DNA from: Pseudomonadota bacterium
Lineage (GTDB): Bacteria > Desulfobacterota > Desulfobulbia > Desulfobulbales > SURF-16
Direction: 5' to 3'
NCBI GenBank assembly: GCA_018897105.1
Contig: JAHILF010000114.1
Coordinates: 1 to 45,814 of the forward strand
DNA: 45,814 nucleotides
The notes below the pieces were generated by a model that saw only the letters and a list, made by a program, of their open reading frames with translations, had not been told where the DNA came from and did not search any database. Positions 1 through 45,814 of this stretch are shown here, one piece after another. The position numbers and the translations under genes are program-made. Each line of letters opens with the position of its first letter. Position 1 is the first letter of the stretch.

Positions 1-108
1 AATCGAAGCAGCGGCGAGATCGTGCAGCATTTGTGCAACGAACTGAATGACACCATGACCCTGTTCCCCGGCAACAATATGCGCCTGATTTACGAATTGG
101 TGTCATGA
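1..108 (+). CDS. C-terminal end of an unidentified protein (partial)
   Basis: Frame 1 is open from the window edge for 35 codons and stops at a TGA at 106-108. The tail ends in a run reading LFPGNNMRLIYELVS. Short acidic/FPG.(D/N).RL.Y endings of this kind are reminiscent of some DDE transposases, but this is recall, not a search, and the fragment is too short to name. No start is visible, because the gene begins upstream of the window. It runs convergently towards the PilZ gene, with about 30 bases between them. Confidence 0.4.
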   Translation, partial: NRSSGEIVQHLCNELNDTMTLFPGNNMRLIYELVS

Positions 109-138
109 CAAAATCTCCCGAGGTCAGGAGGTCTGAAT

Positions 139-498
139 TTAGGCATTACCGGCTATATGCCGTGAGATGAAATCATCGATCAGAGTTCTTTGCTGTTCGG
201 TCAGATTTTCAAATTTCACCCCTACAACATTCTCCTTTGCGGCAGCATTTTTCCCGGGAGATGAGGCCTGATCATCCCAGGCGACGGTGACAGGTACTTC
301 TCGTAAAAGAGTGCCACCCAGCAGGATATCAACAGTTTTCTTCTGCGCGAATACTTCCCTGTCGAGATGCTTGAGATTAAGAGAAAACCCGCCGGTGCCG
401 ATGTCAACTATCTGTCTCATGCTGTCGGCTGTATACATTACCGTCCCGACCGGTGCCTTGAACCGTTTATACGTCCTTTGTTCATCAGTCATGTCCAT
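139..498 (-). CDS. PilZ domain protein (c-di-GMP binding)
   Basis: A 119-residue protein consisting of one PilZ domain. The N-terminal RxxxR box is RTYKR (residues 8-12). The second box, normally (D/N)xSxxG, reads DIGTGG (32-37), so the serine is a glycine. The beta-barrel continues as GGFSLNL and a VGVKFENL strand near residue 92. PilZ proteins bind cyclic di-GMP and relay it to motility, exopolysaccharide or other targets. Both arginines remain, so binding is plausible. A GAGGTG Shine-Dalgarno lies 4 bases before the first ATG and 10 before the ATG at 492, so the true start may be two codons in. There is no obvious operon partner. The window also holds a degenerate HD-GYP protein, so c-di-GMP signalling is present in the organism. 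Confidence 0.85.
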   Translation of the reverse strand: MDMTDEQRTYKRFKAPVGTVMYTADSMRQIVDIGTGGFSLNLKHLDREVFAQKKTVDILLGGTLLREVPVTVAWDDQASSPGKNAAAKENVVGVKFENLTEQQRTLIDDFISRHIAGNA

Positions 499-834
499 CT
501 TTCACCTCACTGAAAAATATGTAGTTACAGCAATTAATTTTCAAAACAGGTCATTTCAAGCATTTTATAAATATTATAAGCAATATTTAATCCAATTGCA
601 AGATAGGTGCAAGCAATTATATTGCTATTTTATTACAAACATTTAGATAGAAAATCTACATATTCATTTGATAAGCGCAAAAAAAATAATGGTGATATGG
701 TACAAGCAATGATGAACTAATCACACTGTGTGGTTATTTCACCATTTTTTTAACAACTGAAGTTTCCTGTAGGAATGCTGCAAACAAATAGAATACAAGT
801 ATATCTACCTATAACTACATATGCGTATATCTTC
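499..834. other. AT-rich intergenic stretch, no gene seen
   Basis: No credible coding frame. It holds the promoter side of the PilZ gene and the 3' side of the broken P-type ATPase gene. An imperfect inverted repeat (AATGGTGA near 688 and TCACCATT near 740, followed by a T run) could act as a weak terminator, but its 40-base loop makes this doubtful. Confidence 0.4.
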
Positions 835-3518
835 CTATAAAGATATAGATATGAACATCAATGAACGTTGCTGATTTTTTTTTCTGAAGAAGTAGAACAG
901 AATAAACATGGTATAGAAACCGAAGCCGGCAACCATCAATGCGGCAAGTTCTTCGCCGTTTAAGGGGGCAACCTGGAAATATCCCTGCAGGGGGGGTATA
1001 CATCAAAACAGCCTGCAGCAGGGCACTGAGTAATACGGAGGCCCAGATATAGCGGTTGGAGAAGAAGGAAACCTGATAGCCGTGCCTGATGACAAAAACC
1101 AGAATCATTTCGTAGAGCACGACAAAATTAAAAACCATGGTGCGCGCCAGGGTAAGTTCCAGTTCTTCACCGGAACTGCCGCCATAAAGTGAAAAGAGTA
1201 AAAGGGCAATGGCGGTGCCGACAATGCCGAGAGCTGTGATCAGCATGAGCTTCGACCGTGGCAGGATTCCCTCCTCTTTGGGCCTGGGGTTGCGCAGCAT
1301 GGTATCCCTGCCGTAATGATCAACACTGAAGGCGAGTGCCGGGTCTCCATCAGTGACCATGTTGATCCAGAGAAGCATGATGGCTGTCAAGGGGAGGTTG
1401 AGGCCAAGGATTACGGCCAGAAAGATGATCAGCACCTCTCCCAGGTTGCCTGACAACAGGAGCATGATGGATTTCTGGATATTGTCATAGATACCCCCTA
1501 CCCTCCTCTATTGCACTGACAATATTCGAGAAACTGTCATCAAGCAGCACAAAATCCGCGGCCTCCTTGGCCACCTCCGTGCCGCTGCCCACCGCAATGC
1601 CGATATTGGCCTTTTTTAAGGCAGGCGCATCATTTACTCCGTCTCCGGTCATGGCCACAATGTGACCTGAATCCTGCAACGCCTGCACAATGCGCAATTT
1701 ATGTTCAGGCACTACCCTGGCAAATATATTGGTTCCTTTGTCAAGTGCCTCACACAACTCGCTGTCATCCAACCGCTGAAGTTCTTCGCCGGTGAAAACA
1801 TTGCCGCGAATGCCGATTTCCTGGCCGATCGCCCTGGCTGTTTCAGGATAATCACCGGTAATCATGATAACCCTGATGCCTGTTTGATAGGTTTTTTGCA
1901 CAGCATCGACCACCTCCGCCCGGGGCGGATCGATCATTGCCTGCAGGCCGATGAAAATAAGATTTTCCTCCACAAACTCCTCGGAATTGTCAATCGTTCG
2001 GTATGCAAAGGCGAGGACGCGCAGGGCCTGGGCGGCGTAGCGGTCATTCTGCTCCATGATACGCTGCCGAAAATTATCGCCCAGCGATATTGTTGCACCT
2101 CCCCTGTGCATATGCGTGCATTTTTGCAGGATGACATCCGGGGCGCCTTTGGTGTAAATCACCAGGCGATCATCTCGTTTGACAAGCACACTCATGCATT
2201 TGCGCTCCGAGTCAAAGGGATACTCGTTAAGGCGCGTGAAATCAGGGTTGCAGCCGACTTTCATCGCGCTGACCAGCAAAGCAGCTTCGGTAGGATCTCC
2301 CTGGATGCGCCACTCATCCTCCTCCAGACGCAGTGAGGCATTGTTGCAGATCGTACCTGCGGCAAACAGCAGGGGATCTCCATAAGAGGCAAGACGGGGC
2401 TCCGGCCTGTAGCCGACCCCTGCCAGAGTAACTTCTTCATCAACAGTCCAGGCTTGCCGTACGGTCATTTCATTCTGGGTCAGTGTCCCGGTTTTATCCG
2501 TACAGATCACATCGCAGCTCCCCAAGGTCTCCACCGACGACAATCTGCGGACCAGGGCTTTGCGTTTGAGCAACCTCTTGACCCCGATGCTCAAAGCAAT
2601 GGTGACAACAGCAGGCAGGGCAGTGGGAACGGCGGCAACAGCCAGACTGATCGCCACAAAGGCCAGGGAAATAAACATTTCCCGGCTGAGGCTGTGCTGG
2701 GCAAGAAACTCTTTGGTACAGGAGGCAAGCAGAATGAACAGGCAGATGGCAATGATGGCAAAGCCGAGCTTTCGGCCGAAAATATCGAGTTTTCGCTGCA
2801 GGGGAGTCATCTCCTCTTTTGCCTCTTTCACCAGCAGGGTAATTTTGCCGATTTCGGTATCCATGCCGGTGGTGCAGACGATTGCCGTGGCTCTGCCTGC
2901 AACAACGGAGGTGGAAGCAAAAAGCATGTTCACTTGTTCGCCAAGCTGCACCTCGCTTTCCAGGCGACAGTTTTTTTTATGGACAGGCAGGCTCTCGCCG
3001 GTCAGGGAAGATTCGTCAAGCGCCAGACGCACTTCATTGATCAACCTGGCATCTGCCGGGACCTTGTCACCTGTACGCAGGGAAATAATATCACCGGGAA
3101 CAAGCTCTTGTGAGTCAAGGGTTACCCACATATTATCCCTGAGAACGGTAGTTTTGACGGAAGTGAGTTTTTTTAAGGCGGCAAGAGACCTGGCAGCGGA
3201 CAGTTCCTGAAAAAAACCGATGAGCGCATTGGCTAACAGGATGGCGAGGATGATGAGACAATCGACATATTCACCGATAGCCAGAGAAAAAACTACGGCA
3301 AAGAGCAGAATATAGATAATGAAACTTTTGAACTGATCAACAAAAAGCAAAAGAGGGTGCCGCTTCTCCTCGCTCGCTAATTGATTAAAGCCATATTTGC
3401 TTCTTCTGTCTGCAATCTCCTGAGTTGACAGGCCAAGTTCACTTGCAGAAAGTTTTGCCAATGTTTCTTCAACAGTGAGACGAGAGTATTCCATGCTGGA
3501 AGAAAGGCCATATTTCAT
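835..3518 (-). pseudogene. P-type cation (Ca2+-type, P2) ATPase gene interrupted by two 1-base frameshifts
   Basis: The product would be an inner-membrane ATP-driven cation pump of the SERCA/PMCA-like P2 class. Visible motifs are TGES (about 174-177), the phosphorylation site DKTGT with Asp342, and TGDGVNDAP in the hinge. The frame breaks after EEGRG, where a GGGGG run (near 1497-1501) has one G too many. It breaks again near 989-996, where a run of seven G/C has one too many. Removing one base from each run restores a continuous frame ending at a TAG at 835-837, about 893 residues, the normal length for the family, with the usual last membrane helices. The M4 motif reads PTALP where most relatives have an acidic residue (PEGLP or PEALP). 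The ATG at 3518 is preferred over the TTG one codon earlier. The tandem Usp gene lies just upstream on the same strand. Either the gene is recently broken or these are homopolymer sequencing errors. Confidence 0.85.
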
Positions 3519-3591
3519 CAATTGTTATCAGAGCCGGGCAACAGCAACAAAAAAATGGCAAGAAACAAATGCAAAATCCGCAGTCAATGGT

Positions 3592-4554
3592 TTAATTCAC
3601 CAACCACACGGCAACGCCGTTCACTGTGCGCAACACCTGGCCTGACACACCGCCGAAAATCCCCTTGGGTTCATCCGGCCCACGCCTGCCCATGACGATT
3701 GTCCCATATTGGTTATCGCGCAGCTCAAGGATGATATCAAGAGCCGCCACCGGCCCCCTGCTTTCCTCTATCCTGATCACCTTTGTCATGTCAAAGCCGT
3801 TTTCACGTAACAGCTGTTCAGGACCGCTGAAAATGGCATCAGGCCCGGTGAGATGCTCATCACACCACTGTTTCCCCCAGATATCGCAGAACTGGTCTAA
3901 ACCGAGTAATTTCTTAGGGGTAAGCCATGAAAGAGAGTGAAACAGGGCAATCTCTGCGCCCTCAACATTTGCAAGCATAAAACCTAGATGGTCTACCGCC
4001 TTCAGGGTTCTCCATGAACCGTCAACCGGAACCAGGAACCGGCGGGAATCAATTTCTCCGTCAATAATCCAGATCGGCACATTGAAACATTTTTCAAGAA
4101 TTGTGGTAGTGACGCTTCCCAGGACGAGTTCCTGCAGTTTGCCGAGCCCTCTTCTGGCGATTACCAAGGCATCGTAGGTTCCCTTCTGCATTTCCAAAAT
4201 GAGATCATTGGCAACTCCTGAACGGGAGAGCTGTATATCAGAGGTCACTTGATCTTCTTTCAGGCCATGATGGATAAAAAATGCCGTCTCTTCCCGTAAA
4301 TATTTTTTAGTCAGGTTGATTTTTTTTCTCGCCTCAGAAGAGAGCATGTTCATTTTATCCTCTTCGTCCAGCCATTCCGAACTGGGAGGCAGGGAACCTG
4401 AAACAATAGTAATCAGATGAATGGAAATATCGCCATGTTCACCGAATAGTTTACTTAAGTAATGGATTTCATGAAGTGAACAATAAGAACCATCAACAGC
4501 TACAAGTATTTTTTTCTTCATTTCGCCAACCTGATCATTTATTAACTCATTCAT
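3592..4554 (-). CDS. Tandem universal stress protein (two UspA domains)
   Basis: A 320-residue cytoplasmic protein with two Usp domains. The first starts at KILVAVDGS (about residue 14), the second at RFLVPVDGS (about 171). Each ends in a G-2x-G-9x-G-like nucleotide loop. In the first it reads ARRGLGKLQELVLGS (first Gly replaced by Ala); in the second it reads GRRGPDEPKGIFGG (no Ser/Thr after the last Gly). The loops suggest ATP binding, slightly degenerate in both. Tandem Usps commonly sit beside cation transporters and stress genes, and here the next gene downstream (70 bases) is the P-type ATPase. No good Shine-Dalgarno precedes the first ATG. The internal ATG before KKKILVAVDG (12 codons in) is an alternative start. 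Family certain, physiological role unknown. Confidence 0.88.
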   Translation of the reverse strand: MNELINDQVGEMKKKILVAVDGSYCSLHEIHYLSKLFGEHGDISIHLITIVSGSLPPSSEWLDEEDKMNMLSSEARKKINLTKKYLREETAFFIHHGLKEDQVTSDIQLSRSGVANDLILEMQKGTYDALVIARRGLGKLQELVLGSVTTTILEKCFNVPIWIIDGEIDSRRFLVPVDGSWRTLKAVDHLGFMLANVEGAEIALFHSLSWLTPKKLLGLDQFCDIWGKQWCDEHLTGPDAIFSGPEQLLRENGFDMTKVIRIEESRGPVAALDIILELRDNQYGTIVMGRRGPDEPKGIFGGVSGQVLRTVNGVAVWLVN

Positions 4555-4672
4555 TTACTGGAGGAACCTTGAAAAATTGCTGACAACACACACACTGCAG
4601 ACAAAAAAAGTTTCCCAAACCGCAGGGAAACTTTATATGGAAACAACGAAACTTCCCTGGCAGATTTCCCGG

Positions 4673-5740
4673 TTAATCCCCTCCAAACATCACCCCTATT
4701 TCAGGCCATTTCTCGGAGGGAATCTCAGTGGCAAGCTTCAAGGCCCCGGCACTGCCGATAAATTCCGGGTCATCAACACCGGTGACAATAACCTCACCAT
4801 ATTCCTTCATCTGATGGGCAATCATCCGGTCAAGCCCTCTTATCCGGGATCCACCTCCGGCGAGAATAATATTTTTCAGCGTCTCTTCCTGGTCTTCAGG
4901 ATCAAATTTCATAATCAGGGTCTCAAGCTGTTCAACAATGTCAGGAACAATAATTTCACACACAGCGCTCACATCTTCCGTAACATCAAACTCAACCGGT
5001 TTGCCTTCCATACGCAGTTTGGCTATCACCGGCGCCTGAACCTCGCCGACAAAGGCATGGGCTTCCTTGATCGAGCAGGCAACAGACTCGGTGATCTGCA
5101 CTCCAGGATAATGCCGGGCAATGGAGGCCTGCAGCCGCTCATCGATAAAATCACCGCCTTTGAGAAAAGTCACCTGGTCATCTGCAGTGGGCACGGTTCC
5201 TTTCATGCCGCAGATGTCGACCGTGCCGGCGCCGATATCAATCACGATACAGTTACTCAACTTGCCAAGCTGATAGGCCACCATGAAAGGCTCTGAAACA
5301 ACAAGAGCGACAGACATGACCTCTTTGGCGATATCAAGTAAAAGTTCCTTGTTCATGATCGAGGCTCGGGCCGGCACCCCGATAATGCCGCTCACCGGAG
5401 ATTCAGTCCCTTGTTTTGCCATATCGACAACGTACTTTATCAGCTCATAGGCGGCATCATAGTCCCGTTCGCTGGCCTCGCGGATGACCCCATCAGCCAA
5501 AGGATAGCAGAGATCAAGGAAACTGCGTTTCCTGATGGCGTCCTGGCCGATAATCGGTCCCTTGCCGACCATCCTTTCACTGATGACATCCTTGGGATAG
5601 CCAACAACGGATCTGACCATAATACGGGCACCACGGTTGGACATCACCGCTGTGCGGCACGTACCCAGGTCAATGCCGACAAGAAGCTGATTCTGCATAT
5701 GATGCACTGTTTCCCGAGTGTTCTGTGGCTGGATTTCCAT
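4673..5740 (-). CDS. MamK-like bacterial actin (second copy)
   Basis: A 355-residue actin-fold ATPase. Phosphate-1 is GIDLGTCRTAVMSNRG (from about 23), connect-1 is GIIGVPARAS, phosphate-2 is VIDIGAGTVDICGMKG, and the adenosine motif is LAGGGSRIRGLD. The stretches SVVGYPKDVI, YPLADGVI and VVSEPFMVAY match what I know of MamK, the filament that positions magnetosomes, far better than MreB, ParM or FtsA. It should polymerise in the cytoplasm in an ATP-dependent way. It is a paralogue of the gene at 6343-7377, and the two flank a membrane-anchored coiled-coil gene. All three read leftward, with 94 bases before this start. An AAGG lies about 9 bases before the ATG. No other magnetosome gene is visible, so the cargo is unknown. 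The call to a MamK-like family is confident, the role in magnetosomes is not. Confidence 0.85.
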   Translation of the reverse strand: MEIQPQNTRETVHHMQNQLLVGIDLGTCRTAVMSNRGARIMVRSVVGYPKDVISERMVGKGPIIGQDAIRKRSFLDLCYPLADGVIREASERDYDAAYELIKYVVDMAKQGTESPVSGIIGVPARASIMNKELLLDIAKEVMSVALVVSEPFMVAYQLGKLSNCIVIDIGAGTVDICGMKGTVPTADDQVTFLKGGDFIDERLQASIARHYPGVQITESVACSIKEAHAFVGEVQAPVIAKLRMEGKPVEFDVTEDVSAVCEIIVPDIVEQLETLIMKFDPEDQEETLKNIILAGGGSRIRGLDRMIAHQMKEYGEVIVTGVDDPEFIGSAGALKLATEIPSEKWPEIGVMFGGD

Positions 5741-5834
5741 ATATGATTACCTTATTGAAATTAAATTCTCCGACAGTGAAGCGGCAAAACAAAAAAACGC
5801 AAATTCAGAGTCACACACCATGCGTTGACCCGTC

Positions 5835-6329
5835 TTATTTAGGCGATTTATCGGAACTATCCTGCTGGCGCATCATGTTCCGCACGACGACGGCCGGCAG
5901 ATAATGGCTACCCTGGACAAAGATAAGGCTGTCATGAAAAGACCGGCGTTCATCAACGAGTTCCTTTTCAACTTCGGCCAGTGATTTTTTTAATCCAGTA
6001 TTCTCTTCAAGCATCTCTGCAACCTGATGCTTTTTCTCCTGCAGCATGGATTCAAGCCCGGGAATTACTTTTATTTTTTCCTCAGCTTCCTGGCGTTGTT
6101 TCTTTTCAAACTGCAACTCATCCCAGTAGCGTTTGCTTTCGTCACGGACACTTTCCATTTTCGCCTTGACATCACGAAGCTGACTGTTCAAAGAATTCAC
6201 CTGTTCTTCGTAGCCGTTTTTCGTTTGTTCGCTTTCCTGTTTGCCTCTGTTGCGCAGAAGATAAGCGGTGGTTCCGCTGCCGATCGCTGCACCTAAAGCA
6301 AGGAATAAAAACCAGATAAAAAAATCCAT
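5835..6329 (-). CDS. Membrane-anchored coiled-coil protein between two MamK-like actins
   Basis: A 164-residue protein. Residues 3-24 form one hydrophobic helix (FIWFLFLALGAAIGSGTTAY) followed by basic residues (LLRNRGK), predicting an N-in or N-out anchor with a cytoplasmic C-terminal part. Residues about 35-130 are a long charged heptad-like coiled coil rich in E, K, Q and L. The tail ends SLIFVQGSHYLPAVVVRNMMRQQDSSDKSPK, a short conserved-looking segment. It starts 13 bases after the stop of the first MamK-like gene and is probably cotranscribed. By position and shape it could link the actin filaments to the inner membrane. No known family was recognised. Confidence 0.75.
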   Translation of the reverse strand: MDFFIWFLFLALGAAIGSGTTAYLLRNRGKQESEQTKNGYEEQVNSLNSQLRDVKAKMESVRDESKRYWDELQFEKKQRQEAEEKIKVIPGLESMLQEKKHQVAEMLEENTGLKKSLAEVEKELVDERRSFHDSLIFVQGSHYLPAVVVRNMMRQQDSSDKSPK

Positions 6330-6342
6330 ATGATACTCTTTG

Positions 6343-7377
6343 TTAACTTAAGAAACCAACCTGATCCCACAGTTCCGGCGGCACTTCCGTTGCCATTTTC
6401 AAGGCGCCGGAACTGCCGATGTAGTCAGAATCGGCCACACAGGTTACCCGCACGTCTCCATACTCATGAAGCTGTGCAGCTATAAAGGAGTCAATGCCCC
6501 GGATTTTTGAGCCTCCACCGGCAAGATAGATGTTCAACAGAGCCTGCTGCTGGTCCTCAGGGTCAAATCCCCTGATAATGGTTTCCAGATGCTCAACAAT
6601 ATCGGGGACAATACTTTCACAGACCAGTTGCAGATCTTCGGTGATGTCCAGTTCCACAGGTTTACCGCCTATACGCATGCTCACCTTAACCGGCGCGTCT
6701 GGTTCACCGACAAATCCGTATTGCTCTTTAATGAGCCGCAGAAAGTTCTGGGTGACCTGCACGTCCGGATAATGCTGCTGGATCAGGGACTCAAGTCTTT
6801 CATCTACATAATCCCCGGCTTTCAGAAGAGTAACCTGGTCCTTAGGGGAAGGGATGGTTCCCTTCATTCCACAGATATCTACAGTACCGGCACCGATATC
6901 AATAATAATTGAGTTATTGAGTTTGTCCAGTGAATAAGCAACCATGAATGGTTCTGAAACCACGATGGAAACAGACATCAGATCCTGGGAAATTTTCAGC
7001 AGGAGCTCTTTATTGATGATGGATGCCCGGGCAGGAACGCCAATCACTCCGCAGACATCGTCTGTGCTTCCCTGCCGTGCCTGCCCAATAACGTGCTTCA
7101 TCAGTTCATAGGCAGCATTATAATCGTTTTTGCTTGCCTCATGGATAACCCCGTCTTCCAAAGGGCAATAAAGTGTGAGGGCGGAATGGTGTTTCAGGGC
7201 CTCGTCTCCAAAGACCTGGTTTTTGCCGACAAGCTTCAGGCCGATTACATCCTTGGGATAGCCGACGATGGAACGGATGATATCTTTATAACCCCTGTTT
7301 GTCATCACAGCCGTTCGTGATGTGCCAAGATCAATACCGACGAGTATACTATTGCTATTCTTTCCTGGGTGCTCCAC
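6343..7377 (-). CDS. MamK-like bacterial actin (first copy)
   Basis: A 344-residue actin-fold ATPase with phosphate-1 GIDLGTSRTAVMTNRG (from about 14), connect-1 GVIGVPARASIINKE, phosphate-2 IIDIGAGTVDICGMKG and adenosine loop LAGGGSKIRGID. It shares SIVGYPKDVIG, YCPLEDGVI and VVSEPFMVAYSLDKL with MamK and with its neighbour at 4673-5740, so the two arose by duplication. It is the first gene of a leftward cluster: this actin, a coiled-coil anchor, the second actin, then possibly the Usp gene. A candidate promoter lies about 95 bases upstream. Two diverged copies suggest mixed or paired filaments, as with MamK and MamK-like in some magnetotactic bacteria, but no other magnetosome gene is seen here. 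Confidence 0.85.
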   Translation of the reverse strand: MEHPGKNSNSILVGIDLGTSRTAVMTNRGYKDIIRSIVGYPKDVIGLKLVGKNQVFGDEALKHHSALTLYCPLEDGVIHEASKNDYNAAYELMKHVIGQARQGSTDDVCGVIGVPARASIINKELLLKISQDLMSVSIVVSEPFMVAYSLDKLNNSIIIDIGAGTVDICGMKGTIPSPKDQVTLLKAGDYVDERLESLIQQHYPDVQVTQNFLRLIKEQYGFVGEPDAPVKVSMRIGGKPVELDITEDLQLVCESIVPDIVEHLETIIRGFDPEDQQQALLNIYLAGGGSKIRGIDSFIAAQLHEYGDVRVTCVADSDYIGSSGALKMATEVPPELWDQVGFLS

Positions 7378-7470
7378 GCTGATTATCCTTAATCTAAGGG
7401 AGATAAATCTCTTTATAGAAGAGAACGGAATACTGGGGAAGTAGAAAGAAATCCGACCGAGTCATATGGT

Positions 7471-7500
7471 TAAATACAATGGCACATAAAGCTATGTCAA
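7471..7500 (-). promoter_or_regulatory. Candidate sigma70 promoter for the MamK-like cluster
   Basis: Reading leftward, TTGACA (7500-7495) is followed after 18 bases by TATTTA (7476-7471). The -35 box is perfect, the -10 weak. It lies in the only sizeable gap (about 200 bases) upstream of the first MamK-like gene. Predicted by eye only. Confidence 0.35.
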
Positions 7501-7581
7501 GACAATTAAAGGGAATATTTATATAGAACCCACAACAACCAATCAAGAGAGTTTCCTTAAAAAAATCCATATATGAAAAAA

Positions 7582-9312
7582 TTATTTCATTTCTGCAAGA
7601 ACATGCCGCTGCTGCATGCGTTCTTTTGCATTATAGGCAACATATATAGGTTTGTGATTGTATCGATCAAGTCCACAGACATACATTGCCGTTGAGATGG
7701 TCCCCGGGGTCGGAGTAAAATCCTGGAATTGCCGCACCGTAAGCCCCATTTTGCGCACATCCCTGGCAAGTGACTTCATATCATCGAGACTGCATCCCGG
7801 ATGGGCCGAGATAAAATAAGGAGTAAAAATAAATTCTTTCCCGGTTTCCCCGGCAATTTTCCGGCACAATGCCAAAAAGGCGGGTAAAATATCCGGGCCA
7901 TGCTTGTGCATCAACCTCAAAACTTGGGCGACGGTATGTTCCGGAGCTATTTTCATGGCCCCGGGTGTGTGGTCAGTCAATAATTTTTTCAGCAGACGCG
8001 GGGTTTTCAGCAGAAGCTCCATGCGCAGGCCTGAGGAGACAAAGACGTTCTTGACCTTATCGATATGGCGCACTCTGTCGAGCAGGCTTATCAATGGTCC
8101 TTCATCAATGGCAAGATGACGGCATACCCCCTCATGCAGACAATCATGGCGACTGCATGCTTTGCTCCTGCAGCCAGTCCCGTACAAATTAGCGGTCGGA
8201 CCGCCAAGATCACTTATCGTGCCCCGGAAATCATCCATGCGGGTAATCTGCCCCACCTCAGCAACAACGGAATCTTCGCTTCTTGAGGTAATGACAGGTC
8301 CCTGATGCCTGGAGATCGCACAGAACGAGCAATTGCCGAAGCATCCCCTGACAATGGTTACCGAGTGACAGATCATGCGATACGCCGGCACGTCACCGGC
8401 GGCAGGATGGGTTTTGCGGGTAAAAGGCAGGCCGTAGAGGCTGTCCATTTCCGCAGTGGAAAGAGGCTCTGCCGGGGGATGCTGCACCACCCACATCGCC
8501 TGTTGCTTCTGCAGAAGTATATCCCGACTGAGAGAGCGGGCATGTCTATCGATCAGAAGCTCGGCGCTTAAATAAGCCTCTCTGTCCTGCTCAATTTCCG
8601 CTAGCGAGGGCAGAAAAGCATGTCCCTCACCGGCAATACTTTGCTGCTGCGCATCGGTCAACCGCTGGCAGGTGCCGGCTATGCCCGCCAGATCACGGCC
8701 GACTGCAAGCCTTTTCGCCGCCTCCACAACCGCCCTTTCCCCCATGCCGTAGACGAGCAGATCAGCTTTGGCGTCGGTGAGGACCGAGGCCCGCAATTTC
8801 CCCTGCTGATAATCATAGTGGACAAAGCGCCGTAGCGAGGCCTCCAGGCCGCCGAGAATGATAGGGATAGTCCCATAGGCATTTCTAGCCAGATTGGCAT
8901 ACCTGATGGTGGCGCGATCCGGCCTGCGCCGCTCACTTTTTGTGCGCAATTCACCGAAGTAGGGATTCCCGCCCGGCGAATATTGATCAACGTCACGCAC
9001 CTTGGCGTTGCCGGAATAATTGGCCACTATGGAATCAAGATTGCCTGCTGTTATGCCCCAGAACAGGCGAGGCGGGCCGAACTGCTTGAAAGCCTGGGGG
9101 GAATCGTAGCGGGGCTGAGACAGAATGGCCACCCGGAAGCCGCTAGCCTCAAGAAGTCTGCCGATCAGGGCAACACCAAAGGCGGGATGATCCACATAGG
9201 CATCCCCTGTAACCAGAATGATATCCACCTCATCCCAGCCGCGCAAACGCATCTCGGCAGCGTTTGTCGGCAAAAAAGAGTCTGATTTTTCTTTATTTTT
9301 TTTACTCGTCAT
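7582..9312 (-). CDS. YgiQ family radical SAM protein (UPF0313)
   Basis: A 576-residue cytoplasmic protein. An N-terminal B12-binding-like region ([21 protein letters not shown]) is followed by the radical SAM core with the 4Fe-4S cluster motif CFGNCSFC (Cys324, 328, 331). Typical YgiQ segments are visible, including [12 protein letters not shown] and a Cys-rich insert near residues 370-395. The length is close to the family norm, though the usual long disordered C-terminal tail is short. YgiQ proteins have no proven reaction. The gene starts 3 bases after the stop of the RACo-like gene, so the two are cotranscribed. Whether that reflects a shared corrinoid or radical chemistry role is only a guess. 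Confidence 0.9.
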
Positions 9313-9315
9313 AGA

Positions 9316-11271
9316 TCAACTCTTGTCAACCGATTCGCCATTATTTAACCGCATGCCAATTTTGGGGAAAAGGCTGATATCCGTGTGGGGCAGAAAAAGT
9401 GATGCCACGTATTGCTCTTTGAAATTTGCCACCTCGGAAAGTTCAAAGCTGGTCATCCTCTGGACAACTTCAACCACATCCTGCCGGATATGATTACTCA
9501 ACTCGCTCATGCGGGCTCCCATGAGCGACCCGTTACCCACATAAAGAACCCTGCCCGGATCAAACTCGGGCAACAGTCCCACGGTCATGGCGCTGTCAAG
9601 ATCGATATAGGAACCAAAGGCGCCGGCCAGAATGATCTGTTCCAGATCTGAAACAGAGAGCCCGACCTCTTCGATAAGTGTTTTCACCCCGGCATAAATT
9701 GCTGCCTTGGCCCGAATAAAGTTGCTGATATCAACTTCATTGATGGCAATATCCGAGTCAATGCCGGCTTCATCCTGCCAGACCAGGACATATTCAAAAC
9801 CGCTCTTGCCTTCGCGGATGCGAGGGGTAGCAACATCACGTCTAAACCTGCCCCGCTGGTCAATTATCCCCTTTTCAAAAAGGGCGGCGACAATAATGAG
9901 CAGGCCCGAACCGCATATGCCCACAGGCGGCTTTCTGCCGATGGTGATATTCATCGGCTCAAATGTGCCGGGATCAATACCGAAATCCGTAATCGCCCCA
10001 TCGGCCGCGCGCATGCCGAAGGTAATTCCCCCACCTTCAAAGGCCGGCCCGGCGGAACACGCTGCACATACCAGCCATTCCCTGCTGCCGATGACTATCT
10101 CGGCGTTGGTGCCGATATCGATATACAGGGTCAACTTGTTTGTGCGGTACATGCCAGAACCCATGACACCTGCCACAATATCTCCACCCACATAACTTGA
10201 AATGGCGGGATAGAGAAGAGCAATGGCATGACTGCTCAGTTGCAGGCCAAGGTCGGTCGCCCTGATGGGCGGGAAGAAGGTGCTCACCGGCACATAGGGG
10301 GCACGTCGTATATTATGCGGCTCCAGGGAAAGGAAAAGATGGGTCATGGTGGTGTTGGCGGCAATGGTAATCGAATCGATTTCATCCCGATCAATATCCG
10401 CCTCGACAAGCAGCCTGGCAATGATTTTGTTGATGGTGGTCACCACAAGTTCCTGCATCAGCTCAGCACCTTTGGGTTTTTCCGCATAGATGATGCGGGA
10501 AATCACATCCTCCCCATAGCTGATCTGGCCATTATAATCTCCGGCATTGGCGAGAATCCTGCCGGTATGGAGATCGATGAGTTGGCCCCAGACCGTGGTT
10601 GTGCCGATATCCACCGCGATTCCGAAAATCCGGTTGACCCAGTTTCCTGATTGGATATTGACCACATGGGTTTTGCCGCTCGGATGGACGGGCCGGGCCA
10701 AGGTGACGGTGACGTTGAAATCCTTCTCCCGCAAGGCCTTTCTGATTTTACGGAGGACGGCAAGGCTGATGATCAATCCATGTTCGTCATACTGATTTTT
10801 CAGGCCCTGAACGATACGACCGGCATCCGCCATATTGTCCGTGAGGGAGGTTGGGGGAAGCTCAAGGGCAACTTTTTCAACCGGTGGAAAAAATATACCC
10901 TCCCTGCGCAACTCCTCTATATCAAAATGATGCTCAAGGGCCCGATGGCGGCCGATCACGCCATCAGACAACCCTCCTTTCTGCATGGAGGATGAAAGGG
11001 GTATACGCACAGTCACATTCTCCGTGACAGTGGAGGAACAGGCGAGCCGCACCCCCTTGTCGAAATCACTGCTGCTTATCTTCTCACTCTTTTCTCCTGC
11101 CACCCTGCCATGTTCGATCTGAATCCGGCATTTTCCACACACACCGCTGCCGCCGCAGGACGCGTTGATATGTATCCCTACCCGGCGGGCAACATCAATG
11201 AGAATCTCCCCCTTCTCGCACTCAACCGCCCGCTGAACCGGCTCAAATGTGACGTGAACTTTTTCTCCCAT
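9316..11271 (-). CDS. RACo-like corrinoid activation ATPase ([2Fe-2S] ferredoxin + ASKHA, DUF4445)
   Basis: A 651-residue protein. Residues 1-100 are a plant-type [2Fe-2S] ferredoxin with Cys39, Cys45, Cys48 and Cys78 (CGGSGVCGKC, then RLACSS). After a linker comes an actin/Hsp70-fold ATPase domain with AVDIGTTTVWG (about 215-225), IDIGTNAEIVIG, the CSAGPAFEGGG loop and a final LAGAFGSYIDLDSAM. This is the architecture of RACo and related activators. They use ATP to reduce inactive Co(II) corrinoid to Co(I) in methyl-transfer proteins such as the corrinoid iron-sulfur protein or methyltransferase corrinoid subunits. No corrinoid protein is encoded in the window, so the partner is elsewhere. 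The divergently oriented DUF3786 gene carries a CoFeSP-like cluster motif. YgiQ follows immediately. Confidence 0.88.
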   Translation of the reverse strand: MGEKVHVTFEPVQRAVECEKGEILIDVARRVGIHINASCGGSGVCGKCRIQIEHGRVAGEKSEKISSSDFDKGVRLACSSTVTENVTVRIPLSSSMQKGGLSDGVIGRHRALEHHFDIEELRREGIFFPPVEKVALELPPTSLTDNMADAGRIVQGLKNQYDEHGLIISLAVLRKIRKALREKDFNVTVTLARPVHPSGKTHVVNIQSGNWVNRIFGIAVDIGTTTVWGQLIDLHTGRILANAGDYNGQISYGEDVISRIIYAEKPKGAELMQELVVTTINKIIARLLVEADIDRDEIDSITIAANTTMTHLFLSLEPHNIRRAPYVPVSTFFPPIRATDLGLQLSSHAIALLYPAISSYVGGDIVAGVMGSGMYRTNKLTLYIDIGTNAEIVIGSREWLVCAACSAGPAFEGGGITFGMRAADGAITDFGIDPGTFEPMNITIGRKPPVGICGSGLLIIVAALFEKGIIDQRGRFRRDVATPRIREGKSGFEYVLVWQDEAGIDSDIAINEVDISNFIRAKAAIYAGVKTLIEEVGLSVSDLEQIILAGAFGSYIDLDSAMTVGLLPEFDPGRVLYVGNGSLMGARMSELSNHIRQDVVEVVQRMTSFELSEVANFKEQYVASLFLPHTDISLFPKIGMRLNNGESVDKS

Positions 11272-11536
11272 ACGTGTGCACCTTTAACTGCTGTAAAATA
11301 TTTAAGTAGTGTGCCGGTTCTCTCAGCTGGATTTGCCAGGCCAAGTCTTCAAACTCAGTAAAACATGCAACTTTTTGCAAGGCTTAACCTGCTGATTTTT
11401 CGCATTACTCTGGCTTTCAACGTCATTTTTGTCTGTCCGACAACCATTTCATCTGTTGTATTTTACCTATTATATGTTTAAATTCGCAAAACGGTCTTAT
11501 TTTAACATTGACCACTATTGCAGCATATTCTTTTAC

Positions 11537-11797
11537 ATGAAACATATCGACCAAAAACTTGAAATTGCCTACCCCTGCGTGTGGCTTTACAAAATCATAG
11601 GCACGGAAAAAGATGCGTTGATCTCTGCGGTAAAGGAAATCTTTGCGGATTCCGAACACACCCTCACCTTTTCCAATTCGAGCAGCAAGGGGAAATATAT
11701 ATCATTTAATCTTGAAGTAACGGTGCATTCTGAAGAGGCACGGAACTTTTTTTTCACCGTCCTGCGGCAGCACTCCTCCATCAAAATGGTGCTTTGA
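11537..11797 (+). CDS. DUF493 (YbeD-like) protein
   Basis: An 86-residue protein starting at the ATG at 11537. An upstream in-frame ATG at 11429 would add a Phe/Tyr-rich tail not seen in the family. It matches DUF493/YbeD in size and pattern: YPCVWLYKIIG near the start, a charged helix, SKGKYISFNLEVTV, and a terminal FFTVLRQHSSIKMVL. These are small ferredoxin-like alpha/beta proteins of unknown function, with some E. coli links to LipB. The stop is followed 1 base later by the ATG of the DUF3786 gene, so translation is probably coupled. Confidence 0.78.
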   Translation: MKHIDQKLEIAYPCVWLYKIIGTEKDALISAVKEIFADSEHTLTFSNSSSKGKYISFNLEVTVHSEEARNFFFTVLRQHSSIKMVL

Positions 11798-11798
11798 G

Positions 11799-12611
11799 AT
11801 GATGAATCCGCTTGATGTGCTGAAACGAACACCGAAATCTAACTGCGGCGAATGCGGATATCAGGCGTGCCTGGCCTTTGCAGCCAATGTTGCCAGAAGC
11901 GGCGAAGATCCGCAGAAATGTCCTTATATCAATCTCGACGGGCTGACATTGGCAGAAAAGGACAGCACCTCTCTTGATAAAATGGCCGAAAAGCATGATC
12001 TGGAACTGATCCGGCACCTGCAGGACAAAATCAGCGATCTCGATTTCCCCACAATTGCCGCTCCACTCGGGCTGTCATTATCTCCGGACGCAAATGACGC
12101 TCTCACCTTTCCCTATCTCGGTCAGAGCGTTTTACTCAGCAAATCACAGCTACTGATCAACGGCAAGGAACCGGAAGATCCCCGGGATCAGATTCTCTTA
12201 TATAATTATGTCTATTCAGGTGGAGCCGACCCTCCGAGCGGGATCTGGACGGGTCTTGAAAGTCTGCCCAATTCGATCTCCAAGATAAAAACCCTGGCCA
12301 CCTACTGTGAGAATCGTCTGGCGCAACTTTTTGCAGGTCAATCACGCGACACGATACTATCGTTGTGCGCGCAACTGGGAGGCAAACCAGCCACGGGAAC
12401 CTCAGCCACTGCCTCAGCAATCATCCCGGTCCTGCCACACCTGCCTCAGCAGCTCCTCTTCTGGGACGAAGAACCTGAGGATGGTTTTGATGCCAAGATA
12501 AAAATCCTTTTCGATAAAAACGTTCTTGATTATCTTGATCTGGAATCCCTTGTTTTTTCATCTGAACGCATGGCGGACCGGCTTATGTTACTTTTTTCCA
12601 AGGCAAAATGA
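11799..12611 (+). CDS. DUF3786 protein with CoFeSP-like [4Fe-4S] motif
   Basis: A 270-residue protein. The N-terminus carries a cysteine motif CGECGYQACLAFA followed by CPYINLDGL (Cys at about 17, 20, 25 and 43). This resembles the [4Fe-4S] domain of the corrinoid iron-sulfur protein large subunit and related 'Fe-S domain' proteins. The remainder fits DUF3786, with FPYLGQSVLLSKSQLLING, a DQILLYNYVYSGG segment and a LPQQLLFWDEEPEDGFDAKIKILFD segment near residues 220-246. A redox or corrinoid-related role is plausible. The divergently transcribed RACo-like activator nearby supports this but does not prove it. It overlaps the start of rarA by 4 bases (ATGA). Confidence 0.75.
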   Translation: MMNPLDVLKRTPKSNCGECGYQACLAFAANVARSGEDPQKCPYINLDGLTLAEKDSTSLDKMAEKHDLELIRHLQDKISDLDFPTIAAPLGLSLSPDANDALTFPYLGQSVLLSKSQLLINGKEPEDPRDQILLYNYVYSGGADPPSGIWTGLESLPNSISKIKTLATYCENRLAQLFAGQSRDTILSLCAQLGGKPATGTSATASAIIPVLPHLPQQLLFWDEEPEDGFDAKIKILFDKNVLDYLDLESLVFSSERMADRLMLLFSKAK

Positions 12612-13927
12612 AAGGGACGACAACCGACAGAAAACCCCTGGCTGAAAGAATGCGGCCGCAGCAGTTAGAGGACTTTGTCGGACAGGCCCATCTGCTCGGT
12701 GAAGGGAAAATTCTCTGGCGTCTGCTTGATGAAAACCATCTCCCCTCCCTGCTTCTCTGGGGGCCTCCCGGCACCGGGAAAACCACCCTGGCAAGAATTC
12801 TCGCCAGATCCACCGGATCCCATTTCATCTTTTTCTCGGCAGTGTTGGCAGGTGTAAAGGAAATCAGGCAGATTATCGATGAAGCACGGCAGATGCAACT
12901 CACCGGGGCGACAACGATTCTCTTTGTCGACGAAATACACCGCTTTAACAAGAGTCAGCAGGACGCTTTTCTCCCCCATGTCGAAAGCGGGCTACTCACC
13001 TTGATCGGGGCCACAACGGAAAACCCGTCATTTCAGATCGTGGCCCCCTTACTCTCCCGCTGCCGCGTGCTCACCCTATCTCCTCTGACGCCGCAGGATC
13101 TTGAGCAGATTTTTCATCGCGCTCTGCGGGACCCAAATAATGGCCTGGGCGAGTTGCATCTTCATTTTGAAGAACAGGCCATTGAACACCTCATAGCCAT
13201 GGCAGACGGCGACGCACGAAGACTTCTCAACAGCATGGAAATCACTGCTTCTCTTGCCGTTCCGGACAAAAACGACTCAAGAATCGTTTCTCTTGAGATG
13301 ATGAAAGATGCATTCCAGAGAAACAGCCTGCGTTATGACGCCACAGGGGAAGAACATTACAACCTTATTTCCGCTCTGCATAAAAGCCTGCGTGACAGCG
13401 ATCCCGATGGTTCGCTGTACTGGCTCGTTCGCATGCTGCGCTCCGGCGAGGATCCCCTCTACATAGCACGACGCCTGATCCGTTTTGCCTCGGAGGACAT
13501 CGGCAATGCCGATCCGCAGGCATTAACGGCTGCCTTGAATGCCAGAGAATCATACCATATGCTCGGCTCTCCGGAAGGAGAACTGGCCATCGCCCAGGCG
13601 GTAATCTATCTTGCCACAGCACCGAAAAGTAATGCAACATATGCCGCTTACAACAAGGTTATGCAGGATATCGAACGGACCGGCAGCCTGCCCGTGCCGC
13701 TGCACATCCGTAATGCCCCGACCAAACTCATGAAAGAGCTGGGTTACGGCAAAGGTTACCAGTATGCCCACAACTCCCCCTCTGCTCTTGTCGACCAGGA
13801 TCATCTCCCGGAGGAGCTCAGTGGTGCACACTATTACGAGCCCTCAAACAGAGGGCACGAAGCAATTATTAAAGACCGATTGACGAAGTGGAGACAAATC
13901 CTTTCACAGCGTAAGACCAACACCTAA
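12608..13927 (+). CDS. rarA: Replication-associated recombination protein A (RarA/MgsA), AAA+ ATPase
   Basis: A 439-residue AAA+ ATPase of the clamp-loader clade. The N-terminus reads PLAERMRPQQLEDFVGQAHLLG, Walker A is GPPGTGKTTLA (about 53-63), Walker B is ILFVDEIHRFNKSQQD, sensor 1 is LIGATTENPSF, and GDARRLLN is near sensor 2. The C-terminal half carries the MgsA tetramerisation region, including SDPDGSLYWLVRML and IRFASEDIGNADP. It acts on stalled replication forks with SSB. Length matches the family. Its ATG overlaps the stop of the DUF3786 gene, so the three genes from 11537 look like one operon. Confidence 0.95.
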   Translation: MKGTTTDRKPLAERMRPQQLEDFVGQAHLLGEGKILWRLLDENHLPSLLLWGPPGTGKTTLARILARSTGSHFIFFSAVLAGVKEIRQIIDEARQMQLTGATTILFVDEIHRFNKSQQDAFLPHVESGLLTLIGATTENPSFQIVAPLLSRCRVLTLSPLTPQDLEQIFHRALRDPNNGLGELHLHFEEQAIEHLIAMADGDARRLLNSMEITASLAVPDKNDSRIVSLEMMKDAFQRNSLRYDATGEEHYNLISALHKSLRDSDPDGSLYWLVRMLRSGEDPLYIARRLIRFASEDIGNADPQALTAALNARESYHMLGSPEGELAIAQAVIYLATAPKSNATYAAYNKVMQDIERTGSLPVPLHIRNAPTKLMKELGYGKGYQYAHNSPSALVDQDHLPEELSGAHYYEPSNRGHEAIIKDRLTKWRQILSQRKTNT

Positions 13928-13938
13928 AGGAGAAAACC

Positions 13939-15489
13939 ATGACTACTTGCCTGCGCCTGATCTGCATCATTTTCCTCCTTTTCTTGCCTGTAACGCTTCT
14001 TGCCGCACCGGCAACAGGAGATATCACCCTTTTTTACTCAAATGATGTGCATGGCGCAACCGAACCTTGCGGTTGAAAGGCCAAACAACTGGGCGGTCTG
14101 TCCAAAAGAAAAACCTTATTTCAGCAACTCGATGCCAAAGAGGACCATGCTCTGTTTCTTGACGCGGGAGCAGTCTTGTTTAACAAAAGCAAATTTTCCC
14201 CGGGCCATCATCTTGACCTGGCAAAAATTAATGCCGCCGGTATCGTGGAAGCCTATAATATCCTTGGTTATGAGGCTGTTGGGATCTCCAGAATTGATCT
14301 TGCCGGAGGGGTGGAGTTCTTAAAGCAATTACAGAAAAAATCTAAATTCACCTGGCTCAGTGCCAACGTCATTGATTTGCAAAACAAAAAACCTCTTTTC
14401 ACCCCTTTTATCATTAAGAAAAAGGCAGGAGTGCGCATAGCCATTATCGGCCTCTCAGGAAGCGGCGCGGCGAATGAACCCCAGGAACGCGAGAACTACC
14501 TCATCCTTCCCTGGCAGGATCTGCTGCCAAAAATCATGAAAGAAATCAGCAAACAGGCTGATCTTGTCATCCTGTTATCCAGTTTATCTCCTATGGAAAA
14601 CGAACTGATCAGCCGGGAATTTCCCCATATCCATATTATTATTCAGGCGGGGATGTACTCCCATAATCAGAATCCTGTTCTGACAAACAACACCTTGGTC
14701 TGCCAGGTGGAAAAGCAGGGAAAATACATAGGTCAATTGCGTATCGATTGGAAGAGTAACGGTAAATGGACAGATGAAACAACCGATACAGCTCTCATGA
14801 AGAGACAAGAGCTTGACCGGTTAACATGGCAGATAAAAAAGCTGGAAAGTCAAGGAGACCCGCAAATTGTCTATAAGGATACTCCCGCGACTCTCGAGGC
14901 TTATTACAAGCTTATTGAACGAATGAAAACCATTGAAAAGGAAATCAACGATTTGCATCAGCAGTTGCAACAGTCACCGGAAAGTTCCACCTATAATAAC
15001 ACCTTTTTAGCGATAGCACCAAGTCTTGACGACGATCCTGCCATGAATGAAATCATAAGTAAAACAAGGGACAAAATTAATTCTCTTGGCAGAAGGGGGA
15101 GCAGCGATGGCACCCTGAGTGATTATGTGGGTAGTCAGGCCTGTATGAAATGCCATAATGAAATAGGAGAACGCTGGCAACGGACACACCATGCCCATGC
15201 GTATGAAACCCTGGTCGAGAAAAAACAGCAATTCAACGTCCAATGTCTTCCCTGCCACGTGACCGGTGTTTCCATACTTGACAAAAAGCAATCAGCAGCC
15301 CTATCGCTTCCTGATTCCTTGCTCAACGTCGGCTGTGAAACCTGTCATGGGCCGGGTATGGCGCATTCGGTAAATCCCGAAGAAGCAAAGCTTAACGATG
15401 CCCCTGATGCCTACCTCTGTCTTCAGTGCCATAGCACTGAGCATGATGGAGCATTCCATTTCGAGCAGGATAAAAAACTTGTTCATTAA
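13939..15489 (+). CDS. Secreted UshA-like/tetrahaem cytochrome c fusion with in-frame UGA read as selenocysteine
   Basis: The frame from the ATG at 13939 (AAGGAG at good spacing) gives a signal peptide (hydrophobic 5-21, LLAAPA cleavage region) and a metallophosphatase-like start, LFYSNDVHG. It then reads EPCG, UGA at codon 46 (14074-14076), then KAKQLGGLSKR and on without a break to 15489: 516 residues with Sec46. In cytochrome-linked UshA-like proteins I know, this spot reads EPCGC, so the UGA replaces a cysteine. A bSECIS-like hairpin sits 13 bases after the UGA. The N-terminal calcineurin-like site is degenerate: no GNHD is seen where YEAVGISRIDL stands. The C-terminal part is cytochrome c554-like with four CxxCH motifs (CMKCH, CLPCH, CETCH, CLQCH). 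It probably acts in the periplasm in electron transfer, with a C44-G-U46 redox pair. Substrate unknown. Annotation pipelines would start it wrongly at 14176. Confidence 0.85.
14090..14104 (+). promoter_or_regulatory. bSECIS-like hairpin after the UGA codon
   Basis: TGGGC (14090-14094), loop GGTCT (14095-14099), GTCCA (14100-14104): a 5-bp stem (one G-U pair) whose apical loop starts with GG. The loop begins 18 bases after the UGA, in the range used by bacterial SelB. The E. coli fdhF loop is AGGUCU, which is strikingly similar. It lies within the coding frame, as bacterial SECIS elements do. Confidence 0.7.
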
Positions 15490-15730
15490 CAGGAGAGCAA
15501 CAAATTGAGAACTTGTTCGTTAATAAACTTTTCAGGAACCACCCCGCCTTTTGAGACGGGTTTTGTTGTAACGATTGAGCGCCACCATGGCATTTACTTC
15601 GCGGGATAATCCAGCAGGAGCATTGAGGATTGCAAAAAATTTCGCAGGGCCGGCTTACCTTTGCTTGAGTAAGAAGCGACCAAAGCTGTCCAAACAGATG
15701 CGAGAATTAATTTTCGGACAAGCTTTAAAT
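15490..15730. other. Intergenic stretch, no convincing gene
   Basis: Between the cytochrome stop and the shared terminator. A short hairpin (CCCCGCC near 15543, GACGGG near 15556, then TTTTGTTG) could end cytochrome transcription. A 103-codon open frame crosses the region into the ppaC 3' end, but it has no family features and overlaps ppaC antisense, so I do not call it. It may hold decayed sequence. Confidence 0.35.
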
Positions 15731-15770
15731 AAAAAAAGCCGCGCATCCATAAGGATGCACGGCTTTTTTT
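15731..15770. terminator. Bidirectional rho-independent terminator
   Basis: An 11-bp outer stem (A7GCCG with CGGCT7), one C-A mismatch, a 6-bp inner stem GCATCC/GGATGC and loop ATAA. It has a T run on either strand. It serves ppaC from the right and probably the cytochrome gene from the left. Confidence 0.9.
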
Positions 15771-15788
15771 ATTTAATAATAACTGAAC

Positions 15789-16718
15789 TTAGCAGCCGAA
15801 AGCTTTCTGCAGATTCGGTACGGTTTGTTTTTTGCGGCTCATCATGCCATCAATCCACATTGAATTTCCTGAAAGTTTGGAATTGAAAGCTTTCTCAATG
15901 ATAGAAGGATCATCGGAAACAACCATCAGATCGGTTCCTTCCTTGACAACGTCGGTAAGCATCAGAAGAACTGAATGACGTCCCTCTGCCTTGACACGCT
16001 GCATTTCTTTATAAAGATCATCGCGCATAGGAGCAACCTGATCAAGGGTGGCAAGCTCGAGCTGTCCAACACCAACTTTGCTGCCCTTCATATCGAAATC
16101 TTTGTAATCGCGGAAAAGAAGATCTTTTATCGGAACGCCATCAACGGCTGATTTGGCTTTGAGCATCTCCATGAACAATTCGTCCATGTTGCTGACGCCG
16201 GCAACTTTGGCGAGATCAGCACACGCTACTTTGTCAGCAGGGGTGCAGGTGGGTGACTTGAAGTTTACGGTGTCGCTCAAAATTGCGGCAAGCATGATGC
16301 CGGCAATATTTTTGGGGATTGCGATGCCGCTGTTTTTGTACATCTCATTTAAAACGGTGCAGGTGCAGCCAACAGGCTGTGCATTGAAATAAATGGGATT
16401 GTTGGTGGTGATGTCGCCGATTTTGTGATGGTCAACAACGGCAACCAGATCAGCTTTCATGATGTTTGCAGGGGCCTGGGCAATATCGCTGTGGTCAACC
16501 AGAGCAATTTTCTTGCCTTCAGCATCACTGATCTGCTCGGGAGCGGTCAGACCAAAACGGGCAAGAACTGTTTTGCTCTCAGGGTTTAAGTTAGCGGCAT
16601 CGATCTGCATGCAGGCAACAGCGTCCTGGCCCTGGGCTTTCAAAAAATTTGCATAAGATATTGCTGCAGCAACGGAATCAGTATCTGGATTTGAGTGGCC
16701 AACTACACTAATAGACAT
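15789..16718 (-). CDS. ppaC: Manganese-dependent inorganic pyrophosphatase (DHH family II PPase)
   Basis: A 309-residue cytoplasmic enzyme that hydrolyses pyrophosphate to phosphate. The metal-site motifs are all present: GHSNPDTDS (residues 7-15), VDHSD (about 74-78), VVDHHKIGD (about 93-101) and AAILSDTVNFKSPT. The C-terminal DHHA2 domain ends in MMSRKKQTVPNLQ with the conserved SRKKQ. There is no CBS/DRTGG insert, so it is the short unregulated form. The start is set by a perfect AAGGAGGT 9 bases upstream. In sulfate reducers this enzyme pulls sulfate activation by removing pyrophosphate. A candidate promoter lies about 70 bases upstream. Confidence 0.96.
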   Translation of the reverse strand: MSISVVGHSNPDTDSVAAAISYANFLKAQGQDAVACMQIDAANLNPESKTVLARFGLTAPEQISDAEGKKIALVDHSDIAQAPANIMKADLVAVVDHHKIGDITTNNPIYFNAQPVGCTCTVLNEMYKNSGIAIPKNIAGIMLAAILSDTVNFKSPTCTPADKVACADLAKVAGVSNMDELFMEMLKAKSAVDGVPIKDLLFRDYKDFDMKGSKVGVGQLELATLDQVAPMRDDLYKEMQRVKAEGRHSVLLMLTDVVKEGTDLMVVSDDPSIIEKAFNSKLSGNSMWIDGMMSRKKQTVPNLQKAFGC

Positions 16719-16788
16719 GGTACAAACCTCCTTAGAAACAATTTTGAATTTCTCCTATACAACTTGCCAATGCTGGGGTAAACTTATT

Positions 16789-16818
16789 ACTAAACCCTGC
16801 TGCGCAGGGGCATGTCAA
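16789..16818 (-). promoter_or_regulatory. Candidate sigma70 promoter of ppaC
   Basis: Reading leftward: TTGACA (16818-16813), an 18-base spacer, then TTTAGT (16794-16789). This would give a leader of about 60 bases before the ppaC ATG. Prediction by eye. Confidence 0.45.
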
Positions 16819-16825
16819 ACAAGCA

Positions 16826-16855
16826 CCCTTGTAAAAATTTACATTTTTCCAAGGG
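16826..16855. other. Hairpin in the ppaC/response-regulator intergenic region
   Basis: CCCTTG-T-AAAAAT, loop TTAC, ATTTTT-C-CAAGGG: 12 pairs with one mismatch, just upstream of the candidate ppaC -35 box. It could be an operator-like dyad. The rest of the 353-base divergent region (16719-17071) shows nothing else I can support. Confidence 0.4.
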
Positions 16856-17071
16856 CAACTTACTTAACTTAAGTAGTGCAAAAAGATAGTTCGTTAACAG
16901 TTTTGAGTCAAGAGCAAAATGAATCTAGCCTCATTTTCCTGTATCTAAGACCGGTTTTTCAGAAATTTTCCTCTTTCAGTTTCTCTGATTGACTTAAAGA
17001 GAAATTCCCACAAAAAAAAGATTCTCAGCAGAGAAATACAAATTCAGCAAAGCGAATCAGGTCCTCATAAC

Positions 17072-17494
17072 ATGGCTGATATCATATCCCACAAAGTACT
17101 CGTTGTCGAAGACAATGCAGTCGTCCGCAAAGGATTGACCAATTTCCTGACCAAATGGGGCTATATTCCGATTGAGGCGGCTAACGGTGATGTGGCAATC
17201 AGTATTCTAGAGAATGAACTAGATGTACGTCTTGCCATACTTGACTGGAATCTTCCCGGGCTGAATGGTTTACAGATATGTCAGCGTCTGAGGATGCGGC
17301 CGCAGATGCCGTATGTGTACATAATTATGTTCAGCGCCAGGAAATCAAATGAGGAAAAGGTCCTTGCCCTGGAAGGTGGGGCTGATGATTATCTTATCAA
17401 ACCATGCAAACCATCCGAATTGAGAGCCAGACTCGGTGTGGGAAGACGAATAATCGAAACGGCTTTGTCCAGCTCTTTTCCTGTTGCTAAGTGA
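17072..17494 (+). CDS. Single-domain response regulator (CheY-like receiver)
   Basis: A 140-residue protein with one receiver domain and no output domain. It has the acidic pocket VVEDN (Glu13, Asp14), phosphoacceptor Asp58 in ILDWNLPG, switch Ser in MFSARKSN and conserved Lys in YLIKPCKP. The C-terminal 20 residues are a short helix. It probably relays phosphate or acts by protein contact. No kinase is adjacent, since the histidine kinase at 31695 is far away. gph follows after 67 bases and may be cotranscribed. Confidence 0.9.
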   Translation: MADIISHKVLVVEDNAVVRKGLTNFLTKWGYIPIEAANGDVAISILENELDVRLAILDWNLPGLNGLQICQRLRMRPQMPYVYIIMFSARKSNEEKVLALEGGADDYLIKPCKPSELRARLGVGRRIIETALSSSFPVAK

Positions 17495-17561
17495 CCCAAA
17501 AGCCCCGCCGTTCAGCAAAAAAAACCAGACAAAATAAACAAACGTACACTAAAAAAATGAG

Positions 17562-18212
17562 ATGACTGTTAAAGCGATTATTTTTGATTTGGACGGCACT
17601 CTGCTGAATACCCTTGAGGACTTGGCAGACTCAATGAACCGTGTACTTGAGCGGATGGGTTTCCCCACTCACCCGACAGATGCATATAAATATTTCGTTG
17701 GCGATGGGATCGAAATACTGGCTAGGCGTGTTTTACCCGAGACTCGTCAAAACATGCAGACAGTAAATAGCTGCGTTGAAGAAATGAAACGAGAATACGG
17801 GGCACACTGGCAGGACAAAACTTGCCCATACAAAGGTGTAAATGACATGTTACATGTTCTGGCGGAACGCAACGTCAGCCTGAATATTCTCTCCAACAAG
17901 CCGGACGCCTTGACACAACTGACGGTTTCCGCCTTTTTTCACTCCTGCTCATTCGACATCGTGGCAGGAGCAAAAAAAGAAATCCCCAAAAAACCCGATC
18001 CAACCAGTGCTTTGCATATCATTAAAGCACTGAATCTCCCAAGCAATCAATTTCTCTACCTGGGAGACACCAATACCGATATGGAGACAGCCAAGAACGC
18101 AGGCATTTTTGCCATAGGGGCTCTTTGGGGTTTTCGTACCGCTGCAGAACTGAGAGCAAGTGGAGCTCAAGCTCTTCTTGAGCAACCTCTAGACATTTTA
18201 CAGCACATCTAA
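17562..18212 (+). CDS. gph: HAD family phosphoglycolate phosphatase-like hydrolase
   Basis: A 216-residue HAD hydrolase, subfamily IA. Motif I is FDLDGTLLNTLEDL (Asp9 nucleophile, Asp11), motif II is ILSNKPD, the motif III lysine is in KKEIPKKPDPT, and motif IV is YLGDTNTDMETAKNAG. The helical cap lies between about 20 and 80. The pattern FDLDGTLLNT.EDL together with GDTNTDMETA fits Gph, which dephosphorylates 2-phosphoglycolate, though HAD specificity is hard to assign. Length is typical. A long inverted repeat begins 9 bases after the stop. Confidence 0.85.
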   Translation: MTVKAIIFDLDGTLLNTLEDLADSMNRVLERMGFPTHPTDAYKYFVGDGIEILARRVLPETRQNMQTVNSCVEEMKREYGAHWQDKTCPYKGVNDMLHVLAERNVSLNILSNKPDALTQLTVSAFFHSCSFDIVAGAKKEIPKKPDPTSALHIIKALNLPSNQFLYLGDTNTDMETAKNAGIFAIGALWGFRTAAELRASGAQALLEQPLDILQHI

Positions 18213-18220
18213 AAATATAG

Positions 18221-18359
18221 ATGACTTCGTATTTATGCCCCTTGAAGGTAAAACGTCCCTTCATCTAATTTTTCCTGACGATAAATCAGGAACTTATCAT
18301 GCGCTATAGGCTGTCGAGATGTTTTTTACTCTCAAGGGGCATAAATACGAGACAGTCAT
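18221..18359. repeat. Long inverted repeat with internal hairpin between gph and the AP2 gene
   Basis: The left arm (18221-18245, ATGACT then TCGTATTTATGCCCCTTGA) is matched by the reverse complement of 18332-18359, with only a 3-base GTC bulge: 25 paired bases. The 86-base interior has its own dyad, TTCCTGA/TCAGGAA (near 18266-18288). The element fills almost the whole gap between two convergent genes. It could be a terminator-type structure, a small non-coding RNA or a MITE. No clear target-site duplication is seen. Confidence 0.75.
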
Positions 18360-18361
18360 AA

Positions 18362-18802
18362 TTATATGGAAAGTCTCTCAGCTTCTTTTTGTTTGCGGAT
18401 CTCACAGGCCCTTTTAAAAGCCTTATCTTTGCCGTGCTTTTTGATGGAAACCGACGTTTTCCCCTGCTTTCCTGTACCGTTCACCCAACTGACTTCATAA
18501 CGGTGCAATTTATCATTTAAACGAACACCAACAACGCCAGTTGTTGTGTTGCTTACGGTAACAATGTGTTTGTTGGTCCGGAGTTTGCCGATGCGAGACT
18601 CAATCTCATCTCTCCAGGCGAGTGCAGCAAGAAGACTTGAATATCTTCCGCCGCATTTGCCATCCGAAAAAAACTTGGAATGTGTTTTGCCATAATACCG
18701 AACACGCACATACCAACCATGGGTTCGTTTGGACTCCTGATCGATACGGGCTATATCCTTATGTTTTTCATAGACAATTTTTTTTTCTTTTTTGAGCTCC
18801 AT
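18362..18802 (-). CDS. Orphan AP2-like DNA-binding domain protein
   Basis: A 146-residue basic protein. The C-terminal half (about 83-140) has the AP2/ERF pattern TGVVGVRLNDKLHRYEVSW followed by a strand and the helix KAFKRACEIRKQKE. The N-terminal half (about 28-72) has a second, weaker copy, GWYVRVRYYGKTHSKFF then AALAWRDEIE. In bacteria AP2 domains mostly belong to phage or homing HNH endonucleases, but no nuclease domain is present. An AGAGGT precedes the ATG by 6 bases. The gene abuts the long inverted repeat, and a palindrome lies upstream. Function unknown; DNA binding is inferred from the fold. Confidence 0.7.
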   Translation of the reverse strand: MELKKEKKIVYEKHKDIARIDQESKRTHGWYVRVRYYGKTHSKFFSDGKCGGRYSSLLAALAWRDEIESRIGKLRTNKHIVTVSNTTTGVVGVRLNDKLHRYEVSWVNGTGKQGKTSVSIKKHGKDKAFKRACEIRKQKEAERLSI

Positions 18803-18834
18803 TTTTTACCTCTTTGCCTGATGGTGGAATAAAA

Positions 18835-18851
18835 CTTGTGATATTCACAAG
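18835..18851. promoter_or_regulatory. Palindrome upstream of the AP2 gene (candidate operator)
   Basis: CTTGTGA-TAT-TCACAAG, a perfect 7-bp dyad 32 bases before the AP2 start. It could bind a dimeric regulator or the two-domain AP2 protein itself. The rest of the 270-base gap to mazG is AT-rich with nothing else recognised. Confidence 0.35.
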
Positions 18852-19072
18852 CACATATTGCGTATATATACCTATCTGATTTATTTTTCAAGAAAATTGT
18901 CAGGCAATTTTAAAAAAAAATGTAATAAGAAAAAATTAATTTGAGCTTATCAAATCATGAGCTAAAATTTGCTCAATATTTCAAATGGATTGAATACATT
19001 ATGTGGCTTAAATTAACAGTACAAAAAACAAAGTGACATTACAGTTGGTTAAGGAGCAATACAAATAACGAC

Positions 19073-19867
19073 ATGAGCAACCCAGACGAAACCGGCAAGA
19101 AATTTTGTGAACTACTTGAAATTATCGCTCTCCTTCGCAGTCCGGAAGGTTGTCCGTGGGACCAGAAACAGACGGTACAGACGTTCAAACCATATCTCAT
19201 AGAGGAAACTTATGAACTCAGCGAAGCAATGGATAATGGTGATCCGAACCAGATACGCGAGGAACTGGGAGATCTTTTCTTTCAATTGGGATTCATCAAT
19301 CAACTTTATGAAGAAAGAGACATTTTTTCAATTGAAGATGTTCTGCAGTCAATAATAGACAAAATGATTCGCCGTCATCCTCATGTTTTTGCAGGGAAGA
19401 CCTTTGAATCGTATGATGAAATGAGTAAAAATTGGGCAAGGGTAAAGGAAAAGGAAAACAGCAAGAAGGATAATAAAACTTATGAGCTTGATGTACCAAA
19501 ATCACTGCCTGCCCTGATAAGAGGCCAGAAGGTCGCGAGCCGTGCTGCTCGAACCGGGTTTGATTGGCCTGATATGCAGTCATTAGTTGAAAAGTTGTCC
19601 GATGACTTCAAAATACTGACTGACAATACCTTGGAAGGAAACAAGGAAGAGATTGAAAAAAATATGGGAGACCTGCTTTTTTCACTCGTCAATTTAGGCA
19701 GAAAATGTGAAATCAATAGCGAAGAGTGCCTCAAAAGAGCCACCAACAGGTTTATAAAGCGCTTCAAGCTGATGGAAGAATTAATTTCTGCCAAAAATCT
19801 TACCATCGGCGAACTGGACAGTGAATCGCAACTTCAGTTCTGGGCAAAAACAAAACAACACCCTTGA
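19073..19867 (+). CDS. mazG: Nucleoside triphosphate pyrophosphohydrolase MazG
   Basis: A 264-residue protein with two all-alpha NTP-PPase repeats. The first has CPWDQKQTVQTF and the metal-binding EETYE...EELGDLFFQL (about 44-72). The second, weaker repeat is near 180-215 (NMGDLLFSLVNLGRK). It hydrolyses (d)NTPs to NMP and pyrophosphate, cleaning the nucleotide pool and lowering ppGpp. Typical segments VFAGKTFESYDEMSKNWARVKEKE are present. Length is normal. An AAGGAG occurs about 17 bases before the ATG, longer than ideal, but no better start is seen. Confidence 0.95.
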   Translation: MSNPDETGKKFCELLEIIALLRSPEGCPWDQKQTVQTFKPYLIEETYELSEAMDNGDPNQIREELGDLFFQLGFINQLYEERDIFSIEDVLQSIIDKMIRRHPHVFAGKTFESYDEMSKNWARVKEKENSKKDNKTYELDVPKSLPALIRGQKVASRAARTGFDWPDMQSLVEKLSDDFKILTDNTLEGNKEEIEKNMGDLLFSLVNLGRKCEINSEECLKRATNRFIKRFKLMEELISAKNLTIGELDSESQLQFWAKTKQHP

Positions 19868-19962
19868 CACTTGAAAATTTCACCGCCATGAGCTGAATAC
19901 TGCTGAATTTATCATCAATGTTTTTTGGCCGGGATCCCGCCATTGCCAGTTTTCATTTGACA

Positions 19963-20017
19963 TCACCATGCGGAGCATGTTAAAAAAATCGACTTATTTA
20001 TGCTCGTTTCATGGTGA
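19963..20017 (+). promoter_or_regulatory. Stem-loop in the rpsF leader (candidate S6:S18 autoregulatory element or mazG terminator)
   Basis: TCACCATG (19963-19970) pairs with CATGGTGA (20010-20017). Inside, GAGCAT (19973-19978) pairs with ATGCTC (20000-20005). Between them is an asymmetric internal loop, CG on the left and GTTT on the right. Ribosomal S6:S18 leaders carry a hairpin with an internal loop upstream of rpsF, so this is a candidate. The T run about 8 bases after the stem (near 20025) could instead make it a terminator for mazG. Confidence 0.4.
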
Positions 20018-20098
20018 AACAGGCATTTTTTATTGTCCTTTCTTGCTCTCTTGCTGAGGCATCGGAAGAGGGCCATTAATGTCCACAAGGAGGACCAA

Positions 20099-20470
20099 AT
20101 GCGCAGATATGAAACCATATCAATCATCAGCCCCAATCTTGGGGAGGATGAAATCAAGGCAATCTGTCAAAAGACTGCCGGCATCATTGAAGGCGATGGC
20201 GGAACCATTATTAATGAAGACAACTGGGGTCTGAAAAAACTCGCCTATCCGATCAAAAAACACCAGCAGGGTTATTACATCTATACGGAATTCGCTGCTG
20301 TACCTGCATCTGTCAGCGAAATGGAACGTATTTTTAAAATTGACGACCATGTATTAAAATTCATGACAGTCAAACTGCAGGAAATTTATGATCCGAATAC
20401 GCCGGTAAAAAGCTCCATTTCTGCTAAAACGCAAGATACTGAAAACGATCTTGACGAAGAACAAGAATAA
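20099..20470 (+). CDS. rpsF: 30S ribosomal protein S6
   Basis: A 123-residue protein starting at the ATG at 20099, which follows AAGGAGGA at ideal distance. An in-frame ATG at 20033 would add a non-homologous tail. It reads [13 protein letters not shown], then [20 protein letters not shown] and [14 protein letters not shown], all S6 signatures. The C-terminal 25 residues are an acidic extension (NDLDEEQE). It binds S18 and 16S rRNA in the small-subunit platform. First gene of the rpsF-rpsR-YybS-rplI cluster. Confidence 0.97.
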
Positions 20471-20490
20471 ACTACACAGGAGAGGCAATT

Positions 20491-20724
20491 ATGAGAAAAA
20501 AAAGAATATTTCATCGTCGTAAAGTCTGCCGCTTTTGTGCGGATAAAGAACTTGTCATTGATTATAAAGATGTAAAGGCACTGAGAAGCTTCCTGACCGA
20601 AAGAGGGAAAATAATTCCTCGTCGCATCTATGGCAATTGCGCTAGACATCAGAGGGAACTCACTGAAGCTATAAAACGTGCCCGGCATATAGCTTTGTTG
20701 CCGTACACAGGTTCGCAAATATAA
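20491..20724 (+). CDS. rpsR: 30S ribosomal protein S18
   Basis: A 77-residue basic protein with [29 protein letters not shown] and [23 protein letters not shown], classic S18. The cysteines CRFC and NC..H keep the zinc-binding-type (C+) arrangement. A GGAGAGG precedes the ATG. It follows rpsF by 20 bases. Confidence 0.97.
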
Positions 20725-20729
20725 TTTTT

Positions 20730-21674
20730 ATGGCAGGAAGAGCTCTCCCTGAAGAACTGCTGAAAGGAATACTGTTAGCCACTTTTCTGTTAGTTCCAGC
20801 AATTACCGGGGAGTTGAGCTGGATGAGAATATTTGTCCCTCTCCCTGCTTTTTATATACTCGTAACACACGGAGAAATTCGTGGAAACTCAATACTGATA
20901 AAATCGATTCTTGCAGCCGGGCTGGGAGCTTTGCTTCTCGGCATCCTGCAGGCCTTTGTTTTTTCGGTATTATTTCTGCCTTTAGCGTATATTCTGGCTA
21001 GGGCTGTCCGGAACAAACACTCGGTTCTACAAGCCGGAACGACCGGCACTATTGTATTAACCTCAATCTGGGTCATAGGTGCACTCTTTTACGGGATGGT
21101 TGAGCAGACTCATCCTTATAAACAGATACTTGCGACGATAGATTCATCCATGGATGCAACATTTGCGGTGTATCAACAGTCAACAGACATAGCACCCGAT
21201 ACGATAGCGCAGATTGAGCTTGCTTTTAAACGGATACGAACTATTATTCCGGAAATATTCCCGGCAATTTTATTGATTACAGTGCTTATAACAGTGTGGA
21301 TCAATCTCTTGCTTGGGGACCTGCTCTTAAAAAGAAAGGATGCCCGGCTCAGTCCATGGCAACCATATGGTCAATGGCGACTGCCCGATCAACTTGTCTG
21401 GCTTGTGATTGCATCTGGTGTTTTTCTGATGCTGCCGTTGCCCTTGTTGAACAAAATCAGTTTAAACTGCATGCTTGTCATGGGTGTTGTTTATTTCTTC
21501 CAGGGGTTCGCGGTTCTGACTAGTTTGTTCAACAAATGGAATGTCCCCTGGGCTTTTAGATTTTTTGTTTATTCTTTAATACTTATCCAGGCCTATGGCA
21601 TTATTTTTCTATCTATTGCCGGCTTGATTGACGTTTGGTTTGATTTACGAAAATCGCAGAACGAAACAACCTGA
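20730..21674 (+). CDS. YybS-like (DUF2232) integral membrane protein
   Basis: A 314-residue protein with about eight hydrophobic helices (for example 12-28, 60-95, 108-123, 172-193, 230-246 and 250-300). It starts 5 bases after rpsR and sits between rpsR and rplI, where many Desulfobacterota and Firmicutes carry a DUF2232/YybS gene. It has no catalytic motif I can name. Such proteins have an S-component-like fold, and their substrate is unknown. The operon position is the strongest evidence. Confidence 0.75.
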   Translation: MAGRALPEELLKGILLATFLLVPAITGELSWMRIFVPLPAFYILVTHGEIRGNSILIKSILAAGLGALLLGILQAFVFSVLFLPLAYILARAVRNKHSVLQAGTTGTIVLTSIWVIGALFYGMVEQTHPYKQILATIDSSMDATFAVYQQSTDIAPDTIAQIELAFKRIRTIIPEIFPAILLITVLITVWINLLLGDLLLKRKDARLSPWQPYGQWRLPDQLVWLVIASGVFLMLPLPLLNKISLNCMLVMGVVYFFQGFAVLTSLFNKWNVPWAFRFFVYSLILIQAYGIIFLSIAGLIDVWFDLRKSQNETT

Positions 21675-21721
21675 ATGGTTTTTTTGACTGATGCGTTCCA
21701 TCTAAAATAAAAGGTTAAGAA

Positions 21722-22177
21722 ATGGAATTAATACTGAAGAAAACTATTGATACCTTAGGTGAGGAAGGTGACCTTGTTAAGGTAAAGCCTGGTTACGGAC
21801 GTAACTATCTTATACCTCGCGGCAAAGCTGTTCTGGCCACCAAAACTAATCTGGCTATTCTTGAACAGGAAATGAATACCATAGCCAGTCGCAAGGAAAA
21901 GGATCGCCATGCCGCGGAAGAGCTTTCCAAAAAAATCGCCGGGGTCACGGTTGTTATTGAACAGCGTGTCGGCGAGGAAGATAAACTGTACGGCTCCGTT
22001 ACCTCCACTGATATTGCCGATAAGCTTGCCTCCCTGGGAGTTGTCATCGACAAACGAAAAATCGTGCTCGACGAACCGATTAAGACCTTGGGCATTACCA
22101 TGGTCCCATGCAAGACAGGGTATCAGATGACTACTGAAATCAAGGTTGAAATTGTACCTTTAGTCAGCGCTGAATAA
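21722..22177 (+). CDS. rplI: 50S ribosomal protein L9
   Basis: A 151-residue protein of standard L9 length. The N-terminal RNA-binding domain reads MELILKKTIDTLGEEGDLVKVKPGYGRNYLIPRGKA, followed by the long connecting helix (about 45-75) and a C-terminal domain with KLYGSVTSTDIADKL and VLDEPIKTLGI. It binds 23S rRNA at the L1-stalk base. It begins 47 bases after the YybS-like gene and ends just before a perfect hairpin. Confidence 0.97.
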   Translation: MELILKKTIDTLGEEGDLVKVKPGYGRNYLIPRGKAVLATKTNLAILEQEMNTIASRKEKDRHAAEELSKKIAGVTVVIEQRVGEEDKLYGSVTSTDIADKLASLGVVIDKRKIVLDEPIKTLGITMVPCKTGYQMTTEIKVEIVPLVSAE

Positions 22178-22184
22178 TCTCATA

Positions 22185-22227
22185 GATAACCGAATAACCA
22201 GGCCATAGGCCTGGTTATTCGGTTATC
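22185..22227 (+). terminator. Perfect 20-bp hairpin after rplI
   Basis: Arms 22185-22204 and 22208-22227 are exact reverse complements (GATAACCGAATAACCAGGCC), with loop ATA. No T run follows on either strand. It probably ends or attenuates the ribosomal transcript or protects its 3' end. A classical intrinsic terminator is not shown. Confidence 0.6.
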
Positions 22228-22317
22228 GGATTGTTCTGGAACGCAAAGATCTCCTGCCATTGTTTTCATTTAATATCATTCTTTTTTTCAGTAGCAAACG
22301 GACCAAACTGCGACAAG

Positions 22318-23679
22318 ATGATACCGCAAGAATCTTTCACTCCAGTTCACCGTATCCCACCCCACAACAAGGACGCTGAACAGTGTGTATTAGGAGCAAT
22401 CCTTCAGCAGCAGGGAATTCTTCCGAAAACCATTGATATTCTTCAACCCGAGGATTTCTATTTTCAAGCCAACAAATTAATTTTTACCGCCATGCTGGCT
22501 CTCTTTGAAAAAAGTGAACCTCAGGATCTCATTACTGTCAGCAATTATCTGAAAAGCACTAACACCCTTGCCGATGCAGGTGGACCCGCCTACCTCGCCT
22601 CTTTGACAGATCTTGTTCCGCTTGCCTCAAATATTATTTATTATTCAAAAATTGTCCGGGAAAAATCGATTCTACGCAGACTTATCGCAACGACCACGGA
22701 CATCGCCTCACGATGCTATGAAGAACAGGACGATATTGCAAAACTTCTCGACGAGGTTGAGCAGACTGTTTTTGAAATTGCCCGGGATAAAAGCGCACAA
22801 AGTTTTGAGCCGTTAAATAAAATCATCACCAGGGCCTTTGAGCGCGTAACCGCCCTTGCCGAACGCAAGGAGCTGATTACCGGCGTGCCCTCCGGGTTTG
22901 ATCAGTTTGATAAGATGACAGCAGGATTGCAGGCCGGAGACCTCATTATCCTGGCCGGCCGGCCGAGTATGGGAAAAACGGCACTGGCGATGAATATTGT
23001 CCAGAATACCGCCCTGCAACACGGCACCTCTGTCGGAGTGTTCAGCCTCGAAATGTCCAAGGCTCAGCTGGGCCTCAGACTTCTCTGCTCACTCAGCAAG
23101 GTTGATTCCAACGATTTACGTACCGGTTTCATCAAAGATAATGACTGGCCTAAATTGACCAGGGCTGCCGGTGAACTGTCCAAGTCTAAAATTTTTATTG
23201 ATGACACCCCTGCCCTTTCCGTGCTCGAAATGAGAGCCAAGACACGACGTTTAAAAGCAGAAAACGATATAGGCCTTGTGGTCGTTGACTACCTGCAGCT
23301 CATGAGTGGCCGCTCTGACAGCAGGGAACAGGAGATAAGTACGATTTCCAGATCCCTGAAAGCCATGGCCAAGGAACTTGATATCCCTGTTATTGCCCTT
23401 TCCCAGTTGAACAGAAGTCTTGAAAGCCGACCCAACAAGCGCCCTCAGTTGTCCGATCTGCGAGAGTCAGGTGCCATAGAACAGGATGCGGATTTGATCT
23501 GCTTTATATACAGGGATGAGGTATACAACAAGGCCGAAGACAATCCCAAAAGAGGCATTGCCGAGCTGATCATCGGCAAACAGAGAAATGGGCCCACGGG
23601 AACCGTTGAACTCACTTTCCTCGGCAAATATACAAGTTTTGAAAATCTGGCTCCGAATATGCCAGGATATGAAAACTGA
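22318..23679 (+). CDS. dnaB: Replicative DNA helicase DnaB
   Basis: A 453-residue hexameric helicase. The N-terminal domain reads RIPPHNKDAEQCVLGAIL. The RecA-like domain has Walker A GRPSMGKTALAMNI (about 222-235), GVFSLEMSK, Walker B LVVVDYLQLMSG, and QLNRSLESRPNKRPQLSDLRESGAIEQDAD. I chose the ATG at 22318 because the family begins within a few residues of it. The in-frame ATG at 22231 adds an unrelated hydrophobic tail overlapping the hairpin region. No intein is present. The position after rplI is conserved in many bacteria. Confidence 0.96.
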   Translation: MIPQESFTPVHRIPPHNKDAEQCVLGAILQQQGILPKTIDILQPEDFYFQANKLIFTAMLALFEKSEPQDLITVSNYLKSTNTLADAGGPAYLASLTDLVPLASNIIYYSKIVREKSILRRLIATTTDIASRCYEEQDDIAKLLDEVEQTVFEIARDKSAQSFEPLNKIITRAFERVTALAERKELITGVPSGFDQFDKMTAGLQAGDLIILAGRPSMGKTALAMNIVQNTALQHGTSVGVFSLEMSKAQLGLRLLCSLSKVDSNDLRTGFIKDNDWPKLTRAAGELSKSKIFIDDTPALSVLEMRAKTRRLKAENDIGLVVVDYLQLMSGRSDSREQEISTISRSLKAMAKELDIPVIALSQLNRSLESRPNKRPQLSDLRESGAIEQDADLICFIYRDEVYNKAEDNPKRGIAELIIGKQRNGPTGTVELTFLGKYTSFENLAPNMPGYEN

Positions 23680-23713
23680 TTTATGACGATCAAAAACATT
23701 AACCAGACGAAAA

Positions 23714-26200
23714 ATGAATACTGATATCTATGATTTTGCTGCCATTGAAAAAAAATGGCAGGACAAATGGCGCCAGGAAAAAACCTTCAAGGTCGCTCCG
23801 GATTCCAATGCAAAAAAATACTACCTGCTGGAGATGTTCCCATACCCATCTGGCCGTATCCACATGGGTCATGTGCGCAATTACTCCATAGGCGATGTTG
23901 TTGCCCGCTTTAAAAGAATGCAGGGCTATAATGTTCTGCATCCCATGGGATGGGACGCCTTTGGTCTTCCTGCGGAAAATGCGGCCATCAAGCACAACAC
24001 CCATCCGGCAAAATGGACCTATGAAAATATCGATTACATGAAGAAACAGTTGCAGGGCATGGGCCTCAGTTATGATTGGGGCCGTGAGATCGCCACCTGT
24101 AAACCGGAATATTATCGGTGGGAACAGCTGTTTTTTATCAAACTCTATGAAAAGGGTCTGGTTTACCCGAAAGTTACCATCGTTAACTGGTGTGAAACCT
24201 GTCAAACCGTACTGGCTAATGAACAGGTTATCGACGGCTGCTGCTGGAGGTGCGATGAAAACGTCATGCCCCGGGAGATGAACGGCTGGTTTTTCAAAAT
24301 CACCGCCTATACCGAGGAATTGCTCGCCGGATGTGATGAGTTGCAGGGCTGGCCTGAAAAGGTGCTTACCATGCAGCGCAACTGGATAGGCAAAAGCACT
24401 GGTGCCGAGATTGATTTCGCCATTGATGGTTCAGATAAAAAGATAACCGTTTTCACCACCAGGCCTGACACGATCTTCGGGGCCACCTTTATGTCCATCG
24501 CTCCTGATCATAAGTTCATCCAGGAACTCTGCGCAGGAACAGGACGTAAAACAGAACTCGCTGCCTTTGCCGAAAAAACACGCATTGCCAGACAGCGCCA
24601 GAACCCCGAGGATGAACTGGCCAAGGAAGGTCTCTTCACCGGTCTTTATGCTGTCAATCCTTTTACCGGGGCAAAGCTGCCGGTCTTTGCCGCTAATTTT
24701 GTCTTGGCGGAATACGGCACAGGAGCGGTCATGGCCGTTCCGGCCCATGATCAGAGGGATTTCGAGTTTGCCCGACAATATGATTTGCCGATCAAGGTGG
24801 TTATCCAGCCTGCCGGAGAAACGCTGAACGGATCTACCATGAGCGCCGCCCAAGAAGGCCCGGGCATCCTGGTGGACTCCGGCCGGTTCACCGGTCTACA
24901 ATCGGATGAAGCAAAAAGCAGCATCACCCAGTTTGCCGCAGAGAACGGGTTCGGCAAAGAGCAGACGACCTACCGGTTGCGTGACTGGGGAATTTCCAGG
25001 CAGAGATACTGGGGAGCACCTATTCCGATCATATACTGTGAGCAATGCGGGGTGCAGCCTGTTGCTGAAAAAGATCTTCCTGTCACCCTTCCACCTGATG
25101 TGACCATTGAAAAAACAGGCAAATCGCCACTGCACGATCTGGAAAGTTTTTACAGGACAACCTGCCCCAAGTGCGGCGGGGCCGGACGTCGTGAAACCGA
25201 CACCATGGATACATTTGTTGAGTCCTCATGGTACTTTGCCCGCTATACCTGCCCAGACTTCACCGAAGGTCCTCTGGATAAAGAGGCGGCGGATCACTGG
25301 CTGCCGGTGGATCAATACATCGGCGGCGTTGAACATGCCATTCTGCATCTCCTGTATGCCCGCTTCTTTACCAAAATCATGCGGGACCTCGGCTACCTGT
25401 CCATTGATGAACCGTTTACCAACCTGTTGACCCAGGGCATGGTAATCAAAGACGGCACAAAGATGTCCAAATCCAAAGGGAATGTTGTAGATCCGGATGT
25501 GCTCATCAAAAAATATGGGGCGGATACGGTAAGACTCTTCAGCCTTTTTGCCGCTCCTCCTGAAAGAGATCTTGAATGGAGTGACCAGGGAGTTGAAGGG
25601 GCCTATCGCTTCTTAAACAGGGTTTACCGTTTGGTGCACGACAATATGGATATGCTGAATACGGCAAAGAGCGTTATCCCCCCTGATCTAAGTAATGCCA
25701 GCCGCGAATTGCACCGCAAGACCCACCAGACCATCAGCAAGGTGGGCAATGACATCAACGGCAAATTCCATTTCAACACCGCCATCAGCGCCGTCATGGA
25801 ACTGACCAATACCCTGTATAATCTCTACGGGGAGAATTCCGCGGAAAAACCGCAGAACGAGGTGATCAAAGAGTCGGTTGAGGCAATTATCCTGCTTTTA
25901 TGCCCCATGGTCCCTCATTTTTGCGAAGAACTCTGGCAGCGTTTGGGACATGACACCAATCTGTCCCATACTCCCTGGCCTGCATTTGACCCCGAGGCAG
26001 CCAAGGAAGACAGCATTACCCTGATAGTCCAGGTCAATGGTAAAGTTCGCAGCAGATTGCAGGTTGAAGTTGATTGCGATGAAGAGAACCTGAAAGAAAT
26101 GACCCTAAATGATGATAAGGTACAAAAATTTATTAACGGGAAAACAATCAGAAAAATCGTTGTGGTCAAAAACAAACTGGTAAACATTGTCGTATCATGA
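23714..26200 (+). CDS. leuS: Leucyl-tRNA synthetase
   Basis: An 828-residue class I synthetase. The HIGH-type motif is [16 protein letters not shown] (about 39-54). The CP1 editing domain spans about 220-420 ([11 protein letters not shown], and [15 protein letters not shown] with the editing Asp). KMSKS is within [17 protein letters not shown]. The WWY-like zinc insert (CETCQ...CCWRC) and a second CPKCG pair are present. The C-terminal domain ends [20 protein letters not shown], as in bacterial LeuRS. Length is typical. Its stop overlaps the next ATG (ATGA). Confidence 0.98.
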
Positions 26201-26835
26201 CGAGTATCACAGAGAAAATGAAAAAAACAAAACCGGTCACATCACAAAATCCGTCCATGCTCTTCGCCCTCTTTCTGGCGCTGATGATGTCCCTTTCCGC
26301 CTGTGGCTATTCAAACCCTTATGTTCATTCAGACGATTCCGAAGGGGTTAATAAGCAAGGCACTCTCACCATCTTTGTGGATATGTGGCAAAATAAAACA
26401 AGCGAACTGGGTTTCCAGAGCGAAGTCAAACAATCATTGGTCAGATGGCTGAAAAAATCCCCGCATTTTTCCATGGCCCGAACACCTGAACAGGCCGACT
26501 ATATGTTAAGCGGCATTATCGAATCCGTCCATCTCCCCGGCCTTTCCTATGGAACATTTGACCGGGCGGTTGAACTCAGGGCTGAAATCACTTACAGCGT
26601 TGAGGTAAAAAATACCAAAACAGGTGCGATTATTCTGAAAAGGAAAGATGCCGACTGGTATGAATCCTACAGTGCGGGAGGAAGTGCTGCAGACCTGGAG
26701 ATGAACAAACGGGAGGCTTTACGGGAGGTTGCCGATAACATCGCGGAAAACATCTATGTGAATCTCTTCAACAGGTTCTCTGCGAAAAAAGGTGCAAAGG
26801 CAGATATCCCCGGTGAAATAAAAGTTGACGATTAA
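26197..26835 (+). CDS. LptE-like LPS-assembly lipoprotein
   Basis: A 212-residue predicted lipoprotein. A basic N-terminus is followed by [14 protein letters not shown], with the lipobox LSAC and lipidated Cys at about 36. The body fits the LptE/RlpB fold: [29 protein letters not shown], a [16 protein letters not shown] strand, and a C-terminal helix [25 protein letters not shown]. LptE plugs the LptD barrel that delivers LPS to the outer surface. The gene overlaps leuS by 4 bases. leuS-lptE linkage is widespread in Gram-negative bacteria, which supports the call. The charged C-terminal tail is unremarkable. Confidence 0.85.
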
Positions 26836-26842
26836 AAAGATA

Positions 26843-26876
26843 CGGGCCAGATTCATTTCACCATGAATCCGGCCCG
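26843..26876 (-). terminator. Intrinsic terminator of the transketolase gene
   Basis: CGGGCC-A-GATTCA / TGAATC-C-GGCCCG, 12 pairs with one mismatch and an 8-base loop. On the minus strand it is followed by a T5 run. On the plus strand it is not, so it mainly serves the leftward gene and may block lptE readthrough only by structure. Confidence 0.75.
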
Positions 26877-26910
26877 CAACTAACGAAACGTTTTCCGACT
26901 CCTGTTTTTT

Positions 26911-28857
26911 TTACAAAAGCCCCTTGAAAGCCGCAACAATTCCTTGAGCATCAAGTCCCTGCTCGGCATAGAGATCAGCAGGTTTCCCCGATGACCCGTA
27001 ATGGGTCACCCCAAGCCGTTTGAACCGGCAGCTTAATCCCGCATCAGCAAGAATGGTGGCAACGATAGCGCCGACACCTGTATCAACATGGTGGTCTTCA
27101 ACAGTCAGAATGGGTCCGCCGTTGTCAACTGCATCGATGACACTCTGTTTATCAAAGGGCACAATGGATGCCACCAGCAGAACGGACACGTCTATGCCTT
27201 CTTCCTTCAGCAGCTTCCATGCCTCCATCACACTGGGACTGACAGCTCCGTAAGAAATGATGGTGCCGGCAGCACCCCGACGGACCCAGTCACCCTTGCC
27301 GGGGGTAAAGGTGTAGCCGCTGCCGAAAAACGGAGTCCCATCTTCTGCCAGCACCATACCCATTTTTGACCGCCCCATACCGACAAAATGATTGCCGCTT
27401 GTGGTGGCAACGTGACGGATAACTCTGTCGGTCTGGTTCGGATCTGCAGGAATAACCACCTGGAAATTGAAGTAATTACGCATAAGTCCGATATAGTCTA
27501 TTCCCTGATGGGTCGGACCGTCTTCCCCGACATCAAGACCGAGATGGGTGGCCACCACCTTGATATTGGTATGATTGATATCGTTGAGCCTGTTCTGGTT
27601 ATAGACCTCTGATACGGCAAATACGCCAAAGGTGCTGAAAAAGGCGGCCATACCCTCCCGACTGATGGCTCCGGCCATGGTTGCAGCATGATGCTCCTGA
27701 ATACCGCATTCAAGAAAAGACTCGGGCATATGCTTGCGAAAATCGCCCATTTTAACCGATCCTTCCAGATCACAGGATATGCCGACAATTTTAGGAGCCT
27801 TGCCCGGGATATTATTGGCCTTGGCCAGTTCATGGAGTGCCGTACCATAGGCAGACCGGCAATCGGTCTTTTTGTCAGCATCGTAGATAACGGCTGCTCC
27901 GTCTTCAAGCTTTGGATAACAAATCTTGTTTTCGATCCGGGTTGACGTGGAAACGGGCTGGGTACGAAGTTTGGCCCATTTGTCAAAATCATTTTCCACG
28001 CCAAGCTCGATAAAGGCCTGGTCAAGTTGATCAATTTTCAAGGGAGAGCCGTGATATTTGGCCAAATTCTCCATAAAAGAGATGCCCTTGCCCATGATGG
28101 TATTGGCAATGATCACCGTGGGAAATTCCGGGTTAGCGGCTATGCCGTTATAGACAGCTGACAATTTTTTGAAGACTTTATTGTAATCATGGCCGTCGTC
28201 AAGAATGTCCACATTCCAGCCGCAGGAGGCAAAAAGTCCGCGGATGTTGCTCGGCATGATCTCTTCCGTACTGCCGCATATCTGCAGATGGTTGCGGTCA
28301 ACGATCACCATCAGGTTATTCAGTTTGTATTTATGGGCAAAGCGCATCGCCTCGGCCGCCTGCCCTTTCTGCAGATCGCCGTCACCCATATAAACAATTA
28401 CCTTCTGGCTTGACCCTTTGAGCTTTAATGCCATGGCCATGCCTACCCCGGTGGACAGGCCCTGGCCGAGGTTGCCGGTATCCCATTCCACCCCGGGAAC
28501 AATCTTTTCAACATGGCCGGGAAAGCCGGAACCTGCCCGCCTGAAACCGGTCAGGAAGTCCTCTTCCGTAAAATAACCATATTCGGAGAGTACGCTGTAA
28601 ACCCCTGGTGAAATATGGCCGATACTCATAACCACCCGGTCTCTGTCTTGCCACAGGGGCTCGGCTGGTTTATGACTCATAATGCCGTAGGTGACGAGCA
28701 GCAGATCAAGGCTGGAAAGCGATCCGCCCGGATGGCCTGATGCGGCAAGGGAAGTTGACAGCAGGATGCGCCGGGCGCACCGTTTTCGCATATCGGCAAG
28801 CTGTAGTAACTCTTCCGTGGACAGTTGATCATTATTCGGGTTTAATTTGAATGTCAT
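26911..28857 (-). CDS. tkt: Transketolase
   Basis: A 648-residue ThDP enzyme of the non-oxidative pentose phosphate pathway, moving two-carbon units between sugar phosphates. The N-terminal PP domain has SGHPGGSLS (about 40-48) and the ThDP/Mg motif MGDGDLQKGQAAEAMRFAHKYKLNNL (GDGD at 158-161). The middle Pyr domain has CGIQEHHAATMAGAIS with the catalytic Glu and DVGEDGPTHQGIDY. The C-terminal domain closes with TVEDHHVDTGVGA. It is a full-length single chain, not split. GGAG precedes the ATG by about 7 bases. It is divergent from the dihydrouridine synthase gene. Confidence 0.93.
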   Translation of the reverse strand: MTFKLNPNNDQLSTEELLQLADMRKRCARRILLSTSLAASGHPGGSLSSLDLLLVTYGIMSHKPAEPLWQDRDRVVMSIGHISPGVYSVLSEYGYFTEEDFLTGFRRAGSGFPGHVEKIVPGVEWDTGNLGQGLSTGVGMAMALKLKGSSQKVIVYMGDGDLQKGQAAEAMRFAHKYKLNNLMVIVDRNHLQICGSTEEIMPSNIRGLFASCGWNVDILDDGHDYNKVFKKLSAVYNGIAANPEFPTVIIANTIMGKGISFMENLAKYHGSPLKIDQLDQAFIELGVENDFDKWAKLRTQPVSTSTRIENKICYPKLEDGAAVIYDADKKTDCRSAYGTALHELAKANNIPGKAPKIVGISCDLEGSVKMGDFRKHMPESFLECGIQEHHAATMAGAISREGMAAFFSTFGVFAVSEVYNQNRLNDINHTNIKVVATHLGLDVGEDGPTHQGIDYIGLMRNYFNFQVVIPADPNQTDRVIRHVATTSGNHFVGMGRSKMGMVLAEDGTPFFGSGYTFTPGKGDWVRRGAAGTIISYGAVSPSVMEAWKLLKEEGIDVSVLLVASIVPFDKQSVIDAVDNGGPILTVEDHHVDTGVGAIVATILADAGLSCRFKRLGVTHYGSSGKPADLYAEQGLDAQGIVAAFKGLL

Positions 28858-28902
28858 GACATCTCCAGTTGATCAGTTGACTGGTTCATTGAAAGTTGCA
28901 GA

Positions 28903-28931
28903 TTGACTCTTTTTAATAGGATGGGCATAAT
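28903..28931 (+). promoter_or_regulatory. Sigma70-like promoter of the dihydrouridine synthase gene
   Basis: TTGACT (28903-28908), a 17-base spacer, then CATAAT (28926-28931). Both boxes differ from consensus at one base and the spacing is optimal. The start codon is 35 bases further on. Confidence 0.6.
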
Positions 28932-28966
28932 ACTACGTTCCAATCCAACTCTCCAGTAGAAAATCC

Positions 28967-29965
28967 ATGAAAATAAAGCCACTGCAAATTGCAGGTCTGA
29001 CCATTGAAAATCCCTTTATTTTAGCGCCACTTGCCGGTTACACAGACCTGCCCTTCCGCCTGCTTTGCCGTGAATATGGCGCAGGCCTGGTCTTTTCGGA
29101 AATGATCAGCTGCCACGGGCTGATGTATGAGCAGCAGAAAACATGGGATATGACCCAGTCAACCCCTCTGGAAAGGCCGATTTCCATGCAGCTCTTCGGC
29201 AGCGAACCGGATATGATGGGCAAGGCGGCAGCAATGCTTTCCCAACAACCGATTGACTGCATCGACATCAACATGGGCTGCCCGGTAAAAAAGGTTACCA
29301 AAAAAGGCGCCGGAGCCGCCCTGATGAAATCCCCGCTCGTGGCAGCGAAGATTATCCGCGAGGTGTGCGCCAACTCAACCAAGCCTGTCACGGTTAAATT
29401 CAGGTCCGGCTGGACCCACCAGAGCATCAATGCCCCAGAATTTGCCCGGATGGCCGAAGAGGAGGGAGCCTCGGCCGTGACCATCCATGCAAGGACCTGG
29501 AGCGATGGTTTTTCCGGTACGGTTGACTGGGGGGTCATAGCGAAAAGCAAAGCAAGTATCCGTATTCCTGTAATCGGCAACGGCGACATCAACTCCTACG
29601 AAAAGGGACTTGCCATGATGAAACAAACTGGCTGCGACGGGGTGATGATCGGCAGGGGCTGTCTCGGCAGACCATGGGTATTTGCCCAGGATAATCCTGC
29701 TGAAACGCCCCAGCTTCGCTTAAAGGCCCTCATGCGCCACCTGGAGCTCATTGAGCAATTCTGTCCGCCGCAGTGGGCTCTGGGCAAGATACGCAACCAT
29801 GCCGGCAAATATTTCAAGGCAATGCGCCATGGTGCGGAGATTCGCAACAGAATCTACCAGGCTGAGACATTTGCCGCTCTCCGGCAGCTCGTCGACAATC
29901 TGCTGACTGAATTACTTGCGCAGAAACCAGAAGAGCAAGGAGAGCAGCAGGCTGATAACTATTGA
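28967..29965 (+). CDS. dusB: tRNA-dihydrouridine synthase (DusB-type)
   Basis: A 332-residue flavoenzyme that reduces uridines in the tRNA D-loop. The FMN TIM barrel starts LAPLAGYTDLPFRLLCREYGA. The catalytic cysteine is in DINMGCPVKKVTKKGAGAAL (about 100), with VTVKFRSGW, AVTIHARTWSDGFSGTVDW, and the phosphate loops PVIGNGDI and GVMIGRGCLGRPW. The C-terminal helical tRNA-binding domain follows. The DINMGCP...K..G.G pattern points to DusB rather than DusA or DusC. Its last 54 bases overlap the convergent DUF2905 gene. Confidence 0.93.
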   Translation: MKIKPLQIAGLTIENPFILAPLAGYTDLPFRLLCREYGAGLVFSEMISCHGLMYEQQKTWDMTQSTPLERPISMQLFGSEPDMMGKAAAMLSQQPIDCIDINMGCPVKKVTKKGAGAALMKSPLVAAKIIREVCANSTKPVTVKFRSGWTHQSINAPEFARMAEEEGASAVTIHARTWSDGFSGTVDWGVIAKSKASIRIPVIGNGDINSYEKGLAMMKQTGCDGVMIGRGCLGRPWVFAQDNPAETPQLRLKALMRHLELIEQFCPPQWALGKIRNHAGKYFKAMRHGAEIRNRIYQAETFAALRQLVDNLLTELLAQKPEEQGEQQADNY

Positions 29966-30112
29966 CGTGGTCAGGGGAAAATAAAAACTGAAATTCTCCC
30001 TGCGCACCACGATATCACCAGGCAGACGCCCCAAGGGGAGCTTGCTTAACACCGGCCACAACAGGCCGATGACAATAAGCAGTATTCCGAAAATAATAAA
30101 ATTTTTCGCCAT
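29912..30112 (-). CDS. DUF2905 small membrane protein
   Basis: A 66-residue protein with two membrane helices (about 5-23 and 45-63), separated by LPLGRLPGDIVVRRENFSFYFP. The G.LPGD....ren...y.P pattern is the DUF2905 signature. Function unknown. It overlaps the dus gene by 54 bases tail to tail. The overlap is plausible, because the protein matches its family along its whole length. Confidence 0.85.
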   Translation of the reverse strand: MAKNFIIFGILLIVIGLLWPVLSKLPLGRLPGDIVVRRENFSFYFPLTTSIVISLLLSLLFWFLRK

Positions 30113-30210
30113 GAATAATAAGCCGCTTTGACCGTCTTGTAAGACACTGCAAAAACTGCTAACCTTTATCAGATATTGTTTCTTAACGTAAAATTTAACT
30201 TTTGTAAAAT

Positions 30211-31590
30211 ATGTCCACTATACTTGTCGTAGATGACGAACTCAGCATGCGGGAGTTCCTGAAAATACTTCTTGAAAAAGAGGGCTACCAGGCGGTGACG
30301 GCTTCGGATGGCGAAAAGGCCCTGAAAGCCATTGCAATGCAGGAGTTTGATCTGGTTATTTCAGACATCAGAATGCCCGGCATGGGCGGCCTTGAACTGC
30401 TTGATTCCGCCAAAAAGGTGACTCCAGACCTGCCGTTTATCATGATTACCGCCTTTGCCTCGCCCGAAGATGCGGTTCAGGCCATGAAGCACGGGGCATA
30501 TGACTATATCACCAAACCCTTCAAGCTCAGTGAAATAAAATCCATTATCACTTCCGCCATTGCCGGCCAAGCCGTTGATCCGAAACACTCCACTGACGCG
30601 GCACGCCATGATTATACCAACATCATTGGTGACAGTCCGGAGATGCGAAACATATTTGACCAGATTGAACGCATTGCCCCGACCCATGCCAATGTGTTGA
30701 TTATAGGGGAGTCCGGCACCGGCAAAGAGCTGGTGGCCCAGGCTATCCATCAGAAAAGCAGGGGGGCTCATAACAATTTCGTGCCCATCACCTGCAATGC
30801 CATTCCTGAATCCCTGTTTGAAAGCGAACTTTTCGGTCACATGAAAGGATCATTTACCGGAGCCAGCTCAAACAAGATCGGGCTCTTTGAGCTGGCCAAT
30901 AACGGCAGCGCCTTTTTAGATGAAATCGGCGAGCTCACCCCCCTTATCCAGACCAAACTGCTGCGGGTGCTTCAGGAAAGAGAGTTTAAAAGAGTCGGCG
31001 ACACCAAGACAATCAAAGTAAATGTGCGCATCATTTCAGCCACTAATCGCGACCTGGAGCAGGAAATCCTGGAAAAACGCTTCAGGGAGGATCTCTTTTA
31101 CCGCCTTGCCGTTGTTCCTATCCGCATGCCGCCCCTGCGGGAGAGAAAGGGAGATGTCCCTCTACTGGTTGATCATTTCCTGAAAAAATATTCGAAAACA
31201 TTTGAAAAGGATGCCCCTCAGCTTTCATCATATGCCATGGAAGTGCTCATGAACTATGATTTCCCAGGTAATGTCAGGGAGTTGGAAAATATCATTGAAA
31301 GAGGCGTCGCCCTTTCTACCTCTAATATCATTCTGCCTGAAAGTCTCACCTTATCAACCCAGCGTAGAAGCGCCCCAGAACAAGACAGCTCCGGAAATGC
31401 CATTTTTACCATGACGAGCGAAGAGGAACTCTATGATCTTGGCCTTGAGAAGGCAACAAGCATATTCGAAAAAAAGATGATTGAGCTGGCCCTGAAAAAA
31501 GCGGACAATTCAAAAATGAAAGCTGCCGAACTGCTGAAAATCAGTTTCCGTTCCATACGCTACAAAGTAAAAAAATACGATATTCTCTGA
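30211..31590 (+). CDS. NtrC-family sigma54-dependent response regulator
   Basis: A 459-residue regulator. The receiver is residues 1-118 (Asp52 in VISDIRMPGMGG, Lys in YITKPFK). The AAA+ domain has Walker A GESGTGKE (166-173), the sigma54 loop GSFTGA (213-218, where most have GAFTGA) and Walker B FLDEIG (235-240). The Fis-type helix-turn-helix is at the end (KMKAAELLKISFRSIRYKVKKY). It activates RpoN promoters. A PAS histidine kinase gene follows after 104 bases and is the likely partner. The general layout resembles PilR/PilS with the order reversed, but no pilus gene is near, so I leave the symbol blank. Confidence 0.93.
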   Translation: MSTILVVDDELSMREFLKILLEKEGYQAVTASDGEKALKAIAMQEFDLVISDIRMPGMGGLELLDSAKKVTPDLPFIMITAFASPEDAVQAMKHGAYDYITKPFKLSEIKSIITSAIAGQAVDPKHSTDAARHDYTNIIGDSPEMRNIFDQIERIAPTHANVLIIGESGTGKELVAQAIHQKSRGAHNNFVPITCNAIPESLFESELFGHMKGSFTGASSNKIGLFELANNGSAFLDEIGELTPLIQTKLLRVLQEREFKRVGDTKTIKVNVRIISATNRDLEQEILEKRFREDLFYRLAVVPIRMPPLRERKGDVPLLVDHFLKKYSKTFEKDAPQLSSYAMEVLMNYDFPGNVRELENIIERGVALSTSNIILPESLTLSTQRRSAPEQDSSGNAIFTMTSEEELYDLGLEKATSIFEKKMIELALKKADNSKMKAAELLKISFRSIRYKVKKYDIL

Positions 31591-31694
31591 TCTCTTCCCT
31601 TTTTTTTCAGCACAACAAAAGGAGAAGTCTGCTTCACTTTCATATCTCCCATACAGGGACAATCTCATCTTATCAATAACCGGAAATATCCATT

Positions 31695-33359
31695 ATGATA
31701 TTTGACAAGCTGTGTCGAGCTTCCAGATCTGCGACCTCTGTTGATTATTTTTTAAAAAATCAGATCCAGTGGATTTTTTTTCTACGAATAATTGTCCTGA
31801 CCATTCTCCTGGGAATCAGCATTCTGCTGCAAACCAAGGAACATGAAATTATCATTCCGCCGATACGCTACATTGCTTACTTCATTATCGGCACCTACCT
31901 CTTTACCATTTTCTCGGCCTTACTATTAAAGGTTATCACCTGCTACCGGTATTTCGCCTATCTGCAGATTATCATTGACTGCCTGCTTACCAGCTGTCTG
32001 GTTTTTTTCACCGGCGGGAGCCAGTCCATATTCACCATCATTTACTTCTTTCCCATCATCAGCAGCGCTATTCTGCTCTTCCGCCGAGGCGCCCTGCTGC
32101 TCGCCGCCTTAACCACCTTTTCCTATGCGGCAATTCTGGCGGCAGAATTTCTGATGCCTATACCCACCCTGTTGCATATTGGTATTATTCCGCCGACCAG
32201 TATCCATGTGGCCATGCATTACTTCTCCGTCCAGGGCATCACCTTTTTTCTGGTGGCGATATTTAGCTCCATTCTCTCCGAACGGCTGCACAGGGCGGAA
32301 GCGGAACTCTCCAAAACATCCCAGGACCTCGACCGGCTGGCCCTGCTCTACAAGCAGATTTTCGATGATATTGCCACCGGCATCATCACGGTTGATTCCC
32401 AGGGCCGCATATCCTCCTTTAACCGGTCGGCAGGTATCATTACCGGCTATGCGGCCATTGATGTCCTGGGACGAAAAATCGACAAGGTCTTCCCGGAACT
32501 CAGCACCACGACAACCTACTCGATTCGCCCCATGACCTATCTGAAAAAAAAGAGGGGTGAAAAAATTCCGGTGGGGTACTCATGGACGCGGCTTAACATG
32601 CCGGGCGACTCGGAAAATGCCCGTGTTTACACCATGCAGGATCTCAGCACTATCAAAAAAATGGAGGAAAAGGTGCGGCAGGCAGAAAAAATGGCGGCAA
32701 TCGGTGAGATGGCGGCAGGCATCGCCCATGAATTCCGCAACCCGCTGGCAGCAATCTCCGGCGCTGCCCAAGTCCTGGAAAATGATTTCGAACCGGGGAC
32801 CTCCGCAAGAAGTCTCATGACCATCATTGTCAGGGAATGTGATCGCCTGGAAGAAACCATCAGTCAATTCCTGCAGTTTTCCAAACCAGCTACTCCGGAG
32901 AAATCCTGGCTTTCTATTTTCGGAATTGTGCAGGAAAGCTGTGAACTCCTCGCCCAGGGCCGCAATTGGGATCAACGTTTCACCGTAAAAACCAGGATTC
33001 CGGAAAACCTCGATTGCTGGGCTGATGCACGTCAGGTGAAACAGATGATTGTCAACCTGATGGAAAACGCCAGAAATGCCATGGATCAGACCGGAGGAAC
33101 CATCACCGTTTCAGCCTCTGAGATAACCGAGGATGGCCAGGAAAAAACACTGCTGCAGGTGGCGGACAACGGCCCCGGCATCGCCGAAAAGTTTATGGAC
33201 CAGATATTCGAACCCTTTTTCACCACCCGGGAAAACGGTACGGGCCTGGGCCTGGCAATTGTCCGGCAGCTGGTTGAAAGCCACGGCGGACAGGTATGGA
33301 TGGAAAACAATAAAAAGGAGGGAGGCGCGGTCTTCTCTTTTACCCTGCCTCTCCCCTAA
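31695..33359 (+). CDS. Membrane PAS sensor histidine kinase (PilS-like layout)
   Basis: A 554-residue kinase. Five or six hydrophobic helices fill residues 25-195, with no large periplasmic loop. A linker coiled coil leads to a PAS domain (about 217-325, TGIITVDSQGRISSFNRSAGIITGY). HisKA has His345 in AAGIAHEFRNPLAAISG. The HATPase has N box NLMENARNAMD and G boxes DNGPGIAEKFMDQIFEPFFTTRENGTGLGLAI. It should phosphorylate the NtrC-type regulator encoded just upstream. A multi-helix input plus PAS is the PilS arrangement. The signal is unknown. Confidence 0.92.
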   Translation: MIFDKLCRASRSATSVDYFLKNQIQWIFFLRIIVLTILLGISILLQTKEHEIIIPPIRYIAYFIIGTYLFTIFSALLLKVITCYRYFAYLQIIIDCLLTSCLVFFTGGSQSIFTIIYFFPIISSAILLFRRGALLLAALTTFSYAAILAAEFLMPIPTLLHIGIIPPTSIHVAMHYFSVQGITFFLVAIFSSILSERLHRAEAELSKTSQDLDRLALLYKQIFDDIATGIITVDSQGRISSFNRSAGIITGYAAIDVLGRKIDKVFPELSTTTTYSIRPMTYLKKKRGEKIPVGYSWTRLNMPGDSENARVYTMQDLSTIKKMEEKVRQAEKMAAIGEMAAGIAHEFRNPLAAISGAAQVLENDFEPGTSARSLMTIIVRECDRLEETISQFLQFSKPATPEKSWLSIFGIVQESCELLAQGRNWDQRFTVKTRIPENLDCWADARQVKQMIVNLMENARNAMDQTGGTITVSASEITEDGQEKTLLQVADNGPGIAEKFMDQIFEPFFTTRENGTGLGLAIVRQLVESHGGQVWMENNKKEGGAVFSFTLPLP

Positions 33360-33373
33360 CACCTTATTTTCCC

Positions 33374-33402
33374 TTGACAAAGACCCGTCCTTCCGCTGTA
33401 AT
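33374..33402 (+). promoter_or_regulatory. Strong sigma70-like promoter before the LapG-like gene
   Basis: TTGACA (33374-33379), a 17-base spacer, then TGTAAT (33397-33402): a perfect -35 box and a -10 box one base off consensus. The leader would be about 40 bases before the TTG start at 33451. It suggests an operon independent of the two-component genes. Confidence 0.65.
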
Positions 33403-33450
33403 TGTTACAATCTCTTTTCGCTTACCCTCTTTTGATCCGGGAAATTTCTT

Positions 33451-34101
33451 TTGAAAACAATAAAAACGCTGCTGCCATATCTTTTCCTGCTCTCGTTTCT
33501 TTTTTCACCTCACCAGACAGCAGCCTCAACCGATTTCAGCAACCTTTTCGGCTATTCCGCCCAACCCCAGCAGAGTCTGAATTATCTGCCTCAGTGGCTG
33601 TCCGTACTGGAACGTCATATCACCCAGGACGTACCTGAGGGAAACTGCTCAGACACCTTTTTCAACCGCTGCCATTTAAAAAACTGGATACATTTTCTTG
33701 AAACAATCAAAACAAAACCGCTTCTTGAACAGCTCAATGCGGTTAACCTGTACGCCAATAAAAAAAGCTACATTCTGGATATGGCAAATTACGGTCAGGA
33801 GGATTACTGGGCCATTGCCAAGGAATTTCTCTATAATGGCGGTGATTGTGAGGATTATGCTATTACCAAATTCTTCTCACTTCGCTGGCTCGGCATTGAT
33901 TCGAACGCAGTGCGCATCGTCATTCTGCAGGATACCAACCTGCGTATTGCCCATGCGGTGCTTGCTGTTTCGTATAACAACGACATCCTTATTCTTGATA
34001 ATCAAACCCAGAATGTTGTCTCCCATAAAAGGATAGCCCATTATCTTCCCCTGTACTCAATTAATGAGAAAAAGTGGTGGTTACATCTGCCCAGAATGTA
34101 A
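33451..34101 (+). CDS. LapG-like periplasmic transglutaminase-fold cysteine protease (BTLCP)
   Basis: A 216-residue exported protease. A signal peptide (about 1-25, LLPYLFLLSFLF...TAAS) precedes the BTLCP domain. The catalytic triad is Cys133 in GGDCEDYAITK, His168 in RIAHAVLAV and Asp183 in ILDNQTQ, at nearly the same spacing as in LapG. LapG cleaves the N-terminal region of large RTX adhesins and releases cells from surfaces. It is held inactive by the c-di-GMP receptor LapD. The start codon is TTG at 33451 with only a weak GGGAA upstream; no in-frame ATG lies before the signal peptide. The stop codon directly abuts the next ATG. No LapA-like adhesin is in the window. Confidence 0.87.
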   Translation: MKTIKTLLPYLFLLSFLFSPHQTAASTDFSNLFGYSAQPQQSLNYLPQWLSVLERHITQDVPEGNCSDTFFNRCHLKNWIHFLETIKTKPLLEQLNAVNLYANKKSYILDMANYGQEDYWAIAKEFLYNGGDCEDYAITKFFSLRWLGIDSNAVRIVILQDTNLRIAHAVLAVSYNNDILILDNQTQNVVSHKRIAHYLPLYSINEKKWWLHLPRM

Positions 34102-36177
34102 ATGTTAAAAGCGATGCCAGACAATAAAATGAAAACGAAACCTTTTCTGATCAGTGCCGCCATCCTGATTTGTGTTATAGTCTCCGGGATTTTCTCGGCC
34201 CTCTACTTGACCCGCTACGAAGAGCAGAGAGACCTGAATAACTGGCAAATCACCCTCTCTGTGGTGGCGGACAGTCGTGCCGCAGATATCATGAAATGGG
34301 TTGACGGCAGATTTGCGGTTTTACAGGATCTTGCGGCAAACGGATCTTTGCAGCTCTATGTGGAACAGCTTCTCATCAACCTTGAAGCCAGCAGGGAAAC
34401 AGAAGCAGTACAGCTGTCCTATCTGCGCAACCTTATTCAGACAACAGGTCAGAGGTCAGGCTTTTATGATGACCCGAAAACTACCATGCCGGCTCCGGCC
34501 AATGTTGCCTTCATTGCTAATAACGGCTTAGCTATTCTTACCTCGGATTTCCGGATCATTACCTCAACTCCTGGTTTTGCCTCTCCTGATGCCAGTCTCC
34601 AGCAGGCGGTGCAAAAAGTCATTGTTTCCGGAAAGCATCTCTTTTTCGACATCCAGCTCAATGAAAACTCACAACCTGCAGCAGGGTTTCTGGTCCCTGT
34701 TTTTTCCTTGCAGAAACAAAGCGATACCCAGCGGCCCATCGCCATCCTTTACGGCTATAACAATGCCGCGACCTCTCTATTTCCTATTCTGGCGACTAAA
34801 AGTCTGGCCACAAAAACTGCCGAAACCTATCTGGTACGCCAGGACGGCAATCTGATTACCTATATCTCTCCTCTGGCTGACGGCACGAAACCTTTGACGC
34901 TGAGCCTCGCTGCCAATGCGGAAGATCTGGTAGCATCACTTGCCCTGCACAATCCCGGTAAATTCAGTCAGGGCAATGACTATAGCGGGACGAAAAGTCT
35001 TTTTACCAGCAGAATACTGCCTGCCGTGCATATGACTCTTATCCAGAAAATATCTTATGCAGAGGCCCTGGCCGAATCACAAAGTCATCAGCGCTTCCTG
35101 CTCATTTCACTGCTGCTGGCCTTGCTGCTCAGTTCAGCCCTGATGGTTGCCGCCTGGTGGTATGGGAGTTCCATCAAAGAACGTCAAGCAGCCCATGATC
35201 TTCTGGTAAAATCCCGTCAGCTTGAGGCGCAGACTAATCTGCTCAATGCCATCAACGACAATATGACCGAAATAATAGTACTTCTCGATTCCGAGTCATC
35301 TCTCATCTTTGCCAACAAAACCCTGGCCGATCATCTGCAAACCCCAATTGCTGATCTGCAGGGGAAAAGTCTGTCAAATATCTTCGGACCGGATGCCAGC
35401 GCAAAATTGCAGGAAATCGTCAAACGCGCAACCTCGCTGCGCAAAATTATCACCAGTGAACTTTCATTTGATATAAAAGGGAAACAACACGTCTTCTTTG
35501 CCACCTGCATGTCGGTTGTCTATGAATTTAAAGGAAAAGACTCGCTCCTTATTACCTTAAATGATGTCACCCTGCTGCAGGAAGCGCAAACCAGAAGAGA
35601 CCGGCTCATGAAGCAGATCGTCTACTCCCTCATGCGGGCAATTGACCTCCATGACCCTTACTCCGCCAACCACTCCGCCAAAACAGCAAAGGTGGCAACA
35701 GCTGTCGGGCGGGCCATGGGATTGTCAGCGGAACAGTTAACCACGATTGAAATAGCTGCCAACCTCTGCAACCTCGGCAAGTTATCTCTGCCCAAGGAAC
35801 TTCTGCTTAAAACCGGAGAGCTGACCACTGAAGAACAGACTGTTTTGAAAAGCGAGACTGCGTCTGCGGCTGAAATTCTTACCGGCATAGACTTTGAGGG
35901 TCCTGTCCTGGAAACAATCGCCCAGAAGCATGAATACCTTGACGGCAGCGGCTATCCAAAAGGTCTGGCAGGTGATAAAATCATACTCACCTCCCGCATT
36001 CTTGCTGCGGCCAACGCCTTTATCGCCATGACGAGCCCAAGGGCCTACCGCGATCGTCTCACCGACAAAGAAGCCATGACACAATTACTCAATGGAGCGG
36101 ACAGCAAATATGACCGCCATGTTATTGCCGCACTTTTTCATGTGGTGGAAAATGAGAATGTTTTTTCTAAAACATAA
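34102..36177 (+). CDS. Membrane sensor with periplasmic domain, PAS and degenerate HD-GYP domain
   Basis: A 691-residue protein. Helix 1 (about 15-37), a large periplasmic sensor region (38-330, Cache-like), helix 2 (332-355), a PAS domain (about 378-495) and an HD-GYP domain (505-690). The HD-GYP domain keeps His524 (NHSAKTAK) and the signature DGSGYPKGL. Its HD dyad is Cys556-Asn557 (NLCNLGK), the HPxxG histidine is absent (ETASAAEIL), and the HHE motif is KHE. Most metal ligands of the c-di-GMP phosphodiesterase are therefore gone, and it is probably a receptor rather than an enzyme. It begins on the base after the LapG-like stop, so the two are translated together. A role like LapD, sequestering LapG in response to c-di-GMP, is my inference. 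The periplasmic part is a candidate LapG-binding surface. Confidence 0.85.
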   Translation: MLKAMPDNKMKTKPFLISAAILICVIVSGIFSALYLTRYEEQRDLNNWQITLSVVADSRAADIMKWVDGRFAVLQDLAANGSLQLYVEQLLINLEASRETEAVQLSYLRNLIQTTGQRSGFYDDPKTTMPAPANVAFIANNGLAILTSDFRIITSTPGFASPDASLQQAVQKVIVSGKHLFFDIQLNENSQPAAGFLVPVFSLQKQSDTQRPIAILYGYNNAATSLFPILATKSLATKTAETYLVRQDGNLITYISPLADGTKPLTLSLAANAEDLVASLALHNPGKFSQGNDYSGTKSLFTSRILPAVHMTLIQKISYAEALAESQSHQRFLLISLLLALLLSSALMVAAWWYGSSIKERQAAHDLLVKSRQLEAQTNLLNAINDNMTEIIVLLDSESSLIFANKTLADHLQTPIADLQGKSLSNIFGPDASAKLQEIVKRATSLRKIITSELSFDIKGKQHVFFATCMSVVYEFKGKDSLLITLNDVTLLQEAQTRRDRLMKQIVYSLMRAIDLHDPYSANHSAKTAKVATAVGRAMGLSAEQLTTIEIAANLCNLGKLSLPKELLLKTGELTTEEQTVLKSETASAAEILTGIDFEGPVLETIAQKHEYLDGSGYPKGLAGDKIILTSRILAAANAFIAMTSPRAYRDRLTDKEAMTQLLNGADSKYDRHVIAALFHVVENENVFSKT

Positions 36178-36310
36178 CATTTCATTAATGACGCGAGGAT
36201 ATTCTTGCTTTTTGTCTGCGGCTGCTTTAAAGAATATTTATATAGATTTATATAGAAATGAATGAATATTCATATAGTAAATGAAAATTTTATTGACGCG
36301 GGTGAATTGG

Positions 36311-37648
36311 ATGACGTTAAAAACAAACAAACGAAAAAGATTAAAGGCATTTTCAACAATCCTATCATTAACCTCTCTCTTAACTCTTTCTGTTCCGTTT
36401 GTGCTCTATGCACAAGAAGCTTCCCCCACCCCCACCTTAACAGATGAACAGTTTCATCAACAGATGGAAGACCTCTTTGTCAAGGCCATGAAACAACGCG
36501 AATCAGGAAATATCTATTCTTCAATTGAGGATTTTCAATCCATTCTCAGTACCCAGCCTAAACTGCACCGAGCCCGCCTGGAAATGGCGGTTGCCTATTA
36601 TCAGATATATAAATTCGACGAAGCGGTCAAAGAGGCTGAGATTGTTTTAAATGATCCGGAGACACCGCCCAACGTCAGGGTTTCTATTCTCGCATTTATG
36701 GCCCAGGTGAAACAGGATGCTGAACGCCTAAACCAGGGGCAGAGTACCTGGAAATTCCCTGTTGAGTTCGGTTATGTTTATGACACCAACATAAATATTG
36801 GCCCTGACAACACGGTTGTTGCTCCTGGCGATGAAAAAAAAAGAGACTCCGGTACGATGTTTTCGGTCGGCATAGATCACACTTACCAGACAGGAAAACG
36901 CTATAACTTTGGAAAAAATCCGGCTAATCTTCTCTGGCAGAGCGGGGTCAATATTTACAATAAAAGTTATCTTAATGAGGACACATACAATCTGTCCGTC
37001 GTGAGTCTCAGAACCGGGCCTACACTGGTCACCACCGGCAGCTGGCGGTCCAATCTCACTCTGCAGGAGGATATTATCAGCTGGGGCGGTGAAAAGTATG
37101 CAATTTTCAGTTACCTGCTGCCGAGCTATACCTGGCATTTTGGTGATACCGGTTTTGAGTCCACCGCTGATGCGGTGATCTCCAGGCGTGATTACTCCAG
37201 ACCAGGATACAGGGGGAGAGACAGCGTTTATCTTGCCCCCCGCCTATCAGTAGGCTACACTTTTTACAATGGCAAAATGGCTGCCCTGACAGGCATTCAA
37301 TATATTAACGAAAACGCCAAGGATGACGCCTACAGCCAAGATGCAGTCTGCTTTTTCCTTACCGGCAGCTGGAAATTCCAGGAACATAACACCCTGTTTG
37401 CAGGCTATATCCAGACGGAGAGCAGATATGATGCAGCACCGGTTCCTGGTTTGGCTGATTGGGACAGACCACGGGATGAGATCAATAGGCAATACAAACT
37501 GGGCTACATCCATACATTCAAGGATTTTGGTTGGTTGACTGACTGGAATTTTAATGCCGAGGTGATCCATACCAGCGCGGATTCGAATCTGCCGGCCTAT
37601 GACTATAGCCGCTCTGAAACGACGATAACCCTCTCGCGAAGATTTTAA
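36311..37648 (+). CDS. TPR plus outer-membrane beta-barrel protein (Slam/DUF560-like)
   Basis: About 445 residues. A signal peptide (basic KTNKRKR, then a hydrophobic run to LYAQEAS) is followed by TPR-type helices (about 40-140). The remainder is beta-strand-rich with alternating aromatic residues and ends in terminal Phe (ETTITLSRRF), the usual BAM signal. The segment FPVEFGYVYDTNINIGPDN resembles the start of the DUF560 barrel of surface lipoprotein assembly modifiers. Such proteins move or modify surface proteins. The ATG at 36311 gives a clean signal peptide, so I prefer it to the in-frame ATG at 36281. It follows the HD-GYP gene by about 130 bases. A Slam-type role is possible. The barrel call is firmer than the function. 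Confidence 0.75.
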   Translation: MTLKTNKRKRLKAFSTILSLTSLLTLSVPFVLYAQEASPTPTLTDEQFHQQMEDLFVKAMKQRESGNIYSSIEDFQSILSTQPKLHRARLEMAVAYYQIYKFDEAVKEAEIVLNDPETPPNVRVSILAFMAQVKQDAERLNQGQSTWKFPVEFGYVYDTNINIGPDNTVVAPGDEKKRDSGTMFSVGIDHTYQTGKRYNFGKNPANLLWQSGVNIYNKSYLNEDTYNLSVVSLRTGPTLVTTGSWRSNLTLQEDIISWGGEKYAIFSYLLPSYTWHFGDTGFESTADAVISRRDYSRPGYRGRDSVYLAPRLSVGYTFYNGKMAALTGIQYINENAKDDAYSQDAVCFFLTGSWKFQEHNTLFAGYIQTESRYDAAPVPGLADWDRPRDEINRQYKLGYIHTFKDFGWLTDWNFNAEVIHTSADSNLPAYDYSRSETTITLSRRF

Positions 37649-37870
37649 TGGACCTACTGACGAGTAATCCAAATTACCGGAAATGCAATTCCGAAAAAGT
37701 GAATTATATATCAATTGACAATGGGTAAAAATGCGACAGCAAATGTGTATAATTCCTTGAAATAATTGCAGTTGCAGAAGTGATGAAAAATGTGGCATTA
37801 CTTTTGCTATATTAAGAATAAAAATGAAAAATACATAATCCTAACGGTCTACATTGGTCTGGTGAAAAAA

Positions 37871-38377
37871 ATGAAAATAAAAAAACAGTACTTGATCCCG
37901 GCAGTTCTGGCATGTGCCTTTGTGCTGATGCAAAATTCTTTTTCTATTGCAGCTACCAAAAGTGATGTTGACGAAGAATTATCCCCTTACAAATGGGGAC
38001 ACTGGGACAGAATGGTACCGCCTGCAGCTGGCCCTGTTGCCCTTGCACCGGCACCAATAACCGCGGCGCTGCCGTCACCCGATGCGATTGTTCCGCCACC
38101 ACCTCCGGAACCAACGCAGGAACCAACGCAGGAACCAACGCCGGAACCACCGCCGCCGCCACCGCCACCACCGCCGCCACCGCCACCGCCGCCACCACCG
38201 CCGCCGCCACCGCCGCCGCCACCACCGCCGCCGCCACCACCGCCACCACCACCGATTGTTCCGGATGTTATTGATAATCCACCACCGATGGGACCTCCGG
38301 ATGGGCCACCTAGTGGACCACCGATGGGGCCACCAGGGGGACCACCGACTAGCTCTACAGATTTAACAATAAATTAG
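37871..38377 (+). CDS. Exported proline-rich protein with 36 consecutive prolines
   Basis: A 168-residue protein. A signal peptide (KIKKQYLIPAVLACAFVLMQ...SIAA) leads to a short folded-looking start (VDEELSPYKWGHWDRM). After that come Ala/Pro-rich sequence, three EPTQ/EPTP repeats, 36 prolines in a row (38147-38254), and a tail of GPP repeats (MGPPDGPPSGPPMGPPGGPP). The poly-proline would form a stiff polyproline-II rod about 11 nm long, perhaps spanning the periplasm or cell surface. Translation should depend on EF-P. The ATG at 37871 was chosen because it directly precedes the signal peptide; an ATG at 37790 is also open. It is followed 12 bases later by the CTERM protein. No family recognised. 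Confidence 0.65.
   Translation: MKIKKQYLIPAVLACAFVLMQNSFSIAATKSDVDEELSPYKWGHWDRMVPPAAGPVALAPAPITAALPSPDAIVPPPPPEPTQEPTQEPTPEPPPPPPPPPPPPPPPPPPPPPPPPPPPPPPPPPPPPIVPDVIDNPPPMGPPDGPPSGPPMGPPGGPPTSSTDLTIN
38147..38254 (+). repeat. CCG/CCA trinucleotide array encoding 36 prolines
   Basis: 36 consecutive codons, all CCG or CCA, with no CCT or CCC. The restricted codon use suggests growth by repeat slippage, so length may vary between strains. Frames 2 and 3 and the opposite strand also stay open here and create false reading frames. Confidence 0.95.
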
Positions 38378-38389
38378 GAGGAATAAACA

Positions 38390-39214
38390 ATGCTCAATTT
38401 TAAAAAATATGTTGCTTCTATGGCAACTCTTAGCACTGTTCTGCTTATATCTTCCTCTGCCTGGGCAATGGAAGTGGCATTTGCATCTTCCCAAACAACA
38501 CTGTATTGGAATTCATTTTCCGGACTGAATGATTTTACATGGTTCGGAAAATCAACAAACGCTGAATCCAGAGTCGCTTCTGCATGGGTAATGGATGGTA
38601 ATGTTCTTAAGGAGGCCCCTGCATCAATCCCCGCAGATACTGGTTGGGTTAATATCAATCATACAAGTAGTTACTCGTCTTATCCCGATATAAATGCTTC
38701 TGGTGTTGTCGCCGGCGATATGTTAACAGCTTCGGCAGTTACGGAAGTTATTTATCCAGGGAATATATATACAGCTGATGCAGCTTCCTGGCGTAACGGC
38801 GTATTTTCAGTAAGTGCGACCTCAACCTATACTTTTTCAATTGACTACTCTTTTAGTCAATCTCTTGCAATTTCCGGATCTCCAGGTTCTTATGCTGATG
38901 CGCTGAGTTATATATATTGCACACTTCATGAATGGAACGGAACTTCATGGGATTTAGTTGAAAGTCCACTAATTGATTATAGAAATAGTCTTGTTGGTGA
39001 TGTAGAGGTTCCTTATACTTCTTCTGTTTATGACACCGGCATTCAAACCTTCTCTTTTGAGCATGAACTTGAAAGTGGTAAATATTATAATTTCACGGGA
39101 GGAGGTTATACCTATTCAGGTGCAGAAACTCCTGTACCTATCCCAGGGGCTGTCTGGCTTCTTGGATCAGGCCTTTTGGGCATGATTGCCACCAGAAGAA
39201 AATCAGCCCAATAA
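38390..39214 (+). CDS. Exported protein with VPxP-CTERM sorting signal
   Basis: A 274-residue secreted protein. The signal peptide covers about 1-26 (ending SSSAWAM). The body is Ser/Thr/Tyr-rich and beta-like (WNGTSWDLVESPL, YNFTGGGYTYSG). The C-terminus reads VPIPGAVWLLGSGLLGM then IATRRKSAQ: a VPxP motif, a hydrophobic helix and a basic tail. This is the PEP-CTERM-type (VPxPA-CTERM) tripartite signal, processed by an exosortase/archaeosortase-like peptidase and usually linked to exopolysaccharide and biofilm matrix. The start has AGGAGG 9 bases upstream. No exosortase is in the window. It is probably cotranscribed with the proline-rich gene and ends before a strong terminator. Confidence 0.85.
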   Translation: MLNFKKYVASMATLSTVLLISSSAWAMEVAFASSQTTLYWNSFSGLNDFTWFGKSTNAESRVASAWVMDGNVLKEAPASIPADTGWVNINHTSSYSSYPDINASGVVAGDMLTASAVTEVIYPGNIYTADAASWRNGVFSVSATSTYTFSIDYSFSQSLAISGSPGSYADALSYIYCTLHEWNGTSWDLVESPLIDYRNSLVGDVEVPYTSSVYDTGIQTFSFEHELESGKYYNFTGGGYTYSGAETPVPIPGAVWLLGSGLLGMIATRRKSAQ

Positions 39215-39253
39215 AGAGCCATAAGCCAGTTCATTCAGTTTCAGTTTTTATAA

Positions 39254-39293
39254 AAAAAAAGGTGGGTCGAATTAATTCGACTCACCTTTTTTT
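39254..39293. terminator. Bidirectional terminator between the CTERM gene and purM
   Basis: AAAAAAAGGTGGGTCGAATT (39254-39273) and AATTCGACTCACCTTTTTTT (39274-39293) form a 20-bp palindrome with a single G-U pair. It ends in T runs in both directions and serves both convergent genes. Confidence 0.9.
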
Positions 39294-39332
39294 ATCTCGT
39301 TGTAGAACTTGAACCGCGAAGCTCAATCTATC

Positions 39333-40385
39333 TCAATCAACATATTCAACCAGTTCCTCATCCTCTTTTCGTGCGGCAACCTCGCCGATAACATAAGGCG
39401 ATTCACCAAGGGCGACCAACTGCTGCGTTACATCTTCAACAATCCTTGCGTCGATAATCAGAACCATGCCGATTCCGCAGTTAAAGGTGCGATACATCTC
39501 CTCTTGCGAAATCTTGCCGTTCTTCTGCAGGAATTCAAAAATCGGCAGTACCGGCCAACTTCCCTTGTGGATATGAACTTTCGTTCCTTTGGGGAGTATC
39601 CTGGGAATGTTATCCGTAAAACCTCCGCCAGTTATGTGACTCAGACCCCGGACCTTGAAATTCTTAAACAAATTGAGCAGGGTCTCCACATAGATCCTGG
39701 TAGGCCTGAGCAGTTCTTCCCCTAGGGTGCAATCCAGTTCAGCCACATGATCATTTACAGAAAGTCCCAACTCCTCAAAACAAATTTTACGGACCAGAGA
39801 GTAACCGTTGCTGTGTATTCCGCTGGAGGCGAGCCCGATCAGTTTATCACCCACCTTGATTTCCGAACCGTCTACGATTTTATCCCGCTCGGCAATGCCA
39901 ACGACGAAACCTGCCAGATCATAATCCCTTTCATGGTATAAACCGGGCATCTCTGCCGTCTCGCCACCGATCAGTGAACATTTAGCAATTTCACACCCCT
40001 TGGCAATTCCCTTGATAACATCAGTAGCAATTTCGAGATCAAGCTTGCCGATAGCAAAATAATCAAGGAAAAAAAGAGGCTGAGCACCAGACACAACGAT
40101 ATCGTTTACACACATGGCAACGAGATCAATACCAATAGTATCATGCTTATTGCACAGGCTTGCGATCATAAGTTTCGTGCCGACACCATCAGTAGATGAT
40201 ACGAGAACAGGGTCGGTGAAACGGTCGCCCCCGATAGCAAATAAACCACCAAATCCCCCGATATCAGTTAAAACCCCGCGCCGGAATGTTGCAGCCACCA
40301 AGGGTTTAATATTCGATATAAATTTATTTCCTTTATCTATATCAACGCCAGACTCAGCATATCTGGAAGTTTGAATATGATCCAT
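39333..40385 (-). CDS. purM: Phosphoribosylformylglycinamidine cyclo-ligase (AIR synthase)
   Basis: A 350-residue enzyme for step 5 of purine synthesis, FGAM + ATP to AIR. Typical segments are RYAESGVDIDKGNKFI, GGFGGLFAI, LVSSTDGVGTKLMIA, DLVAMCVNDIVVSGAQPLFFLDYFA, GGETAEMPG, LASSGIHSNGYSLVR and HITGGGFTDNIPRILP. All are PurM hallmarks, including the ATP-binding Gly-rich loop. Length is normal. Stands alone, with no other pur gene nearby. Confidence 0.97.
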   Translation of the reverse strand: MDHIQTSRYAESGVDIDKGNKFISNIKPLVAATFRRGVLTDIGGFGGLFAIGGDRFTDPVLVSSTDGVGTKLMIASLCNKHDTIGIDLVAMCVNDIVVSGAQPLFFLDYFAIGKLDLEIATDVIKGIAKGCEIAKCSLIGGETAEMPGLYHERDYDLAGFVVGIAERDKIVDGSEIKVGDKLIGLASSGIHSNGYSLVRKICFEELGLSVNDHVAELDCTLGEELLRPTRIYVETLLNLFKNFKVRGLSHITGGGFTDNIPRILPKGTKVHIHKGSWPVLPIFEFLQKNGKISQEEMYRTFNCGIGMVLIIDARIVEDVTQQLVALGESPYVIGEVAARKEDEELVEYVD

Positions 40386-40937
40386 TTTCGCTTTGACCGC
40401 CTAAATATCAATTGAAAACCACATTCTGTTCATTAGGACATGAGGGGCTTTCATTAAGAATTTGCAACCCATAGAGGGCCATGTGAGATATTGAAAAAAA
40501 TAATTTATAACATCTTGTTATATAATAAAAACGTAATTATTAATATACAAACATTTACTTTCCAACGGGTAAAAAGTCAATCTGTTTTCTTTGGCAGTTG
40601 ATTTTGATTAAATTCAGCTTGCAAAAAAAATTCTTCTAATATCAATAAGATAACAATTGAAAAAATTTCTCTGCATTAAAGTTTCACACATGAATGGCCA
40701 TTCATTGCCGGTTGCTTTGCGCCCCTAAATGAGTTATCTATAATTTATGAAAAAAAAACATTCTAACAAAATTTTAGTCTTCGTAATTCTTTTGTCTTGG
40801 ATGGCTATCAGCTATATTTTCAACGAAAACCGTCAAACTTCATGAGCATCAGCGATACCAGTGTCCCGGTCCGGGATAAGTTGCTCACCGACTGCAATTC
40901 AAAAATAAGTACTATCGGTTCTAAAGGAGCTGCCACA
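40386..40937. other. 552-base AT-rich gap between purM and the zinc-ribbon gene
   Basis: Mostly very AT-rich with no large open frame. It must hold the purM promoter (leftward) and the zinc-ribbon promoter. The only coding candidate is the short membrane-peptide frame described separately at 40747-40845. No riboswitch fold was recognised. Confidence 0.5.
40747..40845 (+). CDS. Possible 32-residue single-span membrane peptide
   Basis: ATG at 40747, with a Lys-rich start (MKKKHSNK) then ILVFVILLSWMAISYIF, a good membrane helix, and a stop at 40843-40845. The stop overlaps an in-frame start of the zinc-ribbon gene (ATGA at 40842). No Shine-Dalgarno is seen. It may be a chance frame, though the charge and hydrophobic pattern is suggestive. 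Confidence 0.3.
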   Translation: MKKKHSNKILVFVILLSWMAISYIFNENRQTS

Positions 40938-41597
40938 ATGCTGTCATATGATACATGCCTTAAATATGCACAAGAAGAAAACTTTTGCCCCCATTGCCAT
41001 GCGCGCCTGTCCTGTTGTGAAACCCCTCCCTTCCATATTGGTGATGGCTTGGGTTGGGGATGTGAAGTCATGTTTGTCTGTCTCAACGATGAATGCCCGA
41101 TATTCTCAACGGGTTGGCAGCATATTGAGGAACAATACGGTCATGTGGGTTCTTATCGTTATATGCTCCTTCCCGGTGAAAAAAAAGGCGGCGTTATGAT
41201 GGTTGGCAGCAGCGAGGCTTTTACAGGTTGCATAATTGATCCTGAAGCCGTCAAAAAACAAGATATTCGCTACCAGGAAGAACTGCAGGCCTTAAAAGAA
41301 CTGCCCACCTGTATGGAAACACATAATCTGCAGCCTATTCTCAAACTTGTACTTGATGAATTTGCCGGCTTGGACGGCAGATTCAAAGCCTGTGCACTTC
41401 TAGCTGAGATTAACGATCTCTCATGTATTGATCCTATAAGAAACCATCGCTTCTCCAATAAGGATCTCGAGCAGAACGTCAATTCTGCCGTCAAGCAGAT
41501 CCTTCAGGCAAATTTCAAAAAAGAATGCCCTTATTGCTCTGAAATCATAAAGAAACAGGCAAAACTCTGCATGCATTGCGGCAAAGAACTCAACTAA
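40938..41597 (+). CDS. Zinc-ribbon protein of unknown function
   Basis: A 219-residue protein. An N-terminal metal cluster CPHCHARLSCC (from about residue 16), then CEVMFVCLNDECP. A helical middle (about 100-185, ELQALKELPTCMETHNLQPIL) reads like a HEAT-type segment. A C-terminal zinc ribbon reads CPYCSEIIKKQAKLCMHCGKEL. Start chosen at 40938 because AGGAG lies 8 bases upstream. An earlier in-frame ATG at 40842 overlaps the stop of the small peptide frame and cannot be excluded (it would add 32 residues). Two ribbons suggest protein or RNA binding. Neighbours give no clue. Confidence 0.65.
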   Translation: MLSYDTCLKYAQEENFCPHCHARLSCCETPPFHIGDGLGWGCEVMFVCLNDECPIFSTGWQHIEEQYGHVGSYRYMLLPGEKKGGVMMVGSSEAFTGCIIDPEAVKKQDIRYQEELQALKELPTCMETHNLQPILKLVLDEFAGLDGRFKACALLAEINDLSCIDPIRNHRFSNKDLEQNVNSAVKQILQANFKKECPYCSEIIKKQAKLCMHCGKELN

Positions 41598-41662
41598 TTG
41601 CTTTACTTGCTATTTTAATGTCATTGGCAGATGAAAAACTCTTACCCCATGTCATTTTCACC

Positions 41663-41691
41663 TTGCTATTGCACCGAGAATCTATTATAAA
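41663..41691 (+). promoter_or_regulatory. Promoter of the tRNA-His gene
   Basis: TTGCTA (41663-41668), a 17-base spacer and TATAAA (41686-41691), placing transcription start near 41698, about 32 bases before the tRNA. Confidence 0.55.
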
Positions 41692-41730
41692 ATTTATTCT
41701 TTGAGCATAATAATATTATGTTTTTGGGTG

Positions 41731-41807
41731 GTGGGCGTAGCTCAGCTGGTGGTAGCTCCGGATTGTGGCTCCGGTGGTCGTGGGTTCAAGTCCCATCGCT
41801 CACCCCA
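41731..41807 (+). tRNA. tRNA-His (anticodon GTG), CCA encoded
   Basis: Acceptor GTGGGCG (41731-41737) pairs with CGCTCAC (41797-41803). The anticodon stem is CCGGA/TCCGG around loop TTGTGGC, with anticodon GTG. The T arm is GTGGGTTCAAGTCCCAT. The discriminator is C with CCA at 41805-41807. A G at 41730 can serve as the extra G-1 pairing with C73, the His-tRNA hallmark. The D stem (GCTC with TAGC) has only three good pairs. The GC-rich TIR/ATPase block starts just downstream, so this may be an integration site. Confidence 0.92.
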
Positions 41808-41817
41808 TTGTTTTTAT

Positions 41818-41852
41818 AAAGGATTCAGGCAGATAGCTTGGATCCTTTTTTT
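41818..41852 (+). terminator. Intrinsic terminator of tRNA-His
   Basis: AAAGGAT (41818-41824) pairs with ATCCTTT (41842-41848), followed by a run of T. The stem is short, but it sits right behind the tRNA. The 286 bases from here to the ATPase gene stop hold no gene I can support. The repeated word GTCCCATA near 41866-41882 is noted only as possible island-edge sequence. Confidence 0.6.
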
Positions 41853-42138
41853 GTTTGTATTTTTTGTCCCATAATAGTCCCATACTTTTCCAGCAAACCA
41901 ATAAGCTGCAGCATATAAATTATCCTTCCCTCCCTCCATTACCAACTTCCCTCTGATACATGATCAAGCTGTGGCCCGATACGGCATAAGGCTCTCCTTA
42001 CCCCGATAGTAGGATTCCAGCATAACTGATCAGCAGCCGCTTCTTTCAAGTTCAATAATTAGTTAACGGAGCCGAGAGATTGGTTCTTCAAAGTTATACT
42101 GTGTCTCATCCCCTCCTTCTATCGCAGTTGTTGTATTA

Positions 42139-44943
42139 CTACTTAAAGCTCTTTTCGTCTCCGCCTGATTGCAGCTCAAGGGCACGGCTCATAAGATCAT
42201 AAGCGCGCTCCGTTTCACCAAGTTTTTTGAGAACATTGGACATGTTGCGCATTGATTTGATGGTATGGGGGTGTGTTTCTCCCAAGAGAGCTACATTGAT
42301 CGAGAGGGCTTTTTCAAATAAATCTCTCGCCCCGGATAGGTCGTCCTGTGCCCTGAGTGTTGCTGCCAAGTTGTTCATGATGGTCGGGGTGTCCGTGTGC
42401 TCCTCACCGAGCACACGAAGCTGTATTTTCAGCGCTTTTTCTAGCAGCACCCTCGCCCCGGATAGGTCGTCCTGTGCCCTGAGCGTTGCTGCCAGGTTAT
42501 TCATAGAGATCAGGGTGTCCGGATGTTCCTCGCCGAGTACATAACGCTGGACCTCCAGCGTTTTTTCTTGTAGTGCCCTCGCCCCGGACAGGTCACCCAT
42601 GGCTCTTAACGTTGATGCCAGGTTGTTCGTGGAGGTCAGGGTGTTCGGATGCTCCTCGCCAAGCACACGGATCAGGGCTTCCAGCGTTTTTTCTTGCAGT
42701 GCCCTCGCCCCGGACAGGTCACCCATGGCTCTTAGCGTTGATGCCAGGTTGTTCATGGCGGACAGGGTGGACGTGTGCTCCTCGCCAAGCACACGGATCA
42801 GGGCTCCAAGCGCTTTTTCTTGTAGTGCCCTCGCCCCGGGCAGGTCACTCATGGCTCTTAGCGTTCCTGCTAGGTTGTTCATGGAGGTCAGGGTGGACGG
42901 GTGCTCCTCGCCAAACACACGGATCTGGGCTTCCAGCGCTTTTTCTTGCAGTGCCCTCGCCCCGGGCAGGTCACTCATGGCACTGAGCGTTCCTGCTAGG
43001 TTGTTCATGGAGGTCAGGGTGGACGGGTGTTCCTCGCCAAGCACACTGATCAGGACTTCCAGCGTTTTTTCTTGCAGTGCCCTCGCCCCGGACAGGTCAC
43101 CCATGGCTTTTAGCGTTGCTGCCAGGTTGTTCATGGCGGACAGTGTGGACGGGTGTTCCTCGCCAAGCACACGGATCAGGGCTTCCAGCGTTTTTTCTTG
43201 CAGTGCCCTCGCCCCGGACAGGTCACCCTGTGCATAGAGCGTTGCCGCCAAGTTGTCCATGGAGGACAGGGTGGACGGGTGTTCCTCGCCAAGCACACGA
43301 ATCTGGACTTCCAGTGCTTTTTCTTGCAGTGCCCTCGCCCCGGACAGGTCACCCATGGCTTTTAGCGTTAGTGTCAGGTTGTTCATGGAGGTCAGGGTGT
43401 TCGGGTGTTCCTCGCCGAGCACACGAAGCTGGACTTCCAGCGTTTTTTCTTGCAGTGCCCTCGCCCCGGACAGGTCACCCATGGCACTGAGCGTTACTGC
43501 CAGGTTGTTCATGGCGGACAGGGTGGACGGGTGCTCCTCGCCGAAGCTGGAAGAGAAACGCCACCGACTTTCCTCAAACAGGCTTTTGGCGAGGAGGTAG
43601 TCGCCAAACTCCTTGCACAGGTCTCCTGCTTTGGCAAGTATGGAGGCGACCTCTGCTGAGTCTGTATTCTTTACGATCATCTCCAACAATATCCGGATGA
43701 GGGAAGAGGCGGACTGACGAACTTTAGGGTAGGCCGCGCGGGCAACGGCCAAAATCGACAAGACCACAGGCTCAAACAGCGCCGGCCCGGGTTTACGCTC
43801 GATAAGGCCATGGGCAGACCGGATTGCTGCTTCAATGAATCCATTTTCGGCCGCGTCCGTCGCCTCCCTGCAGCGTTGTCGGATCTCCACCTCCATGCGC
43901 ACTTCTTCCAAGGATTCCCATGGGGCTTGCAGCTCGATCAATCGTTCTTTGAGCGCAGCAAAGCGGCTGCTGAGGGAGATGGCGGAGCCTCCTTCCTCCA
44001 ACATCACCGCAATGGGCTCGCCATAGGCATAATCCGGGATGTGGTGCAGCATCACCTGGTCGAAGTAGTCTTTTAGGGAGGTGCCCTGCCGGACATGGAT
44101 CTTGTCGAACATTCTTTCAAACAAAGGTTGATACCCCTCCACACCTTCAGGCAGGGACGATGATGAGTCTCTCTGAAAGCCGTGACGCCAGGCGGAGAGC
44201 AACTGAGGCCGTGCCATCTCGATGCGGGATGGGAGAGGAAATACGGTGAGGGGGCGGCCGTCCGGGGATGCCTTGCGGTAGGCAACGGCTTTGCACACAA
44301 GCTCATTTACCCCGCTCAGGCTCTGCTGATTAGGGGTGAAGACCACCACCAGCTTGTCGGGTAGGAGCATGGTGCAGATGCCGCTCGTATCGCTCACGCC
44401 GGTGCGTGAATCAACCAGGATATAATCGAACCTTTGGCGCAGAAAATCAGCATAACCCGTAAACATACCGGGTGCTTTACCAAACAAGCGGTCCCATTGG
44501 AATTGGCCCACATGCCGGGCATAGTCGGCATCAAACCGGCCCGCCTTCATGATTGCGAGGCCCGGGATGACGGTAGGCAAGAGAAAACGGTCGAGGTCCA
44601 AAGTCTCCAACGCCTCGCATGCCCTTCGACGGTTGGCGACAAAGTCACGCGGATCGTATTCGGAACGTCTGGCATCAAAATCCATGAAGAGGTCAAGGCA
44701 GCCCGGGGTCTCCTCGAAGCGATCCGCACTATCTTCGCCGAGGTAGGGCCTGAAATAGCGATGCAGGCCGGGGGCCTCCAAGTCCCAATCCAACGCAAGG
44801 ACCCGGGACCTTCTGCTGTTATCTTCGGCTTCCGAAGCATTGCGGCCGAGCAGGCAGGCGATGTTGGCCAGCGCCATGGTTCGGCCTGTGCCGCCCTTAT
44901 AAGAATAGAAGGTGATGATCTGTCCGAGTTTTCTCGTATCCAT
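42139..44943 (-). CDS. KGGTGR-variant P-loop ATPase with eleven TPR units
   Basis: A 934-residue protein. Residues 1-350 are a MinD/ParA-like ATPase. The deviant Walker A is SYKGGTGRTMALANIA (signature Lys16 kept, the usual P-loop Lys replaced by Arg21), with ALDWDLEAPGLHRYF and YILVDSRTGVSDTSG as the other core motifs. A helical linker runs about 350-450. From about 465 come eleven 42-residue tetratricopeptide units of the kinesin-light-chain type (GARALQEK.LE..IRVLGEEHPSTL..MNNLA.TL.AMGDLS), several nearly identical, ending in a diverged unit. It follows the TIR gene by 10 bases. NTPase plus TPR beside a TIR effector is a known layout of bacterial conflict/defence systems, so I infer a sensor or switch role. 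Base composition is richer in GC than the flanking genes. Confidence 0.85.
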   Translation of the reverse strand: MDTRKLGQIITFYSYKGGTGRTMALANIACLLGRNASEAEDNSRRSRVLALDWDLEAPGLHRYFRPYLGEDSADRFEETPGCLDLFMDFDARRSEYDPRDFVANRRRACEALETLDLDRFLLPTVIPGLAIMKAGRFDADYARHVGQFQWDRLFGKAPGMFTGYADFLRQRFDYILVDSRTGVSDTSGICTMLLPDKLVVVFTPNQQSLSGVNELVCKAVAYRKASPDGRPLTVFPLPSRIEMARPQLLSAWRHGFQRDSSSSLPEGVEGYQPLFERMFDKIHVRQGTSLKDYFDQVMLHHIPDYAYGEPIAVMLEEGGSAISLSSRFAALKERLIELQAPWESLEEVRMEVEIRQRCREATDAAENGFIEAAIRSAHGLIERKPGPALFEPVVLSILAVARAAYPKVRQSASSLIRILLEMIVKNTDSAEVASILAKAGDLCKEFGDYLLAKSLFEESRWRFSSSFGEEHPSTLSAMNNLAVTLSAMGDLSGARALQEKTLEVQLRVLGEEHPNTLTSMNNLTLTLKAMGDLSGARALQEKALEVQIRVLGEEHPSTLSSMDNLAATLYAQGDLSGARALQEKTLEALIRVLGEEHPSTLSAMNNLAATLKAMGDLSGARALQEKTLEVLISVLGEEHPSTLTSMNNLAGTLSAMSDLPGARALQEKALEAQIRVFGEEHPSTLTSMNNLAGTLRAMSDLPGARALQEKALGALIRVLGEEHTSTLSAMNNLASTLRAMGDLSGARALQEKTLEALIRVLGEEHPNTLTSTNNLASTLRAMGDLSGARALQEKTLEVQRYVLGEEHPDTLISMNNLAATLRAQDDLSGARVLLEKALKIQLRVLGEEHTDTPTIMNNLAATLRAQDDLSGARDLFEKALSINVALLGETHPHTIKSMRNMSNVLKKLGETERAYDLMSRALELQSGGDEKSFK
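42240..43545 (-). repeat. Tandem 126-bp repeats encoding the TPR array
   Basis: About ten copies of a 126-bp unit in register with the reading frame. The block CGCCCCGGACAGGTCACCC recurs at 126-base intervals (near 42580, 42706, 43084, 43210, 43336 and 43462). The inner copies are most alike. It invites unequal recombination and assembly collapse, and creates long false frames on the plus strand. Confidence 0.9.
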
Positions 44944-44953
44944 TCACATCACC

Positions 44954-45586
44954 TCAGTGTCCCGGCATGGGGGAGATGCACATTGGCGCAACGCTTTCAA
45001 GCCAAGGCTGGATGGTGGCAAGATCTGGAAAACGAAATTTGCCGCAGTCCTCATTTTGGAAGATTCCTGCATTGTGCAGGGCTCTGTAACGGTAGAAAAT
45101 CTGCTCCGCTAAGCCTTTCAGCCGTGCCTGGCAATCCCGTTTCGCGAAATCGGCTTCCACGGTGATGTGGTCAAGATTTTCGTAATGCCGCTTGGCTCGG
45201 ATTTCCTCAGGCAAACAGTTTTCGCCGCGAAATACCACTGGAAAAATCAATCCTTTGTTGCGCAGATCGTCCACTGCCTGTCCCAGGCGCCTCTCTTCAA
45301 GTTTGAGCATCGCATGATACTCCAGAGCGCAGTAAGGATGGCAAGGATCGAAGTGAAGAGGAGAGAAAAACAGTACCATGCAGGCGCTGTGACAAAGCTG
45401 ATAGGCCAGCTCTTCATTGTACTGGTCGCCGACATTAAGTCCTTTCTCGTCAAAATAAACCGGAAAGCCAGGTAGCCAACATTTCAGTTGTTTATTAAGT
45501 TGACGTACAAAGGCCATCACGAATTTGTGGGCGTCCGGATCATTGGTATGGCGGTAGCTGATAAAACAGGCGTTGACAGGGTTCAT
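44954..45586 (-). CDS. TIR-domain protein (putative effector)
   Basis: A 210-residue protein. The TIR fold starts ACFISYRHTNDPDAHKFV (strand A, residues 6-23). VYFDEKGLNVGDQYNEEL is the BB-loop region. HSACMVLFFSPLHFDPCHPYC then ALEYHAM carries the conserved Glu89 expected at the NADase site. The C-terminal 80 residues (from about 120) are a less familiar extension with VVFRGENCLP. Bacterial TIR domains often cleave or cyclise NAD+ upon phage sensing, or signal by contact. It is the first gene of a two-gene operon with the KGGTGR-ATPase/TPR gene 10 bases downstream. Activity is inferred, since TIR-like domains without NADase activity exist. Confidence 0.85.
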   Translation of the reverse strand: MNPVNACFISYRHTNDPDAHKFVMAFVRQLNKQLKCWLPGFPVYFDEKGLNVGDQYNEELAYQLCHSACMVLFFSPLHFDPCHPYCALEYHAMLKLEERRLGQAVDDLRNKGLIFPVVFRGENCLPEEIRAKRHYENLDHITVEADFAKRDCQARLKGLAEQIFYRYRALHNAGIFQNEDCGKFRFPDLATIQPWLESVAPMCISPMPGH

Positions 45587-45814
45587 GTTTATCCTATGGT
45601 CTTGGTTTTAGAGGGATTCACACTGTTTTTTTTGCGGTTTCTTCGGAACGGTGGCAAGCCAGTGCCAACAATATCAGACCACCTGACCTCGGGAGTAGCA
45701 TGTGACTTGCGCTGAAAAAATAACTCGTTGAATTTGTGAGATAATCATTGCTTGCTCGCGTGGATGGCAACTTTTGTTGTCGAAGCGGGAAGATTTTGAT
45801 AAGGTACCGAAATC
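45587..45814. other. Window end, upstream of the TIR gene; nothing recognised
   Basis: Presumably contains the promoter of the TIR/ATPase operon. No open frame with family features, no tRNA 3'-end duplicate and no terminator were seen, so the far edge of the putative island is outside the window. Confidence 0.5.

Follow-up and report, generated by a model that had tools for sequence, protein, structure and literature searches.

UshA-like selenoproteins with a CxU motif form a family that is already known. The family is listed in PMC2398784 (2008) and also in PMC9312934 and PMC13188914, and NCBI provides a model for it, NF041198, named 'UshA-like (seleno)protein' (UshA_like_PCGU). The suggestion in an earlier note on this DNA that such a family had been overlooked thus fails. 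Among the papers listed in literature searches that reached few subscription journals, none treated the function of the family by its title or abstract start. With Sec written as Cys, the protein encoded in the window (the whole analysed stretch of 45,814 nucleotides) scored 618.4 bits with NF041198 (curated cut-off 275), and the match extended over residues 9–509 and profile positions 2–519 of 519, the haem part included. The PCGU motif is shared, the haem part belongs to the model, and no essential difference was found; the window protein is a member of this family.

Several other described systems resemble parts of the protein. UshA and SoxB are like it in the fold class of the N-terminal domain, but the window protein reached only 52 against a curated cut-off of 600 for UshA 5′-nucleotidase and 57 against 550 for SoxB, and it differs from both in having lost most metal ligands and in carrying a CGU motif and a cytochrome. 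'UshA-like (seleno)protein family 2' (NF049981), listed as CxxU and not CxU in PMC13188914, has a related UshA-type domain with Sec; yet the window protein scored 54 bits, where the cut-off is 140, and the 262-position model is shorter than the two-domain window protein. The C-terminal four-haem domain is similar to cytochrome c554 (PF13435, 53 bits, cut-off 20.8; four CxxCH motifs), and PDB 1bvb matched the family profile with an E-value of 6.7e-15; here, however, the domain is fused to a Sec-bearing one. MccSep (PDB 9wt8), a multihaem cytochrome c selenoprotein, and ExtKL (NF040886) are also haem selenoproteins, but the similarity is no more than marginal (E 0.0037 over profile positions 388–430 for the former, 15 bits against a cut-off of 250 for the latter).

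Within the order, 239 of 257 genomes matched the query at E ≤ 0.001, weak and haem-part-only matches included; in the phylum, 65 of the 158 genomes drawn matched the family alignment at E ≤ 1e-30, haem-part-only matches again included. The comparisons below use 58 distinct genes with Sec and 13 with Cys, a set of best hits and hand-picked rows that is not a census and in which related species are not independent. L017 and L018 were dropped as copies of L015 and L014, and L039 is absent from the 58-gene and 46-row counts and from the tree. Among the matches listed, three contigs (G265:C97, G301:C35, and G377:C129) carry two adjoining UGA-bearing UshA-like stretches, one in a short frame and the other in a longer frame that includes a haem part; these might act as partners.

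The reading frame and its C-G-Sec site

As described in the earlier note, a continuous frame runs from a signal-peptide-like start through DVHG and EPCG to a single UGA, continues with LGGLSKR and ends, after a domain with four CxxCH motifs, at TAA (Table 1). The gene starts 11 bases past the stop codon of an AAA+ ATPase gene. With standard decoding, the ORF listed in this frame begins at the TTG at 14176 and encodes 437 aa, so that the first 79 codons are lost, which was likewise anticipated.

Table 1. Features of the selenoprotein locus (positions in the window)
Feature	Position	Strand	Remarks
DUF3786 plus Fe-S domain protein	11799..12611	+	frequent further-upstream neighbour
RarA/MgsA-type AAA+ ATPase	12608..13927	+	frequent upstream neighbour within the order
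AAAGGAG, ribosome-binding-site-like	13926..13932	+	overlaps stop codon of upstream AAA+ gene; read directly
UshA-like tetrahaem selenoprotein gene (NF041198)	13939..15489	+	516 aa, Sec46, stop TAA
Signal-peptide-like stretch, residues 1-22	13939..14004	+	judged by eye
UshA/SoxB-type domain, residues 28-283 (limits approximate)	14020..14787	+	most metal ligands replaced; low-confidence model and Foldseek
P-C-G-Sec motif	14065..14076	+	UGA at 14074-14076
Candidate SECIS apical hairpin	14090..14104	+	stem UGGGC (14090-14094) / GUCCA (14100-14104), loop GGUCU (14095-14099)
Cytochrome c554-type tetrahaem domain, residues 401-516	15139..15486	+	
Haem-binding motif 1, CMKCH (402-406)	15142..15156	+	
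Haem-binding motif 2, CLPCH (436-440)	15244..15258	+	
Haem-binding motif 3, CETCH (466-470)	15334..15348	+	
Haem-binding motif 4, CLQCH (494-498)	15418..15432	+	
DHH/DHHA2 phosphoesterase	15789..16718	-	frequent convergent downstream neighbour

The homologues carry at this site either UGA (58 distinct Sec genes) or Cys (a paralogue on contig C62 of the same genome and 12 further genes), and both flanks of the UGA are conserved among them, with no sign of decayed upstream sequence. Around position 46, which is conserved as Sec or Cys, Gly45 is present in 71/71 genes and Cys44 is kept in 57/58 Sec and 13/13 Cys genes. One member (L083) keeps Sec and has Ser at the place of Cys44 (SGU), while L092 reads CGGU and L078 CGSGU instead of CGU. 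In these three, Sec is retained but its partner Cys is lost or displaced, so a simple C-x-U couple does not hold throughout the family.

The haem part varies as well. Twelve of the 58 Sec genes have no CxxCH (L074, L075, L078–L080, L082–L085, L089, L090, and L092), and no ORF with two or more CxxCH motifs was found beside haem-less members at the two loci looked at (L110 and L111). Haem coupling is thus not essential to the family. Together with the SGU, CGGU, and CGSGU members, these haem-less ones speak against one mechanism for all. In the 58 members with a haem domain, His 418 and 476 are the only His residues outside CxxCH that are invariant (58/58), while His 502 occurs in 50/58.

Probable selenocysteine decoding and the conserved hairpin

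The genome of the window (4.95 Mb, 177 contigs) contains the machinery expected for Sec decoding: selA on C151 (616 bits), selB on C165 (373 bits), selD on C135 (380 bits), which carries one in-frame TGA itself, and a tRNA-Sec on C51 (71.5 bits, cut-off 47). Among 25 genomes examined, selA was found in 19. The six without it comprise the five genomes of genus g29 (G071–G075) and G114. The five family genes listed for g29, one per genome, are Cys forms; selA occurs in 0/5 of these genomes, and their best tRNA-Sec scores are 45–47 bits, two of them narrowly above the cut-off, vs. at least 67 bits in the other 20 genomes. G114 (L073, L109) departs from this pattern: it is a two-contig, complete-looking genome in which the UGA form, selB, and tRNA-Sec are present, yet neither a profile nor a protein search detected selA. 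The same search found selA in seven other genomes, five of them from G114's own genus. The missing selA in G114 may be due to a gap or an absent stretch in the data, or to a true loss.

A 5-bp hairpin with a loop starting with GG follows the UGA where the earlier note had located it, with 18 nt between the UGA and the loop. According to PMC13188914, a bSECIS element has a loop of 3–9 nt, a stem of 4–16 bp, a distance of 16–37 nt from the UGA, a G within the first two loop positions, and a minimum free energy of at most −7.5 kcal/mol. With its 5-nt loop, 5-bp stem, and 18-nt distance, the hairpin falls within the published geometry. The 26 nt with the hairpin have a folding energy of −5.7 kcal/mol, short of the limit of −7.5 (z −1.47; 23/200 shuffles as good). 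The 40 nt that start at the UGA fold best in another way (−5.9 kcal/mol; 101/200 shuffles as good), and a 61-nt stretch including the hairpin passes the limit with −11.1 kcal/mol but does no better than its shuffles (127/200 as good). Judged solely by its folding energy, the hairpin is ordinary and within chance. An Rfam scan of 13800–14400 gave four matches, all far under the gathering scores.

It is the comparison of relatives, not the folding energy, that lifts the hairpin beyond chance. All five stem pairs form in 63/63 Sec rows from within the order (62 loci, one gene being counted twice as L039 and L103) vs. 2/13 Cys rows. In the 46 distinct Sec rows, 100% of cells are paired, compared with 18.7–60% in controls with slid partners, and 8/500 shuffles do as well as the real rows. 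Of the five pairs, two are invariant among these 46 rows, hence uninformative by themselves. The loop-closing pair is C-G everywhere but in L092, where a compensating A-U is found. Codon usage was examined in 39 columns with an amino-acid conservation of 85% or more among Sec genes, Met, Trp, and Cys being excluded. In the 58 distinct Sec genes, Gly52 is encoded by GGC in 57/58, Leu54 by CTG in 57/58, and Gly53 by GGT in 51/58. The codon entropies of Gly52 and Leu54 (0.13 bits each) are tied as the lowest of the 39 columns and that of Gly53 (0.65 bits) is the fourth lowest, while the remaining conserved glycines range from 0.92 to 1.94 bits. In Cys genes, columns 52–54 show 1.42 to 1.67 bits, and Gly52 is GGC in 7/13. 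Similarly, Arg56 is AGA in 13/13 Arg-bearing Sec rows vs. 3/9 Arg-bearing Cys rows. In 11 Sec genes outside the order the exact five-pair stem is not formed (1 or 2 of 5 pairs). Judging from their letters, these genes may form a stem shifted in register, CTT or CTG preceding GCC where the others have CTG ahead of TCC or CCC.

With selA, selB, selD, and tRNA-Sec in the genome and with the hairpin pairing in Sec vs. Cys relatives, we consider this a genuine selenoprotein gene, and the UGA is most likely the Sec codon of an exported four-haem redox protein. The reading of UGA as Sec, the Cys of relatives at the equivalent site, and the SelB-type hairpin, all proposed earlier, are thereby supported. 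The standard code reads UGA as a stop, and with a TTG start available at 14176 the locus might be taken for a pseudogene, or for a short peptide upstream of a cytochrome whose translation reinitiates. Against a true stop, 58 distinct relatives share a single UGA at this codon and 13 have Cys there, the whole frame of the window gene shows dN/dS values of 0.17 and 0.12 relative to its near Sec relatives L015 and L014, and the hairpin is conserved at silent sites, all of which makes a real stop extremely improbable. On the evidence of the relatives, Sec46 would be inserted at the UGA via SelB and tRNA-Sec, guided by the hairpin.

An UshA-type domain with a largely lost metal site

The N-terminal domain has an UshA/SoxB metallophosphoesterase fold from which, as the alignment shows, most metal ligands are lost. 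AlphaFold gave a pLDDT of 45.6 for the whole protein (4 sequences) and 54.7 for the N-terminal domain, with the first 77 residues, Sec46 included, below 50; the N-terminal model was used solely for assigning the fold class via Foldseek, and no geometry was read from it. For the comparison we used D41, H43, D84, N116, H117 (the catalytic His), and D120, metal and catalytic positions of UshA. They were mapped through a profile alignment, in which later His positions map only roughly. Asp36 (UshA D41) is kept in 46/58 Sec and 13/13 Cys genes, and the D120 place is Asp in 57/58 and 13/13, respectively. His occupies the H43 place in 11/58 Sec and 6/13 Cys genes, including the window protein (His38). 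The D84 place is Asp in 1/58 Sec and 3/13 Cys genes, the N116 place is Asn in 0/71 genes, and the catalytic H117 place is His in 2/58 Sec and 0/13 Cys genes, being Arg in the window protein. Around the roughly mapped places of the later UshA His residues, mostly Ser, Gln, Ala, and Gly are found. Counted over five UshA positions (D41, H43, D84, N116, and H117), none is kept in 10 of the 71 genes, one in 43, two in 15, and three in 3. The window protein keeps two of the five, Asp36 and His38, and has neither the full dimetal site nor the catalytic His; since these two residues are retained, it may still bind some metal.

These data divide the earlier description of the protein as 'UshA-like': it holds for the fold, but probably not for the activity. 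A working UshA-type 5′-nucleotidase or phosphoesterase with a fused cytochrome would agree with the resemblance to UshA, SoxB, and CD73 in both fold and sequence, with the widely kept Asp residues at the D41 and D120 places, and with His38. At the same time, the D84, N116, and catalytic His residues are nearly or entirely missing from the family, no more than two of the five positions survive in 68/71 genes, and the domain alone has no Pfam match at E ≤ 1 (with filters that drop most weak matches). We regard nucleotidase activity as improbable, and a C-G-Sec redox site wired to the haems as likelier. Sec46 or Cys44 might instead serve mainly as a ligand of a metal or of haem iron, in binding or sensing rather than as a thiol-type redox couple. 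This would suit the member in which Sec is retained although the partner Cys is Ser (L083) and the finding that only His 418 and 476 are invariant extra His residues, so that a second His ligand may be missing from some of the haems. The near-universal Cys44, on the other hand, fits a C-x-U couple, and the 12 members without CxxCH still have Sec; a ligand role is thus unlikely, though less so than a nucleotidase. Under the preferred reading, a redox couple, the Cys44-Gly-Sec46 site would exchange electrons with the fused c554-type tetrahaem domain, and the protein would most likely work in the periplasm, reducing or oxidising a disulfide or a sulfur compound by two electrons that the haems carry singly. 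That the substrate is a sulfur compound is a guess, prompted by relatives named Desulfurivibrio and Desulfobulbaceae.

A probable duplication, the Cys paralogue, and gene order

The paralogue on C62 (G000:C62:16403-17950, L002/L093) is 74% identical to the window gene, has Cys at the site, no internal stop, and four CxxCH motifs, and scored 588.3 bits with NF041198; it reads DVQG where the window gene has DVHG. Among the matches listed, it has counterparts in G242 and G239. A quick tree of the family requires four Sec/Cys changes. In this tree the three Cys genes group together with an unstarred support of 93. Their neighbours are three Sec genes from the genus (94), and all six form a starred group (95) inside a larger Sec set. 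Ahead of the three Cys copies lie rarA tails of 83–89 aligned columns, which share 84–87% identity with the rarA end and the ribosome-binding site behind it; a further rarA remnant (117 columns, 74%) accompanies the C62 copy. Because such remnants precede the Cys copies while an intact rarA-type gene stands beside the Sec gene, the Cys gene appears to be the duplicate. The remnants and the tree support a duplication, in this genus, of the Sec locus with part of rarA, after which the copy would have changed Sec to Cys.

Five hairpin pairs can form in the C62 and G242 copies (with a G-U closing pair in G242) and four in that of G239, which, as expected, would fit a decaying SECIS relic. For some families, SECIS remnants in the Cys homologues had been described as early as 2006 (PMC1794560); the phenomenon is therefore known, and only a case is added here. 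The dN/dS values between the Cys copies (0.28 and 0.24) indicate that they are apparently under selection. Directly downstream of the C62 copy Pfam identifies a PAS/sigma-54 activator, and the other two genomes likewise have one downstream of the Cys gene. C176 carries a frameshifted 3′ remnant (L003, 1413–1647) with 87% identity to the C62 copy across 242 columns, a further, third copy in decay. Sec and Cys genes also co-occur in one genome in G253 and G256, which belong to another branch of the tree (among the matches listed).

The order DUF3786, rarA, Sec gene, and convergent DHH gene (window 11799–16718) recurs within the order of the organism, with a rarA-type gene at 21/23 loci, DHH at 17/23, and DUF3786 at 14/23, some flanks being short. 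The two loci without an adjoining rarA-type gene are the Cys copy L093 and L111. Outside the order, a rarA-type neighbour was found at 0/11 loci with at least 1300 nt upstream (L117 and L118 left out; two sets of near relatives, L130–L132 and L125 with L126, included). We therefore dropped rarA as a functional operon partner and take the adjacency as inherited gene order, not as a functional link.

Taken jointly, we put a probability of about three in four on the following reading: an exported NF041198 selenoprotein that is not a nucleotidase, whose C-G-Sec46 redox site is coupled to the haems, and whose Sec locus was duplicated with a Sec-to-Cys change. The Cys copy could serve as a backup under low selenium. 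A bolder and rather doubtful proposal is that a largely metal-stripped UshA/SoxB fold has become a haem-wired selenium redox enzyme and, in one lineage, has split by duplication into a switch pair within one genome: the Sec form would occupy the ancestral rarA locus, and the Cys form, beside the sigma-54 regulator, would take over when selenium is short, the rarA remnants and the relic SECIS being the footprints of this split.

As such, the assignment as a selenoprotein is nothing unusual in this bacterial group. What the analysis adds is the largely lost metal site, the strict constraint on the RNA, and the duplicated Sec-to-Cys pair. The data suggest that 'UshA-like' proteins of NF041198 are better not annotated as nucleotidases, and the nucleotidase-like family name is probably misleading. 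The locus further provides a case of a Sec-to-Cys change after duplication in which the parent gene is still in the same genome; such a Sec/Cys pair in one cell would make the advantage of Sec over Cys testable.
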